A stretch of DNA of 64,000 bases, from NCBI RefSeq assembly GCF_014652535.1, contig NZ_BMYZ01000003.1, positions 372,001 to 436,000 on the forward strand, written 5' to 3'. Position numbers and translations under genes: made by a program. The stretch comes from Cellvibrio zantedeschiae. Its GTDB lineage: Bacteria > Pseudomonadota > Gammaproteobacteria > Pseudomonadales > Cellvibrionaceae. Shown here piece by piece: positions 1-64,000 of this stretch. Position 1 is the first letter of the stretch, and each line of letters opens with the position of its first letter. Under the pieces are notes generated by a model, which was not told where the DNA came from, searched no databases, and saw nothing but the letters and a program-made list of their open reading frames with translations.

Positions 1-155
1 TGAACAAATAACTTTGCTAGAACCTGCAGTATTTAATAACCAAAACATAAATACTCTAAAGCTTAAAGTAATTTCAGTTCTTAATAATATTGTTTGGGAT
101 GTTGTAGCTCGAAAAATAGAAAACAAACTCGGGCTAATCCGCCGGGTTTTAAAAC
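1..155. other. Left edge, no gene recognised
   Basis: AT-rich sequence before the halogenase terminator. A rightward frame is open from the first bases to about position 226, but it runs through the terminator hairpin and antisense into the halogenase gene. It has no recognisable motif or ribosome binding site, so it is not called as a gene. It could be the extreme end of something outside the window. Confidence 0.4.
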
Positions 156-178
156 GGCTAGCAGATTCACTGCTAGCC
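146..178 (-). terminator. Rho-independent terminator of the halogenase gene
   Basis: GGCTAGCAG (156-164), a 5-nt loop, and CTGCTAGCC (170-178) form a perfect 9-bp stem. On the minus strand it is followed by GTTTTAAAA. The right arm overlaps the stop codon of the halogenase gene. Confidence 0.75.
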
Positions 179-1732
179 TCGATACATTCCATTTTTAATG
201 ACGTGTTCCAGCAGTTCGCGGTTTGAGGGTAAACCGGCGATATATTTGGACACTTTATTGAGCGTGGCATTGATATTTTTTATACCGCCATCCACGTTTT
301 CCAACATTTTTGGATAAGGCTGGGCCAGGGTTTCAAAGCCCATTCCGTAAAGTACATATTGGTAACTTGCAGAAGGAAAGACTTCTTCGTTGTGGATAAA
401 GTCGTTGTAATAAGGTGCGCGGTGACGCCACAGGGTCAGTAATTCTTTCAAGCCGTCTGGCGTGGATGCCGGACTCGCTGCATCGCGCCAGTAATCAGTG
501 TCAGTGCGCTGCGTTAATACATAATGTAATTTGAGGAATTCAATAACGCGCGACCAACGATATTCAAAAACCTCGTTAAAACGTTTTTCAACAATATGCA
601 TCACTTCGCGGGTTGCTGGCATTTCACTGCTGATTATATTGACAGACAACTCTACCAACGCGAGGGCAGAAGCTTCCAGTGGTTCGATAAAGCCCGCCGA
701 CATACCTACAGCCACACAGTTTTTGTGCCAGAATTTTTGGCGGTGGCCCGCGCGAATGGATAATTTCCTGCAACCTAATTCTTCGGCTTTTTTCTCGCCA
801 ATGGCTTTAGCAATATAAGCACGCAAAGTTTTTTCTGCTTGTTCATCTGAAATATGCGCGCTTGAATAAACATGGCCCGTGCCGCGGCGCGAGCTTAAAC
901 CAATATCCCAAATCCAACCCGCGTCTTGCGCGGTGGCGATAGTGGGCGATGCAATAGGTGAATTTTCTTCTGCATAAGGTGCTTGGATTGCGATGGCAGA
1001 ATCATTAAGTGAAAATTGTTTTTTTTCTACAAACGGAATTTGGAAATGCTGGCCAATGAGCAAGCAACCTAGGCCGGAACAATCGATAAATAAATCGCCG
1101 GCAATGTCACCGCTATTTTTTGTGGCGATGGATTCAATATCACCATCTTCAGCGGAATTAATATGCGTAACATGATCGAGCACATGTTTTACGCCTAATT
1201 TTTGCGTGCAATGTTTTTGCAACATCATGCCAAATTTTCCGGCATCCAAATGATAGCCGTAGTTGGCAACACCGGCGTATTCCGGTGTATTGAATTGTTT
1301 GGGCGCGCGGCCCGCTTCGCACACATGACTCTGCTCGCACATGGCATCAGCGAAAGGAATATTTGCAAAACCTGCTTGCCACGCGCTCACTAAATTGAAT
1401 TGTGTATAACCATTGGGCAAGGTGAAGGGGTGATAATAAAAATCATCGCTGCGGCCATTTTTCCAGCCGACAAATTTTGAGCCCTGCTTAAACGCAGCAC
1501 TGCATTCGCGAATAAATTCTGTTTCGGAAAGGCCAATAGTCTGCAATGTTTTGCGCATGGAAGGCCAAGTGCCCTCACCTACACCTATGGTATTAACATC
1601 GGGTGATTCCACCAAGGTGATTTGCAATCCGGTTTCGGTGTTAGTGCTATGTTGTGCCGCCAGAAGACCTGCGGTTAACCAACCTGCGGAACCGCCGCCG
1701 ACAATAACAATTTGCTTTATGCGCTTTTCCAT
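173..1732 (-). CDS. Flavin-dependent tryptophan halogenase family protein
   Basis: Member of the FADH2-dependent halogenase family (PrnA/RebH type), 519 residues from this start. Numbering here uses a GTG four codons upstream (1744) as residue 1. The FAD-binding GGGSAGW lies at 16-22. The lysine matching PrnA K79 is K90 in SKFVGW, the signature WIWDIG is at 277-282 (IG where IP is usual), and the glutamate matching PrnA E346 lies in EPLEAS (354-359). The ATG at 1732 is preferred because GTGAG sits 7 nt upstream; the GTG has no such site. True tryptophan halogenases have EPLEST; here EPLEAS, so the substrate is probably not free tryptophan. It follows the TonB receptor gene on the same strand, separated by a terminator, a pairing common in polysaccharide degraders. 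It needs a flavin reductase, not seen here. The physiological substrate is unknown. Confidence 0.88.
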   Translation of the reverse strand: MEKRIKQIVIVGGGSAGWLTAGLLAAQHSTNTETGLQITLVESPDVNTIGVGEGTWPSMRKTLQTIGLSETEFIRECSAAFKQGSKFVGWKNGRSDDFYYHPFTLPNGYTQFNLVSAWQAGFANIPFADAMCEQSHVCEAGRAPKQFNTPEYAGVANYGYHLDAGKFGMMLQKHCTQKLGVKHVLDHVTHINSAEDGDIESIATKNSGDIAGDLFIDCSGLGCLLIGQHFQIPFVEKKQFSLNDSAIAIQAPYAEENSPIASPTIATAQDAGWIWDIGLSSRRGTGHVYSSAHISDEQAEKTLRAYIAKAIGEKKAEELGCRKLSIRAGHRQKFWHKNCVAVGMSAGFIEPLEASALALVELSVNIISSEMPATREVMHIVEKRFNEVFEYRWSRVIEFLKLHYVLTQRTDTDYWRDAASPASTPDGLKELLTLWRHRAPYYNDFIHNEEVFPSASYQYVLYGMGFETLAQPYPKMLENVDGGIKNINATLNKVSKYIAGLPSNRELLEHVIKNGMYRG

Positions 1733-1840
1733 CGAATAACTCACTTATTTTTCGTTGTATTCCCAGTCTTGCTTTCGCTGGTTTTTTGGAGAGGCAAAAG
1801 AATAGGGTTTTGAACTTTATTTTGATAGCCATCGCTTATA

Positions 1841-1871
1841 AAAAAAGCCGCTGTTTCCAGCGGCCTTTTTT
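1841..1871. terminator. Bidirectional terminator between receptor and halogenase genes
   Basis: GCCGCTG (1847-1853), loop TTTC, CAGCGGC (1858-1864), flanked by A6 and T6, so it can work on both strands. It ends the receptor transcript. The halogenase downstream must depend on read-through or its own promoter. Confidence 0.85.
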
Positions 1872-1903
1872 CACTTCCAAATTTCAAATTAACAGGTTTG
1901 AAA

Positions 1904-4813
1904 TTAGAAGGTGTAACGAGCACCAACAGTGTAACGTGGGCCGAGGATTTCAAGGTTCCACAATTGCACTTGTGTACGACCGTGACGACGCTTGTCTTCA
2001 CCCAACAAGTTCAAACCTTCTAAAGATACGCTGAGTTCTTCGCTAACTTGGTAGCTGATGCTTGCATCCCAAGTTTCAAAGGCTTCAGTGTAGCCAGGTT
2101 CGTTGTTGTATTGGTTAGCGGTATCGAGGAACTTGTCACGCCAGTTGTAAGCAATACGCGCTTGCAAACCGTCTTTGTCGTAGAACACAGATCCGTTTGC
2201 AGAATCACTCATACCCACCAACGCAAATTGGGTACCCAATTTTTTGTTGTCGTAAGCGATGTCGCCGTTAACGGTGGTGTAGTTCGCAGAAACACCAAAG
2301 CCAGACTCACCGAACATGTGTTGAACCGCGAATTCAGCACCGTCGATAGTTGCGCTCTTGTTGTTGATTGGCGTGTTGATGTGCCAAACAGCAACCGGGT
2401 CTTGATCGTTAGGAATTACGTTACCGTTTGGACCTTTGTCGCCCTGGTTAGCCAATACCTGGTCATAGATCTCTTGCTTGCTAGGAGCAGTGTTGCCCTT
2501 GGCAATCAATTGAGCTTTGGCAGCTTCAGCACGTGGACCTTTGGTCACGTCACGCAAGCCGAACAAAGTACCGTCAACAGCTTGAGTAGAGTTGAAGTTG
2601 TCTACGTCTTTACGGTACAGACCGAGAGAAACGTAGCTTGAATCTGAGTAGTACCATTCGATGGACGCATCGAAGTTGGTAGATTCAAGTGGCAACAGAC
2701 CTGGGTTACCTTGGTCAGCAGTGTAAGTTCTGAAATCGCCTACACCTATATCCGCTCTCAAGTTACCGTAAGTTGGACGCGCAATAGTTTTGCTCGCAGA
2801 CAAACGGCCTTTCAGGTTTTCGGTCAAGTCGATGTCGAAGTCCACGCTTGGCAAGGTGTGGTTGTAGCTTGCGTCACGGCTAAATGCTTGCAGATCGGCA
2901 GAAGCATCAGATACGAAGTCGTCGTCACCAGTCCAACGGATGCGAGTTGGGTTCGCCGCTTTGGTGCTAGAGGTGATGTCGGTTTTCTCGTAACGTACGC
3001 CAGCCAATAAGTGGTAAGCCTTACCGCCCAATTCGCCGCTCAACTTGTATTGCAAGTAAGCTGCTTGAACGTCTTCTACGATACCGCGGTAGGTAGATAC
3101 ACGTGGTTTAGCTTCGAACTTGCCACTTGGCGGGAAGTCACGGAAGTTTGGCAACTTGCCGTTTTGGCTCTCAACCCATGCAGCAACTTCGTTGAAGTCC
3201 CAGTCCATACCGCCGGTGAATGAAGTACCGAGGTTGTAACCTTCGAAGTCAGCCAGGAAGTTACGTGGAGTCCAGAATGAATCTGGTACGTTCTTCGCGT
3301 CTGTACCACCCCAGTCACCGAATACGATACAGCAGTCACCACGGCTACGGCCGAGGTAATCGTTAGAGCGTGATTCGATACCGAAATCCAGGCTGCTGTC
3401 TTCAAACTTATAGCTACCGTCTAAACGGATTTGCTCAATGTCATCGCCTACCCAGTTGTAGTTGGTAGTACCAGCAGTGGTGGTCATGTCGCCAGCGTCC
3501 AACTTGCCATTGCCATTGCCGAATACTTTATCGTCAATAGATACGGTCATGATTGGCAGAGCCGGGTTCCAGTTCATGCTTTGTTGCTTAACAACGTTAG
3601 CCGCTACTGACAAGTTCAAGTTACCGCGTGGATCGTATTCGCGAGTTTCAGCTTTAGCTTTGAAGTAGTCGAAAGTCAGGCTCAAATCATCTGTTGGGTT
3701 GAACTCAAGGTTGAAGCCAACAGCGTTGTTCTCGCGGTGGTTACCTTGCACTTGGCGTGCAAAGCTGATGTCTTTTGGAGAATCGATATATTCAGTGAAC
3801 AACACTGGCGTTTTAACAATGTCGTTGTCAAAGGTAACCGCAGAGCGAGAGCCTACGAACCATACTGATTGCTCGATACGATCCTGGTGCCAATCCAACT
3901 CGGAATAGGTGTAATCCAAAGTTGCTTTGATGTTGTCATTTGGCTTGTATTGGAAGGTCAACTGGCCGTTGGTACGCTCACGCTCCTGGTCGCCCAGGGT
4001 CAAACGGAAGTCAATTGGCGTTGAGAACAAATCGCCGTCTTTTGGAGCATTGGTTACAACACCTTTACCTTGGTAGGTACTGAAGTTGTCATTGCCTTTA
4101 GCTGAGTTCCAAACACCGGTATTCCATTGTTGGCTGTAAGCGCCTGAGTTGCCCTGGTCACGTTTTTGGTAGCTACCAGTCAAAGCAACACCAATGGTGT
4201 CGTCAGCGAAGGTGTTGCTGAACAGACCAGAAACTTCCGGAGTAATAGAAGAACCTTCACGTACGGTAGTGTCGTGTACGCCTTTGGCACCAATGCTCGC
4301 TTTCAAGCCTGGGCTATCCAATGGACGCAAGGTTTTGATGTTAATGGTTGCACCAATACCACCGCTGGCTACACCCGCACGACCGGTTTTGTACACTTCC
4401 AAACCACTTACGCTTTCAGAAGCCAAATCAGCAAACTCGAATGAACGAGAGTCAAAACCTGACGATGGCATCATGCGACCGTTCAAGGTAACCAGGTTGT
4501 AATCCGCACCGAAACCACGAACGGTTACTTTAGAACCTTCACCACCCGCGCGGTCAATCGACACACCGGTGATACGTTGGAGAGATTCTGCAAGGTTGGT
4601 ATCTGGCATCTTGCCGATATCTTCCGCAGAAATTGCATCAACTACACCGACTGCCTGACGCTTGATTTCCATCGACGCTTGCAAAGAAGCCTTGATACCG
4701 GTAACTACAATTTCTTCTGCGTCGTCTTGCGCAAAAGCTACACCGCTGAAGCCCGCTATTGAAGCTATGGCACTAGCGATGATTTTCTTTTTAAAGCTAA
4801 CTGTTTTTTGCAT
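1904..4813 (-). CDS. TonB-dependent receptor, Xanthomonas/Caulobacter type
   Basis: Outer-membrane active transporter of 969 residues, likely for a carbohydrate or related ligand, powered by TonB-ExbB-ExbD. The start is placed at 4813 because GAGGA lies 7-8 nt upstream and the next residues form a signal peptide (KKK near 8-10, hydrophobic 11-27, cleavage after AFA at 28). A TonB-box-like EEIVVTG follows at about 33-39. The plug domain contains the conserved stretch DAISAEDIGKMPDTNLAESL, typical of the TIGR01782 group. The C-terminus ends GARYTF with the terminal Phe of outer-membrane barrels. Family length is usually 850-1050 residues. An open frame extends 41 codons further upstream but lacks signal-peptide character. 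The ligand cannot be told from sequence; neighbouring halogenase and cupin genes are typical companions. Confidence 0.93.
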   Translation of the reverse strand: MQKTVSFKKKIIASAIASIAGFSGVAFAQDDAEEIVVTGIKASLQASMEIKRQAVGVVDAISAEDIGKMPDTNLAESLQRITGVSIDRAGGEGSKVTVRGFGADYNLVTLNGRMMPSSGFDSRSFEFADLASESVSGLEVYKTGRAGVASGGIGATINIKTLRPLDSPGLKASIGAKGVHDTTVREGSSITPEVSGLFSNTFADDTIGVALTGSYQKRDQGNSGAYSQQWNTGVWNSAKGNDNFSTYQGKGVVTNAPKDGDLFSTPIDFRLTLGDQERERTNGQLTFQYKPNDNIKATLDYTYSELDWHQDRIEQSVWFVGSRSAVTFDNDIVKTPVLFTEYIDSPKDISFARQVQGNHRENNAVGFNLEFNPTDDLSLTFDYFKAKAETREYDPRGNLNLSVAANVVKQQSMNWNPALPIMTVSIDDKVFGNGNGKLDAGDMTTTAGTTNYNWVGDDIEQIRLDGSYKFEDSSLDFGIESRSNDYLGRSRGDCCIVFGDWGGTDAKNVPDSFWTPRNFLADFEGYNLGTSFTGGMDWDFNEVAAWVESQNGKLPNFRDFPPSGKFEAKPRVSTYRGIVEDVQAAYLQYKLSGELGGKAYHLLAGVRYEKTDITSSTKAANPTRIRWTGDDDFVSDASADLQAFSRDASYNHTLPSVDFDIDLTENLKGRLSASKTIARPTYGNLRADIGVGDFRTYTADQGNPGLLPLESTNFDASIEWYYSDSSYVSLGLYRKDVDNFNSTQAVDGTLFGLRDVTKGPRAEAAKAQLIAKGNTAPSKQEIYDQVLANQGDKGPNGNVIPNDQDPVAVWHINTPINNKSATIDGAEFAVQHMFGESGFGVSANYTTVNGDIAYDNKKLGTQFALVGMSDSANGSVFYDKDGLQARIAYNWRDKFLDTANQYNNEPGYTEAFETWDASISYQVSEELSVSLEGLNLLGEDKRRHGRTQVQLWNLEILGPRYTVGARYTF

Positions 4814-5457
4814 GGAGTAATTCCTCAAACCGTTATTGTTATCGTAACTGCGAGTTGGTGCCGCGCTCTTGGGATTGCCGCAATCCTTCCTGCCAGTTAC
4901 CACACTGGTCTTATCATTCGGATAGACATCTGGCATCTAACCGCGGGCTATGGTCACGATTTCGAGGAATCTCTTCGTCCCACTATCGATTTTTTACCTA
5001 ACGTGGGAAGTTCACTTAAATTTCATTTAGGTGGGAATGTTGCTTTGTTATGCAAATCAACAAGTTATGAAATTTTTGCGAAAAAAGTTCAGTTTAATTA
5101 ACGCGCATTTCTCATTTTTTTTGCGCGTTCGAATAGGCGGAAAAACATCAACAGAACCTTTTCAGGCATTTTTTTTAGAAAAAATTCCAGCAAACAGGTT
5201 TGAACTTCGCTAATTTTTTTGCGTTGAACACCTGCGAGTTTCTACTGCGAACACTTTAAGGCGAACAAAAAAACTCACTTTAATGTAAAAAGTATTGCGT
5301 AAAAAAAGTGCACATGAGAAAGTTGACAGCGCTGTCTTTTGAATGCAAAAAAATATTGCTACAGAAGAATGTCAGCAAAAGGAAAACCGTTTTGCTGTAA
5401 AAAACGGAAGCTCCGTTTAAAAACGATTGTTGTTTTTTTAAATCAGGCGCACATGGA
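4814..5457. promoter_or_regulatory. Long upstream region of the TonB receptor gene
   Basis: About 640 nt with no convincing gene. It holds a perfect small hairpin (GGATTG CCG CAATCC, 4872-4886), an inverted repeat AACGCGCA (5100-5107) with TGCGCGTT (5122-5129), and a LacI-type palindrome (5325-5336). The receptor transcript probably starts near the palindrome and would then have a 5' leader of about 500 nt. Confidence 0.5.
5325..5336. promoter_or_regulatory. Candidate LacI-family operator
   Basis: Perfect 12-bp palindrome GACAGCGCTGTC. Palindromes centred on GCGC or CG are typical LacI-family operators in carbohydrate regulons of Xanthomonas, Caulobacter and relatives. It lies between the divergently oriented receptor and cupin genes. 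On the minus strand it falls between TTGCAT (a possible -35, 5343-5348) and a weak -10, as expected for a repressor site. No LacI-family gene is present in the window. Confidence 0.5.
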
Positions 5458-5511
5458 TTGGAAAATATAAATAGCAGTACTCTCCATTTACAAAAACAGT
5501 TAGCTTATAAA

Positions 5512-5661
5512 ATGTCTGACAAGTTTATCCGCACCGCGCGTGAGCAATCATCTCGCGTTCAGGATGAAGTAAAAGAAATTCGGCGATTGGTATGTATGAT
5601 TTATTCATATAGTCTTACCAAAACATCTCGGCCACGTTGCCAAGTCTCGTGCAACTTATGA
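5512..5661 (+). CDS. Possible 49-residue protein or gene remnant
   Basis: Short frame beginning MSDKFIRTAREQ, charged and helix-forming in its first half, then losing that character. I do not recognise it. There is no good ribosome binding site. Its only support is the strong rightward terminator about 50 nt after its stop, which shows that something is transcribed here. An alternative is the 5' remnant of a larger degraded gene, or a non-coding RNA ending at 5739. A longer version could start at 5458. Confidence 0.25.
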   Translation: MSDKFIRTAREQSSRVQDEVKEIRRLVCMIYSYSLTKTSRPRCQVSCNL

Positions 5662-5713
5662 CCAGATGTTAGCGCTGCCAAAGTCTCTGTCAGATCAAAA
5701 ATAGATTGGAGAA

Positions 5714-5739
5714 GCCGCTGCAAGCAGCGGCTTTTTTTT
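5714..5739 (+). terminator. Rightward rho-independent terminator without a clear gene
   Basis: GCCGCTG (5714-5720), loop CAAG, CAGCGGC (5725-5731), then eight T. The stem sequence is the same as that of the receptor terminator at 1847-1864. It points rightward only, with no T-run on the other strand. Confidence 0.8.
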
Positions 5740-5889
5740 ATTGCCTCGCGCTTTGTTTTACATCAGCAAATTTGCAAATTGCCTTGTTTCCTCACTCCTA
5801 CCCTTTACGTATACTGATCTCTCGCCCAAGTCTTCATAAACAGCTAATCACCAGAACACACTTGCTAACGCCCAGCGCACAGGAATCCC

Positions 5890-6918
5890 ATGGCTAACCC
5901 GGCTTTATTGAATATCACTCAAAAGGTAAAAGAAATTGAAGGCTGTTCACCGCAGTCACTACCTGCCGAGGTTTTAAATTCTACCGAGCCATTGCTATTA
6001 AAAGGATTGGTAAAAGACTGGCCGCTGGTGCAAGCCGGTTTGCGTTCAGATGAAGAAGCACGCGATTATTTGCGCAAATTTTACCAGGGCTATCCGGTAA
6101 CCGTTTCTACCAATGTGCCAGAGAATCGCGGCCGTTTTTTTTATAACGACGATTTCTCGCAAATGAATTTTGCTACCCATACCGCAACACTTGATATGGT
6201 ATTGGATAAAATCTTTGAACATAAAAACGACACACTGCCACCATCGATTTACGTAGGTTCCACTACCCTCGATGCCTGCTTGCCCGGCATGCGCGCTGAA
6301 AATGATTTAAACATGAATGATTTAAATCCATTGGTGAGTATTTGGGTTGGCAATCAAACTCGCGTTCCAGCGCATTACGATGCACCCGAAAATATTGCCT
6401 GCGTAGTGATTGGCAAACGTCGCTTCACTTTATTTCCACCTAACCAAATTGAAAATCTTTACCCCGGCCCATTAGATTTTACACCCGCAGGCCAAGTGGT
6501 CAGCGTGGTTGATTTTCACAATCCCGATTACGAAAAATTTCCGCGCTTTAAAACTGCACTGGAAAGCGCACTGGTTGCCGACATGGAACCGGGTGATGCT
6601 TTATTAATACCAACTATGTGGTGGCACCACGTGGAAGGCTTAAGCAGTTTTAATATGCTCGTGAATTATTGGTGGCGGCTTGCACCCAAATATATGGGGC
6701 AAGCAGTCACTGTACTTAACCACGCCATTTTAAGCATTCGCGATTTACCTGAACACGAAAAAGCCGCGTGGAAACATATTTTTGATTACTATATTTTTGG
6801 TGATTCAAAACATGCGGGAGAACATTTGCCAGAAGCAGCGCGTGGTTCTTTAGGTGAAATTGATGAAATGCAATCGCGTAAGTTGCGGGCATTGTTGTTG
6901 AATAAATTAAATCGTTAG
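5890..6918 (+). CDS. Cupin-like / JmjC-type Fe(II) oxygenase family protein
   Basis: 342-residue member of the cupin_8/JmjC-like (FIH-type) family. Metal ligands are visible as HYD (H162, D164) and the distal histidine in WWHHVEG (H246); the spacing fits a 2-oxoglutarate-dependent Fe(II) dioxygenase fold. The start is well set: AGGA lies 5 nt before the ATG. It is divergent from the TonB receptor and halogenase genes. Cupin-like proteins of this kind recur beside TonB receptors and tryptophan-type halogenases in Alteromonadales, Caulobacterales and Xanthomonadales, but their substrate is not established. It could modify a protein side chain or a small molecule taken up by the receptor. Family assignment is firm, function is not. 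Confidence 0.85.
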   Translation: MANPALLNITQKVKEIEGCSPQSLPAEVLNSTEPLLLKGLVKDWPLVQAGLRSDEEARDYLRKFYQGYPVTVSTNVPENRGRFFYNDDFSQMNFATHTATLDMVLDKIFEHKNDTLPPSIYVGSTTLDACLPGMRAENDLNMNDLNPLVSIWVGNQTRVPAHYDAPENIACVVIGKRRFTLFPPNQIENLYPGPLDFTPAGQVVSVVDFHNPDYEKFPRFKTALESALVADMEPGDALLIPTMWWHHVEGLSSFNMLVNYWWRLAPKYMGQAVTVLNHAILSIRDLPEHEKAAWKHIFDYYIFGDSKHAGEHLPEAARGSLGEIDEMQSRKLRALLLNKLNR

Positions 6919-6940
6919 TTATTCATAATGTAATTCAATG

Positions 6941-7052
6941 GGGAATCGTCATCCTCGCGAAGCGGGGATCCAGCTCTTAAAAAGAGCTATGTAAAATCAA
7001 AAGCTGGAACGCCAGCCCGGTGGATCCCCGCTACGCGAGGATGACGATTCCC
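6941..7052. repeat. Palindromic intergenic repeat element (copy A)
   Basis: Two 32-nt arms (6941-6972 and 7021-7052) are inverted copies with one mismatch and enclose 48 nt. The arms carry the core ATCCTCGCG-AGCGGGGATCC, also seen in the element at 57481-57662. This is a dispersed non-coding repeat of MITE or REP type; no transposase is present. Confidence 0.85.
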
Positions 7053-7071
7053 TACTTAAATCTTTCCCGCT

Positions 7072-7128
7072 CACACTGAGCTTGTCGAAGTGTGCTTACC
7101 AAAATCCTTCGACTGCTTCGCTCAGGAC
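7072..7128. repeat. Second type of intergenic inverted repeat
   Basis: CACACTGAGCTTGTCGAAGTG followed after about 15 nt by CCTTCGACTGCTTCGCTCAGG. The halves pair through GAGC/GCTC and TCGAAG/CTTCGA. Similar sequences are common dispersed intergenic repeats in environmental proteobacteria. It sits directly after the first repeat. Confidence 0.6.
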
Positions 7129-7167
7129 ATGCCGGCTAGGATGAGCGAATAAAAATTTCACCAGAAT

Positions 7168-7206
7168 AAAAAAACCTCAACCACTTTCATGGTTGAGGTT
7201 TTTTTA
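7168..7206. terminator. Terminator of the GH81 gene
   Basis: AACCTCAACC (7173-7182), 8-nt loop, GGTTGAGGTT (7191-7200), with A-run before and T-run after. It can end transcription from both sides. Confidence 0.85.
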
Positions 7207-7231
7207 TTTTCGGATTTAGTAAAAGTCTAAC

Positions 7232-10200
7232 TTACCAAACCACTTGTGCCCATGCGGTATCAGTCGCGCCAGTTGCTTGGCCAATAGTGTAGAAATATTT
7301 CACCACCGCACCAGCTGGAATGCCCGTTACCGTTAAAACATTAGTGTTATCTGCATTGTGAGTCATGCGCACGTTTTGTTGCGCACCATTGTTAATGGTG
7401 TAGTGAATATCAGCCCAAGGTGCAGCATTCGCGTAGAACTTCACGCTAGTGGTACTCAGCACTTGGTAGCCATTGCCAGTTGCTGGCATAGAACTGGATG
7501 CGCTGCTAGCTGCTGAACTTTTGCTGCTGCTAGATGAACTGGCCGCAGAAGACGCCGTACCACTCATGGTGAATTGTACCCATGCGGTATCAGTTGCACC
7601 CCCAGCTGCCAAACCTACGGTGTAGAAATATCTTACGGTTGCGCCCGCTGGAATTCCTGTCACCGTTAAGGTGTTGCTGTTATCCGCATTGTGGGTCATG
7701 CGCACGTTTTGCTGTGCACCGCCGTTAATGGTGTAGTGAATATCAGCCCATGGTGCGTTGTTCGAGTAGAACTGAACGCTTGTGCTACTCAATACCGTGT
7801 GGCCATTGCCTGTTGCTGCAGAAGAAGCGCTAGAGCTTGCTTTGCTGCTTGAAGTGCTGGCAACGCTGCTGGCTACTGAACTTGAACTGGAGCTAGCCGC
7901 TGAGCTGCTTGAACCAGAGCAAGTGGTGGTGCCTGGGTTAGCATCTACCGCGTCACCACTCTTCTTCATACGGAAGCTGTTCGCAGGTACAGCGAGTTTC
8001 ATGCCGTCTGAATAGCTTACGTATTGCGCTGTGCAACCAAAGTTGTAGGCGAGGTAAGTTTTCACACCGGATTTCTCAAAGGCTACCGCTGCTGGGCTGT
8101 TAGCAGTCAACGCACCAGTACCCGTTGCAAGCGTACCCAATTGCTTAAGGGTGTAAATCCATTGATAGGTGTGAGCTTTGGTTTCGCCCTCTTCTGGCGT
8201 GTAGTTGAAACCGTAAGTAGTCATATCGTTTACAGCAGCTTGACCGTTAGTCATAGCCCAGATATTCCACCATACATCGCGCCATTGGCCGTTTGGTAAA
8301 CCAGAAGGTTTACCGTTGCTAGACTCGGTCATACCCAAAGTCACGTAGTTAGCCAAATAGTCCGGACGCTGGCCGATATGCAATACCAACGGGCTCAAAG
8401 GCAAGCCCTGAATGCCGAGGATGTGCGCATAAGCGCCGCTGAACCAGGTACCAAATACATGGCCGTTGCCCCAGATAATAGAGGTGGTCATTTTTGGGTA
8501 AGACGCATCGAAGTTATCGTAATCGCCAGTCAGACCACGGTAGCGGTCGTAGTTGTTCCAGTATTCCCAGTAGGCAGAGGTAGAAGACGCATGCAGGTAC
8601 ATACCGCGCTCGGTAATGCTGTTGTTGCCAGTGATTTGGCCGTAAAGAACCATTGCACCGTAAGCGTTAGCCGCTTCTGAAGTTGATTCGTTGTTGTTAC
8701 CCAACACGAAGTTAGCGTGGCCAGATGCCCATGAGAAACCATAAGCCGGGTCGAAGTTGCGCAAGTAAGGGAACATGGCATCGTTGCGATCAGCCGCGTA
8801 GTCACGAATCAACAACTCAACCATAGGACCGTATTTGCTAGAACCACACCAGCTTGCATCTACACGGCAGATTTCCGCAGCAGCACGCACAAAGTAGCCG
8901 TAGTGGAAGTGGTGGTCATTCAACTGTTGTTGCGCGCCGAATGACTCATCGAAACCGAGCAAGGTGTTCCAGTTGTTGTCGTAAGCGAAGTACTTGGTTG
9001 TATCCAAACCACCGTTAGTATTGGCGCGGAACCAGTCTTGCAATTCGCCTTTCAACCAATTGATCAGCTGGTCAGCTTCGGTATTCATGCCGATACCGCG
9101 AGCGATAGCTGCCAATTCCGCCACTTTGCCGTAGTTTTTACCAGCCCAGTAGGTATCAGTTGCGGTGTTCCAGTTAGCAGAACCCTGGTTGATAAACTCG
9201 GTCACGAAGGCTTTCAATTGAGTCAGGTTGTAATCGCCAATGCCCGCAGGCAGGGTTGGCAACACACCTACGTAAGGAATGGTGTAGCTAAAGCCGTTAG
9301 TGGTGGCGAATTTGGTCACGCCACGTGCACTGCGGATTTTGTAGCTGGTTACCGCTTGGCTGGAGTTTTTCCAGGCCAAAGGCAACATACCCACCATAGT
9401 AGTTACGTTTGAGCCATTGAATTGGTACTGATGGCTAACGGTCACTTTGTTGGTGTTGCGGTCTACCGCATAGTTGATGTTCACCTTGTCCACACGCTGC
9501 GGAGCGTATTGGGCGAAGGCTGAAATCATGGCGCTGTCAGGTGTACCTGTTACTTGTGGCAGCAAGGTAATAGTGACGCGCTTGCTGCTGTTAGCAACAC
9601 CAATCGCTGCGCTATTTACGTTGCTGAAGGTGGTGGCATCGTGTCCGGTAATGAGGAAGTTATTGCGATCGCCCGCAACATCGGTCCACACACCCAGGCT
9701 ATTGCCGCTTTGGTAGAAGACCCCTTTTTCACCGCTATCCGCCGCTTTGGTACGGATAACAATGTTGCCCTGCAATGCTGTGAAATAAGCATAGGGCGAG
9801 CCGTGTACAAAGGTCGCTTCCATCACTGGCGTGCTGCCGCTGTTCCATTGAACAGTTACTGAGCCGTCGCTGTAATCTTTCAAGTAAGCTTCCATGTTGG
9901 CGTAATTGGTGTTTCCAATTGCCAAGCCATCAAAGACTTCGCTGAACGGATCAGGAATAGAGTAAGCGGTTTGGGTCGCGCTGGTGCGCAGGCCGCCGGG
10001 GATACCCAGAATACGTGCGCCGCGATCAGTAATGCGCGCGGTCATTGGATCGGGAGTAATGTAGGCCGCACCTGCAGAATCACCTACTTTCATTTCGCCA
10101 AAAAACGAAATCGAACCCCACCAACGGTGAGTCATAGTCGGTTTGCTAGTAGCAGGAGCTACTTTTTGTGGGTAGATCGGCGTTGGAGTGCCAATTGGGC

Positions 10201-10393
10201 TGCAGCTGCTCACACCGGGAGCGACCACACCAGCACTGAAAATCCAGTTACCGTGGTCAACCGCGCACTTGTAGCCAGCTGGGTTTGCACTGTCGCTAAT
10301 GTTGCCGGCGCCGTAGGTTGTTAGGGCCGCACTGCTGTATTGCGCCACGCCGAGCGTAGTCAACAATAATAAAACGGGTTTTATTTTTAACAT
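7232..10393 (-). CDS. GH81 endo-beta-1,3-glucanase with two CBM56-like modules
   Basis: Secreted enzyme of 1053 residues that should cleave beta-1,3-glucan (laminarin, curdlan, fungal wall). The start at 10393 gives a clean signal peptide (LKIKPVLLLLTTLGVAQYSSA); GAGGA is 10 nt upstream. The GH81 core carries THRWWGS near its N-terminus, DHHFHYGY (acid candidate D493) and NNNESTSEA (E569 and E573, the four-residue pair of GH81 catalysis). After the core come a Ser-rich linker, a CBM56-like module (about 862-943), a second Ser-rich linker of 29 residues and a second CBM56-like module (973-1053). The two modules are near-identical and share ADIHYTIN and QQNVRMTHNAD. Poly-Ser linkers are typical of Cellvibrio and Saccharophagus hydrolases. 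Confidence 0.93.
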   Translation of the reverse strand: MLKIKPVLLLLTTLGVAQYSSAALTTYGAGNISDSANPAGYKCAVDHGNWIFSAGVVAPGVSSCSPIGTPTPIYPQKVAPATSKPTMTHRWWGSISFFGEMKVGDSAGAAYITPDPMTARITDRGARILGIPGGLRTSATQTAYSIPDPFSEVFDGLAIGNTNYANMEAYLKDYSDGSVTVQWNSGSTPVMEATFVHGSPYAYFTALQGNIVIRTKAADSGEKGVFYQSGNSLGVWTDVAGDRNNFLITGHDATTFSNVNSAAIGVANSSKRVTITLLPQVTGTPDSAMISAFAQYAPQRVDKVNINYAVDRNTNKVTVSHQYQFNGSNVTTMVGMLPLAWKNSSQAVTSYKIRSARGVTKFATTNGFSYTIPYVGVLPTLPAGIGDYNLTQLKAFVTEFINQGSANWNTATDTYWAGKNYGKVAELAAIARGIGMNTEADQLINWLKGELQDWFRANTNGGLDTTKYFAYDNNWNTLLGFDESFGAQQQLNDHHFHYGYFVRAAAEICRVDASWCGSSKYGPMVELLIRDYAADRNDAMFPYLRNFDPAYGFSWASGHANFVLGNNNESTSEAANAYGAMVLYGQITGNNSITERGMYLHASSTSAYWEYWNNYDRYRGLTGDYDNFDASYPKMTTSIIWGNGHVFGTWFSGAYAHILGIQGLPLSPLVLHIGQRPDYLANYVTLGMTESSNGKPSGLPNGQWRDVWWNIWAMTNGQAAVNDMTTYGFNYTPEEGETKAHTYQWIYTLKQLGTLATGTGALTANSPAAVAFEKSGVKTYLAYNFGCTAQYVSYSDGMKLAVPANSFRMKKSGDAVDANPGTTTCSGSSSSAASSSSSSVASSVASTSSSKASSSASSAATGNGHTVLSSTSVQFYSNNAPWADIHYTINGGAQQNVRMTHNADNSNTLTVTGIPAGATVRYFYTVGLAAGGATDTAWVQFTMSGTASSAASSSSSSKSSAASSASSSMPATGNGYQVLSTTSVKFYANAAPWADIHYTINNGAQQNVRMTHNADNTNVLTVTGIPAGAVVKYFYTIGQATGATDTAWAQVVW
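7235..7810 (-). repeat. Tandem duplicated carbohydrate-binding module in the GH81 gene
   Basis: Two in-frame repeats of 82 and 81 codons (7565-7810 and 7235-7477) separated by a 29-codon Ser-rich linker. The protein repeats differ at few positions, which points to a fairly recent internal duplication. Confidence 0.85.
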
Positions 10394-10671
10394 TTTGGGA
10401 GTGTCCTCGTTATTGTTAGATACGAACACCCAGCGCGCCAATCCCCTTTTTAAAACTTCGTCCCCCCTGTTAAAACTGCGTCCTCAACTCTCTCGACCAG
10501 GCACTGAAGGTTACCTGATCAGACTATGCGTGACGGCTCAAGGCATCGTCCCAGATTGACGATTACCAGCAACATGGGAGGGTTCACTTTTAAAAATCGC
10601 ACAGCGGCACGCTCACCTGACACCTTTGTACACAATGACGGCACCGGGGGTGACAACGGGAAATCCGCACA
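10394..10671. other. Promoter region of the GH81 gene
   Basis: About 280 nt with no gene that I can support. A rightward frame starting at 10526 runs antisense through the PEP-CTERM gene and is not credible. The region should hold the GH81 promoter; I see no clear -35/-10 pair. Confidence 0.4.
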
Positions 10672-10700
10672 TAAAAAACCCCTCATAGCGAGGGGTTCAC
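10671..10700 (-). terminator. Terminator of the PEP-CTERM gene
   Basis: AACCCCTC (10677-10684), loop ATAGC, GAGGGGTT (10690-10697). On the minus strand the stem is followed by a T-run. Confidence 0.85.
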
Positions 10701-10714
10701 GAACGCACAAAAAG

Positions 10715-11344
10715 TTAGATTGTTTGACGACGACGAGCAAACGCCAGGCTGGCCAAACCAAATACTACCAACACCAATGTTCCTGGTTCTGTTACCTGTG
10801 TTGGTGGTGGATCCTCACCCGCTGGGGTACTGCGGCCATAGTAGGTAATGTGAGATACATTTTTAACTTTGCTGCAATCGTCGTAGGCTGGTTTATTGCC
10901 TTTGGCATCATGGTGTACACAGAGGTTAGGGAACTCGTCATCGGCCCTGAAAGGGGAATACCAATCACCACTGGTAAAGGTGGGCGTTAAAAGGTAGCCC
11001 AATAAAGTTGTACCTTCGCCATTCTTAAAAACAAGCATGATGTTGGCATAGGTGCTCCATTCATTATTTGTCAGGGACCAAGTGCCACTCTGGCCATCCC
11101 CTGCCGGGTCATCCTTTTTATCAAAATAAACCCAATCACTGCTGCCAAAAAACCCCTCGGTATTTACCGTCATGGGGTCGCTAAGGTAGTCCTGGAATTC
11201 GGTGCTGCGCTGGCAGGCACTCGCATGTTCAACCAGGCTCAGGGTATTAGCCCCGGTACAAGTCACTAAAGTTGCATAGCTATTAAGCGTTATCCCGAGC
11301 AGAGCTGACATGAGGAACGCTTTGAACATGAAATACTTATTCAT
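10715..11344 (-). CDS. PEP-CTERM sorting-domain protein, otherwise unknown
   Basis: Exported protein of 209 residues. The start at 11344 follows GGAGG by 5 nt and begins a signal peptide (MNKYFMFKAFLMSALLGITL, cleavage near SYA). The C-terminus has the tripartite sorting signal: TEPGTL in place of the usual PEP core, a hydrophobic segment (VLVVFGLASLAF) and a basic tail ARRRQ. Such proteins are cut by an exosortase and often relate to exopolysaccharide. The body has Cys residues (VTCTG, SACQR, NLCVHH, DDCSK) but no domain I know. No exosortase gene is in the window, so it must be elsewhere. It has its own terminator and appears to be a single-gene unit. Confidence 0.8.
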   Translation of the reverse strand: MNKYFMFKAFLMSALLGITLNSYATLVTCTGANTLSLVEHASACQRSTEFQDYLSDPMTVNTEGFFGSSDWVYFDKKDDPAGDGQSGTWSLTNNEWSTYANIMLVFKNGEGTTLLGYLLTPTFTSGDWYSPFRADDEFPNLCVHHDAKGNKPAYDDCSKVKNVSHITYYGRSTPAGEDPPPTQVTEPGTLVLVVFGLASLAFARRRQTI

Positions 11345-11568
11345 AAAAGCCTCCAAAAAAAATCCCGCTTGAAAATCATTACCGCAAAAAAATCGTAGCA
11401 ATTTTATGCGCCAACCGCCAAGACTCCTTGGACGCCAAAAAAAATTTGTATAGACCTCAAATGACTAATGAGGTGCCACAATTTCTAGGGTAAATACCTT
11501 AATTTGAGGAGGGAAGGGAACCATGTGCTTTTAGAAATCATTGCTGGGGAATTTGTAAACAACAAAAT

Positions 11569-12405
11569 TCAAAACGGCCAAAAATGTTGCGGCAAATTTT
11601 GCTTACGGAGAAGCGCACTAATATCCATGCTGAGTGCAACACCGGCATGTACCAAAACACCGCCCCAGATAGAACGCGAGCGCAGCGCCAATATGCCAAG
11701 GAACAGGCCAAACAAAATTGCGCCTGTTGCCTCAAGCCAGAGTTTAGGGAAGTGAATCATTAAATAGGGAACGCACATTATCCAAATTGCATTGGCACCT
11801 ACTGCAGGGCGTAAGGCATTGAGGATAAATCCACGAAAGAAAAATTCCAGACAAATAAACTGCGTGAGATACAAAAATTCCCAGGCAATTAAATCAGCCC
11901 AGCTTCTGCCTGCCTGCGAATAAAAAGGATAATGGTTGACGAAATCCTTACCCAAACTGACCAAATACACAAAAAGCAAAATCGGGCTCAGCAGCAATAA
12001 ATAACCGCGCCAATGTTGCGGCGCTTGATTAAGCTGCCAACCAAAATCGCGCATGCGCACTTTAAAGTGGTAGCGAATCAAAAGCGCGGGCACTAACACA
12101 TAGCCAATCGCCAATACACTCGTCCACCACACATAGCCACACAATTCCCACACACCGGCGCGCACTAAGGGCTCAACGTAATAATTGCTCGGCAGGTTTT
12201 TCCATTCTGCAACTGAACGCAACAACGACAGCAAGTTATCGGAAAATTTTCCGTAATGCATAAACAGCAAACAGACGGAGACGCAGGCGAGTACGGCAAA
12301 CACGCGGCGTAATGCTTGCGGGCGATTCATTGAATAGGAAGGTGACTGCGCATCAATGTCGTCGAGCACAACCAAAATATTTTTAGGGTGGAGTTTTTCT
12401 AGCAT
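11569..12405 (-). CDS. CPBP-family intramembrane protein (CAAX protease-like)
   Basis: 278 residues with about seven hydrophobic segments. It resembles the CPBP (Abi/CAAX protease, type II) family. The family's motif 1, EExxxR, appears as LEFFFR, so the first Glu is replaced; motif 2 is seen as YLMIH and motif 3 as HAGVA. The loss of the first Glu may weaken or abolish protease activity. The stop-to-start gap to the upstream FemAB-like gene is 10 nt, so the two are probably co-transcribed. Members include bacteriocin-immunity and protein-processing factors; the role here is not known. Confidence 0.75.
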   Translation of the reverse strand: MLEKLHPKNILVVLDDIDAQSPSYSMNRPQALRRVFAVLACVSVCLLFMHYGKFSDNLLSLLRSVAEWKNLPSNYYVEPLVRAGVWELCGYVWWTSVLAIGYVLVPALLIRYHFKVRMRDFGWQLNQAPQHWRGYLLLLSPILLFVYLVSLGKDFVNHYPFYSQAGRSWADLIAWEFLYLTQFICLEFFFRGFILNALRPAVGANAIWIMCVPYLMIHFPKLWLEATGAILFGLFLGILALRSRSIWGGVLVHAGVALSMDISALLRKQNLPQHFWPF

Positions 12406-12415
12406 TATTTTCTCT

Positions 12416-13567
12416 TTATTGTTTTATGACTCTTAGTTCACTAAAGGGCAAATAGGTTTTTGCATCCTGAATATAAAGTTCAACTGACGGTTTTTCAGAT
12501 TCCAGAAAACGATTAATCGCCTGTTGAAAATCTTCACGCACTAAAAAATGATTTGAATAGGTTGCTATAGGTTCAAATCCGCGTTGTATTTTATGCTCGC
12601 CCTGCGCACCACCATCAAAACGCTGTAAGCCATGTTTAATGGCGTATTCAATGCCCTGGTAATAACAAGTTTCAAAATGCAAAAAATCATATTCCGCCAA
12701 ACACCCCCAATAGCGACCATAAATAGTTTTGCTATCGACAAAAAATAATGCCGCCGCTATAGGCTGATTGGCTTTGCGCGCAATTATCATTAAACAATGC
12801 TCGGCAAGATTTTCGCGTAGTAATTCGAAAAAAGTTTCTGTTAAATAACCTGTATGGCCACTGCGCTTTAAATAGGTGTTGCAATAAAATTGGTAAAATA
12901 ATTTCCAATCTTCTTTGTTAATTTCTTGTGCCCTGCTAGCGATAAAATCAATGCCCTGCTCTGCTACTATACGCCGCTCTTTATTAATATTTTTTCGCTT
13001 GCGCGAAGTCATGGTCGCAACAAAATCATCCCAGTTTTTATAGTCGCGATTAAACCAATGAAACTGTGCGCCTAAACGTTGCGAAATATTCTGTTCAACC
13101 AAGAGCGCCGACAACTCTGCTGATGGAAATAAACAATGCCAGCTGGATGCATTTATGTTTAGCGCCTGGTTTTTTATTGCTGCCACAATTGCGGGCAAAA
13201 GTTCTGCCTCTCGCTTCGTGTTCTTTGATAAAAGCCGCGTACCCGAGCAAGGTGTAAAAGGAATGGCATTAATTAGTTTTGGATAATAATTAAGGCCATA
13301 GCGTTTATAGGCATCGGCCCAGCTCCAATCAAAAACATATTCACCGTATGAATGCGTTTTTTTATAGAGCGGCATAGCGGCGATTAATTCGTCGCCCTCA
13401 TACGCAACCAAATGCTGCGCTTGCCAACCTGTACCGGCGCCCACACTGCCACTGGTTTCCAGCGCGTGCAAAAATTCATAGCGCACGAAAGGGTAATCTT
13501 CAGCGCATAACGCATTCCAACGCTCAGCGCCAATCTCGGCTATTTGAGAAATAAAGGTAATTTGCAT
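12416..13567 (-). CDS. FemAB-like / DUF482 acyltransferase
   Basis: 383-residue protein of the FemAB_like family (PF04339, formerly DUF482), annotated as peptidoglycan biosynthesis or recognition. It has a GNAT-like fold. Conserved stretches visible are FVRYEFLHALE near the N-terminus, TPCSGTRLL in the middle, MTSRKRKNINKERR, and YWGCLAEYDFLHFETCYYQ near the C-terminus. The start ATG is the first in frame after the divergent promoter region. It is followed after 10 nt by the CPBP-family gene. Substrate is unproven; transfer of an amino acid or acyl group is inferred from the fold. Confidence 0.8.
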   Translation of the reverse strand: MQITFISQIAEIGAERWNALCAEDYPFVRYEFLHALETSGSVGAGTGWQAQHLVAYEGDELIAAMPLYKKTHSYGEYVFDWSWADAYKRYGLNYYPKLINAIPFTPCSGTRLLSKNTKREAELLPAIVAAIKNQALNINASSWHCLFPSAELSALLVEQNISQRLGAQFHWFNRDYKNWDDFVATMTSRKRKNINKERRIVAEQGIDFIASRAQEINKEDWKLFYQFYCNTYLKRSGHTGYLTETFFELLRENLAEHCLMIIARKANQPIAAALFFVDSKTIYGRYWGCLAEYDFLHFETCYYQGIEYAIKHGLQRFDGGAQGEHKIQRGFEPIATYSNHFLVREDFQQAINRFLESEKPSVELYIQDAKTYLPFSELRVIKQ

Positions 13568-13850
13568 GGGCCGATTCTACCCTAAGGCGTAATCAATTAA
13601 GGCAACCAAATAAGGAGCAAGCAAACAATGCTCGTGCAGCGCCCTTTCGCGACATATTAAGACACTGTCTAAGGCAAGACTGGTCATTCTTGGCATGCTT
13701 ACAGTAGAATCGCCCTTCCTTTGGTCACTCTGGATTTTCAATGCCAAGCGCAGAACCCGACCCTGAATGTCAGTGTCACAGTCTATACCCGCGTAAAACC
13801 TGCTCTGCATCTACGCCCTCGCTCCTTAACTTGTTGGTGAGGTATTAGCG
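13568..13850. promoter_or_regulatory. Divergent promoter region with an 11-bp palindrome
   Basis: Intergenic space between the FemAB-like and TerC-like genes. It contains AGACACTGTCT (13660-13670), a perfect odd palindrome that could be an operator. A leftward 77-codon frame here (13577-13810) shows no coding character and is not called. Confidence 0.35.
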
Positions 13851-15416
13851 GTGGAATGGATTTTTGACCCCACAGCCTGGCTGGGCTTGCTCACACTCAT
13901 CGTGCTCGAGATCGTTCTCGGCATAGATAACCTTATTTTCGTCGCCGTACTCGCCAACAAACTCCCCAAACATCAGCGTGATCGCGCACGTATGATCGGT
14001 TTGAGTTTAGCGCTAGTGTTGCGCCTCGGTCTGCTCGCCGGTATTTCCTGGATGGTGAGCCTTACCACGACGCTATTTACGGTATTGGGTCAGGACCTTT
14101 CAGGGCGTGATCTAATCCTGATTTTTGGCGGACTGTTCTTACTTTTCAAAGCCACCATCGAGCTGCATGAGCGGGTGGAAGGCAAGGTCAACACGCAACG
14201 TGGTTCCCGGGTGCACGCCGCCTTTTGGGCCGTAATTACCCAAATAGTTGTGTTGGATGCGGTTTTCTCCCTGGATGCAGTCATTACTGCCATAGGTATC
14301 ACCAACCACCTTCCGGTCATGATGCTTGCAGTCATCTTTGCCATGGGCATGATGATTATCGCCAGCAAGGCCCTGACCGATTTCGTTAACAAACACCCTA
14401 CGGTCGTTATGCTCTGCCTGGGTTTCCTGTTGATGATTGGCTTCAGTTTGGTTGCCGAGGGCGCAGGTATTCACATACCCAAAGGCTACCTCTATGGCGC
14501 TATCGCCTTCTCGGTATTAATTGAATTCTTTAACCAACTCGCACGCTCAAATCGCACTCGCCACCTTATCGGCGAGCGACCCCTGCGCGACCGCACGGCA
14601 GAAGCGGTATTGAAACTCCTGGGCGGCCGCAGCGACGCTGATGAAGTGGGCGATGACATAGTTGCTATGGCTCATCCACAAGGCGAAGAGCTGGTATTTG
14701 AAAACAGCGAACGCCAAATGATTCGCTCAGTGCTGCAACTTACTGATCGCTCCGTGCAATCACTTATGACACCACGCCCCGATATCATTTGGGTAGACGT
14801 GAACGCAACGCCGGAAGAATTACTTAACGTTCTTAAAACTACGCCGCAAACACGATTATTAGTTGCGCGCGATGAATTGGATAATTTGCACGGTGTTGTG
14901 CAAAGTCGCGACTTGCTTGCCGCCGCACTCAGCAATCAACCACTCGACCTTGCGGCATTGGCCGTAGAGCCACTTGCAGTTCCTGAAGGAACCAGCGCCT
15001 TAAACGTATTGGAAATGTTGCGCCAACAAGCCGTACCTCTCGCAATTGTGATCGACGAATACGGCAGCATTAAAGGCGTGGTCACCACCAGCGATTTGCT
15101 CGCCGCAATTGCCGGTGAATTGGCAGATAGTAACGAAGCTCCCTTAGTGGTCGAACAGGAAAATGGTTGGCTACTGGACGCCAGTATTTCACTGGAGCAG
15201 CTCGAAGAATTGTTGGAAACAGAACTTGTCCGCGAAGAAGGCGATTACTTCACGCTCGCAGGTCTCTTGTTAGAACAGCTCCAACATATTCCAGTTGTAG
15301 GCGAGACCATTAGTATCTCCGGTTTTATCTTTGAGATTAAACAAATGGAAGGACGCCGAATTTTGCAAGTACTCGCTTTAAAAGATCCTGCAGCTGAAGA
15401 TCACGGAATTTTTTAA
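13851..15416 (+). CDS. TerC-family membrane protein with CBS and transporter-associated domains
   Basis: 521-residue inner-membrane protein like E. coli YegH/YoaE. Residues 1-230 form a TerC-like domain with about seven membrane segments; LGIDNLIF near 24-31 and DAVFSLDAVITA near 133-144 hold the acidic residues proposed to bind metal. A CBS pair follows (about 300-425; MTPRPDIIWVD, VVTTSDLLA) and then a CorC/HlyC-type C-terminal domain (about 435-515). The start is a GTG with GAGG 8 nt upstream. Likely role is metal-ion homeostasis, inferred from family. It is a single-gene unit ended by the terminator at 15449-15479. Confidence 0.88.
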   Translation: MEWIFDPTAWLGLLTLIVLEIVLGIDNLIFVAVLANKLPKHQRDRARMIGLSLALVLRLGLLAGISWMVSLTTTLFTVLGQDLSGRDLILIFGGLFLLFKATIELHERVEGKVNTQRGSRVHAAFWAVITQIVVLDAVFSLDAVITAIGITNHLPVMMLAVIFAMGMMIIASKALTDFVNKHPTVVMLCLGFLLMIGFSLVAEGAGIHIPKGYLYGAIAFSVLIEFFNQLARSNRTRHLIGERPLRDRTAEAVLKLLGGRSDADEVGDDIVAMAHPQGEELVFENSERQMIRSVLQLTDRSVQSLMTPRPDIIWVDVNATPEELLNVLKTTPQTRLLVARDELDNLHGVVQSRDLLAAALSNQPLDLAALAVEPLAVPEGTSALNVLEMLRQQAVPLAIVIDEYGSIKGVVTTSDLLAAIAGELADSNEAPLVVEQENGWLLDASISLEQLEELLETELVREEGDYFTLAGLLLEQLQHIPVVGETISISGFIFEIKQMEGRRILQVLALKDPAAEDHGIF

Positions 15417-15448
15417 ATTTAACTGTTGATATTAAGAATGAGTTAAAT

Positions 15449-15479
15449 AAAAAAGCCCGTCATTCGACGGGCTTTTTTA
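15449..15479. terminator. Bidirectional terminator between convergent genes
   Basis: GCCCGTC (15455-15461), loop ATTC, GACGGGC (15466-15472) with A-run before and T-run after. It overlaps the stop codon of the leftward serine hydrolase gene. Confidence 0.88.
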
Positions 15480-17402
15480 TTTGGGTTTGGCTTTCTTTTT
15501 TACTGGCTGAACCAGTGAGGGACGTTTTTCACCGCGCTTTTCATCTTCGTATGCATCCAAAAATTCAAACACAACCGAGCCCGGTAATTTGTTGCAATTG
15601 CTGAGAATCACCATGCCAATTTGCAACTCAGGGTTAAATACCATTTCCGAGCGTGAACCAAATACATAGCCGCCGTGGTGCAAAAAGTTTTTATCGCCGC
15701 GGTAATCAAAGGTTCGCCAGCCCATTCCGTAATGCGTATCTGTAACACCTTCACGCGCGCCATAATGAGATTGCGCCGCAGTATTTTTTGTTACCTTGGC
15801 GTGAACCGCCTGTAAGGTTGCGGGCGACAAAACTTCAGGATTGTGACCCATATGTGCCAACACCCAACGCGCCATATCATTGATACTGGCATTGCCGCCA
15901 GCAGCGGGATTTAACCGATAATAATGTTGCGTAATTTCTTTGGTATACCATTTGCCGCGTCCACTTACTTCGTGTGGCAACGCGTAATTTTTGGTGGCCA
16001 GCAAACCTTCCAGGCCAATTGAAGCCGAGCGCATCCCCAAGGGTGTAAATAATTTTTCTTTCACATACTGTTCATAAGGCTTGCCAGTTTTTTTCAACAC
16101 AATATTAGCCAGCAAACTCATGGTTACATTTTGGTAGCTGTAACATTTACCCGGCGGACATACAAAATTTACCGTTTTAAATTTTTGCATCACCGCATCA
16201 AAGGGCAAACCCTCTTCAATATAATTATCGCCGGCGTGGGTTGGCAATCCGGTTGATTGCGACATGATATTGCGCAAAGTCAGCTGATTGCCATAACGCG
16301 GATTACTAAACTCAACGTTTGGCAAAACCGAGGTAATTGGTGTATCCCAATTAATAAGACCGTCGTTCACTAATACGCCCGCTGTAGTGCCCGCAATAGT
16401 TTTTGACACAGAAGCTAAACGAAATGCTGTATCCGTATTAATCAGGTCATTAGTGCCAACTTTTTTAACACCGTAAGCTTGCAGCACTTTTACTTTTCCG
16501 TCGGCGATAATGGCGACTGCAAGACCAGGCACACGCGGAACAAGTTTTGTTTCAACGTAATTTTTAAAATCCAGAACAAATTTTTCACGCGGGCTTGCAA
16601 CGGGTAGCGGTGAATTTTTTATTGCGCCAGTTGCAGTTGAAGCGGCGACAGAAGACGCGGTTGCTGCGACGGGTTTTACATCATTGATAGGCTCTGGGCC
16701 ACCGGAAAAATCTTCATCATCCAAAGTGCCTTCTGTGAGTTGATCTTCTTCATCCGCTAATTCAGGTTTAACCAAAGTTGCTGCCGCTACCGGAGCAATC
16801 GCCATCTTCATGGCCGAGGATAGTGGTTGTGCCTCGGTACCAGATCCAGCTCCCACTGCCGCAACCATGGGCGGTGCTAATTTTTCCACGTCCTGTTTTG
16901 TGTCTGTTGCGGTCAGGTTTTTTTTTACGCTGGCTGTTGCAGGTGCTTTAGCAGGAGCTCGCTGGTTTTTAGCGGATGTTTTGGCAATCGTTGGTGCGGG
17001 CTTTTTACTAACAACTTTCTTTTCTGATTTGTTGGCTACAGCTTTTTTTGTTGCTGTGGATTTGGCGGTTTTTTTCTCAGCACCAGTTTTAGTGATTTTC
17101 TCTGCCGGTTTTTCTTGCGTGGTTTTTGCAGCCGTTTTTTTGCGCGCAACCGGTGGTGTTGTGGATGCTTCATCAAGCGGGCGAATCACAGGTTCGGGTG
17201 CTTTATACACAGGCGCGGCCGGGGCGCTGCTTGCAGCTGCACGCTCAGCTTGAATCGCTACAGGGTAAGAAATTTGTTTTTCATTTTGCGCATTTACCTG
17301 AGCAACAGACATCAGTGTGCACAAGGCGACAAACTTAAAAAAGTATCGCGCAAAAAATCCTGGCAGGTTTATAAGTGGAACATTTTCTTTCAATTTTTTC
17401 AT
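15477..17402 (-). CDS. Serine hydrolase, beta-lactamase/AmpC-like, with long low-complexity N-terminus
   Basis: 641 residues. The C-terminal half (about 275-625) is a class C beta-lactamase/esterase-type domain (PF00144). Its nucleophile motif SxxK is SVSK at 331-334, the YxN motif is YQN at 423-425, and the KTG-equivalent is HGG at 576-578. The N-terminus has a membrane or signal segment (about 20-38, cut near VNA), then roughly 230 residues rich in Ala, Lys, Pro and Thr. That region is basic at first (AEKITKTGAEKKTAKS) and acidic near 216-235. A long basic Ala/Pro region could bind peptidoglycan or DNA-like polyanions, or act as a spacer; this is inference. Activity could be D-Ala-D-Ala carboxypeptidase, esterase or beta-lactamase. 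Confidence 0.85.
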   Translation of the reverse strand: MKKLKENVPLINLPGFFARYFFKFVALCTLMSVAQVNAQNEKQISYPVAIQAERAAASSAPAAPVYKAPEPVIRPLDEASTTPPVARKKTAAKTTQEKPAEKITKTGAEKKTAKSTATKKAVANKSEKKVVSKKPAPTIAKTSAKNQRAPAKAPATASVKKNLTATDTKQDVEKLAPPMVAAVGAGSGTEAQPLSSAMKMAIAPVAAATLVKPELADEEDQLTEGTLDDEDFSGGPEPINDVKPVAATASSVAASTATGAIKNSPLPVASPREKFVLDFKNYVETKLVPRVPGLAVAIIADGKVKVLQAYGVKKVGTNDLINTDTAFRLASVSKTIAGTTAGVLVNDGLINWDTPITSVLPNVEFSNPRYGNQLTLRNIMSQSTGLPTHAGDNYIEEGLPFDAVMQKFKTVNFVCPPGKCYSYQNVTMSLLANIVLKKTGKPYEQYVKEKLFTPLGMRSASIGLEGLLATKNYALPHEVSGRGKWYTKEITQHYYRLNPAAGGNASINDMARWVLAHMGHNPEVLSPATLQAVHAKVTKNTAAQSHYGAREGVTDTHYGMGWRTFDYRGDKNFLHHGGYVFGSRSEMVFNPELQIGMVILSNCNKLPGSVVFEFLDAYEDEKRGEKRPSLVQPVKKKAKPK

Positions 17403-17484
17403 AACGTCTTATGCACAACCATCGGCAAAGAACGCTGAATAAAATTCGCAAAAATTTATGCTGTTCTTTTTAATTCTTAGCAAT

Positions 17485-17540
17485 AAAAAGAAACCTTTGT
17501 ACGATGTGGCGAACAAGCGCAATAATCGTTCAAAGGTTTC
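17485..17540 (-). terminator. Long hairpin terminator after the dihaem cytochrome gene
   Basis: GAAACCTTTG (17490-17499) pairs with CAAAGGTTTC (17531-17540), and ACGAT (17501-17505) with ATCGT (17525-17529), giving a 16-bp stem with one T-T mismatch and a 19-nt loop. On the minus strand it is followed by TTTTTATT. Confidence 0.6.
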
Positions 17541-17566
17541 CTGAACATCATAAATATTTTTAAAGC

Positions 17567-19663
17567 TTACAGCGTTTTAATATATTCAATTAAATCCCAA
17601 CGCTCCTGCTCAGTAAGTTTTTCCTTGCCATCTTTACCTGTGCCGTATTCGTGGCCGGTATTGTGATTGCCAAGCGGTTCAACAATGAATCTCCGCTTAT
17701 CTTTAGGATCAGTTTTATCGCAACCATCCGCATTGAAGCCAACATTCACCGGGTCAAACTCGCGGTTACCCACGCAGAACTCCGTGGGGCGTTCCTCCAC
17801 TGGCAAAAGCAAAGTCCACAGATTGGGAACAGAGCCGTTGTGCAAGTAGGGTGCAGTCGCCCAAATACCGTTTAATGAGCGCGCTTTATATGACAAGAGT
17901 GATTGATAAGGGTTCGCAGTGGTGTCCGGTTTGTAGTTACCGGATTTTACACTGGGTCTTATCTCATTATCAAAGAAGGATTTACCCAACATGTACGCCC
18001 AATCGGCAACGCGGCGCACTACCCACTTGTCAGCATCGGGTGTCGCTACTGCGCCTTTGGTTGCTGCGGTCAGGACTTGAACAACCGGCGCGCGTTTTTG
18101 AACGACTACCGAGCCTACGTCAGTCTCCTGGTAAACCGACTCAAAATTACCCGCATAGCCTGTGTAAGCCACACTGTTAGTCGCCATTGTCGGGTCAGTG
18201 CCAACCACATCGATACTCGACATATTGGCCACTACTAAACGATCCCAATTGTCGCGTTCAATAACCTGATGGCAAGACGCGCAGTATTCGTTGTAAACCA
18301 GCTCACCGCGTTTTGCCGTTTCACGATCCACCTTGCCCAAAATTTCTTGTGGCCACACCGGCGACTGCAAACTATTCAAATGCGATTCAATGCGACCCAA
18401 ATTGGTCAGGTCGATAGAAGATTTAAAATCAATCGTATGTTTTTTAGCTTTCTCGCCAGTGATAAGTGCAGAGAGGCTAAAGCGTGACTCCTGTGCTTTC
18501 CAATCGAGAATGCCGAATACACCAATGACTTCGCCAGTGTTGCGCCCCAAAGGACCCACTCCTGCGTTAGCGGCCAAGGCATTCCACTGCACGTAATCCG
18601 AGTGAGTGATATCCCACAGGAAAGGGTAGCTAACTGGAGCGTTAGGCTCGTTGAAAATAACTTCACGCACGCGCAACTGGTCGCGCTGGTTTAGGCCCGG
18701 TAACTTGCCCTTTGTTGAACCCAGGCGCTCCATGATTAGCGCAAATTGCACGTCACCGATGATGGTTTCATTAATGCCTTCAAGAATCGCATCCACTTGC
18801 TCTTCGTTGAGCATGCGCTTGTCTTCAGGCGTAGTGATTTGCATAAGCGCCAACTTCAATTGGGCTTTGTTAATCATGTGCTCAAGCACGCGGTTATAAA
18901 TGCGGCCAAAAGCATCCAGACGAGCATAGCCGTAATCGAGATGGCTATGGTTCACCGTATTGTAGAGCTCAATGGTATCGCCCCACTTTTTGAGGTCTTT
19001 GAGAATTTGCTCTTCGCTGGAGTAATTATTTTTTAACGCCAATACCGCTTTTACGAAACGCTCGCGTTTTTGCGGATCGGTTTGGGTTTGCTCCAGGCTT
19101 TTCTCCATGGCAGTGAGGAAGCCCACCATATCTGCCATTGCCGGGCCGCCATCGATACGAATTGCCTTACCTTTGTAATTCACTTGGCCGGTATGACAAG
19201 CGGCACAGGTGTAACCCATGTAGTCATTGCCCTGATAGGTTTCTTTTACGAATCCGACGGCCAAGCCGTCAGGATTAAAGAAAGTTGGCTTTTGCGGCAA
19301 ATAACGGAATTTGTCGATGTTGTTGTTTGCACGCAGCAATTCTGTGGAATCCACTTGCTCAAGCGCGAGGTAGAAGTCGTAGGGCAGCAAGCCCGAACCC
19401 TGGGTGGTGTTGTAGAACCACAAACTATCTGCTTCGCTCCAACCCTGATCAAGGTAAACGGGAGTGGAATAATTTTCACCGTTAGCGCCATTAGTCACCG
19501 CTATAGCACCACGCTCGGGATCATCGTCCCAGCGCTGATAGGTTTTTCCCGCCGCGAGAATCACCAGCAGAATAATTGCAAAAACGATTTTGAATTTTAA
19601 AAGGGTGCGAAAATTACGGCGAATCCAGTGAAACAAACCGACAATCGCTTTGATGATAAACAT
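17567..19663 (-). CDS. RoxA-like dihaem cytochrome c (peroxidase/oxygenase family)
   Basis: 698 residues with an N-terminal membrane anchor (about 26-42) facing the periplasm. Two haem c sites are present: CAACH at 153-157 and CASCH at 461-465. The C-terminal part has LNGIWATAPYLHNGSVPNLW, the stretch common to dihaem peroxidases (CcpA/MauG) and the rubber oxygenase RoxA. Length and haem spacing are much larger than in CcpA (about 330 residues) and closer to RoxA (about 680). Start: AGGAG lies 6 nt upstream. Whether it cleaves a polyisoprenoid or other hydrophobic substrate or acts as a peroxidase cannot be decided here. It is followed by its own terminator and then the serine hydrolase gene. 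Confidence 0.82.
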   Translation of the reverse strand: MFIIKAIVGLFHWIRRNFRTLLKFKIVFAIILLVILAAGKTYQRWDDDPERGAIAVTNGANGENYSTPVYLDQGWSEADSLWFYNTTQGSGLLPYDFYLALEQVDSTELLRANNNIDKFRYLPQKPTFFNPDGLAVGFVKETYQGNDYMGYTCAACHTGQVNYKGKAIRIDGGPAMADMVGFLTAMEKSLEQTQTDPQKRERFVKAVLALKNNYSSEEQILKDLKKWGDTIELYNTVNHSHLDYGYARLDAFGRIYNRVLEHMINKAQLKLALMQITTPEDKRMLNEEQVDAILEGINETIIGDVQFALIMERLGSTKGKLPGLNQRDQLRVREVIFNEPNAPVSYPFLWDITHSDYVQWNALAANAGVGPLGRNTGEVIGVFGILDWKAQESRFSLSALITGEKAKKHTIDFKSSIDLTNLGRIESHLNSLQSPVWPQEILGKVDRETAKRGELVYNEYCASCHQVIERDNWDRLVVANMSSIDVVGTDPTMATNSVAYTGYAGNFESVYQETDVGSVVVQKRAPVVQVLTAATKGAVATPDADKWVVRRVADWAYMLGKSFFDNEIRPSVKSGNYKPDTTANPYQSLLSYKARSLNGIWATAPYLHNGSVPNLWTLLLPVEERPTEFCVGNREFDPVNVGFNADGCDKTDPKDKRRFIVEPLGNHNTGHEYGTGKDGKEKLTEQERWDLIEYIKTL

Positions 19664-20020
19664 GGTGGACTCCTGAGAAATTCCCGTTTACAGATGACAC
19701 ATTGGTGAGTTGCGCAATTTATTATTAAAACTAGTTGGCAGGTCGTTACTTCCCTGTAGGCCAAGATTGGCCTCAAAATAAACCTTAAGGTTTGCACCGC
19801 ATCATAACCACCTGAACACCAGCAAACCAGAGTTTCACGTCGTTTTAAGCTGCTTTCTTGGTATTCTCGCGCAGTATTGTTATTTAATGCCCAAAACTCC
19901 CGGCATTGGTTGCATCTCATGATTCATGCGATTAGTGTAGCCGCTGTTTATTTCTTTACAGCGCCAGGGATTTTTTAATTAATCCTATGTCGCACCATCA
20001 ACATGCTTGAGGATCACACC
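19664..20020. promoter_or_regulatory. Divergent promoter region with two perfect palindromes
   Basis: 357 nt between the dihaem cytochrome and the small lipoprotein gene. It contains AGGCCAAGATTGGCCT (19758-19773) and, 6 nt further on, AAACCTTAAGGTTT (19780-19793), both perfect, about 100-130 nt upstream of the cytochrome start. They are candidate regulator-binding sites. No gene is supported in this stretch. Confidence 0.45.
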
Positions 20021-20338
20021 ATGAAAAAATTAACACTCACCTTGATCGCCGTGGCCGCAATGACCAGCAGCTGTACCTGGGTAAAAGTTAGCGAAACTGC
20101 CAGCAGCGTCGCCGTTGCGAATTCTGTAAATGTGCGCGGTTGCAAAAACTTGAGTGAAGTTACCGTGAGCGTGACGAGCAAAGTAGGATTTTATAAGCGT
20201 GATGCCGATAAGGTTGCCACTGAACTTGCTAACCTGGCACGCAACGAAGCTGCCGGATTGGGTGGCGATACCATTGTGCCCAGCTCTACTATCGAAAACG
20301 GTAAGCAGAGCTTTAACGTTTACAAATGCAATAAATAA
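20021..20338 (+). CDS. Small DUF4156-like lipoprotein
   Basis: 105-residue protein starting MKKLTLTLIAVAAMTSSC. The signal ends in a lipobox-like TSSC, so Cys18 is probably lipidated. After it, VRGCKNLSEVTV and the terminal YKCNK place two cysteines in a pattern like the DUF4156/RcsF-type small lipoproteins. The start at 20021 is chosen over an upstream frame start because GAGGA lies 7 nt before the ATG. The function is not known. Confidence 0.75.
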   Translation: MKKLTLTLIAVAAMTSSCTWVKVSETASSVAVANSVNVRGCKNLSEVTVSVTSKVGFYKRDADKVATELANLARNEAAGLGGDTIVPSSTIENGKQSFNVYKCNK

Positions 20339-20499
20339 TGTTTTTCGCCAGCAGCTACTATGCTGCTGGCATTAAATTCAACAAAGTGAAATGTGTGCAG
20401 GCGCCGGATTGTTTGCTAAGGTTAGTTTACCTGTCTTTTTCTCGTCATATTTAAGTGCCATATTCTGCTGTTGATTTGCTTTAAACACTGAGGTTTACT

Positions 20500-22557
20500 G
20501 TGTCCAGCGCCTATTTCAATCGCGAGCTTAGCTTGCTTGAATTCAACAAACGCGTGCTCTATCAGGCCTATAACAGGGCGCTACCACTGATGGAACGTTT
20601 ACGTTTCCTGTGTATTTTCTCCACCAATCTCGATGAATTTTTTGAGGTGCGCGTTGGCGGTCTGGTTGAACGCCTGGAGTTACCCACTAAAACGCCGCTC
20701 GGCCCCGATGGCCTTACCGAAATCCAGACACTGGAACAAATTTCGGAACGTGCGCATTTGCTGGTTGAAGAACAGTACAAGATTTTAAATACTGAAATCG
20801 TCCCCAGTCTGCGCGAAGCGGGCATACGTGTCTTGCGCCGCAACGAATGGACGCCGGAACAAATCCAGTATCTCAAAAATTATTTTATGTCAGAGGTTTT
20901 GCCGGTGCTCAGCCCCATCGGCCTGGACCCTGCTCACCCTTTTCCGCGCATCCTGAATAAAAGTTTAAACTTTATTGTAAAGCTTGATGGCAAAGATGCC
21001 TTTGGGCGCAGCTCCGGGCGCGCTATTGTGCAAGTTCCGCGCTCGCTTTCGCATATCATCGAGTTGCCCATTGAGCTAACAACCCAATGCCGTGAATTTG
21101 TATTTATTTCTTCCATCATCCATTTCTTTATGGCGGAAATTTTTGTCGGCATGACGGTAATTGATAGCTTCCAATTCCGTCTTACACGCAACTCCGATAT
21201 TTTTCTGGACGAAGAAGAAACCGAAGACTTACTGCGCGCCGTGCAAGGTGAACTTGCCTATCGCCAATACGGCGATGAAGTGCGTTTGGAAATTTCTGAC
21301 ACCTGTCCGGACGAGCTGGTAGATTTTTTATTGCAGCGCTGTGAAATTAAAGAGCGCGATCTTTATAAAATTAACGGTCCGGTGAATTTAAATCGCTACA
21401 GCGATTTGTTTGAACTCATCAAAAATAAAGAATTATTTTTTCAGCCTTTTGTGCAGGCAATGCCAAAACTTTCAAAGCGCACCAACAGCTATTTTGAAGT
21501 TTTGCAGAAGCAGGACATTTTATTACATCACCCATTCGATTCGTTCCAGGGTGTAGTTGATTTTTTACGGGAGGCCGCTGCAGATCCTCACGTACTCGCC
21601 ATTAAGCAAACGCTTTATCGCACAGGTTCAAATTCACCGATTGTTGATGCCTTGGTTGCCGCTGCCAAAGCTGGCAAAGAAGTTACCGCTATTGTTGAGC
21701 TGCGCGCACGTTTCGACGAAGAACAAAACGTAGCCCTCGCCGAGCGCTTGCAACGTTTTGGTATCCACGTTATTTACGGTGTGGTGGGCTTTAAAACTCA
21801 CGCCAAAATGTTGCTCATCGCGCGCCGTGAAGAAGGCAAATTGCATTACTACGTGCATTTGGGCACAGGTAATTATCATCCCAAAACCAGTAAGCTTTAT
21901 ACCGACTATGGTTTGATGACCTCTGACAAAGATATTGGTGACGACGTTTACCGAATTTTCTTGCAGTTAAGCAGTATGGGTAAAGCATCCAAAATGGAAG
22001 CGCTTTTGTATGCGCCTTTCACCTTACACAGAGGCATAGTGCGTCGTATTCGCAGCGAAAAAGAACACGCTGAACATGGCAAGCCGTCACGCATTATTGC
22101 GAAGATGAATGCGCTTTACGATGAAGAATTGGTAAATGAACTTTATGCCGCGTCCAAAGCTGGTGTGCAGATTGATTTGATTGTACGCGGTGTTTGCCAG
22201 TTGCGTCCCGGTATTCCCGGGCTCTCGGAAAATATTCGCGTGCGTTCAATCATCGGCCGTTTTCTGGAACATCACCGCGTTTTCTATTTTGAAAACAATG
22301 GTAATCCGGAATTGTTATGCTCAAGTGCGGACTGGATGACACGCAATATGTTTCATCGTGTGGAAACTTGTTTTCCTATCAAGCATAAAAAAATTCGCGA
22401 CCGTATGATCGAAGATTTAAATCTTTATCTTTCAGACAATACCCACGCCTGGATTTTGGATGCTGAGGGAAATTATCAATTGCTCGCACCAAAAGGTGAT
22501 GAAATCGAAATTGATGCCCAGGGAATCTTATTGGATCGCTGGACATCGCGACATTAA
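20500..22557 (+). CDS. ppk1: Polyphosphate kinase 1
   Basis: 685 residues, the normal length for PPK1, which makes polyphosphate from ATP reversibly. The autophosphorylated histidine is H434 in FKTHAKM, matching E. coli H435; the second active-site histidine is H453 in YVHLGTGN, matching H454, with the same spacing of 19. The N-terminal domain begins YFNRELSLLEFN, the family hallmark. Start is GTG with TGAGG 6 nt upstream. It converges with ppx; a shared terminator lies between. Confidence 0.97.
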   Translation: MSSAYFNRELSLLEFNKRVLYQAYNRALPLMERLRFLCIFSTNLDEFFEVRVGGLVERLELPTKTPLGPDGLTEIQTLEQISERAHLLVEEQYKILNTEIVPSLREAGIRVLRRNEWTPEQIQYLKNYFMSEVLPVLSPIGLDPAHPFPRILNKSLNFIVKLDGKDAFGRSSGRAIVQVPRSLSHIIELPIELTTQCREFVFISSIIHFFMAEIFVGMTVIDSFQFRLTRNSDIFLDEEETEDLLRAVQGELAYRQYGDEVRLEISDTCPDELVDFLLQRCEIKERDLYKINGPVNLNRYSDLFELIKNKELFFQPFVQAMPKLSKRTNSYFEVLQKQDILLHHPFDSFQGVVDFLREAAADPHVLAIKQTLYRTGSNSPIVDALVAAAKAGKEVTAIVELRARFDEEQNVALAERLQRFGIHVIYGVVGFKTHAKMLLIARREEGKLHYYVHLGTGNYHPKTSKLYTDYGLMTSDKDIGDDVYRIFLQLSSMGKASKMEALLYAPFTLHRGIVRRIRSEKEHAEHGKPSRIIAKMNALYDEELVNELYAASKAGVQIDLIVRGVCQLRPGIPGLSENIRVRSIIGRFLEHHRVFYFENNGNPELLCSSADWMTRNMFHRVETCFPIKHKKIRDRMIEDLNLYLSDNTHAWILDAEGNYQLLAPKGDEIEIDAQGILLDRWTSRH

Positions 22558-22570
22558 CAATTTCAGCGCA

Positions 22571-22603
22571 TAAAAAAGGCCGATCATTGATCGGCCTTTT
22601 TTA
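22571..22603. terminator. Bidirectional terminator between ppk1 and ppx
   Basis: GGCCGATC (22578-22585), loop ATT, GATCGGCC (22589-22596), with A6 before and T6 after. Confidence 0.88.
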
Positions 22604-22613
22604 TAATCGTGAT

Positions 22614-24113
22614 TTAAACAATATCCAAGGTGTAGCCAATATCATCCAGGTGGCGCATTTCTGTTTCCAAATCTGCAAAGGTTAATGGATGCTCTTCTAA
22701 CCACGCAGCAGATATTTGCAGTTTTATTTTCTTTTTGCTTGCGGATAAGTTAATAGGCGGTAAGCCTTCCACTTTTTTTCCACGATGAAAAATCACCGCC
22801 ATGCGTAGAAGTATCGCCAGATGAATAAGCTCTTCATTGCCCGGTGGAAAATGTTTAATGGGAAAACGTTTGCGATGCGCTAGCACCAACACCGAGAGAT
22901 GACTTTGCTCAACACGCGAGCAACCTGCTAAATCTACGTGCTGAACAACGTAAGCACTGTGCTTGTGATAATCGTTGTGCGCAATGTCCAGGCCGACAGA
23001 ATATAAACGCGCGGCCCAGCTTAAAAGTTTACCTGCTTCGGTGTGGTTCAAATCCCAATCGTCAGCAACTTGTGCCAAAAGATTTAATGCGGTTGCGGCT
23101 ACCGCCTGAGCCTTTTCCATATTGACGTGAAATCGTGATGCTAAAGCATCGACACTCCCTTGGCGTATATCATGATTTTCTAAACGACCTTTTAAATCGA
23201 ATAACAAACCTTCACGCAGGGCCCAATCCGCCGCCATCATCTCAGCTATTTGCAAGCTTTCAAATAAGGCTCTTAATACAATAACACCACCTAAAAAAAC
23301 CGGTTGCCGATCTTCCGACAATCCTGGAATTTTTAAATCTGTATTACCGTGCTGACAATACAGCCGCACAATTTTTTCCAAATCCATCAAGCGAACAATG
23401 CCGTTGCTCCAACCCGCCGCTGCGCAAACTTTCGCAACTGCTTTGATGGTGCCGGACGCTCCGAGAACCTGGTTCCACCCTTGCTGAATAAATTCTTCCG
23501 CAACCGGCGTTAATTCCTGCATACAGGCAATAAAAGCTTTGTTTGCATTTTTGTCGTTGACTTTTCCATCCAAAAAAAATCTTTTGGTGATGGCAACACA
23601 ACCCATGTTCAAACTTTCTTTAATCAGCGGCGACATACCCTCGCCGACAATAATTTCTGTACTGCCACCGCCAATGTCCATCACCAAACGTTTGCCATCT
23701 TTAGGCGCTATGCAATGTGCAACACCTAAATAAATTAAACGGGCTTCTTCATCACCGGAAATAATTTCAACAGGATGACCAAGGCGTTGTTGCGCATCTG
23801 CCAAAAATTGACTGGAGTCGCTAATACTTCGGAGAGTTTTTGTGCCGACAATACGTACACTGCGCGATGGATATTCACGCAAGCGTTCGCCAAATTTTTC
23901 AAGACAATTTAAGGCGCGAATACGCGCATCTTCACTGAGCGAACCGTCACTCCCCAAACCCCAACCCATACGTACCGGATCACGCAAACGATCAAGCACC
24001 ACCAATTGGTCGTTATCCCATTTGGCAATGATCATATGAAAACTGTTGGAGCCCAAGTCAATAGCGGCTATGTGACTGGTGTTGGAACGATCGAGGCGAG
24101 AAAGGTTGAACAT
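22614..24113 (-). CDS. ppx: Exopolyphosphatase (Ppx/GppA family)
   Basis: 499 residues. Ppx releases phosphate from polyphosphate chain ends. The actin-like ATPase-fold motifs are AIDLGSNSFHM near the N-terminus and MDIGGGSTEI near 140-150. The C-terminal HD-like helical domain carries HSAYVVQH. Length fits Ppx (about 510). GppA (pppGpp phosphatase) has the same fold and cannot be excluded from sequence alone, but adjacency to ppk1 favours Ppx. The two genes converge rather than forming the operon seen in E. coli. Confidence 0.92.
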   Translation of the reverse strand: MFNLSRLDRSNTSHIAAIDLGSNSFHMIIAKWDNDQLVVLDRLRDPVRMGWGLGSDGSLSEDARIRALNCLEKFGERLREYPSRSVRIVGTKTLRSISDSSQFLADAQQRLGHPVEIISGDEEARLIYLGVAHCIAPKDGKRLVMDIGGGSTEIIVGEGMSPLIKESLNMGCVAITKRFFLDGKVNDKNANKAFIACMQELTPVAEEFIQQGWNQVLGASGTIKAVAKVCAAAGWSNGIVRLMDLEKIVRLYCQHGNTDLKIPGLSEDRQPVFLGGVIVLRALFESLQIAEMMAADWALREGLLFDLKGRLENHDIRQGSVDALASRFHVNMEKAQAVAATALNLLAQVADDWDLNHTEAGKLLSWAARLYSVGLDIAHNDYHKHSAYVVQHVDLAGCSRVEQSHLSVLVLAHRKRFPIKHFPPGNEELIHLAILLRMAVIFHRGKKVEGLPPINLSASKKKIKLQISAAWLEEHPLTFADLETEMRHLDDIGYTLDIV

Positions 24114-24127
24114 CGACTTTTACACCT

Positions 24128-24163
24128 GATAAAAAAATTTGCCCGACAAAAGTCGGGCAAATT
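24128..24163 (-). terminator. Terminator of the secB operon
   Basis: AATTTGCCCGAC (24136-24147), loop AAAA, GTCGGGCAAATT (24152-24163): a perfect 12-bp stem, followed by T7 on the minus strand. Confidence 0.9.
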
Positions 24164-24170
24164 GTGGTTA

Positions 24171-24692
24171 TTAATTCAGTGCTGTTTCTGCTGGTGCTGC
24201 AGCGGCCGCATTTGCCTCTGCTTGTTGCTGCGCTTGCATAACTGCTTGCGCGAATACAGCATCAAAATTAATAGGTGCCAACATCAATGGTGGGAAGCCG
24301 CCGCGCGTTAACAAACTGTCGATAGTTTCGCGTGCGTAAGGGAAAAGAATTTGAGGGCACAAGGTGTTAATTGCATGGCTCAGTTGAATGCCATCCAAAC
24401 CATTAATCACAAACAAACCGCCTTGTTTTACTTCAACAAGAAAAACAACTTTGTTATCAATACGAGCGGTAATGGTTAACAGCAATAAGACTTCAAACAA
24501 GCCTTCTTCAAGCGGAGTTACCTGAATGTTTAAATCTTGTTGTACGTTAGGCTTCCAGGCTTTAGTAAAAGCATCAAGACCGCTTGGGGTTTCAAAAGAA
24601 ATATCTTTCAAATAAATTTTTTGGATTGCAAAACCTGCTTGCGGAATTTCTTGTTCTTGAGCTGCCGCAGCCTGGGTGTTTTCTTCACTCAT
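24171..24692 (-). CDS. secB: Protein-export chaperone SecB
   Basis: 173 residues, a little longer than E. coli SecB (155) because of an Ala-rich C-terminal tail (about 150-171). SecB holds preproteins unfolded and hands them to SecA. Family stretches include IYLKDISFETP near 25-35 and CPQILFPYARETI near 111-123. Start: AAGAGAA is 6 nt upstream. It is the last gene of yibN-grxC-secB; the gap to grxC is 21 nt. Confidence 0.96.
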   Translation of the reverse strand: MSEENTQAAAAQEQEIPQAGFAIQKIYLKDISFETPSGLDAFTKAWKPNVQQDLNIQVTPLEEGLFEVLLLLTITARIDNKVVFLVEVKQGGLFVINGLDGIQLSHAINTLCPQILFPYARETIDSLLTRGGFPPLMLAPINFDAVFAQAVMQAQQQAEANAAAAAPAETALN

Positions 24693-24713
24693 AATAATTC
24701 TCTTAATGTCACT

Positions 24714-24971
24714 TTAGTTATTTTGTAAAAGCCCGTCGAGCTTACCTTGTTTGTCCAGCGCCCAAAGATCAGTAAAGCCACCTACGTGAAGCTCACCAAT
24801 CCAGATTTGTGGCACTGTTCGTTGCCCGCTTTTCTGCATCATTTCTGTACGCAGCTGGGGATTTTGGTCAACACGAATTTCTTCCACGCTAACGCCTTTT
24901 TGCGCCAATAGCTTTTTAGCATTAACGCAGTAAGGACAAATCGCTGTGGTGTACATCAAAACTCGCGCCAT
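24714..24971 (-). CDS. grxC: Glutaredoxin 3
   Basis: 85-residue dithiol glutaredoxin that reduces disulfides with glutathione. The active site is C12-P-Y-C15; the TVP motif (cis-Pro) appears as RTVPQIWI, and the glutathione-binding GGFTDL follows. Length is standard. It lies between yibN and secB, the same order as in E. coli. Confidence 0.95.
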   Translation of the reverse strand: MARVLMYTTAICPYCVNAKKLLAQKGVSVEEIRVDQNPQLRTEMMQKSGQRTVPQIWIGELHVGGFTDLWALDKQGKLDGLLQNN

Positions 24972-24985
24972 ATAAATCTCTGCTT

Positions 24986-25399
24986 TTACTTGCCTTTAAC
25001 TAGCGGCAAATTCTGGTTTTGCCACTCGCTGATACCGCCTGAAAGTCTACGAACCTCAAAACCTTCTTTAGCCAATTGGCGACCTGCAACTCCTGCATAC
25101 TGCCCCATCTTGTCTACTATGATAATGGTCTTGCTTTTGTATTTTTCAAGAGTAGCCAAATCACTATTGATGCGCTCATAGGGAATATTAATAGCATCAA
25201 CCAAATGACCTGCTTTGAATTCAGCACTGGGGCGAATATCCAGAATCACTGCCTTATCACTGTTAACCAGGGCCGTCAGCTGATTGTTGGTTACCGGTAC
25301 ACCACTTTTCACGCGCTCGCGCATAACATAAACAATAATCAGAACCGCTAACAGACTGGTTAAAATCCATTCTTGTATCAAAAACTGAATAAAATTCAC
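24986..25399 (-). CDS. yibN: Membrane-anchored rhodanese-like protein YibN
   Basis: 137 residues with an N-terminal membrane segment (about 8-26) and a rhodanese fold. The position of the catalytic cysteine is occupied by Asp (IIIVDKMGQ where active enzymes have VYCxxGxR), so sulfurtransferase activity is not expected; E. coli YibN also lacks it. The C-terminus NLPLVKGK matches YibN closely. The start is a GTG with AGG 7 nt upstream. It is the first gene of the yibN-grxC-secB operon. Confidence 0.88.
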   Translation of the reverse strand: MNFIQFLIQEWILTSLLAVLIIVYVMRERVKSGVPVTNNQLTALVNSDKAVILDIRPSAEFKAGHLVDAINIPYERINSDLATLEKYKSKTIIIVDKMGQYAGVAGRQLAKEGFEVRRLSGGISEWQNQNLPLVKGK

Positions 25400-25508
25400 A
25401 AGGCTACCTATATTGAAATCGAGAGGCCGCCCGCTAGGGCGAAAAACGGACGCCCATTATACACAGGCTAGTGATTTCTGGCGCACTTCCACCGGTTGAA
25501 TTCGCGCC

Positions 25509-25540
25509 CAAAAAAAATGCCCGCTAATGCGGGCATTCAT
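25509..25540 (-). terminator. Terminator of the TonB-ExbBD operon
   Basis: AATGCCCGC (25516-25524), loop TAAT, GCGGGCATT (25529-25537), with a T-run on the minus strand. Confidence 0.88.
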
Positions 25541-25555
25541 TTAAACACTATTCTA

Positions 25556-26806
25556 TTACTTTTTAGCGTACATGATCCAAAGCTTGGCAACACGTCCCAA
25601 ATTGGATTTATCTGATACGGATTGGAAAGCTTTAATTGCTTCAGCTTTCTTACCAGAGTTCAAATATGCAACGCCTAAACGTACATAAGATTCGTCGATA
25701 GCTTTCAAACCACCTTTAGCAATAGCACTTTGAATAGTGCTGATGGCTTTATCGTTCAAACCGTGACCCAAATAAGCAGCACCGATTTTTGCCAAAGGCT
25801 CGCCGTTTGGTTTGGTTGAAGCTTCTTTCGCAGTTGCATCCAATGTAGCGAGGTCAGTCGCAGCATCGGCTTTAGCGCGGTTTAAGAGTTTGGTAGTACG
25901 CTCTGAACTTGGAACTACACCTGCAGCAAGACCAGCTTCGATAGCAGATTTTGCATCACCAGAATCCAACATAGACAAAGACAATTCAGCCATGTCGTTG
26001 TAGTCTTCCGCAGTCATTGCGCCTACGGCTTTTTTCAAGCGGTAATACTCAATTTTTTCCCTGTCTGAAAAATTCACTTCGTTACGAGTAAATTTCAAAA
26101 TATCATTCCAGTACTCAGGGGATGGATAAAGCTCAAGCAGTTTCGATAAAACGTCTATATATGCCGAGTTATTACCCAATTTTGAATAGCTGTAGCCTAA
26201 AATTTGTAACCAGTTTTTATCAACTGGCTTTTTAGCCGCTTCTGCTTGCTTAATTAATTTTTGAGCGTATTCAGCAGAGTTTTTGTAATCACCTTTTTTG
26301 AAATAGGCTTGCATCATACCGGTGGTAACTTCGATAGTTGCAGGATTATTTTTCAAGTATCTTTCGTAAGCTTCGATACCTTTTGAATAATCACCCAGAG
26401 ACAAATAAAGTTCTGCGAGGGTATTTAAACGTTGACCAACTTGATCAGCAGGAACTTGGTTTGCAGCAAGCATTGCTTCATACACTTTTGCTACACCAGC
26501 GTAATCTTTCAATTGCACCAAGCAAGCAGCTTTGAATTCGTTAGTAACTTGTTCTTCGTAGGCGTTTTTGCCAGAGACAGGAACAACTTTTTCGTTAATA
26601 ACAGCTAAGGCTTCTTTCCACTTCTTCTCAGCCATTAATTTTTGGGCTTCGCCCAGAGGCTTCATTTTAGCGCTAAGTTGTTGAGCTTTTTCCGCCGCCA
26701 TAACAGCTGGTGCAAACACTGCTGAAACAGTCGTTATGCCGGTTGTTAAAGCCACTACAAATGAAACTGATTTTGCGATTCCAAATAAATTTTTTTTAAC
26801 ACACAT
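25556..26806 (-). CDS. TPR-repeat protein of the TonB system
   Basis: 416 residues from the ATG at 26806. That start gives a signal peptide (hydrophobic 13-36, cut near VMAAEK). The body is a series of tetratricopeptide-like repeats, for example LNTLAELYLSLGDYSKGIEAYE and VRLGVAYLNSGKKAEAIKAF, with no other domain. It is the last gene of tonB-exbB-exbD-exbD-TPR. Periplasmic TPR proteins of this kind (compare TtpC of Vibrio TonB2 systems) are needed by some TonB systems; its role here is inferred from position. A TTG five codons upstream is an alternative start. Confidence 0.82.
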   Translation of the reverse strand: MCVKKNLFGIAKSVSFVVALTTGITTVSAVFAPAVMAAEKAQQLSAKMKPLGEAQKLMAEKKWKEALAVINEKVVPVSGKNAYEEQVTNEFKAACLVQLKDYAGVAKVYEAMLAANQVPADQVGQRLNTLAELYLSLGDYSKGIEAYERYLKNNPATIEVTTGMMQAYFKKGDYKNSAEYAQKLIKQAEAAKKPVDKNWLQILGYSYSKLGNNSAYIDVLSKLLELYPSPEYWNDILKFTRNEVNFSDREKIEYYRLKKAVGAMTAEDYNDMAELSLSMLDSGDAKSAIEAGLAAGVVPSSERTTKLLNRAKADAATDLATLDATAKEASTKPNGEPLAKIGAAYLGHGLNDKAISTIQSAIAKGGLKAIDESYVRLGVAYLNSGKKAEAIKAFQSVSDKSNLGRVAKLWIMYAKK

Positions 26807-26875
26807 AACTATGTTTACCAATACGTTTACTGATTACAGCAATGTTAAGCACAAATGCGAAAAAAACGCTGGAGA

Positions 26876-27298
26876 TTACTCCAGCGCTTCATTACCCAAT
26901 ATACCGATGTTTTTTACGCCCAAGCGCTGTGCGGTGGCCAACACTTTAGCAACATAATCGTATTTTGCTAACTTGTTAGGTTTCAGGTGAATCTCTGGAC
27001 GAGGTTCAGCATGTGCAGCTTGGCTTAAATAACTTTTCAATTGATCTCCACCTGAAATCACTTCCGAGTTCCAATAAATAGTACCGTCAAAATCTACTAC
27101 GATATCTATCACTGGCGGTTTTTCCGGATTTTCTGGAGGAGTTGTTACTGGCATGTCCAACTTAACCGCATGGGTCTGCGGCGGGAGAGACATAATTAAC
27201 ATTACAATGAGTACAAGCATCAAATCGATCAATGGTGTGGTATTCAATTCCACCATTACATCGGGTTCTGCGCTTCCACTCCCAACATTCATACCCAT
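26876..27298 (-). CDS. exbD: ExbD/TolR-type protein (second copy)
   Basis: 140 residues with one N-terminal membrane helix (about 23-41) bearing the conserved aspartate in NTTPLIDLMLVLIVM, which takes part in proton flow, then a periplasmic domain. It begins MGMNVGSG, very like the upstream copy (MGMNISEG). Two ExbD copies in one operon are typical of TonB2-type systems. The gap to the upstream exbD is 31 nt. Confidence 0.92.
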   Translation of the reverse strand: MGMNVGSGSAEPDVMVELNTTPLIDLMLVLIVMLIMSLPPQTHAVKLDMPVTTPPENPEKPPVIDIVVDFDGTIYWNSEVISGGDQLKSYLSQAAHAEPRPEIHLKPNKLAKYDYVAKVLATAQRLGVKNIGILGNEALE

Positions 27299-27329
27299 GA
27301 TGAATTACCTTTATTGTGGAACCATCAAC

Positions 27330-27749
27330 TTAATGATGTTCAGGTGAAGTGATGAAGCCCACACGGACAATACCTGCTTTTTGGCAATAAGCTACTACGC
27401 GGCCTACTGGCTCGTAGCGAGAATTCAAATCGCCGCGGATATGTACTTCTGGCTGAGGCTTAATAGGAGCTTTAGCACGTAAGTTAGCCAACAAATCTTC
27501 CTTAGTCACTGGAACGTTGTTCCAATAGGTTTCGCCAGCTGCGTCTACCGCAATAACGATATTTTCAGGCTTGGATTGTGTTGGAATATTTGAAACGTTT
27601 GGAAGTTGAACCGGTACAGTTTTTAGAACCACCGGTACAGCGATCAAGAATACGATTAGAAGTACCAACATAACATCAACCAATGGAGTTGTGTTAATCG
27701 TGGAGTTCAGTTCTGTATTATCGCCGCCTTCGGAAATATTCATGCCCAT
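27330..27749 (-). CDS. exbD: ExbD/TolR-type protein (first copy)
   Basis: 139 residues. One membrane helix with the conserved aspartate in NTTPLVDVMLVLLIVF (about 19-34), then a periplasmic domain with HIRGDLNSRYEPVG. Together with ExbB it forms the proton-driven motor for TonB. It differs clearly from the second copy beyond the helix, so the pair is not a recent duplication; they may form heterodimers, as inferred for other two-ExbD operons. Confidence 0.93.
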   Translation of the reverse strand: MGMNISEGGDNTELNSTINTTPLVDVMLVLLIVFLIAVPVVLKTVPVQLPNVSNIPTQSKPENIVIAVDAAGETYWNNVPVTKEDLLANLRAKAPIKPQPEVHIRGDLNSRYEPVGRVVAYCQKAGIVRVGFITSPEHH

Positions 27750-27785
27750 TTTTAGATACCTTCGTGTTACAAGTTTTTACTTATA

Positions 27786-27824
27786 CCTAACTCTAACATT
27801 GGCAATCGCCATGCTTGAGTTAGG
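27786..27824 (-). other. Intercistronic stem-loop between exbB and exbD
   Basis: CCTAACTC (27786-27793) pairs with GAGTTAGG (27817-27824). Inside it, CAT-T-GGC and GCCATG pair around an AATC loop. There is no T-run. It lies in the 103-nt gap after exbB and could protect the exbB part of the mRNA or limit read-through. Confidence 0.55.
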
Positions 27825-27852
27825 CATCAGGTATTAAACCGTTAATGTAAAA

Positions 27853-28746
27853 TTACTTGTCACCGCCATGAACACCTACGATGAGGTATGCGTGAACGTC
27901 AGAAGCAAAGGCATTCAAAGATTCGCTTGCAACTTTGTTACGACGAACCAACCAGTTGTAAAGGAATACTGCAGGTACCGCTACACCCAAACCGATTGCA
28001 GTCATGATCAAAGCTTCACCTACTGGACCCGCTACCTTATCAATTGAAGGCTGACCAGTTTGTGCAATTACGATCAACGCGTGGTAAATACCCCATACAG
28101 TACCGAACAAACCTACGAATGGAGATGAAGATGCTACGGTAGCCAATACAGCCATACCAGTTTGCAAATCGTTAGTGATATTTGCTACTGAACGGTTAAC
28201 TGACAAGCTTACCCAAGATTCCAAATCGATCTTGTCGGTCAATTTGCCATCGTGATGCTTAAGTGCTTTCAAACCATCTTCAGCAACCGCACGGAAAGCG
28301 CTGTCTGCTTTGAGGTTGTTAACACCATCTTGCAAGCTTTTTGAATCCCATACTTTACGAGCTTCGTTAGCTTGGCTAAACAATTTTGATTGAACCATCA
28401 ATTTGATAGCTGCAATGTACCAGGTAGCAGCTGACATGAGGATCAAGAGGATCAATACGGTTTTAGTTACCGCGTCACCTTCGTTCCACAATTTGCCCAT
28501 ACCGTATTCTTCAGACTTAGCGGTATCGTCGTTAGCAGCATCAATTGCACTGGCAGCACCTTCAGAAGAAGCTGCTTCTGCAGCTGGCGCAGCAGCATCT
28601 GCCGCTGGAGCTGCAGCGTCGGTAGCTGGAGCTGCTGAATCTGCAGCTGGCGCAGCGGTGTCTTGAGCGAAAGCTGAACTTACTACGAAATGCTGACCAC
28701 CTAAAGCCAACGCTAAAATTAAAACAGATGAAAGTTTTTTTAACAT
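27853..28746 (-). CDS. exbB: ExbB/MotA/TolQ proton-channel protein with periplasmic Ala/Pro-rich N-terminus
   Basis: 297 residues. A signal peptide (cut near AFA-QDT, about 28) is followed by an Ala/Pro/Asp-rich stretch of about 50 residues with repeated AAPAADA units. Then come the three membrane helices of the ExbB/TolQ family (about 96-116, 195-215, 240-262) with the signature GLFGTVWGIYHAL and, in the last helix, GEALIMTAIGLGVAVPAV. The N-terminal extension is found in some marine and Pseudomonas-like ExbB proteins; its role is not known. It follows tonB after 75 nt. Confidence 0.93.
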   Translation of the reverse strand: MLKKLSSVLILALALGGQHFVVSSAFAQDTAAPAADSAAPATDAAAPAADAAAPAAEAASSEGAASAIDAANDDTAKSEEYGMGKLWNEGDAVTKTVLILLILMSAATWYIAAIKLMVQSKLFSQANEARKVWDSKSLQDGVNNLKADSAFRAVAEDGLKALKHHDGKLTDKIDLESWVSLSVNRSVANITNDLQTGMAVLATVASSSPFVGLFGTVWGIYHALIVIAQTGQPSIDKVAGPVGEALIMTAIGLGVAVPAVFLYNWLVRRNKVASESLNAFASDVHAYLIVGVHGGDK

Positions 28747-28821
28747 TTTTCAAACCCTGCAGTTAACGTAAATTTAAAGATCTATTTTTTTGATTGAGTG
28801 ACAAAAGAGCCAAGCAAATAC

Positions 28822-29436
28822 TTAGTTCTTAGCGTCTTCAATCTTCCATGTGAATTTAATTGGAAGCCAACATGCCACTGGCTTATCGCCAACCATGCAA
28901 GGAACAAATTTCCAAGAGCGAATAGCATGTTTTTGTGCAGCCTCATCCAAGCGCGCGGAACCACTTGAAGAAGAAATCTGGGCATCAGATACACGGCCGT
29001 CTTCACCAATATACAGGTTCAAACCTGTAGTTCCCGCTTCACCCAAACGAATAGAAGCAGCTGGATATTCCGGACGACTTAAACCTTTACCAGCTGGTTT
29101 AGCCTTGGTTTGGTTTACTGGAGCTTCAACTTTCTTCTCTGTTCTTTGCACGTTTTGAATAGCTGCTGGAGCTGGTGCATCAGGAACAAAGTCAAGCATT
29201 GGAGGCGGTACAAAATCTGGTGGTGGTGGTTTTACTTCTGGCGGAGGTGGAGGCGGAAGTTCCTCTTTAACGATCTCTTCCTCTTTTACATCTGCCTTAA
29301 GGATTTCAATAACATTCTTAACTGCTTCGCGATCAAGACCTGCGGCCAGACCGTAGATTAGAAGCACATGGAAGACGACTACAATAATAATACCTGTAGT
29401 ACGCTGTCCTGCACTTTTTTTGGCGTGATATGACAT
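28822..29436 (-). CDS. tonB: TonB energy transducer
   Basis: 204 residues. A cytoplasmic start with an N-terminal membrane helix (about 14-33) is followed by an acidic then Pro-rich spacer (EELPPPPPPEVKPPPP, about 58-73) and a C-terminal TonB domain (about 115-200) with RPEYPAASIRLGEAGTTGL, GRVSDAQI and a terminal WKFVPC. The domain contacts TonB boxes of outer-membrane receptors such as the one at the left of this window. It is the first gene of the operon. Confidence 0.94.
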   Translation of the reverse strand: MSYHAKKSAGQRTTGIIIVVVFHVLLIYGLAAGLDREAVKNVIEILKADVKEEEIVKEELPPPPPPEVKPPPPDFVPPPMLDFVPDAPAPAAIQNVQRTEKKVEAPVNQTKAKPAGKGLSRPEYPAASIRLGEAGTTGLNLYIGEDGRVSDAQISSSSGSARLDEAAQKHAIRSWKFVPCMVGDKPVACWLPIKFTWKIEDAKN

Positions 29437-29923
29437 AACTTAGCTGCCACCTTCTGAATTTCACCTGCAAAAAATGACATCGCAGTACAAACAAATCCAA
29501 TATTCTGGCAGTTGTATCCACAATCTCACGGAGTAAGCGCCTAAAGCACCTGGCCTTAGTGGCTAGCAAGTATAGCTAGATTCACTGGCTAAGAAACCTT
29601 ATTAACAAACTCTGACAATTTTTTAGGTTATTTTTGGTTTATGCACAGGTAGACACGCTACCCCCCTAAAAAACGGGGCTATAGTAGCCGCTCTTAAACA
29701 CCATGAAAAGCGCTATTTAAGCCTAACCCAAGGTTTCCACTTAAATATTTGGCATATAAATTAGCCTAATATTTTCAGTTACAACTTTGGACTATAACTG
29801 TGCGGTATTTCCAAGCAACTGGGTATATATACCTACATCTTTATTCAATAAAATGCTATTTTGCCCAAAAATGTGGCATTTAGCGTCGCATCAATATAGA
29901 TACATCATAGGTACTTGGGGATT
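29437..29923. promoter_or_regulatory. Upstream region of the tonB operon
   Basis: 487 nt without a gene. On the minus strand TATACT (29574-29569) is a candidate -10 for tonB with a poor -35. Nested small inverted repeats (AAATGC/GCATTT enclosing TTTTG/CAAAA) lie near 29850-29880. I see no iron-box match that I would defend. Confidence 0.35.
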
Positions 29924-31195
29924 TTAACGCGGCCATTTAAGCAGGAATTTTGCACCACCCAAGTCTGAGTGACTACATACTGCAGATCCTAGGTGCCAAT
30001 CCATAATGCGCTTGACCAATGCTAGGCCTAGCCCGAAACCGCTTCTGTTCGGTAACTCACTGTAGATACGTACAAATGATTCAAAAATTCTGTTGCGTTG
30101 ATCTTCAGGCACACCAGGACCATCGTCTTCTACCGCAATCACAAAATCGTTCGAGTTCACCTGTAAGGTGATGCGGATTATTGATTTCGCATAACCCGAC
30201 GCGTTATGAATTAAATTTTGAATCGCTGTTTGCATTAAGGACCACTCACACTTCATAGCGGCGCCTTCAGTTTTATCAACAACCTCAATGCGGACCTGAT
30301 CATCCAAATGATTAGCGAGGCGATGAATAATATCTTGCACTAAATCTTGTATATGACCTTCACGCTGATTTAATCGCTGTGATTGTTGATCAAACGCAGC
30401 GTAGGCTAAAAACGAATTTATAAGCGATTCCATTTCCAGTATGTCGCGATTAATGCTGGAAAGTTGGCGCGCTAGATTTGCTGGTAAATTTTGTTCTTCC
30501 GTAATCGCCAGAGCGAATTTCATGCGCGCCAAGGGCGTTCTTAATTCGTGCGAAACAGCGAGCGTCATTTCTTTTTGCGAACGCAAAATTTCATCGAGCC
30601 TTTTGGCCATGGCGTTAAAAACTTTTGCAAACGGATAGAGCACCGAGCGCGAAGAAATTGCAATCGTTGTCGCTTGGCCTTCACCGCCCATTTGTTGCGC
30701 ATGCTGACTTAAGCGCGCAAGATCCCGCGTTAGCGGCCATACCCATAAAAATACAACTCCGGCGATGGCGGCGTAAAACAATAAGATGAACGCAATATAA
30801 AATTCACTGCGTTTATTTAATTCAGATGGGTAGGACAACATTAAAACGTCGTCAGTGTTAGCTACACGCTTATAAAAATAATTGGTGTGCTCATCTGTGG
30901 CGCTAACGATTTCGCCGCGTTTAATTTTTTCTGCCATTGTTGTGCGGGAGAAATCGGTGACAGAGATTAAGCTCACTTTATATTTGAGTTGGGCAATCGC
31001 TTTATGAAGCAGCGCTTGTTTATCTTTACCAGAGTCTGCTTCGAGGGATTGTTCAATTAAGCTGAATAAATCTACTACAGCCGTATCAACTGCTTGCGGT
31101 GGATTAATATCGTCCCAAAATTTGTTGAGCACTAACCCCAAGAGTAAAATGGATAAAACGATAATTAAATACAGAGATACAAAGGCGCGATTCAT
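29924..31195 (-). CDS. Sensor histidine kinase, RstB-like
   Basis: 423 residues with two membrane helices (about 7-25 and 133-152) enclosing a periplasmic sensor domain of about 105 residues, then HAMP (about 155-205). The dimerisation helix carries the phosphorylated H216 in AVSHELRTPLARMKF, and the ATPase domain ends with GFGLGLALVKRIM. Layout matches RstB/EnvZ-type kinases. The gap to the response-regulator gene upstream is 4 nt, so they are translationally close. The locus also holds MipA/OmpV and DUF3019 genes; the signal is unknown. Confidence 0.9.
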   Translation of the reverse strand: MNRAFVSLYLIIVLSILLLGLVLNKFWDDINPPQAVDTAVVDLFSLIEQSLEADSGKDKQALLHKAIAQLKYKVSLISVTDFSRTTMAEKIKRGEIVSATDEHTNYFYKRVANTDDVLMLSYPSELNKRSEFYIAFILLFYAAIAGVVFLWVWPLTRDLARLSQHAQQMGGEGQATTIAISSRSVLYPFAKVFNAMAKRLDEILRSQKEMTLAVSHELRTPLARMKFALAITEEQNLPANLARQLSSINRDILEMESLINSFLAYAAFDQQSQRLNQREGHIQDLVQDIIHRLANHLDDQVRIEVVDKTEGAAMKCEWSLMQTAIQNLIHNASGYAKSIIRITLQVNSNDFVIAVEDDGPGVPEDQRNRIFESFVRIYSELPNRSGFGLGLALVKRIMDWHLGSAVCSHSDLGGAKFLLKWPR

Positions 31196-31199
31196 CGCC

Positions 31200-31895
31200 C
31201 TAGCTCCACGCGTTTGCGACGAACAGGTAACCTTTACCCCAGATTGTTTTAATGCGGGTCGGATTTTCAGAATTATCTAATAATTTTTTACGAAGCTGGG
31301 AAATCCGTACATCAATAGTACGATCCAAGCCGTCGTATTCGCGATTATAAATTTGGTTGAACAAATATTCGCGCCCGATTACCTGACCTGCATGTTTTGC
31401 GAGGGCAACCAACAAATCAAACTCATGGCTGGATAAATTAATGTCCTCACCGTCCAGCTGAACTTTGCGCGCGGTGGGCTGGATTATTAATTTATCGAAC
31501 ACCATATTTTCTTGTTCGGTGCTGTCTTGCTGATAATAACGGCGCATAAGCGCACGGACACGCGCCAGCAAAACCCTTGGCTCAACTGGTTTTATCACGT
31601 AATCGTCGGCGCCAAACTCCAAACCCAATACTTGGTCGATATCCTCATTGCGTGCCGTTAACATTAAAATTGGGCCGCGATACTGAGGGCGTAATTCCTG
31701 ACAAATCGTCAAACCGTCTTTGCCGGGAAGCATTAAATCCAAAATAACAAGCGTAGGATTTAATTGTTGGCACTGTCGCAAGACACGATTGCCATTGCCT
31801 TCAATGGTGACAATAAATTCGTTGTTTTCAAGATAGTCTTTAACTAAATCTGCCAAGCGACGATCATCTTCAACCAACAGGATATGATTTTTCAT
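31200..31895 (-). CDS. OmpR-family response regulator, RstA-like
   Basis: 231 residues. The receiver domain has the acidic pocket EDD (9-11), the phosphorylated D53 in LVILDLMLPGKDG and the conserved Lys in YVIKPVEP. The C-terminal winged helix ends with RTIDVRISQLRKKL and KTIWGKGYLFV. The ATG at 31895 is preferred; a GTG nine codons upstream (31922) would overlap the DUF3019 gene. It is partner of the kinase that follows. Confidence 0.92.
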   Translation of the reverse strand: MKNHILLVEDDRRLADLVKDYLENNEFIVTIEGNGNRVLRQCQQLNPTLVILDLMLPGKDGLTICQELRPQYRGPILMLTARNEDIDQVLGLEFGADDYVIKPVEPRVLLARVRALMRRYYQQDSTEQENMVFDKLIIQPTARKVQLDGEDINLSSHEFDLLVALAKHAGQVIGREYLFNQIYNREYDGLDRTIDVRISQLRKKLLDNSENPTRIKTIWGKGYLFVANAWS

Positions 31896-31906
31896 CTCGG
31901 TTCTCG

Positions 31907-32341
31907 CTAAAAAAAGCTCCACGGATTGCGACGTGAACGCTGATATTTTTTCTGTGCGTTAATAACCTGAAACGCCTCTTGACCAAGCAGGTTTTGGTTA
32001 TTCATATCGCGCAACTCAAACACTGTTGTTTTAGCAATCGCTTGTGTAAATTCCGTTTTTCCATTGTTAACATTTTGCCAACATTCAATCGGTGTTTTGT
32101 TAGGGCTTTGGTATAAACACAACGAATATGTTTTGTTATTTTGTGCCTTCCATTCCGCAATTAATAAATCCTGGCACTGGGATTCAGCTTCAGATAACAC
32201 ACAAATATTTGGCTTCATCACCAATTGAATTAGGGGTGCATTTTCTTCTGCGTGGCAAGGTTGATTGAGCAAAACCGAACAACTTATTATGCTTATTATG
32301 GCGAGCGATTTTTCCTTAAAAATGATACACCCCCCCAGCAA
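31907..32341 (-). CDS. DUF3019 family exported protein
   Basis: About 130-144 residues with a signal peptide (SLAIISIISCSVLLNQPCHA) and four cysteines after it. DUF3019 proteins occur next to MipA/OmpV and an RstAB-like pair in Alteromonadales and relatives; function is not established. The start is uncertain. The only standard initiator in frame is the TTG at 32341, inside mipA, with no good ribosome site. A run of seven G (just before TGTATC) is placed properly for an ATT or ATC start at about 32321-32326. The gene overlaps mipA by 26 nt if the TTG is used, so translation is probably coupled. Confidence 0.75.
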   Translation of the reverse strand: MLGGCIIFKEKSLAIISIISCSVLLNQPCHAEENAPLIQLVMKPNICVLSEAESQCQDLLIAEWKAQNNKTYSLCLYQSPNKTPIECWQNVNNGKTEFTQAIAKTTVFELRDMNNQNLLGQEAFQVINAQKKYQRSRRNPWSFF

Positions 32342-33185
32342 AAGCTGTTACCACATTATTCTCTGTGACCAAAGGGCTGTTGGAAATAGAATGACTCAAG
32401 TGACGATAGCTGGTAAAAAACCTTAGACTCCAATGCTCGTCCAATTGGTATGCCCAATCGAAACGCAACAAACTGGTTAGTCCAGCGTTTGGCTCATAAG
32501 CAAAATTTCCCGGTGACTCGCGCTCGGGCAAACCGTAAAAATAATTTATCGTGGCTGCGTTTTGCCAATTAGCGCCGAGCGTTAATTTAACGTCGTGTTT
32601 GCCCACATTAATACTTTTACTTATGGCAAGGCGCGCTTCATTGCCATCGTAATAACCGGTGGCTTCCTGCAAAAGCTGGACTTGAATATCTACATCATAA
32701 ATAGTGTGGCTATATTCTACGCCTGCTAATGCGGCCACATGGCGATCGTGTAAACGGCTCTTATCTATAGCGCGATTGTTAGCTTCTAGCGAAGGACTAT
32801 CTTTGGCGCCGCCGGCCATACTTGCAAGGTTGGAGCGATCAACAAAATTACTAATATCCCACTCATTGAAAAAAATTTGATCGTAACTGGGTGTTAACAA
32901 TATATTTAATTCTTGTTTATTATTTTGAAAAAGATTGTACCCAAGATCCAAATTCTGGATGAAAAAACGTTCGCCCTGATAGCTAAATTGCGGAAGAATA
33001 ACCAGCGGAATATCGTCATTATCCATGACGGGATTTGTGCGAACGCCGAGACCTAATCCGATACTGAACTGCCAGCGCGATTCATCTTCAGCCGCCCATG
33101 ACTGCGCAATAATACTTAGATTAAGTATCAGGAGCGCTACAAAAGCGAGAAATGTGCGGTGAAAACGTGATTTAACAATGATCAT
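32316..33185 (-). CDS. MipA/OmpV family outer-membrane protein
   Basis: 289 residues. Signal peptide (hydrophobic 10-28, cut near SWA-AED), then a beta barrel that starts WQFSIGLGLGVRTNPV, with IPLVILPQFSYQG, and ends with FAGGVYHF, aromatic at the terminus. The family includes MltA-interacting protein MipA and OmpV. It is the first gene of a four-gene operon with DUF3019 and the two-component pair. AGG lies 8-9 nt upstream of the ATG. Confidence 0.87.
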   Translation of the reverse strand: MIIVKSRFHRTFLAFVALLILNLSIIAQSWAAEDESRWQFSIGLGLGVRTNPVMDNDDIPLVILPQFSYQGERFFIQNLDLGYNLFQNNKQELNILLTPSYDQIFFNEWDISNFVDRSNLASMAGGAKDSPSLEANNRAIDKSRLHDRHVAALAGVEYSHTIYDVDIQVQLLQEATGYYDGNEARLAISKSINVGKHDVKLTLGANWQNAATINYFYGLPERESPGNFAYEPNAGLTSLLRFDWAYQLDEHWSLRFFTSYRHLSHSISNSPLVTENNVVTAFAGGVYHF

Positions 33186-33305
33186 GGCTTAGCCCTTTTA
33201 CGCATAACTCGCTAGTTATACCGCCAAACCTCGGGCAAATCTGTAATCTTTTGTGAGCAGCCAGCAAGATAAAACTTGCTGGCTGATGGGAGCAATCGAT
33301 TTTTA

Positions 33306-33875
33306 TTAGAAGCGGTAATCAATATTCAGGCTGGCCAGATTTGGCTTGCCGCTGATTTCCTCGCAAATATTTTTGTATTCCAGGTTAACGTTGAAGTGTT
33401 CATTAATCACAAAGCCAACGCCTATACCGTAAGAATAACCGGATTCAGAACCATCGGAACTGCTAACCAATTTACCAGTAGCGTCCAGAATTCTGCCTGA
33501 ACTGTTTACGTGAGTATAACCAAGTAGCGCATAAAGCTTGGCTTCATCGTTCACTAATTCCGGCTTGTAATAGATACTTTGATAACTGCCAATATCGCGC
33601 TCAATGGTGCCAGTTTGCAATTGACCTTGAGCATCAAAATAGCGATTGCTGGTGCCGGTGGTTTGGCCATTACCCAAGCGCAACTCAACACCAAGCGCAG
33701 CGTTGTATTTGTAACCACCAAAAAATTCTACTGCACGTATTTGGCTGACGTTATCTACGCCGTCCTGGGTATCGTCAATGCTGGCAACACCCGCTCCCAA
33801 ATAAAAGCCGCGTTCATTGTCGGCAAATGCGGGTAAAGCCAAAAGGCCAAGCGCGAGTACGCATAACTTTTTCAT
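33306..33875 (-). CDS. Small outer-membrane beta-barrel protein
   Basis: 189 residues with a signal peptide ending LPAFA-DNE and an OmpA/OmpX-like eight-strand barrel: GFYLGAGVASIDD, AVEFFGGYKYN, AALGVELRLG, FNVNLEYKNI and the terminal IDYRF with the C-terminal Phe. The ATG at 33875 is chosen because AGGA lies 6 nt upstream; an ATG two codons earlier touches AGGA. It is a single-gene unit. Function is not known. Confidence 0.82.
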   Translation of the reverse strand: MKKLCVLALGLLALPAFADNERGFYLGAGVASIDDTQDGVDNVSQIRAVEFFGGYKYNAALGVELRLGNGQTTGTSNRYFDAQGQLQTGTIERDIGSYQSIYYKPELVNDEAKLYALLGYTHVNSSGRILDATGKLVSSSDGSESGYSYGIGVGFVINEHFNVNLEYKNICEEISGKPNLASLNIDYRF

Positions 33876-33921
33876 GAGCATTCCTATTAGTTAATAACAG
33901 TAAGTTGCTGAGTTTGCCTCT

Positions 33922-34065
33922 CGGAACCGCTGAAAAATGTTTGCGGCGCAGACATGACAAGGCAAATTTAAGTAGAAAAAGCGGAGTTTACACAATGTAA
34001 ATGAGCATTTTTCTACTTGAATTTAACGCAGTCAGGGCAAGTAAGGTAATTTTTCAGCGGTTCCG
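33922..34065. repeat. Conserved-core intergenic palindrome (copy 1)
   Basis: Outer arms at 33922-33938 and 34049-34065 pair perfectly over 17 bp. Inner arms at 33964-33980 and 34008-34024 pair with one mismatch. The centre 33981-34007 reads GCGGAG-TTTAC-ACAAT-GTAAA-TGAGCA. The same core occurs at 48069-48095 with different arms. Confidence 0.85.
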
Positions 34066-34085
34066 TATGATAGCGGAGCCTTGCC

Positions 34086-34119
34086 CATAAAAAAAGCATC
34101 GGTAGTCAGCCGATGCTTT
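34086..34119 (-). terminator. Terminator of the ABC exporter operon
   Basis: AAAGCATCGG (34093-34102), 7-nt loop, CCGATGCTTT (34110-34119), followed by a T-run on the minus strand. Confidence 0.85.
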
Positions 34120-34139
34120 GGGTGTCGCAATAATACGCA

Positions 34140-35213
34140 TTAGCGGTGTTTAATTTTATCGCTCGCTTTCAAGCCTGAAACAATTTCGATATTGATACCG
34201 TCAGACAAACCTGTTTTAACTTCGCGTTTTTCAAACTTTTGCGGCGTAGTTTCCACTTCAACAAAGCTGGCTTTATCTTCAATAATTAAATTGCCTTCAT
34301 TAATCGCTAATACTTTTTCTTTCTTCTCCAAAACTATATCGGCATTAGCGCTGTAGTTTGAACGCAAGAATAAATCTTTGTTTAATCTTACCGCGGCGCG
34401 AATAGTAAATTTAATTGTGCCTTGGTCAGTGACACCTTTTGGTGAAATATATTCCAACACCGCAGTGAAAGGTTTGCCTTGCAGGGCACCAATGTTCAAC
34501 ACTAGCTCCATGCCTTCTTTCAATTTACCAACTTCAGATTCATCCACTAAACCTTCAAAAATCATATCGGTCATATCAGCCAAAGTTGCTAATGATGTAC
34601 CCGATTGGAAGGTACTCGATTCAACAATAAACGCACCTTCTTTGTTAGGTACATCCAACACCATGCCATCAACGGTAGCAGGAATTAGGTTAGAAACCTT
34701 GTCAGAATTTTTAGTTGCGCCAGATTTCAACAAGAGCAATGCGTTTTCTGCGTTAGCCAAAGCTTCACGCTGCAAGTTGTACGACACTAAAAATTTATTG
34801 TATTCAGATTCTGAAATTAACTTTTGACCAAAGAGTCGTTTTTGGCGGTTGTATTCTGTCTCGGAATTTTGCAAATTAATTTTTGCGCTTTGTACTTGTG
34901 ACTCCGCAGAGTTCACATTAAGCATATTGGGACGCAAAGTAATTTTTGCGAGAATATCGCCCTTCTTCACAGTTTGGCCTGCAACAACATAAACCTTTTC
35001 TACCACACCAGACACTTGCGATTTAACTTCGATTTCACGGCGTGGAATAACCTTACCAATAGCCACTGTCTTTTTAATAATCGTGGTAGTTGTAGGGCTA
35101 TCAAGTGTATAGACGACCGGGGGTTGCTGAGATTTTTTGTACAAGAACACGATGGTGCCAATAAAAATTATTGCCACCAAACCCAGTACGCCAAACATAA
35201 TGATTTTTTTCAT
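34140..35213 (-). CDS. Periplasmic adaptor (membrane-fusion) protein, MacA-like
   Basis: 357 residues with an N-terminal membrane anchor (about 4-24). Lipoyl-like halves are seen as EVKSQVSGVVEKVYVVAGQTVKKGDIL and PATVDGMVLDVPNKEGAFI, with a short helical hairpin between (about 95-150), then beta-barrel and proximal domains. It links the inner-membrane ABC permeases to an outer-membrane channel such as TolC (not in the window). It is the last gene of the four-gene operon. Start: AAGGGA is 5 nt upstream. Confidence 0.9.
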   Translation of the reverse strand: MKKIIMFGVLGLVAIIFIGTIVFLYKKSQQPPVVYTLDSPTTTTIIKKTVAIGKVIPRREIEVKSQVSGVVEKVYVVAGQTVKKGDILAKITLRPNMLNVNSAESQVQSAKINLQNSETEYNRQKRLFGQKLISESEYNKFLVSYNLQREALANAENALLLLKSGATKNSDKVSNLIPATVDGMVLDVPNKEGAFIVESSTFQSGTSLATLADMTDMIFEGLVDESEVGKLKEGMELVLNIGALQGKPFTAVLEYISPKGVTDQGTIKFTIRAAVRLNKDLFLRSNYSANADIVLEKKEKVLAINEGNLIIEDKASFVEVETTPQKFEKREVKTGLSDGINIEIVSGLKASDKIKHR

Positions 35214-35286
35214 TTTTCCCTTCTTACCTTTATATAAATTACTAAATGGAAATTTCTAGGTTGAAATAGTTGATATGGTTTAAAGA

Positions 35287-36552
35287 TTATTCATCTTGCA
35301 ATGCAACAATGGGATTAACACTCGCTGCTTTTGCTGCTGGTAATAAGGATGCCAGCACGCCTGCTACTATCAATACAATGAGTGCCATAATCGCGGTTTT
35401 AAAATCTACTTCGGGATGTCGAAACATTCCGGCTTTGCCTCCGTTAGCAGCCATAATTGCGCTGACACCTTCCAATAAAAACACGCTGACAACCAAACCG
35501 CAGTACCCCGCAACGGCGGTAATAAATACCGACTCTTGCATGATCATGGTAATAATTGCGCGCGGTGTTGCGCCCAGTGCTTTGCGTAAACCGATTTCCC
35601 GCGTACGCTCTTTCACCACAATCAGCATAATATTTCCCACACCAATCGCACCCGCCATAATGGTGCCAATAGCTACAATCCAACTGAATAATTTAATGCC
35701 GGTAAATAATCCGTAAATTTTGTCGAATTCATTTTGCAAATTAAAACTGCCAAATACGCCAAGGTCTTTTGGATCTACTTTATTTTTTTCCGCCAAGTAA
35801 TTTTTTACATCTTGCTCTGCTACAGAGGCGTGGATGCCAGGTTTAGGAATAACAACAAAACTACCGACCCAGCTCACCTGATTAAAGGCGTAACGCAAAG
35901 TGTCGTTTGGAATATAGACTTTTTCTTCTTCTGTACTGCCAGGGTTGGTGTCGCTGGTTTTATAAACGCCAACCACCTGAAAGCTGATGCCGGAAATCGT
36001 AATATCTGAGCCAATTACCTTCTCGCCCGGCTTAAATAGTTGGGTTTTTACACGCGCACCAATGATTGCAACCTTGCGATGCTTCTCATCGTCAATTTCA
36101 TTAATATAACGGCCTTCTTCTATGGTTTGCTGGTGAATATTCGCCATGCCAGCATGTGTGCCCTGGATAGAAAAACTTCCGTTACGATCTTTGTAAACTG
36201 TATAGGCAGGTGAGCCGCCCCAAATGCCTACGCTGTTCTGTGCATAAATTCTTCCCACGCTCGGCACATTATTGCGAATGCCTTCTACATCTTCTGCCTT
36301 TAAACCAATGGTGCGGCCAACCGGCATTCCCTGGTAGGGAATTTGCGTTTTACTTTGCGACCAAATCCACGCTGTGGGAGGCACGGTTTTAAAATCTTCA
36401 ATAACACCGTTCTCCAAACCCTTACCGGCACCCAATAAAATCGTGAGCATAAAAATGCCCCAAAAAACACCGAATGCAGTGAGTGTTGTGCGCAATTTGT
36501 GTTGGCCAAGAGTGCTAAATATTTCTCGCCATTTTTCAATATCAATAAACAT
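35287..36552 (-). CDS. MacB-like ABC transporter permease (second)
   Basis: 421 residues with the MacB layout but no fused ATPase: one N-terminal membrane helix (about 20-42), a periplasmic MacB_PCD domain, then three helices with the FtsX signature VKERTREIGLRKALGATP. It is distinct from the permease encoded just upstream (gap 11 nt) though the same family; the two probably form a heterodimer. AGGAC lies upstream of the ATG. Confidence 0.9.
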   Translation of the reverse strand: MFIDIEKWREIFSTLGQHKLRTTLTAFGVFWGIFMLTILLGAGKGLENGVIEDFKTVPPTAWIWSQSKTQIPYQGMPVGRTIGLKAEDVEGIRNNVPSVGRIYAQNSVGIWGGSPAYTVYKDRNGSFSIQGTHAGMANIHQQTIEEGRYINEIDDEKHRKVAIIGARVKTQLFKPGEKVIGSDITISGISFQVVGVYKTSDTNPGSTEEEKVYIPNDTLRYAFNQVSWVGSFVVIPKPGIHASVAEQDVKNYLAEKNKVDPKDLGVFGSFNLQNEFDKIYGLFTGIKLFSWIVAIGTIMAGAIGVGNIMLIVVKERTREIGLRKALGATPRAIITMIMQESVFITAVAGYCGLVVSVFLLEGVSAIMAANGGKAGMFRHPEVDFKTAIMALIVLIVAGVLASLLPAAKAASVNPIVALQDE

Positions 36553-36563
36553 GAAGTTGTCCT

Positions 36564-37802
36564 TTAGTCTGCTCGCATGGCTTCAATTGGCATGATGCGC
36601 GCCGCTTTTAATGCGGGCACAAGCCCTGCTAAAGCACCCACAACAACTAATAAAATAATGGCCGTAATGGCGACTTGAAAATCTACTTCCGGATTTTGGA
36701 AAAATTCCAATTTTGCACCGGAGCTACGCAAACCAAAAGCAACTAACTCCAGGAGCGCAACACCTAAAACCATTCCCATGTAACCCGCAATACTGGTTAC
36801 TAATATGGATTCCATTAACAAGGTGCCCACAATATTTTTTGGCGTCGCGCCCAAGGCTTTACGAATTCCAATTTCGCGGGTGCGCTCTTTTACGGTGATG
36901 ATCATAATATTGCTAATACCAACAATACCCGCCGCTAAAGTGCCCAAACCAACAAACCAGATAATGGCATTAATTCCCAAAAATAATCCCTTCACCATTT
37001 TTGCCGGTTCGGCCATGTTGAATGAGCGAACGGCACGTTTGTCTTCTGGCGATACTGTGTGGCGGCGTTGCAGTAATTCAATAACTTTTTTCTCAAAAGC
37101 AAAACCATCCACACCCTGGGTTGGGCGCAACCAAATAGTTTGCACAGTGTTACCGCTACCAAACACTTTGCGATAAGTTGTGTCTGGAATATAAATGCGT
37201 TCTGAGTCGCGGCCACGATTTGCTTTATCGTGAAAAACACCCACGACTTTTAGAACCACACCATTTACGCGAACCTCTTTACCAACCGGATCAAAATCTT
37301 TACCGAATAGTTTTTCAACAACAGCAGAGCCCAATTCACAAATTTTGCGATTGTCCTGCTGATCAAACGGATTTATTTTTCTGCCTAAATTAAAGGGCAC
37401 TGATTCTTTAATTTTGAAATAGTCATCAGGAATACCATGGACCGCGAAATTACCGATTTTTTTCTCGTAGGTAATAGTTGCGCCATTTGTCTGGTTTTCT
37501 GAAGCAATAAAACGCACATTGGGAATTTGCTGTTTAATTGCCTGTATATCTTCCTGGTTTAATTGCACGTAACGACCTAAACCCATGCCGTTATAGGCAA
37601 CTGATGTTGCGCCTGTGTAAACGATAATAAAATCCATAACTTCGCCACCGAAGCCATCGTAAACACCATTTTGCATTCCTCTGCCCGCACCCAGCATAAG
37701 GATCAACATGAAAATACCCCAGAACACACCGAAGGCAGTGAGCAGTGTGCGCAATTTATTTTGGCGCAGGGTAAATAAAATTTCTTGTAAACCATCCAAC
37801 AT
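36564..37802 (-). CDS. MacB-like ABC transporter permease (first)
   Basis: 412 residues. N-terminal helix in a stretch beginning TLRQNKLRTLLTAFGVFWGIF, periplasmic domain, three C-terminal helices with VKERTREIGIRKALGATP. The gap to the ATPase gene upstream is 5 nt. Unlike E. coli MacB, where ATPase and permease are fused and homodimeric, this locus has separate ATPase and two permease genes, as in many LolCDE- or YknXYZ-like exporters. Substrate is unknown (peptide, macrolide or siderophore are family possibilities). Confidence 0.9.
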   Translation of the reverse strand: MLDGLQEILFTLRQNKLRTLLTAFGVFWGIFMLILMLGAGRGMQNGVYDGFGGEVMDFIIVYTGATSVAYNGMGLGRYVQLNQEDIQAIKQQIPNVRFIASENQTNGATITYEKKIGNFAVHGIPDDYFKIKESVPFNLGRKINPFDQQDNRKICELGSAVVEKLFGKDFDPVGKEVRVNGVVLKVVGVFHDKANRGRDSERIYIPDTTYRKVFGSGNTVQTIWLRPTQGVDGFAFEKKVIELLQRRHTVSPEDKRAVRSFNMAEPAKMVKGLFLGINAIIWFVGLGTLAAGIVGISNIMIITVKERTREIGIRKALGATPKNIVGTLLMESILVTSIAGYMGMVLGVALLELVAFGLRSSGAKLEFFQNPEVDFQVAITAIILLVVVGALAGLVPALKAARIMPIEAMRAD

Positions 37803-37807
37803 AATAA

Positions 37808-38536
37808 TTAACCCAGAATTTCTTCTTCGTCCTGTTCGGCTTGGTCGTCAGCGATATGTGAATGATGATGTTTGCCAGCCACAATCAAACCATCTTTCAA
37901 AATAATTTGGCGCTGTGTTTGATCGGCAATATCTTGTTCGTGCGTCACAATCACAATGGTGTTGCCGAGTTGATGAATGTCTTTCATCAGGGACATAACT
38001 TCTTGCGTGGTTTGGCTATCCAGCGCACCGGTTGGCTCGTCCGCTAAAATAACTTTTGGTTTGGTAACCAACGCGCGCGCAATCGCCACGCGCTGCTTTT
38101 GTCCACCCGATAATTCGTTGGGCATAAAATTCGCGCGATGATCTAATCCCACCATTTCCAAATATTGCGCAGCGCGATAGTTACGCTCTTTACGACCGAC
38201 GCCTTGATAGTAGAGGGGTAAGGCAACATTTTCGGTAGCGTTTTTGAAAGGCAACAGGTTGAAAGACTGGAATACAAAACCAAGCAATTCATTGCGCAAA
38301 TGCGCTGCGGTTTTTTCTTTGAGATTTTTAATTTCACGGCCAGCCAGGAAATAATCGCCCTGGTCATGGTTATCCAAAATCCCCAGAATATTTAGCAGGG
38401 TGGATTTACCGGAGCCCGAGGAACCCATGATTGACACTAACTCGCCTTCGCGAATATGCAGGTCTATACCCTTAAGTACATGTAGCGGCTGTTCGCCGGA
38501 GTGATAGTATTTGTGGATGTTATGCAGTTTAATCAT
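37808..38536 (-). CDS. ABC transporter ATP-binding protein, MacB/LolD type
   Basis: 242 residues. Walker [10 protein letters not shown] at 38-46, Q-loop in [11 protein letters not shown], signature [15 protein letters not shown], Walker [13 protein letters not shown] and the switch His in [10 protein letters not shown] His-rich stretch near the C-terminus ([10 protein letters not shown]) is unusual and may bind metal; this is inference. Start at 38536 gives the usual N-terminus [15 protein letters not shown] is 11 nt upstream. A GTG at 38560 is an alternative. First gene of the exporter operon. Confidence 0.92.
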
Positions 38537-38803
38537 GGATCTCTCATCCTCCAGGTGCACGGGTTTTCACCTAACCAAGCTTAATCACTATTTAAAATCT
38601 GGCTGACTTTTTTACTTTCATTAACAAAGTCATGACAAGTGTCAGCGCTTAAAATTCAATGGCTTAGGTTGTATATCGACTTTGACGCTAACAACTCAGT
38701 TTTAGATTCACTTGCGGAAGGTTTATTTGGTAAATCGGGGGTTTGGGTTTGTTGTAGGAAGGTATATAGAACATATCTTAGACCCCCGGCTTGCAGCTAA
38801 AAA
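38537..38803. promoter_or_regulatory. Promoter region of the ABC exporter operon
   Basis: About 270 nt with no gene. It has a CGGGGGT (38736-38742) and ACCCCCG (38782-38788) inverted repeat with a long loop. No clear promoter pair was identified. Confidence 0.35.
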
Positions 38804-38837
38804 AAAACGGCTGATAACCGGGGTTATCAGCCGTTTT
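38801..38837 (-). terminator. Terminator of leuA
   Basis: AAAACGGCTGATAACC (38804-38819) and GGTTATCAGCCGTTTT (38822-38837) form a very long perfect stem, followed by a T-run on the minus strand. Confidence 0.9.
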
Positions 38838-38887
38838 GCAACAAAGGTCTAAGCAGGGCGAAAGATTAACGCTGTATAGCGTGATGA

Positions 38888-40552
38888 TTAAGCAATCGCC
38901 CCACTGCGGTTAACACCATTAATCAACGCCTTCACCGCCGAGGTAATAATGTTGCGATCTTGCCCTACGCCGTAAACCGATTTGCCGTTTACCTTTACTT
39001 CTACGTAAGTTACTGCCGCTACATCCGAACCTTCGCCTACAGAATGCTCATGGTAGTCGATGACATGTACTTCTTGGTCGATAAATTGGCTAATCGCATG
39101 AGCTGTTGCATCGATGGGGCCGTTGCCGCTGCCGCTGATTTGTACGGTTTCATTTTTGTGTTGCGCGTGGATCACTATATCAACCTGGTGCGTATCATCT
39201 TGCTCGGTAAACTTACTCGACTGATAGGCAATGGGTGAATTCACGGCAAAATATTCGTCGTTAAAAATTTTAACGATATCGCTGCTCTTCACTTCTTTGC
39301 CGGTGGTGTCACTCACTTTTTGCACCGCTGCGCTGAATTCAATTTGCAAGCGACGCGGCAATTGCAAACCAGCTTCCTGTTGCAACAAGAAACTGATTCC
39401 GCCTTTACCCGATTGCGCATTCACACGCACAACCGCATCGTAACTGCGATTTAAATCAGCAGGGTCGATAGGCAAATAAGGCACTTCCCACAGAGTATCT
39501 TTTTTCTGAACCGCAAAACCTTTTTTGATGGCATCCTGATGTGAACCCGAGAAAGCGGTAAACACTAATTCGCCCGCATAAGGATGACGTGGATGCACCG
39601 GCAATTGCGTGCATTCTTCGTGTAATTTTCTCACTTTGTCGATATCAGAAAAATCCAAACCGGGGTGAATGCCCTGCGAATATAAATTCAACGCAAGCGT
39701 CACCAAATCCACATTACCTGTACGTTCACCGTTGCCAAACAAACAACCTTCAACGCGATCTGCACCGGCCATTACTGCTAATTCTGCTGCGGCAACTGCA
39801 GTGCCGCGATCATTGTGCGGATGGACGCTGATAATAATCGAATCGCGTTTGTTGATATTGCGGTGCATCCATTCTATTTGATCTGCGTAAGTATTTGGCG
39901 TATTCATCTCAACGGTTGCAGGCAAATTCAAAATCAATTTTTTCTGCGGCGTGGGTTGCCAAACATCAACCACTGCATCGCAAACTTCTTTAACAAAATC
40001 AATTTCGGTGCTGGAAAAAACTTCCGGCGAATATTGATAAGTCCAATCTACTTCCGGTGCAGTTTCTGTTAATTGTTTGCACCACTTGGTGCCTTGAATC
40101 GCAATATTTTTTACACCTTCTTTGTCGGTGTTGTACACGATTTTTCTAAACGCTGGCGCAAGTGGATTGTACATATGCAAAATCGCCTTTTTTGCACCAC
40201 GTAAACTTTGTACGGTTTTTTCAATTAAATCAAAACGCGCTTGCACCAAAACTTCGATGGTAACGTCATCGGGAATTAAATTTTCTTCAATCAACATACG
40301 CGCAAAGTTGTAGTCGATTTCGCTCGCCGACGTAAAGCCAATTTCAATTTCTTTAAAACCAATCGCCACTAATTCTTTAAACATACGCAGCTTGGTTGCC
40401 ACCGACATGGGGTCGATGAGTGCCTGGTTGCCATCACGTAAATCTGTGCTCATCCAAATAGGAGGCTTCACAATAAAATTATTGGGCCATTGGCGGTCGG
40501 GCAAACTCACGCCGACAAAGCGTTGGTACTTGGTGGATGGATTGGCAATCAT
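38888..40552 (-). CDS. leuA: 2-isopropylmalate synthase
   Basis: 554 residues, the long LeuA type. It condenses acetyl-CoA with 2-oxoisovalerate, the first committed step to leucine. The catalytic stretch is STDLRDGNQ (35-43), metal ligands are in SVHPHNDRG, and the C-terminal regulatory domain (about 430-550) is the leucine-binding part. The start at 40552 is favoured: GGAG lies 6 nt upstream and [12 protein letters not shown] is the normal N-terminus. An open frame 46 codons longer runs back through a terminator-like hairpin and is not believed. Confidence 0.96.
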
Positions 40553-40650
40553 GGCGAACTCCGTGTGCGTATCAAAAAAAACTGTGGTTTCACCTGAGGA
40601 GAATACTTGCAAGTCATTGCGGGTTGGCGATGACGACGGAAGCGGTATTA

Positions 40651-40672
40651 AAAAAGCCTTGGTGGGCTTTTT
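40651..40672 (-). terminator. Candidate attenuator in the leuA leader
   Basis: On the minus strand AAAAAGCC, loop CACCAA, GGCTTTTT then T: an intrinsic terminator about 100 nt before the leuA start and inside its leader. I found no leader peptide rich in leucine codons, so the control mechanism is open. Confidence 0.5.
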
Positions 40673-40729
40673 ACCCTTCTGCCCAAGCATTGGCTTTTGG
40701 CGTTAACTCCGCACCTTTGGTTTAGATAA

Positions 40730-40758
40730 ACATAAAGGCACTGCTATCAGGTTGACAA
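40730..40758 (-). promoter_or_regulatory. Candidate leuA promoter
   Basis: Minus-strand TTGTCA (40758-40753) and, 17 nt later, TTATGT (40735-40730). It would place the attenuator hairpin about 50 nt into the transcript. Confidence 0.4.
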
Positions 40759-40879
40759 AGTATAGGTAGAAGCGACTGGCAGATGATTGCTAAGATTGTC
40801 TCTATGGTAAATTTTGAGCAATAATATGCTTCAAATGATATCTTTATTGAAAATTAATGCTCTTAAATGAGAATCTAGC

Positions 40880-41350
40880 ATGTCTATTGAACTTGACCGC
40901 TACGATCGACTGATCCTCGAACAATTGCAGCACAATGGCCGCATCACTAACCAGGAGCTGGCCGACGCCATCAGTCTTTCGCCCTCCCCCTGCCTGCGCC
41001 GTGTTCGCCAATTGGAAGAGGCCGGCTTAATCGATGGCTATGTTGCCCTGCTCAATGCGCGCAAGTTGGGGCTGACCTTGATGGCGTTTATCCAGATCAG
41101 CATGGATAAGCACACGCCCGAGCGCTTCGACGCCTTCGAGAAAACCGTGGGTTCCTATCCCGAAGTCTTGGAGTGCCATTTGATTACTGGCCAGTCTGCC
41201 GACTATTTGTTAAAAGTGATCGTGAAGGATATGGATGGTTACCAGCAATTTTTACTGCAAAAGTTAACGCGTATTGAAGGCGTAAGCGGCGTGCATTCGT
41301 CGTTTGTGTTGAAGTCGGCCGTAAATGGAACTGCTTTGCCGGTCCTGTAA
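40880..41350 (+). CDS. Lrp/AsnC-family transcriptional regulator
   Basis: 156 residues. N-terminal helix-turn-helix (about 5-50: LDRYDRLILEQL, NQELADAISLSPSPCLRRVRQLEEAGLI) and a C-terminal RAM/AsnC effector domain with ITGQSADYLLKV. It is transcribed away from leuA across a 330-nt shared region, so control of leuA or of amino-acid genes by it is plausible but unproven. Confidence 0.92.
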   Translation: MSIELDRYDRLILEQLQHNGRITNQELADAISLSPSPCLRRVRQLEEAGLIDGYVALLNARKLGLTLMAFIQISMDKHTPERFDAFEKTVGSYPEVLECHLITGQSADYLLKVIVKDMDGYQQFLLQKLTRIEGVSGVHSSFVLKSAVNGTALPVL

Positions 41351-41429
41351 ATCTAACGAAAGTGTGGTGTGGGGGGAGGCTTGGCTGGAACGCCTTCCAG
41401 ATCTATCCTGAAAGACGTTCAGTCCTGAA

Positions 41430-41582
41430 TCAGGCTTTGCTGCCTGTTCTTCTATCTTGTTTGCGGCGATCACTGCTCTCGGTCACCGGCGTTTGTTGCT
41501 TACGACGATCATTGCTCTGGCGTTCTTCCAACGCTTCCTCAAGCTGGCTGAGCAACACCTTTACTGCTTTTTTCTCACTCAT
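41430..41582 (-). CDS. Small charged protein of 50 residues
   Basis: Short gene found by reading the minus strand: MSEKKAVKVLLSQLEEALEE then a very basic part with the repeated SNDRRKQ / SSDRRKQDRR. The first half should form an amphipathic helix. A perfect TATAAT (41646-41641) lies about 60 nt upstream; the ribosome site is weak. It matches no family that I know. It is convergent with the Lrp-type gene. The codon pattern and helix-plus-basic layout look like a real small protein rather than noise. Confidence 0.5.
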   Translation of the reverse strand: MSEKKAVKVLLSQLEEALEERQSNDRRKQQTPVTESSDRRKQDRRTGSKA

Positions 41583-41743
41583 TTTCTAGGAATCCATTTG
41601 CTGTTAGTAAATACTTCGCGCTAAACATAAGCACGACCTGATTATAGCTCAGGCTTTTCAAAGTACCGGGCAAAAAATTGTAATTTTTAACAGTGTTTTG
41701 CTATAAAAACCTGTCACTATCCATGAAACCCCAGCCCATTGAA

Positions 41744-42982
41744 TTACTTAAGTTGCGGTGTCTTCCAATTAATCCAACGGTCTTTATTGAGGTCGAATTC
41801 CTGGTCGCTTTTAAAGATTGCAGTATCGGTCTTAACTGCATCTAACAAAAACTTTTGCACAAAAGCGTTTACTTCAGGAACTTGGGCAGCCGGAAGTTGG
41901 CAGTGGTTGTGGCCGCCCAATTGCGAAAAGCCAAAGTCAGTTTCTATGCCATGAGCACGCCATATTTCACGGGCGCCTAGAACAGCAGTGTAAGCACTGC
42001 GATTGCCCAGCCACTCCATGGATGTGTTTTCAATCACCAATAATCCACGTGGAGCAACCATGCCCATTATGCTGTGTTGGTCTATGGGCAGACGATTCGC
42101 CGATTGCCCAAAGCGTTTGAAGCTATCGGTAAACCAAACGTTTTCAGTCACGATTTGCGCCAGAGTTTGTACATTTTGGCCAGCCGCTTTTTGGTCATCG
42201 GAAACACGCCAGCTTGCGGAACCACCAGAACCTGATTCCTGGGGAATAGTCAGTTTGATACGCTCGTCAAAGGCGCCCGCAACCAATGCGCCCTTACCGT
42301 TGCGCGAGCAGCCGGTAATTCCCAAACGGCTTGCATTAATTCGGCTGGCCGGCGTTGCTTCCAGCCCATCAATCAAGCGGCTCACGCCCCAAGCCCAGGC
42401 AATCAGCGCCCCGGCGGAATGATCTGCGCCATACAACTCAAAAAATTTGCCCTTGCCGCGCGAACTGCCATTCAACTGCTCTGCAACGTCATTATTAGGA
42501 AATTGGATAACCGCAACGCCCTGCTTCGCCAGTTCCTCATTGTTTAACCAGGAGCCTCCCATACCGATCACCGCAGGATACGGTGCCTTGCCGGTTTTGG
42601 GATAGGTGATTTTGGCGGTAAACGAAATGGTTTTGCCCTTGTCGGCGACACTCACAATCAAATTCTCGCCTTGCAATTCGGCTGTTATGCGCTCGGGCGC
42701 AGCAGGCTTAGTACCCAATTCGTACGCTTGTGCCTGAGCACCGATTTCCGCCCGACGACAGGCCCAATCCTTTTTGGATTTGATGGTTTTGCCATTCAGC
42801 CCTACGAAGGGGTTGGGCAATTCGGAAATAACTGGCAGCTGCGCGAAATCAGGCAACGCAGGTAGGCTGCAGGCCGCAGCAGTGCTCGCTCGAGAAGATG
42901 TTTTAGAAGAATCCGCAGCCTGACAAGAAACCAGACAAGCAGCTATAGCCGCTACCGACAATGACACATATCCTGCGCGCAT
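41744..42982 (-). CDS. CE15 glucuronoyl esterase, lipoprotein
   Basis: 412 residues. The family splits the ester between lignin alcohols and 4-O-methylglucuronic acid of xylan. Nucleophile S226 lies in GCSRNGKGA, acid E249 in PQESGSGG (23 residues later, as in fungal Cip2 and StGE2) and the histidine in GGHNHC (H358 or H360). The signal ends in a lipobox LVSC, so the enzyme should be membrane anchored, followed by a Ser-rich stretch. AAGG is 8 nt before the ATG at 42982; a GTG three codons upstream is less likely. Single-gene unit. Confidence 0.92.
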   Translation of the reverse strand: MRAGYVSLSVAAIAACLVSCQAADSSKTSSRASTAAACSLPALPDFAQLPVISELPNPFVGLNGKTIKSKKDWACRRAEIGAQAQAYELGTKPAAPERITAELQGENLIVSVADKGKTISFTAKITYPKTGKAPYPAVIGMGGSWLNNEELAKQGVAVIQFPNNDVAEQLNGSSRGKGKFFELYGADHSAGALIAWAWGVSRLIDGLEATPASRINASRLGITGCSRNGKGALVAGAFDERIKLTIPQESGSGGSASWRVSDDQKAAGQNVQTLAQIVTENVWFTDSFKRFGQSANRLPIDQHSIMGMVAPRGLLVIENTSMEWLGNRSAYTAVLGAREIWRAHGIETDFGFSQLGGHNHCQLPAAQVPEVNAFVQKFLLDAVKTDTAIFKSDQEFDLNKDRWINWKTPQLK

Positions 42983-43082
42983 AATGATCACCTTTGAGTC
43001 TTTATTAAACTTATTCGATAAAAAATATAGTTGTTTTGACTATAACTCAATAGCTTTAGCGGGTAGGGTCAGATAAGAAATG

Positions 43083-43116
43083 TTAAAGGCCATAATCGTG
43101 AAATTATGGCCTTTAA
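43083..43116 (-). terminator. Hairpin after gyrB
   Basis: TTAAAGGCCATAAT (43083-43096), loop CGTGAA, ATTATGGCCTTTAA (43103-43116): a perfect 14-bp stem just after the gyrB stop. The T-run is weak, but its place fits a terminator. Confidence 0.6.
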
Positions 43117-43141
43117 GGGGTGTACACATTATCAAGATCGA

Positions 43142-45577
<2,436 letters not shown>

Positions 45578-45689
45578 TTATTCGGTGAACCCACTCGCGT
45601 CTGTTAAGAGGGTTTAAGTCGTGTATAAATTCTTAAAATTGATCTCTTTTTAAGGCTTGGCTTCTATTAAAAGCTGTCCCTTTAGTCGA

Positions 45690-46790
45690 TCACGGACTAT
45701 GTTCAGTCACGCAACCTTGTTCCACGTGGAACATTTTTATCTCTGTTTCAGGCTTGTTGTGCCAGGATGACAGCAAACTATCCTGCTCTACCCCGGTGAT
45801 AAACACTTGGGTAGCCATGGCATCAAGCCAACGAGTCAGCAATTCACGATGCTTCTCGTCCAGCTCAGCCGGTAAATCATCAATCAAATACACAGTTTTA
45901 CGGCCAGTCATGCGTGAAAACACATAACCTTGGGCAATCTTAAGGGCACATACCAGTAGTTTTTGTTGGCCCCGGCTCAGTATTTCTGCCGCGTTTTGGC
46001 CGTTTACAGTAATGCGCAAGTCTGCCCTGTGGCTACCCATATGGGTATAACCTTGTTGACGATCGCGATCTATGCCTGCTGCCAGTACATCAGCATAGGA
46101 TTTTTCTTTATCCCAGCCTCGATAGTAGCCAATAGCAATACCATCAACACTGATAAATTCTTGTAGTAATTCGTAAAACGTTGTTTTAAATATCTCAAAA
46201 CACTCGGCTCTATAGAGGTGAAGCTGCTCTGTAAGCTGCACCAGCTCTTGATCCCAGGTCGATAACTCAAAGGGATCTATTCTATCATGCCGCAGCAGAC
46301 TGTTGCGGTGTTTCAAACAACGCTGGCAATCTTTCCAGGTTTGAAAGAATTTATGTTCCACGTGGAACACTAGCCAATCGATGAACTGCCTACGTACCTT
46401 TGGACTACCTTCTAACAGCAAAAAAGTATCTGAATTAATCGTCTGTACTGGAAGATAAGAAGCCAATACGGCAGCCGAACCTACCAAATTTCCATTAGCC
46501 TTAAAGCTGGCAGTTCCATCCAATTGCCGGTTTATACCGATTGGAACTTCTGCATGGTCATCAGCAAGTACTTTGCCGAAGATCGTAAACGCATTTTGGC
46601 CATTGGAAATAAGCGGTTTGTGCTTGTGGCTGCGGAAAGATCTCCCTAAAGCGAGCACATTAATCGCTTCCAAAACGCTGGTTTTACCAGAACCATTCTC
46701 GCCATAAATGAGATTAACCCGGTGGGATGGTTGTACATCCACCGAGTTAAGGTTGCGAAGGTTCTGGATAAAGAGACGTTTTAAGGTCAT
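45690..46790 (-). CDS. recF: RecF recombination/replication repair protein
   Basis: 366 residues. SMC-like ATPase that helps load RecA at gaps. Walker A GENGSGKTS lies near 30-38, the ABC-type signature ILSRGQQKLLVCALK near 270, and Walker B VYLIDDLPAELD follows. The coding sequence contains two perfect parS sites: one (46354-46369) encodes FHVE at about 142-145, the other (45718-45733) encodes FHVE at 354-357, in a C-terminal tail that ends EHSP. The ribosome site is weak; translation may be coupled to dnaN (gap 53 nt). Confidence 0.96.
   Translation of the reverse strand: MTLKRLFIQNLRNLNSVDVQPSHRVNLIYGENGSGKTSVLEAINVLALGRSFRSHKHKPLISNGQNAFTIFGKVLADDHAEVPIGINRQLDGTASFKANGNLVGSAAVLASYLPVQTINSDTFLLLEGSPKVRRQFIDWLVFHVEHKFFQTWKDCQRCLKHRNSLLRHDRIDPFELSTWDQELVQLTEQLHLYRAECFEIFKTTFYELLQEFISVDGIAIGYYRGWDKEKSYADVLAAGIDRDRQQGYTHMGSHRADLRITVNGQNAAEILSRGQQKLLVCALKIAQGYVFSRMTGRKTVYLIDDLPAELDEKHRELLTRWLDAMATQVFITGVEQDSLLSSWHNKPETEIKMFHVEQGCVTEHSP
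45718..45733. other. parS: parS centromere site 1
   Basis: TGTTCCACGTGGAACA, a perfect 16-bp palindrome identical to the bacterial parS consensus bound by ParB. It lies in the last codons of recF, about 13.5 kb from parB. Confidence 0.93.
46354..46369. other. parS: parS centromere site 2
   Basis: Second perfect copy of TGTTCCACGTGGAACA, 636 bp from the first, inside the middle of recF. Confidence 0.93.
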
Positions 46791-46843
46791 ACGACCAACA
46801 GCAAGAGAGAAAGGATAATATTGGAACTAAACAAAATGCGCTC

Positions 46844-47947
46844 TTACAAGCGCATTGGCATAACAACATACAATGAATCACTGTTCTCTGGCTCTTCCAA
46901 AAGCGCACTGGAGTTAGCATCTGACAAAGTAATTTTTACATTTTCGTTTTGGATAACGTTAGTAACGTCTTGCAAGTAACTTACATTGAAGCCTACTTCC
47001 AAACTATCACCAGCATAATCCACAACAACTTGTTCTTCGGCTTCTTCCTGTTCCGGGTTGTTTGCAACGATTGTTAGCAAACCATCCGACAACAAAAGAC
47101 GCACGCCACGGTATTTTTCGTTCGACAAAATCGCGGTACGGCCAAAGGCCTGTTTCAATTCAATACGCGAACCAATAATAGTTTTGTTGCCACCGCGTGG
47201 AAGTACACGCTCGTATTCCGGGAATTTACCGTCTACCAATTTAGAGGTGAAGGTGTAATCCACAGAAGTAACACGAATATGGTTACCACTTAAAGTCACT
47301 TCAACTTGCGCCGTTGAATCATCCAAAAGACGGGATAATTCCAACACGCCTTTGCGCGGCAAAATTGCCTGGGTTACATCGGCAGTATCAACTGCAATTG
47401 CACGCGTACACATGGCCATGCGGTGACCGTCGGTTGCGACTACACGCAATTGATCCTGGCGAACTTCCCACAACATACCGTTTAAATAATAACGAACATC
47501 TTGTTGCGCCATGGCAAATGCAGTGCGCTCGATAAGACGTTTAACTTCTTGCTGCGCGCAGCTGAAACGCAAATTGCCGGGTGAATCTTCCACATTGGGG
47601 AAGTCTGAAGCTGGCAAAGTCGATAAAGTAAAACGGCTACGTCCTGATTTTAGAATTATGCGTTGATCTTCCTGGATAAACTCCAACTTAGAGCCATCTG
47701 GTAGCGATCTGCAGATATCTACCAACTTACGTGCTGGCACAGTGATTTCACCTGAGTCGCCGGCTTGCTCCAAATGAACACGACCAATAATTTCGACCTC
47801 AAGATCCGTACCCGTTAAGGAAAGTTGATCACCATTTAATACGATTAACACATTAGACAAAACGGGCAGCGTTTGACGACGCTCCACCACACCTGCAACC
47901 AATTGTAAGGGTTTAAGTAGCGCCTCGCGGGATACGACAAATTTCAT
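46844..47947 (-). CDS. dnaN: DNA polymerase III beta sliding clamp
   Basis: 367 residues, standard length. Three clamp domains; N-terminus MKFVVSREALLKPLQLV and C-terminus LYVVMPMRL are the family ends, and SGRSRFTLSTLPASDFP is the conserved domain 1 strand pair. AAGAG lies about 9 nt upstream of the ATG. It follows dnaA across a 213-nt gap that holds an intergenic repeat. Confidence 0.98.
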   Translation of the reverse strand: MKFVVSREALLKPLQLVAGVVERRQTLPVLSNVLIVLNGDQLSLTGTDLEVEIIGRVHLEQAGDSGEITVPARKLVDICRSLPDGSKLEFIQEDQRIILKSGRSRFTLSTLPASDFPNVEDSPGNLRFSCAQQEVKRLIERTAFAMAQQDVRYYLNGMLWEVRQDQLRVVATDGHRMAMCTRAIAVDTADVTQAILPRKGVLELSRLLDDSTAQVEVTLSGNHIRVTSVDYTFTSKLVDGKFPEYERVLPRGGNKTIIGSRIELKQAFGRTAILSNEKYRGVRLLLSDGLLTIVANNPEQEEAEEQVVVDYAGDSLEVGFNVSYLQDVTNVIQNENVKITLSDANSSALLEEPENSDSLYVVMPMRL

Positions 47948-48009
47948 GTGATGGTCTCTTTTGTTATCGTCCGGGATCTAAAGGTTTTATTAAAAAATCA
48001 ACACAGCCT

Positions 48010-48153
48010 AAGAGGCTTTTGCACGAAGTAGCGAGCGATGGTAGAAAAAGGCAAAAATCATTTAAAAAGCGGAGCTTACACGAAGTAAGTGAGCATTTTT
48101 AAATGATTTTTAACACAGTTCTATCGAGCGCAGTATTCGTGCGAAAGCCTCTT
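48010..48153. repeat. Conserved-core intergenic palindrome (copy 2), between dnaA and dnaN
   Basis: Outer arms 48010-48027 and 48136-48153 pair with one mismatch; inner arms 48053-48068 and 48096-48111 pair perfectly. The core 48069-48095 is GCGGAG-CTTAC-ACGAA-GTAAG-TGAGCA, nearly identical to copy 1, while the arms are unrelated in sequence. Confidence 0.87.
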
Positions 48154-48160
48154 TTATAAA

Positions 48161-49648
48161 TCAAGTTGTTAGCGACCGCAGCAAGTTTTTCATATCTTCG
48201 CGAATATCCGCGGTTTCTTCCTGCAATTCTTTAATTTTTCGGCAAGCGTGTAATACAGTGGTATGGTCGCGTCCACCAAAGGCTTCGCCGATTTCGGGCA
48301 AGCTGTGATTCGTTAATTCTTTCGCCAACGCCATAGCAACCTGGCGCGGTCGAGCTACCGAACGACTACGACGTTTGGACACCATATCGTTCATTTTTAT
48401 TTTGTAATACTCACAAACGACTTTCTGGATATTGTCGATACCGACTTGTTTATCCTGCAACGCTAATAAGTCTTTTAGTGCTTCGCGTACCAGTTCGACA
48501 TCAATCGCACGACCAGTAAAATTCGCACTCGCGATTACACGTTTCAGAGCGCCTTCAAGGTCACGTACATTAGCGCGAATTCGTTGCGCAATAAAGAAGG
48601 CGGCATCGTGTGGTAACTCTATATTTACCTGCTCGGCCTTCTTCATCAAAATCGCCACACGAGTTTCCAGTTCAGGCGGTTCTACCGCAACCGTCAAACC
48701 CCAACCGAAGCGCGATTTTAAGCGCTCTTCCAAACCATTAATTTCTTTGGGGAAGCGATCACAAGTGAGAATAATTTGGCGACCACCTTCCAGCAGTGAA
48801 TTGAAGGTATGGAAGAATTCTTCTTGCGAACGCTCTTTACCGGCGAAGAACTGGATGTCATCGATAAGGAGTGCGTCCATGGAACGGTAATAGCGTTTGA
48901 AATCGTTGATCGCATTTAATTGCAGCGCTTTCACCATATCCGCCACAAAACGCTCGGAATGGAGATACACCACTTTGGCATTGGGATTTTTCGCAACCAG
49001 CGCATTACCCACGGCTTGCATCAAGTGGGTCTTACCCAAACCTACGCCGCCATATATAAAGAGGGGGTTGTAGGCACCGCCGGGATTTTCTGCCACCTGG
49101 CGGGCCGCAGCCAAACCTAACTGGTTGGACTTACCTTCTACGAAAGTTGCAAAGGTAGATGCAGCATTTAAATAGTTGCTGTGTTTTAAACCGCCTTCAA
49201 CTTCTGCCTCTTGGGCAACTCGCTGGGAGTCATCGTTGGAGCGTCGGGATTTTTCAGGCACCTCTTCTGGCTTGGGTTCTATATAAGGAGCAGCGGGTGT
49301 TGCTTCCTTTATAGTAGATATAGAAGAAGCAAGTGAATTTACCGAATTCGAGGGCGCCACACTGATTGGTGAGCGAACTTGCTCAAAGGCCGCTTGGGGT
49401 TTTGCACCTACAGCAATAACCACCGATAAATGTGAGCCTTCCTGAAAATGAGCAACTAATTCTTTAATACGGGTTAAAAACTTCTCTTCCACCCAATTGC
49501 TGATAAAACGGTTAGGGGCCAACAAACGCAATTCATTGGGGCTTGCCACTTCGTCAATTTGCAAGGGTTTAATCCAGGTGTTGAACTGCTGCGAAGGCAA
49601 TTCATCCTGCAAACTGGATGCGCATAATTTCCAAACTGACTGCGACAA
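48161..49648 (-). CDS. dnaA: Chromosomal replication initiator DnaA
   Basis: 495 residues. Domain I (WIKPLQ near the N-terminus), a variable domain II (about 85-155), AAA+ domain III with Walker A GGVGLGKT at 200-207 and [21 protein letters not shown], and domain IV with the box-binding signature [15 protein letters not shown]. Start is TTG at 49648, with GGGAG 8 nt upstream. An ATG start is not available nearby; the rare codon may limit DnaA level. Confidence 0.97.
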
Positions 49649-50023
49649 AGGTGAAACTCCCGACGATCTTATCTATATATAGGACTGCAAACCTACATCT
49701 ATGTACGCAGGCCAAAAAATAGCCAAAAACGCCACATAAAATGGGTTATACAGAGGTTTTTAGGGAATGAATTTTTAAGAAAAGGCAGTGTACTCCCAAC
49801 CTATAAAGTTATCCACAGTTAGACTATAAATCTCTGCAATAATTTTTAATGACTATTCAAAGTGCTAAAAATTCAACAACTTATGATTTGCTTAAAAAAT
49901 AAACTAAAAATCCTTATCACCTATAAACTGTGGATAAACCTGTTGATATAGTATGGATAAACTGAGTGTAAGCAGTGATTATTAACACTCTGCGAGTAAA
50001 TAGGGCATTTAAGTGAAAACTGT
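49649..50023. other. dnaA-rpmH intergenic region with DnaA boxes (origin candidate 1)
   Basis: AT-rich region with TTATCCACA at 49809-49817, an inverted box TGTGGATAA at 49929-49937 and a near-match TATGGATAA about 20 nt further on. In Pseudomonas the origin lies in this gap. It may be oriC or the DnaA-controlled dnaA promoter. Confidence 0.6.
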
Positions 50024-50052
50024 TTGCTTTATAAGCACAACTTCATTAGAAT
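50024..50052 (+). promoter_or_regulatory. rpmH promoter
   Basis: TTGCTT (50024-50029), exactly 17 nt, TAGAAT (50047-50052). It sits 55 nt before the rpmH start. Confidence 0.7.
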
Positions 50053-50107
50053 CCCGCGTCTTTCACACACCGTGTGATTTATTTGTCTCTACAACAGGTT
50101 TAGTTTC

Positions 50108-50242
50108 ATGAAAAGAACATTCCAACCAAGTACTCTTAAACGCGCTCGCAACCACGGCTTCCGTGCTCGCATGGCTACTAAAAACGGCCGTTTGGTATTG
50201 GCTCGTCGCCGCGCTAAAGGTCGTAAAGAGTTAACTGTTTAA
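50108..50242 (+). CDS. rpmH: 50S ribosomal protein L34
   Basis: 44 residues, beginning [18 protein letters not shown] and ending [12 protein letters not shown], an almost universal sequence. Very basic, part of the large ribosomal subunit. First gene of the rightward rpmH-rnpA-yidD-yidC-mnmE series. Confidence 0.98.
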
Positions 50243-50271
50243 TAGTCTCCCGTATTTGATGGATCTCTAGA

Positions 50272-50691
50272 GTGAAGCAGGCCATTACCATCGAATGGCA
50301 AGGTGACCGGAAATCTGGTCAAGCATTTACCAAATCGATGCGCCTGCTCAACTCTAGCGATTTTCAAAGCGTCTTTGATGACGCACCGCTTCGCACCTCG
50401 CACCAACACTTCCTATTTCTCGCTCGCCAAAACCAGCTCGATTGTCCGCGCTTGGGTTTAGTCATTGCTAAAAAACACATTCGCCACGCAGTTGATAGAA
50501 ATCGGATGAAACGTCTGATTCGCGAAACTTTTCGTGTAAAACAGCAACAATTAGCGGGTATAGATGTTATCGTGCTCGCGCGCAAAGGCATGCATGACTC
50601 GACCAATGCAGTCTTGATTGAACAACTCAACGCGCAGTGGCAACGTTTGATTCGCAAGTTTCAAAAAGCCAAGTCGGAACAACAATCATGA
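50272..50691 (+). CDS. rnpA: Ribonuclease P protein component
   Basis: 139 residues. Binds the RNase P RNA for tRNA 5' maturation. The hallmark RNR motif is in [16 protein letters not shown], with [13 protein letters not shown] before it. Start is GTG at 50272 with GGAT about 8 nt upstream; an ATG 22 codons later ([10 protein letters not shown]) matches the usual start in E. coli and is an alternative. The stop overlaps yidD by ATGA. Confidence 0.95.
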
Positions 50692-50969
50692 AGGCAATAA
50701 GCCCAAGCCATCTAGCCATAAAATGCATTCATGGCTATCGCTTCTTATTGAGTCCCTGGATTGGTAACCAATGTCGTTTTTATCCGACTTGCTCGCATTA
50801 TGCGGAAGAGGCAATTAATACTTTTGGGGTGACAAAAGGGGGTTATTTAACCTTGCGTCGCCTACTAAAATGCCACCCTTGGCACCCGGGTGGATTAGAT
50901 CCTGTGATCAAACCCGAACTACATAAAAATACAAATTCATTTCAACAACCTACAGATGGCAGTCAATAA
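50688..50969 (+). CDS. yidD: Membrane protein insertion efficiency factor YidD
   Basis: 93 residues. Hallmarks: [27 protein letters not shown], and [13 protein letters not shown] with conserved cysteines. Start ATG overlaps the rnpA stop (ATGA). It probably helps YidC-dependent insertion. Confidence 0.96.
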
Positions 50970-50970
50970 G

Positions 50971-52620
50971 ATGGATTGGCAAAAAAATATACTGATCGCG
51001 GCAATTCTGGCCGTTCTTTTTATGCTGGCAATTCGCTGGAATACTTATCAAGAATTACACGCGCCCCTAGTTGCTCCGGTTTCTACTACCGAAATTCCAG
51101 CAGCAGCGGCTAAATCCAGCGATATCCCTGCCGCTACAGCCAACGCAAGTGCACCAACCAATGTGCCAGCTGCAGTTTCAACCAGTGTAATTAAAGTAGC
51201 GACTGACAGTTTGTTGGTAAATATTGATCCAGTGGGTGGCGATATTGTTCGCGTGGCTCTACCGCGTCATTTGATTGATATTAAAAATCCGGATTCGCCT
51301 TTCGTGTTGATTGATAACACACCCGATCACCTCTACCGCATCCAAAGTGGTTTAGTGGGTGCCAATGCAACTGATACCGCCCAAGGTCGCCCAACCTACA
51401 GCGTAGAAAAATCTGAATACGCGTTGGAAAACGGCAAGGATACTTTGACCGTTGATTTAAGCCTGCAACAGGATCAGGTGAAAATTACCAAACGCTTTAC
51501 CTTTACTCGCGGCCAATATGTTGTAGGCGTTGAGTATTTAATTGATAACCAAAGTGCGAACAAATGGAACGGCCAACTCTACGGCCAAATCAAACGCGAC
51601 AGTAAAGACTTCGCCAAAACCAATGCCATGATGATGAGCGCCTACCTTGGTGGTGCGGTCACAACCAAAGAAGAAAATTACAAAAAAGTTAAGTTTGATG
51701 ATTTGAGAAAAGCGCCCTTCGAAACCACCGAACAAGGCGGCTGGGTTTCTTTGATCCAACATTACTTCATCAGTGCCTGGATTCCAGATCCAGCCACCAC
51801 CAATACTTTCAAGCTGAGCCAACAAGGGACAAACGATGTTTTCCTGTTCAGTTTTATTGGCAGCCCGGTTGAAGTAGCGCCTGGTGCGCAAGGCAGCGTC
51901 AAAGCAAATTTCTATGCGGGCCCGAAAGATACAGATGCGCTTGAAAAAATTTCTCCCCATTTGGATTTAACTGTTGATTATGGTTTCCTCTGGATGATCG
52001 GTGAACCCCTGTTCTGGTTGCTAAAACATATACATGCGTTCCTAGGCAACTGGGGTCTGGCCATTATTGGTTTAACCGTCATTGTAAAAGCTTTGTTCTT
52101 CCATCTCTCTGCCGCCAGCTACAGATCTATGGCGAAAATGAAGAAGTTAGCCCCGAAAATGGCTGAAATGAAAGAGCGTTATGGCGATGACCGCCAAAAG
52201 ATGTCGCAAGAGATGATGAAGCTCTACAAAGACGAAAAAGTAAATCCACTCGGTGGTTGCTTGCCCATGCTTATCCAAATGCCGGTATTTTTAGCCTTGT
52301 ATTGGGTGTTGATGGAATCCGTAGAACTTCGCCACGCACCTTTCTACGGCTGGATTCAGGATTTATCGGTAATGGATCCTTACTATGTATTGCCACTGAT
52401 CTACGGTGTAACCATGTGGTTTATGCAAAAACTCAATCCACAACCGACTGATCCAATGCAAGCACGCGTAATGCAAATGTTGCCTTTGGTGTTCACCTTT
52501 ATGTTCTTGTGGTTCCCTGCAGGCTTGGTGTTGTATTGGGTAACCAACAACATTTTGACCATTGCCCAGCAGTATGTAATTACCAAGCAAATTGAAAACG
52601 CAGATACCAGTAAAGCTTAA
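50971..52620 (+). CDS. yidC: Membrane protein insertase YidC
   Basis: 549 residues. N-terminal helix (about 5-22), a large periplasmic P1 domain (about 60-330) and the five-helix insertase core beginning near [19 protein letters not shown], with [21 protein letters not shown] and [20 protein letters not shown]. The ATG at 50971 comes one base after the yidD stop and gives [13 protein letters not shown], like the E. coli start; an ATG five codons earlier is less likely. Gap to mnmE is 2 nt. Confidence 0.97.
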
Positions 52621-52622
52621 TT

Positions 52623-53987
52623 ATGAATCCAAATACAGACACCATCGCTGCTATCGCCACTGCGACAGGTCGCGGTGGTGTCGGTATAGTTCGCATCTCC
52701 GGCAATAAAGCTGTTAAAGTTGCCGAACATCTATTAAAAATACCACTTCAGCCGCGTTTTGCGCATTACACTCCGTTTTATTCCAACCAAGGTGAAATTC
52801 TCGATCAAGGCCTCGCCTTATTTTTTCCCGGCCCCAATTCCTTTACTGGTGAAGATGTCCTTGAACTTCAAGGCCATGGCGGCCCGGTTATTCTCGATTT
52901 ACTGTTGCGTGAAATTACCCAACTTGGCATTCGTCTAGCCAGACCGGGCGAATTCTCTGAACGCGCATTTTTAAACGATAAGCTGGATCTTGCCCAAGCC
53001 GAAGCTATTGCCGATTTGATCGATGCCACAAACGAGCAAGCGGCAAAAAATGCGCTTCACTCCTTGCAAGGTGCTTTCTCGGTTCGCATCCATGAATTGG
53101 TTGAAGCGCTGATTAGTCTACGGATCTATGTCGAAGCTTCTATCGACTTCCCCGAAGAAGAAATTGATTTTCTCACTGATGGTAAAGTCGCCAGCGATTT
53201 AGCCAGTATCGAACAAAAGCTCTCCCAGGTTTTTAAAGAAGCCAAACAAGGTGTTTTAGTACGCGATGGTATGCGCGTGGTTATTGCCGGTCGTCCCAAT
53301 GCCGGAAAATCCAGTTTATTAAATGCATTAAGTGGCCGTGAATCCGCAATCGTCACCAGTATTGAAGGTACAACGCGTGATGTACTGCGCGAACATATTC
53401 ATATTGATGGTATGCCGCTGCATATCATTGATACTGCAGGCTTGCGTGATAGCCCGGACGAAGTTGAACAAATTGGTATCCAGCGCGCCTGGCAAGAAAT
53501 CCAGCAAGCAGATCGAGTTCTTCTATTGGTTGATAGCGGCAGTACGCAGGAATTAGAAGCCGACAAGATTTGGCCAGAATTTGTCAATAAGCTCGATCCA
53601 ACCAAAATTACGCTTGTTCGCAACAAAATTGATGTAAGTGGTGAGTCAGCTGGTCTTATCCAACTCGCCAATGGTGCTTCTTATATAGGTATAAGTGCCG
53701 CAACCGGTGTTGGTGTGGATGATTTAAAGCAACATCTCAAAGATATTATGGGTTTCAGTAACAGTGGTGAAGGTGGATTTACCGCTCGCCGCCGTCATTT
53801 GGATGCACTGGAACGAGCCCAATCTTTCCTTGCACTCGGCAAAGCTCAATTACATGGTTATGCCGCCGGAGAGCTACTCGCTGAAGACTTGCGCCAGGCG
53901 CAAAATGCCCTGAGTGAAATAACCGGTGAATTTACACCCGACAATTTACTTGGCCGTATCTTCAGTAGCTTTTGTATCGGTAAATAA
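52623..53987 (+). CDS. mnmE: tRNA modification GTPase MnmE
   Basis: 454 residues. With MnmG it makes the 5-carboxymethylaminomethyl (or taurine-type) group on wobble uridine. N-terminal folate domain, helical domain, inserted G domain with G1 [11 protein letters not shown]2/G3 EGTTRDV and DTAGLRD, G4 NKID, and the C-terminal FCIGK with the functional cysteine. Length is standard. MnmG is encoded 1.6 kb downstream. Confidence 0.98.
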
Positions 53988-54051
53988 GCCGCTAAAAAAC
54001 GCGAACAAGTCACCATCTCGCGCAATAAAGCTCAATTTCCTATTCTGTGTC

Positions 54052-54074
54052 TATACTGCTTAATAATTAAGCAG
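54052..54074 (+). promoter_or_regulatory. Promoter and 19-bp palindrome of the ParA-like gene
   Basis: TATACT (54052-54057), a good -10, overlaps the perfect palindrome CTGCTTAATAATTAAGCAG (54056-54074), which ends 16 nt before the ATG. The layout fits a self-repressing operator. Confidence 0.55.
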
Positions 54075-54090
54075 TTAATTGTACACAACT

Positions 54091-54876
54091 ATGAATAAAT
54101 CTCCCTTCATCAATAAAGTTAAAACAGATAGCGAGCCGCTAGTCGCCATCCAACTTTTATCAGCATGTCGCATATTAGTGATCAATGGAAAAGGAGGTAG
54201 CGGCAAAACCACACTCAGCACCAATCTCGCCGCCTGGTTAGCACAACGGGGGCAAACTACAGTGTTGGTGGATGCAGATCCTCAAGCTTCAGCCAGTTAT
54301 TGGCTGGCCTCACGTTCGCCAGATTTGCCCAAAATTCACGGTGTAAAGATCGCACACAACACCCGCACCACATTGAGTTTCCAGTGGCGTGCACCAAAAT
54401 CCACGCGCTGGTTAATTACCGATGCTCCACCGGGATTATCGGATATCGCCTTAAATGACATTATCCAAAACCATGATTTGATCCTGGTGCCTGTTTTACC
54501 TTCTGATATTGATATACGCGCCGGTGCCAAATTTATCGGCAATATGTTGCTAACCCAGGCCATGCGTAAACAGCGCCGCCCAATCGCTGTGATTGCCAAT
54601 CGTGTTAAACACCAAACTCACGCATGGCAACGTCTGCAAAAATTTTTGCTGAGCCTCAACATTCCTTATCCAGCGACTCTGCGTGACACCCAGAACTATA
54701 TAAAAGCCTATAGCGAAGGCTGTGGAATTAGCGATTATTCACAACAAAGCCATGCACGCGATCGTCAGGATTGGGATTTATTATTGCGTTGGTTAGACGC
54801 ACAAGGGTTTTCTGCAGACTTATTGGATTCACAAACAGATCAAAAATCCATTCATTCGCTTTCTAACGTTTCTTAA
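54091..54876 (+). CDS. Orphan ParA/MinD-family ATPase
   Basis: 261 residues. Deviant Walker A GKGGSGKTT with the signature lysine (about 33-41), Walker A' VLVDADPQASAS, and Walker B LITDAPPGLSD. It is about the size of Soj/ParA but differs strongly from the parA at 58.4 kb, and no ParB-like gene accompanies it. It lies between mnmE and the second DnaA-box region. Start is ATG 54091; a TTG four codons upstream is possible. Roles for orphan ParAs include positioning of protein complexes or origin-linked control; none is proven here. Confidence 0.85.
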   Translation: MNKSPFINKVKTDSEPLVAIQLLSACRILVINGKGGSGKTTLSTNLAAWLAQRGQTTVLVDADPQASASYWLASRSPDLPKIHGVKIAHNTRTTLSFQWRAPKSTRWLITDAPPGLSDIALNDIIQNHDLILVPVLPSDIDIRAGAKFIGNMLLTQAMRKQRRPIAVIANRVKHQTHAWQRLQKFLLSLNIPYPATLRDTQNYIKAYSEGCGISDYSQQSHARDRQDWDLLLRWLDAQGFSADLLDSQTDQKSIHSLSNVS

Positions 54877-55555
54877 ATAAGCCTCTTAAATAAATTTTTT
54901 AGTTTATTTTCCGGGATTTAGACAGCAGCTTTATAGATGGTAAATCCTGATCTAAAAACCAAAACATTCCAGTAACAGACATGTTTATACAAAGTTATTT
55001 TCATGTTTTTCCACACACTTACACAGGTTATCCACAAAAAAATAGAGATTTACGCCATAAATAACTGTTTTTACTGGGGTTTTAATAATTATTCACATTT
55101 GTGTGTGTAATTCTGTGGGGTCTCTGCATAAAAGCTTGCGATACTTTTGGGGATAACTCAGATCTCTGGCGTCGCTTGTATAACTTAGGCTTTCATTGAC
55201 AGCTTATTTTCAACTTAGCAGTAGCTTTTGAGCATCTTTCCCTAAGGGTTTTCCTTCTAATATGCCATTGAAAAATATATAAATATTATCCTTATCCACA
55301 GATTTCCTTTCGCATATTAATTACAACATCTTTTAACCTTCTAAATATCTCTATATATATTTATTTAAATATTTTCCTCTGTTGTAACAGAATAAGTTTT
55401 CGTGCAAAAAATAAGCTGATTAAACCCTGTACATGTTTTGTGCAATTGCTCAACTCGCTCTATAATGCGTGCCCTTTTCCAAAAAGCCGTTTTTGCGGTT
55501 TCTTGGATAGTGCCCAACGTATTAACACGCAGCTGCGCTGCAAGGTTGTTGCTCG
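54877..55555. other. Origin candidate 2: DnaA boxes and AT-rich stretch upstream of mnmG
   Basis: 679 nt without a gene. It contains TTATCCACA at 55028-55036 and 55292-55300, TTTTCCACA at 55007-55015, and an inverted TTATCCCCA at 55148-55156. The stretch 55265-55385 is very AT-rich (runs such as ATATATATTTATTTAAATATT), as expected for an unwinding element. In E. coli oriC also lies beside mnmG (gidA). Confidence 0.7.
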
Positions 55556-57469
55556 ATGATTTTTCCGGAACGTTTTGATGTAATTGTGATAGGCGGCGGC
55601 CACGCTGGGACTGAGGCCTGTTTGGCTGCAGCGCGCATGGGCTGCAAAACCCTATTGCTGACCCATAACATCGAAACCCTTGGCCAAATGTCCTGCAACC
55701 CGGCGATTGGCGGTATCGGCAAAAGCCATCTGGTAAAAGAAATTGATGCCCTCGGCGGCGCTATGGCGCTCGCGACCGATAAAGGCGGAATCCAGTTCCG
55801 CGTGCTCAATGCCCGCAAAGGCCCAGCGGTGCGTGCGACCCGCGCGCAAGCTGATCGAATTCTCTATAAAGCCGCGATTCGCGAAACTCTCGAAAACCAA
55901 CCTAACTTGTGGATTTTCCAGCAAGCGGCAGATGACGTGATTGTTGAGAACGACGAGATTCGTGGTGTTGTGACCCAAATGGGTTTGAAATTTTTCGCTA
56001 ATCAAGTTGTATTAACTGCGGGTACTTTCCTGGGCGGTTTGATCCACATTGGTTTGCAAAATTATTCGGGCGGTCGCGCGGGCGATCCACCGTCAATCGC
56101 ACTTTCAAAACGCTTGCGTGAATTGCCGCTGCGTGTTGACCGTTTGAAGACCGGAACGCCGCCGCGCATTGATGCGCGCACCGTAAATTTCGACGGTCTC
56201 GAAAAACAATGGGGCGATACGCCTGTGCCGGTAATGTCCGTGCGTGGCAATCGCGCTATGCATCCGCGCCAAATTTGCTGCTACATGACGCACACCAACG
56301 AAAAAACCCACGATGTAATTCGTCGTAACCTTGACCGCTCGCCCATGTACTCTGGTGTGATCGAAGGTATTGGTCCGCGTTACTGCCCAAGCATCGAAGA
56401 TAAAATTCACCGCTTCGCGGACAAAGATTCCCATCAGGTGTTTATCGAGCCCGAAGGTTTGACGACGCACGAACTTTATCCCAACGGAATTTCCACCAGC
56501 TTACCGTTCGATGTGCAGTTGGAAATCGTGCGCTCCATGAAAGGTTTTGAAAACGCACATATCCTTCGTCCTGGTTATGCAATCGAATACGATTTTTTCA
56601 ATCCACAAGATTTAAAACACAGTTTGGAAACCCGCGTGATCGGTGGATTATTTTTCGCCGGCCAAATTAACGGCACCACCGGTTATGAAGAAGCGGGTGC
56701 GCAAGGTTTGCTTGCGGGCATAAACGCTGCGCTGCGCGCGCAAGAAAAAGAAGCTTGGTGTCCGAATCGCGATCAAGCCTATGTGGGTGTATTGGTTGAT
56801 GACTTGATTACCCTCGGTACCAAAGAACCTTACCGCATGTTTACCAGCCGCGCGGAATATCGTTTGTTGTTGCGCGAAGACAATGCTGATTTGCGTTTGA
56901 CCGAAAAAGGACGCGAATTAGGTTTGATTGGCGATGAACAATGGCAAGCTTTCTGCGAGAAACGCGAAAATATTGCGCGCGAACAAGAGCGTTTGAAATC
57001 CACCTGGATTCAAGCCGGGTCACCGGAAGCTGAAAAAGTTGAAGCCATCATCAACACCAAATTAATTCGCGAATACAGCTTGCACGATTTGTTGAAGCGC
57101 CCCGAATTAACCTACGATCAAGTAGCCACTTTAAAAGGTGAAGCAGTCAATGATGAATTCGTTGCCGAGCAAATTGAAATCGAAGCGAAGTATTCTGGTT
57201 ATATCGATCGCCAGCAAGAAGAAATTGATCGCTTGCGCGCTTATGAAAATACGATTTTGCCGGATGATTTTGATTACAGTTTGGTAGAAGGTCTTTCCAA
57301 CGAAGTGAAACAAAAATTGTCCGCTGCGCGGCCGCAAACGCTGGCGCGTGCACAGCGAATTTCTGGTATTACACCGGCGGCGATTTCACAATTGCTCATG
57401 TACTTGAAAAAGCATGGCATGTTGAAGCGTATGAAAGCGTCAGATGCTGCCGAACAGCAAGCATCGTAA
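55556..57469 (+). CDS. mnmG: tRNA modification enzyme MnmG (GidA)
   Basis: 637 residues. FAD-binding partner of MnmE. Dinucleotide motif [19 protein letters not shown] at the N-terminus; [23 protein letters not shown] and [12 protein letters not shown] are family signatures; C-terminus [12 protein letters not shown]. Length is standard (about 630). It is followed by an intergenic repeat and rsmG. Confidence 0.98.
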
Positions 57470-57480
57470 ATAGTTTTAAT

Positions 57481-57662
57481 AGGGAGTCGTCATCCTCGCG
57501 TAGCGGGGATCCAGCTTTAAAATTATTGAAGCTAAGACAACTCTTGGAAATTCTTGATGATATTTGCAAGACGCTTACAGACATGAATGCAAATATCACC
57601 TTGGAATTAAAGAAACAAAAATCAAGAGCTGGATCCCCGCTACGCGAGGATGACGACTCCCT
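57481..57662. repeat. MITE-like element with 36-bp perfect inverted ends (copy B)
   Basis: Arms 57481-57516 and 57627-57662 are perfect inverted copies. The 110-nt centre is unrelated to that of copy A (6941-7052). The arms share the core ATCCTCGCG-AGCGGGGATCCAGCT with copy A. It lies between mnmG and rsmG. Confidence 0.88.
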
Positions 57663-57739
57663 GAAAAATAAAATTTTCCGCTTCGCGGGATAACTGGCGC
57701 GTTGCTAACAAGCCATGATGACTAAAAGAGTTTTATCGA

Positions 57740-58396
57740 GTGAGTGATTTAGAAAAAGATTTGCGTGAAATTCTCGTTCAGGGCGCAAAAGAAATGAATA
57801 TTGTGCTGGCCGAGTCGCAGATTACTAATTTGCTTGGTTATATCCGCGAATTCGATAAATGGAACAAGGCCTATAACTTGTCGGCGATTCGCGATATCCG
57901 CCAAATGGTTGCGCGCCATTTGCTGGATAGTTTGAGTGTGGTGCCCTATTTTTTTAAAACACAACATTCAACTGCAAATGTAATTGATGTAGGTACAGGC
58001 GGCGGTTTACCGGGAATTCCATTAGCCATAATGTTTCCCGGAAAAAAATTTACGCTGCTTGACAGCGCCGGAAAAAAAACGCGTTTTCTCTTTCATGTAA
58101 AAACTTTATTGAAATTAGAAAATGTCAGTGTTGAAAATCGCCGTGTCGAAGAATTTCAACCAGCGCAAAAATTTAACGCTGTAATCAGCCGCGCTTTTGC
58201 CAGCTTGCAAGATATGACTGAAGGTTGTGTGCACTTGCTGGAAAACGAGGGTGTGTTTTTGGCGATGAAAGGAATGTATCCACAAGATGAATTAACGCCC
58301 ATCGCCGAAAAAATTGAACTACTGGAAAGTATAAAATTAGATGTTGCAGAAACCGATGGTGAGCGTCACCTGTTAGTGCTGCAAACAAAAAAATAA
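57740..58396 (+). CDS. rsmG: 16S rRNA m7G527 methyltransferase RsmG (GidB)
   Basis: 218 residues. SAM-binding motif IDVGTGGGLPGIPLA, with the upstream WNKAYNLSAIRD and RHLLDSLS; the family stretch VISRAFASLQD follows. Start is GTG. It methylates G527 of 16S rRNA. The mobile-type repeat between mnmG and rsmG may uncouple their expression. Confidence 0.96.
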   Translation: MSDLEKDLREILVQGAKEMNIVLAESQITNLLGYIREFDKWNKAYNLSAIRDIRQMVARHLLDSLSVVPYFFKTQHSTANVIDVGTGGGLPGIPLAIMFPGKKFTLLDSAGKKTRFLFHVKTLLKLENVSVENRRVEEFQPAQKFNAVISRAFASLQDMTEGCVHLLENEGVFLAMKGMYPQDELTPIAEKIELLESIKLDVAETDGERHLLVLQTKK

Positions 58397-58444
58397 TCGA
58401 ATTCACAAATACTGAAAACCACCTTGTGGTTAAAGGATTTTCAC

Positions 58445-59248
58445 TTGACCAAGATATACGCTATTGCAAATCAGAAAGGTGGTGTGGGTAAAACTACAAC
58501 CTGTGTGAATCTTGCCGCTTCGTTGGTTGCGACCAAAAAGCGTGTCTTGCTGGTGGATTTGGATCCACAAGGCAACGCCACTATGGGCAGTGGTGTGAAT
58601 AAAAATGAAATTGAAAAATCGATTTACGATGTACTCACCGAGCGTGAATCTATTAAAGATTGTCTAGTGCTTTCTGAAAGCGGAAAGTATCAAGTGCTGC
58701 CCGCGAATGGTGACCTGACAGCTGCGGAAGTTGAAATGCTTGCGCTCGATAATAAAGAGCGCCGTTTGCAAAATGCATTGAATCAAGTGAAAGATGATTT
58801 CGATTATATTTTGATTGACTGCCCTCCATCGCTCAATATGCTCACGCTGAATGCCATGACCGCATGCAACGGTGTGATCATTGCGATGCAATGTGAATAC
58901 TACGCGCTTGAAGGTTTGTCGGCCTTAGTGAATACCATCAACCAAATCCAGCGCGTGTTGAATCCCGACTTAAAAATCGAAGGCCTGTTGCGTACCATGT
59001 ACGATCCGCGCAACAGTTTGACCAACGATGTGTCAGCACAATTAACGCAACATTTTGGCGATAGACTTTATCGCACCTGCATTCCGCGCAATGTGCGCCT
59101 GGCGGAAGCGCCAAGTTTTGGTATGCCGGTTCTGGCGTTTGATCGTCAGTCCAAAGGTGCCATTGCGTACCTTGCATTAGCCGGCGAAATTTTGCGTCGC
59201 AATGAAGCCGCAAGCAAATCAGCTCCAGCAGCTGAAGCCGCGCACTAA
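58445..59248 (+). CDS. parA: Chromosome segregation ATPase ParA (Soj)
   Basis: 267 residues. Walker A KGGVGKTTT near the N-terminus, Walker A' VLLVDLDPQGNAT, Walker B DYILIDCPPSLN. Start is a TTG with AAGGA 8 nt upstream, which gives the usual MTKIYAIANQKGGVGKT; no ATG is near. It acts with ParB and parS to segregate origins. The gap to parB is 38 nt. Confidence 0.97.
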   Translation: MTKIYAIANQKGGVGKTTTCVNLAASLVATKKRVLLVDLDPQGNATMGSGVNKNEIEKSIYDVLTERESIKDCLVLSESGKYQVLPANGDLTAAEVEMLALDNKERRLQNALNQVKDDFDYILIDCPPSLNMLTLNAMTACNGVIIAMQCEYYALEGLSALVNTINQIQRVLNPDLKIEGLLRTMYDPRNSLTNDVSAQLTQHFGDRLYRTCIPRNVRLAEAPSFGMPVLAFDRQSKGAIAYLALAGEILRRNEAASKSAPAAEAAH

Positions 59249-59286
59249 ATTTAATAAAGCTAAAAATTGAATAAGGTTTATTTCTG

Positions 59287-60198
59287 ATGTCGACAAAACG
59301 TAAAGGCTTGGGTAAAGGATTGGATGCACTTTTGAGTGCAGGTCTTGGCGTAACCGCGCCGGCGCCGGAAATGCCGCTGGTACCGAGCGACCAGGATGCA
59401 AAACTCGAATACAAAGATGGCAAGCTTGCACATTTACCGGTAGAAATTATCCAGCGCGGAAAATACCAACCGCGTCGCGATATGCACCCTGAAGCTTTGG
59501 AAGAATTGTCCGAGTCCATCAAAGTTCAGGGCGTTATGCAGCCGATTGTGGTACGCCCGATTGGTGAAGGCCGCTATGAGATTATCGCCGGTGAACGCCG
59601 CTGGCGCGCGACCCAATTAGCCGGTCTGGATAAAATCCCGGCGGTGATTCGCGATGTTCCCGATGAAGCTGCCATCGCTATGGCACTGATCGAAAACATC
59701 CAGCGCGAAAATTTAAATCCAATCGAAGAGGCCGTTGCGCTTAAGCGACTGCAAGACGAATTTGAATTAACGCATGCGGAAGTGGCGCAAGCTGTGGGTA
59801 AATCCCGTGCGACTGTAACAAACCTCTTGCGTTTGATTGCGCTCAATGACGAAGTCAAAACTTTGCTGGAACATGGCGACCTGGAAATGGGCCATGCTCG
59901 CGCTATCCTGACCTTGGAAGCCGCTGCCCAGCGTGACATTGCCCGTCAGATTGTGGCCAAAGGTTTATCGGTTCGCCAGACCGAAGCTTTGGTTCGCGTG
60001 TATCAGGAAGGCAAGAAAGACGAAAAGGTCAAACCGGATAACCAACCTTCTGCGGATATCCGCCGTCTGGAAAACAGTCTTTCGGAAAAATTGGGTGCGG
60101 CGGTTGAAATCCAGCATGGCACCAAGGGCAAGGGCAAGTTAGTGATTACTTATAACTCGCTGGATGAACTGGACGGCATTTTGGGGCATATCCAATAA
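59287..60198 (+). CDS. parB: Chromosome partitioning protein ParB (Spo0J)
   Basis: 303 residues. N-terminal ParA-contact stretch (RKGLGKGLDALL), ParB/Srx CTPase domain with IQRGKYQPRRDM and the box GERRWRA, a helix-turn-helix for parS (HAEVAQAVGKSRATVTNLLRL), and a C-terminal dimer domain. Its targets are the two parS sites at 45.7 and 46.4 kb. Confidence 0.97.
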   Translation: MSTKRKGLGKGLDALLSAGLGVTAPAPEMPLVPSDQDAKLEYKDGKLAHLPVEIIQRGKYQPRRDMHPEALEELSESIKVQGVMQPIVVRPIGEGRYEIIAGERRWRATQLAGLDKIPAVIRDVPDEAAIAMALIENIQRENLNPIEEAVALKRLQDEFELTHAEVAQAVGKSRATVTNLLRLIALNDEVKTLLEHGDLEMGHARAILTLEAAAQRDIARQIVAKGLSVRQTEALVRVYQEGKKDEKVKPDNQPSADIRRLENSLSEKLGAAVEIQHGTKGKGKLVITYNSLDELDGILGHIQ

Positions 60199-60258
60199 CG
60201 GCGGTAAAAATAAGTCCGGATTACCGATAGAAGTGTTGGAAATGCAGCGCCTGCGTGG

Positions 60259-60287
60259 TTGCTGCGCGTGACCTTTGTCACTATAAT
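60259..60287 (+). promoter_or_regulatory. atp operon promoter
   Basis: TTGCTG (60259-60264), 17 nt, TATAAT (60282-60287), a near-consensus pair about 85 nt before the proposed atpI start. Confidence 0.65.
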
Positions 60288-60372
60288 GCCTGCGCCAAAA
60301 TTGAGCGATAAACGAGACTGATTGTTACTAAAAGTAATAACAGCTCCTGAGACAATCCAAGAGAAAAGCACT

Positions 60373-60825
60373 TTGACGAGTCCAACCAATTCGTCCCGAC
60401 CTGTGCCTTACGTGGCAGAACCCAAAGGTCGTGCTTTTGCTTTGCAGATTGTTGCTGCTCAAGTTGTCGTTAGTGTCGGGTTGAGCCTTGTTGCGCTCCT
60501 CGTCAGTAACCAAGCCGCAATTGCAATCCTGTCTGGTGGAATGATCTGTTCGTTAGCTAATTTTTGGCTTGCGATTGTTGCGTTTCGCCCTGCGCTGGGG
60601 AAAACACCCGGACAGATGCTGGCTGCCTTTTATGTGGCAGAGATTGGAAAGTTTATTATTGCAGCCTTGTTATTTTTGATCGCTTTCAAAAAAACGACGC
60701 TTCTCAAACAGCCGCCCTATGCGCTGTTAATGTTTGCTGCTTACGTCATTGCCCAGTCAATGGCGTTTGTATATCCGCTGGCTCGCAGCAGACTCTTAAA
60801 AAATAAGAGTGCTCGCCGGCGTTGA
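60373..60825 (+). CDS. atpI: ATP synthase accessory protein AtpI
   Basis: About 150 residues with four membrane helices. It assists assembly of the c-ring or Mg uptake and is the usual first gene of the operon. Start is uncertain: TTG at 60373 gives MTSPTNSSRPVPYVAEPKG; a TTG 17 codons earlier (60322) is possible. No ATG or GTG fits. The gap to atpB is 36 nt. Confidence 0.82.
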   Translation: MTSPTNSSRPVPYVAEPKGRAFALQIVAAQVVVSVGLSLVALLVSNQAAIAILSGGMICSLANFWLAIVAFRPALGKTPGQMLAAFYVAEIGKFIIAALLFLIAFKKTTLLKQPPYALLMFAAYVIAQSMAFVYPLARSRLLKNKSARRR

Positions 60826-60858
60826 TGCTACTGGTTTTATTTTTACTTTTGGGATTAA

Positions 60859-61779
<921 letters not shown>

Positions 61780-61824
61780 TTTTTGTTTTTGGTTTGTTTT
61801 TTTGTTTTAACTTTTTAACTTTAA

Positions 61825-62085
<261 letters not shown>

Positions 62086-62127
62086 TCCACGCAACATAAT
62101 TAAACCCTTTAACAAAGGCATTTAAAC

Positions 62128-62598
62128 GTGAACATTAATGCAACGTTAATTGGCCAAATGGTGGCGTTTGTCATCTTTATTTATCTGACGAGCCGTTTTG
62201 TGTGGCCACCCATTGTTGCGGCAATGGCTGAGCGTACCAAGCGTATCGCTGATGGCCTTCAGGCTGCGGATAGGGCTGAAAAAGATCTTGAATTAGCCAA
62301 GCAAAAAGTAGTTGAACAGCTTTCTACTGCAAAGAAAGAAGCTGCCGCTATTGTTGATTTGGCAAACAAGCGTGCAATTGAAATTGTTGAAGAAGCAAAA
62401 GCAAAAGCCCTTGTTGAAGCTGAGCGTGTGAAAGCCGCTGCCCAAGCTGAAATTGAGCAAAACGCTAGCCGTGCACGTGAAGAATTGCGTGCGAAGGTAG
62501 TGACTCTTGCTCTTGCTGGTGCAGAAAAGATTCTCGAATCTTCTATCGACCAAAATGCTCACAACGAGTTGGTAAACAAACTCGCTGCGCAGCTTTAA
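62128..62598 (+). CDS. atpF: ATP synthase F0 subunit b
   Basis: 156 residues, the length of E. coli b. One N-terminal helix (about 5-25; [20 protein letters not shown]) and a long charged coiled coil. Start is GTG. Peripheral stalk. Confidence 0.97.
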
Positions 62599-62607
62599 GA
62601 GGTAGAT

Positions 62608-63144
62608 ATGGCTGAACTAACCACCTTGGCTAGACCCTACGCCAAAGCCGCATTTGAATATGCCAAAGCTGCCAGTAAATTGCAGCAATGGTCTGAAGCA
62701 TTGGAAGTATCAGCCGCAGTAGCAGAACAAGACCAGGTTAAAAAAGCGCTCGCCGCTTCTGGTCTTTCTGCCGAGCAGAAAGCTTCTGTGTTTGTACAAG
62801 TTTGTGGTGAGCAGTTGGATGCAAATTTCAAAAATTTCATCCAGACCCTTGCGAGCAATAAGCGTTTGGCATTGATTCCTTACATCAAGGATTTGTTTGC
62901 CAACCTGAAAGCGCAGCAAGAAAAAACTATTGATGTTGAGGTGACAGCGGCTTACGAGTTGCCTGTTGACTTAATTAACAAATTGGCCCAGTCCCTGAGC
63001 GCCAAGTTGGATCGTCAAGTGAATGTAAATGGCTCTGTTGATAAGAGCTTGCTGGGTGGTGCAATTATCCACACCGGCGACATGGTAATTGATGGTTCAG
63101 TCCGTGGCCGCTTGGCGAAACTCGCCGAAGCATTGAAATCCTAA
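62608..63144 (+). CDS. atpH: ATP synthase F1 subunit delta
   Basis: 178 residues. N-terminal helical bundle ([15 protein letters not shown]), C-terminal part with [23 protein letters not shown]. Links the stalk to F1. AGAGG is 6 nt before the ATG. Confidence 0.97.
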
Positions 63145-63166
63145 TTTTAGGATCGAGGAACAGAGC

Positions 63167-64000
63167 ATGCAGCAACTGAATCCTTCTGAAATCAGTGAAA
63201 TTATCAAGAAGCGCATTGAGAGCCTTGAATTTTCTACAGAAGCGCAAAACGAAGGTACGGTCGTATCCGTAACCGACGGTATTATCCGCATTCATGGTCT
63301 CGCCGATGTTATGTACGGTGAGATGATTGAATTTGAAGGCGGCGTATATGGTATGGCACTGAACCTGGAGCGTGACTCCGTAGGTGCTGTAATCCTTGGC
63401 GACTACCGCAGCGTTGCGGAAGGTCAAACCTGTAAGTGTACCGGTCGTATTCTGGAAGTACCTGTTGGTCCAGAATTGTTGGGTCGCGTGGTTGATGCCT
63501 TGGGTAACCCAATTGACGGTAAAGGTCCATTGAACACCAAAATGACTGACGCAGTTGAAAAAATTGCTCCAGGCGTAATTTGGCGTAAATCAGTAGACCA
63601 ACCAGTACAAATTGGTTTGAAAGCAATTGATGCGATGGTACCAATCGGCCGCGGTCAACGTGAGTTGATCATCGGTGACCGTCAAATCGGTAAGACTGCC
63701 ATTGCTGTTGATGCCATCATCAACCAAAAAGGTTCTGGCATTAAGTGTATTTATGTAGCTATCGGCCAAAAAGCCTCTTCTATTGCGAGCGTTGTTCGTA
63801 AATTGGAAGAACACGGCGCTATGGATCACACAGTAGTGGTAGCCGCTACTGCATCTGACCCGGCCGCTATGCAATTCTTGGCAGCGTTCACCGGTTGCAC
63901 CATGGGTGAATACTTCCGCGATCGCGGCCAAGATGCATTGATCATTTATGACGACTTGACCAAACAAGCTTGGGCTTACCGTCAAATTTCTCTCTTGCTT
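63167..64000 (+). CDS. atpA: ATP synthase F1 subunit alpha (5' part)
   Basis: First 278 residues, cut by the end of the window. Start [18 protein letters not shown]; Walker [10 protein letters not shown] near 169-177; RGQREL before it. Family length is about 513, so about 235 residues lie beyond the edge. GAGGA lies about 8 nt upstream of the ATG. Confidence 0.97.

Follow-up and report, generated by a model that had tools for sequence, protein, structure and literature searches.

The window analysed here, a stretch of 64,000 nucleotides from Cellvibrio zantedeschiae, contains recF, which in this genome is located between gyrB and dnaN, together with dnaA, two possible replication origins and a parA-parB pair. 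Two 16-bp palindromes that fit the parS consensus lie within the recF coding sequence. The features are as follows:

43142..45574, minus strand: gyrB, neighbouring gene (NF011501 1314.6 bits, TIGR01059 996.2 bits)
45690..46790, minus strand: recF, host gene of both sites (366 aa; TIGR00611 349.3 bits, above the curated cut-off of 172)
45718..45733, no strand assigned: parS-like site 2, a palindrome over recF codons 353-358 (F354 H355 V356 E357); exact match, conserved in place and frame, codons locked
46354..46369, no strand assigned: parS-like site 1, a palindrome over recF codons 141-146 (F142 H143 V144 E145); exact match, conserved in place and frame, codons locked
46844..47947, minus strand: dnaN, neighbouring gene (TIGR00663 349.2 bits)
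48161..49648, minus strand: dnaA, neighbouring gene (TIGR00362 606.9 bits)
49809..49960, no strand assigned: cluster of DnaA-box-like sequences upstream of dnaA, possible oriC (3 boxes at ≤1 mismatch; 3.4 kb from site 1)
55007..55300, no strand assigned: cluster of DnaA-box-like sequences upstream of mnmG, possible oriC (5 boxes at ≤1 mismatch; 8.6 kb from site 1)
58424..59248, plus strand: parA, partition ATPase, adjoining parB (best family ParA_partition NF041546, 111 bits, below the cut-off of 180)
59287..60198, plus strand: parB, predicted reader of the sites (TIGR00180 204.3 bits, cut-off 58.45; parS-contact residues according to the available text of PMC7383237)

An exact search of the window finds TGTTCCACGTGGAACA at 45718-45733 and at 46354-46369, without a mismatch in either copy and 636 bp apart, as an earlier note on this DNA had claimed, and the TIGR00611 assignment bears out that both are in recF. 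With up to three mismatches allowed, the window holds four matches against 0.16 expected, a number that none of 100 shuffles of the window reached, and the source assembly (4,270,684 bases in 12 contigs) contains no third such site at two mismatches or fewer. Chance matches were rejected as an explanation, and their probability is negligible, given two exact 16-mers at this spacing, no other one genome-wide, and both sites in all 110 family loci described below. Each site opens on the second codon base, which gives the two the common reading xTG TTC CAC GTG GAA CAx, i.e. FHVE, at residues 142-145 and 354-357, so that the shared codon frame proposed in the earlier note is real.

A cognate parA-parB pair is encoded on the same chromosome, 12 to 14.5 kb from the recF sites (about 12-14 kb had been proposed), parA being assigned by its best family though under the cut-off. 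Besides, the sites are near a putative replication origin, i.e. 3.4 and 8.6 kb from the DnaA-box clusters and beside dnaA-dnaN-gyrB. ParB residues that contact parS are listed in the available text of PMC7383237; the window's ParB carries the parS-reading motifs GKSR....N and GHAR, whose spacing matches G170, K171, S172, R173, N178, G201 and R204 in a numbering fitted to the motifs rather than to an alignment with Caulobacter ParB.

Within the family Cellvibrionaceae, 141 of 144 genomes have a RecF match, and the loci of 110 of these 141 were read. All 110 possess two parS-like sites (three or fewer mismatches to the exact 16-mer), which occupy homologous positions and share one phase; this excludes the absence from all close relatives that the earlier note had considered. 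Counted over the 144 whole genomes, KGTTYCACGTGRAACM occurs twice in 136, once in four, three times in one and not at all in three, the latter being the three without a RecF match. Exactly two KGTTYCACGTGRAACM sites, both inside the recF open reading frame, were present in 105 of the 110 loci, and the same genomes hold two in total; recF therefore holds every such site there. As to individual loci, the recF frame of L070 (genome G025) is broken, its two perfect parS sites being 554 instead of 636 bp apart and the second falling outside the shortened frame, which reflects either a lesion or faulty assembly (230 contigs). RecF is enlarged to 444 and 459 aa in L129 (G114) and L130 (G111), where the sites are 864 and 801 bp apart and both are kept. 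L132 (G123) is alone among the family loci read in carrying an extra site of the KGTTYCACGTGRAACM pattern outside recF, a third parS-like site ∼1.1 kb upstream of the recF start.

The codon comparison among relatives suggested in the earlier note was run on 109 family recF genes, on whose tree the codons of H143, V144, H355 and V356 did not change once. Of the 68 columns in which a single residue reaches 90% of the rows, the only other column with zero steps was V141, which is GTG in all 108 rows with valine and whose TG belongs to site 1. Conserved columns outside the sites took at least 11 steps (median 40.5 over 62 columns, column 141 counted among them). The phenylalanine codons of the sites changed 13 and 14 times (TTT or TTC, both compatible with parS), while residues 145 and 357 were encoded by GAA or AAA only (E or K), with 8 and 12 changes; at the edges, position 353 read xTG in 105 and position 358 CAx in 107 of the 109 rows. 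The bias extends to 263 genes from ParB-positive genomes, where valine was GTG in 220 of 221 cases at position 144 and in 246 of 249 at position 356, against 34.5% of 5456 other valines, and histidine was CAC in 232 of 251 and 229 of 247 cases at the two sites, against 39.3% of 2473 others. When 112 well-filled columns were ranked by codon bias, the top six (144, 356, 141, 355, 143, 357) were all site columns, and column 145 came eighth. We also found a hint, and only that, of covariation inside the palindrome, with relatedness not removed: the third base of the phenylalanine codon and the first base of the E/K codon were C-G in 100, C-A in 0, T-G in 66 and T-A in 51 genes at site 1, and in 95, 7, 73 and 53, respectively, at site 2. 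Like codon pairs elsewhere went in the same direction, albeit more weakly (odds 2.8, p 0.008, kinship likewise not removed), and among the rows of the single order described below the covariation was not significant (p 1.0 and 0.36).

These data bear on a reading in which the RecF protein itself demands FHVE at both places and the parS match is a by-product of the peptide. A peptide fixes no codons, yet GTG and CAC are near-exclusive at the sites and not one of these codons changed in the family; for the codons, a protein-only constraint was thus rejected. For the residues, we compared 289 genes. As an exact core fixes the residues by definition, the informative rows are those without it, 72 for site 1 and 61 for site 2. 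Several residues were retained in these rows (F142 in 69 of 72, H143 in 57 of 72, F354 in 54 of 61, V356 in 38 of 61), as a demand by the protein would have it, and in four Pseudomonas loci (L355, L362, L365, L368) that kept site 2, FHVE is still read at site 1 although the DNA there has decayed, so residues can outlast the DNA site. Besides, in an alignment of 20 RecFs, E. coli included, F354, V356 and G359 never vary, H355 as well as E357 are at least 90% conserved, and the linker before and the end after site 2 are variable. Site 2 hence sits in a conserved island, not in a variable tail as the earlier note had it. On the other hand, position 144 was valine in just 4 of the 72 genes without the site 1 core, three of the four being one- or two-base variants of the site, and E and K swap freely at the fourth residue, which together with the codon data leaves a peptide by-product very improbable.

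F142, H143, F354 and V356 look like largely RecF's own residues, as judged from these comparisons. Position 355, in turn, was histidine in 25 of the 61 genes without the site 2 core, and 19 of the 25 carried CATGTG or CACATG. Since the former four persist without the core and V144 and H355 mostly do not, RecF may have offered two places where the palindrome was cheap, and the palindrome would then have set the remaining residues. The earlier suggestion that the centromere shaped the RecF sequence is supported by the locked codons and by V144, which is mostly lost without the core, though those four residues are largely RecF's own. It could be objected that this is an ordinary parS, inherited within recF as it is in P. 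aeruginosa, where parS sites within recF are known (PMC3909081, PMC5521831), and that the RecF residues are compatible with it without having been shaped by it; after all, RecF offers F-H and F-x-V of its own. We deem this unlikely, because the residues at 144 and 355 vary with the presence or absence of the sites, and E alternates with K as the palindrome allows.

To see how far the arrangement extends, we consider the class, for which 276 genomes were drawn evenly, 233 of them with a RecF match (a few weak). The 109 recF loci read stem almost entirely from the top part of the list ordered by score and therefore lean towards better matches; at two or fewer mismatches to TGTTYCACGTGRAACA, recF held two sites in 85 of them, three in one, one in 17 and none in six, and in one of the single-site loci (L158) the contig ends before site 2. 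ParB status in this set means any TIGR00180 match and may count plasmid proteins. On that definition, the exact 14-base core GTTYCACGTGRAAC was present at both places in 81 of the 105 ParB-positive genomes, at site 1 only in 10, at site 2 only in six and at neither in eight, compared with none, none at site 1 only, one at site 2 only and three with neither among the four ParB-negative genomes. Among named genomes (the best 80 of 532 relatives), both recF sites were found at two or fewer mismatches in 66, one in six and none in eight, and every site found was in the FHVE phase. The genomes with both include Pseudomonas aeruginosa PA7, P. syringae, Azotobacter vinelandii and Chromohalobacter sarecensis; the eight without a recF site comprise four Marinomonas, Marinobacterium lutimaris, Neptuniibacter caesariensis, Salinicola salarius and one Oceanospirillales MAG. 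In named Halomonas, Pseudomonas and their kin (L375, L398, L403-L405, L408, L410, L419, L420), we observed an additional exact parS-like site, the third, near the gyrB end and ∼3.6 kb downstream of the recF start. A phylum scan with TGGNNNNTGTTYCACGTGRAA (W..FHV[EK]) matched 70 of 397 genomes, seven of them outside the class, and recF was absent within ∼1.5 kb of the match in all six out-of-class loci read (G674 is not among the six); it was present in 22 and absent in two of 24 in-class loci returned. As this pattern demands the tryptophan and the exact core, the phylum scan is a narrow test.

Loss of ParB was followed in one order, that of a ParB-less member of the class, with 148 genomes, of which 140 had a RecF match and 116 matched the window's ParB. 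The loci read comprised 70 recF genes, 30 taken by score and 40 chosen so that ParB-bearing and ParB-less families were both represented. To these was added E. coli K-12, counted as ParB-negative on the basis that Enterobacteriaceae lack par genes (PMC3909081, available text); any other genome was scored ParB-negative when the ParB search gave nothing or, in 6 genomes, a weak best match of 27 to 71 bits. None of the 22 ParB-negative genomes had an exact core at either recF place, three of them showing TGTTCCGCGTGGAACA at site 2, which reads FRVE, and six scanned whole contained no KGTTYCAYGTGRAACM sites. Among the 49 ParB-positive genomes, 17 had both cores, 14 site 2 only and 18 neither; of these 18, 14 carried TGTTYCATGTGGAACA at site 2, and in the four of the 14 that were scanned whole, canonical parS occurred elsewhere, which fits a centromere that has moved. 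On a RecF tree of 185 rows, the direction of ParB and site loss was mostly as expected, with ParB changing only about five times and three independent pairs of ParB loss and site loss on supported branches (five on all). With so few independent events, the association cannot reach significance; that site loss goes with ParB loss is suggestive and not significant.

Besides loss, there are hints of joint change. Three small genomes of 1.5-1.7 Mb, G165 (L151), G146 (L165) and G305 (L230), carry CATGTG or CACATG in both recF sites. A whole-genome scan of G165 finds no KGTTYCAYGTGRAACM sites beyond the two in recF, and L and K stand in its ParB in place of K171 and R204 of the window's ParB. Position 171 is R also in G150. 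In these lineages, which number only three, ParB and the recF sites may thus have changed together.

We favour the view, at a probability of roughly 0.9, that the two recF sites are chromosomal parS and that selection for ParB binding fixes their codons and dictates some RecF residues. By analogy with parS1 and parS2 of P. aeruginosa, ParB would bind both sites in C. zantedeschiae, close as a clamp and spread over recF and its neighbours; once replication is over, ParA would move apart the origin region that ParB covers. As both sites are embedded in a gene, the selection that maintains ParB binding would constrain codons and residues alike: it would fix CAC GTG at both sites, leave TTY as the only phenylalanine codons and GAA or AAA (E or K) as the only choices for the fourth residue, and thereby dictate V144 together with E/K145 and, at the C-terminal site, H355 together with E/K357. 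Most of the gammaproteobacterial recF genes read have this arrangement, which would have been lost where ParB was lost or parS moved. Counting against this view, both exact cores are missing in 18 of the 49 ParB-positive genomes of the order and in 8 of the 105 of the class set.

Alternatively, the sites might mainly regulate the dnaA-dnaN-recF-gyrB region via ParB, with segregation served otherwise. An excess of ParB does lower expression near parS1-4 in P. aeruginosa, but the available text of the same study has genes beside the intragenic parS1/parS2 not raised in parB-null or parS mutants (PMC5521831). Moreover, as the source genome has no other site at two or fewer mismatches, ParABS segregation would lack any other canonical site, and we regard a mainly regulatory role as highly improbable. 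Returning to the parS reading, the recF sites across the Gammaproteobacteria probably share common ancestry. A bolder version, which we consider more probable than not, is that recF has been the centromere since early Gammaproteobacteria, normally the sole one in a whole family, that the DNA preference of ParB decides which residues RecF has and even what charge they carry, and that ParB and the recF sites change together.

If true, this would be a clear natural case of a chromosome-level DNA function that fixes synonymous codons as well as amino acids of an unrelated protein across much of a class, and the placement of parS sites would become testable by silent recoding. Deleting recF in such species would then remove the centromere too, and the phenotypes of recF knock-outs would therefore mix repair and segregation. 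It would further provide a sign, readable from sequence, of where a centromere is located and of when it moved.

The phenomenon is wider than the earlier note reported. According to the available literature, parS, ParABS and the presence of parS in P. aeruginosa recF are already known. In the open-access literature searched, which does not include the parS survey of Livny et al. 2007, we found no published account of a class-wide, codon-locked parS in recF; neither a double coding role of two fixed codon positions across most of the class nor recF-only parS in most of the family was found described. The available passages on the recF parS sites of P. aeruginosa mention neither conservation in other genera nor an effect on RecF. 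As regards the host protein, the source recF encodes an ordinary RecF recombination mediator by family score, yet it differs in holding two sites that fix codons and apparently some residues, E. coli RecF reading FHNE and FTVE where the source RecF reads FHVE twice. The closest likeness is with P. aeruginosa, whose parS1 and parS2 lie within recF (PMC3909081, PMC5521831); the recF sites of strain PA7, at offsets 421 and 1051, occupy the same codons and share the phase seen in the source recF. ParB occupies P. aeruginosa parS1-parS4 in vivo (PMC10419367), and intragenic parS sites have been altered without protein change, though the available text does not name recF (PMC4368675). PAO1 differs in having extra parS near oriC (parS3, parS4) and six more degenerate ones (PMC4368675), whereas the source genome has the recF pair only, at two or fewer mismatches. 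The parS sites of Bacillus subtilis and Caulobacter belong to the same class of ParB-read palindromic 16-mers (PMC4368675, PMC7383237) but are placed otherwise than in the source genome, with one echo: in Caulobacter, recF-gyrB is one of two hot spots for inserted, as opposed to native, parS (PMC5815017).
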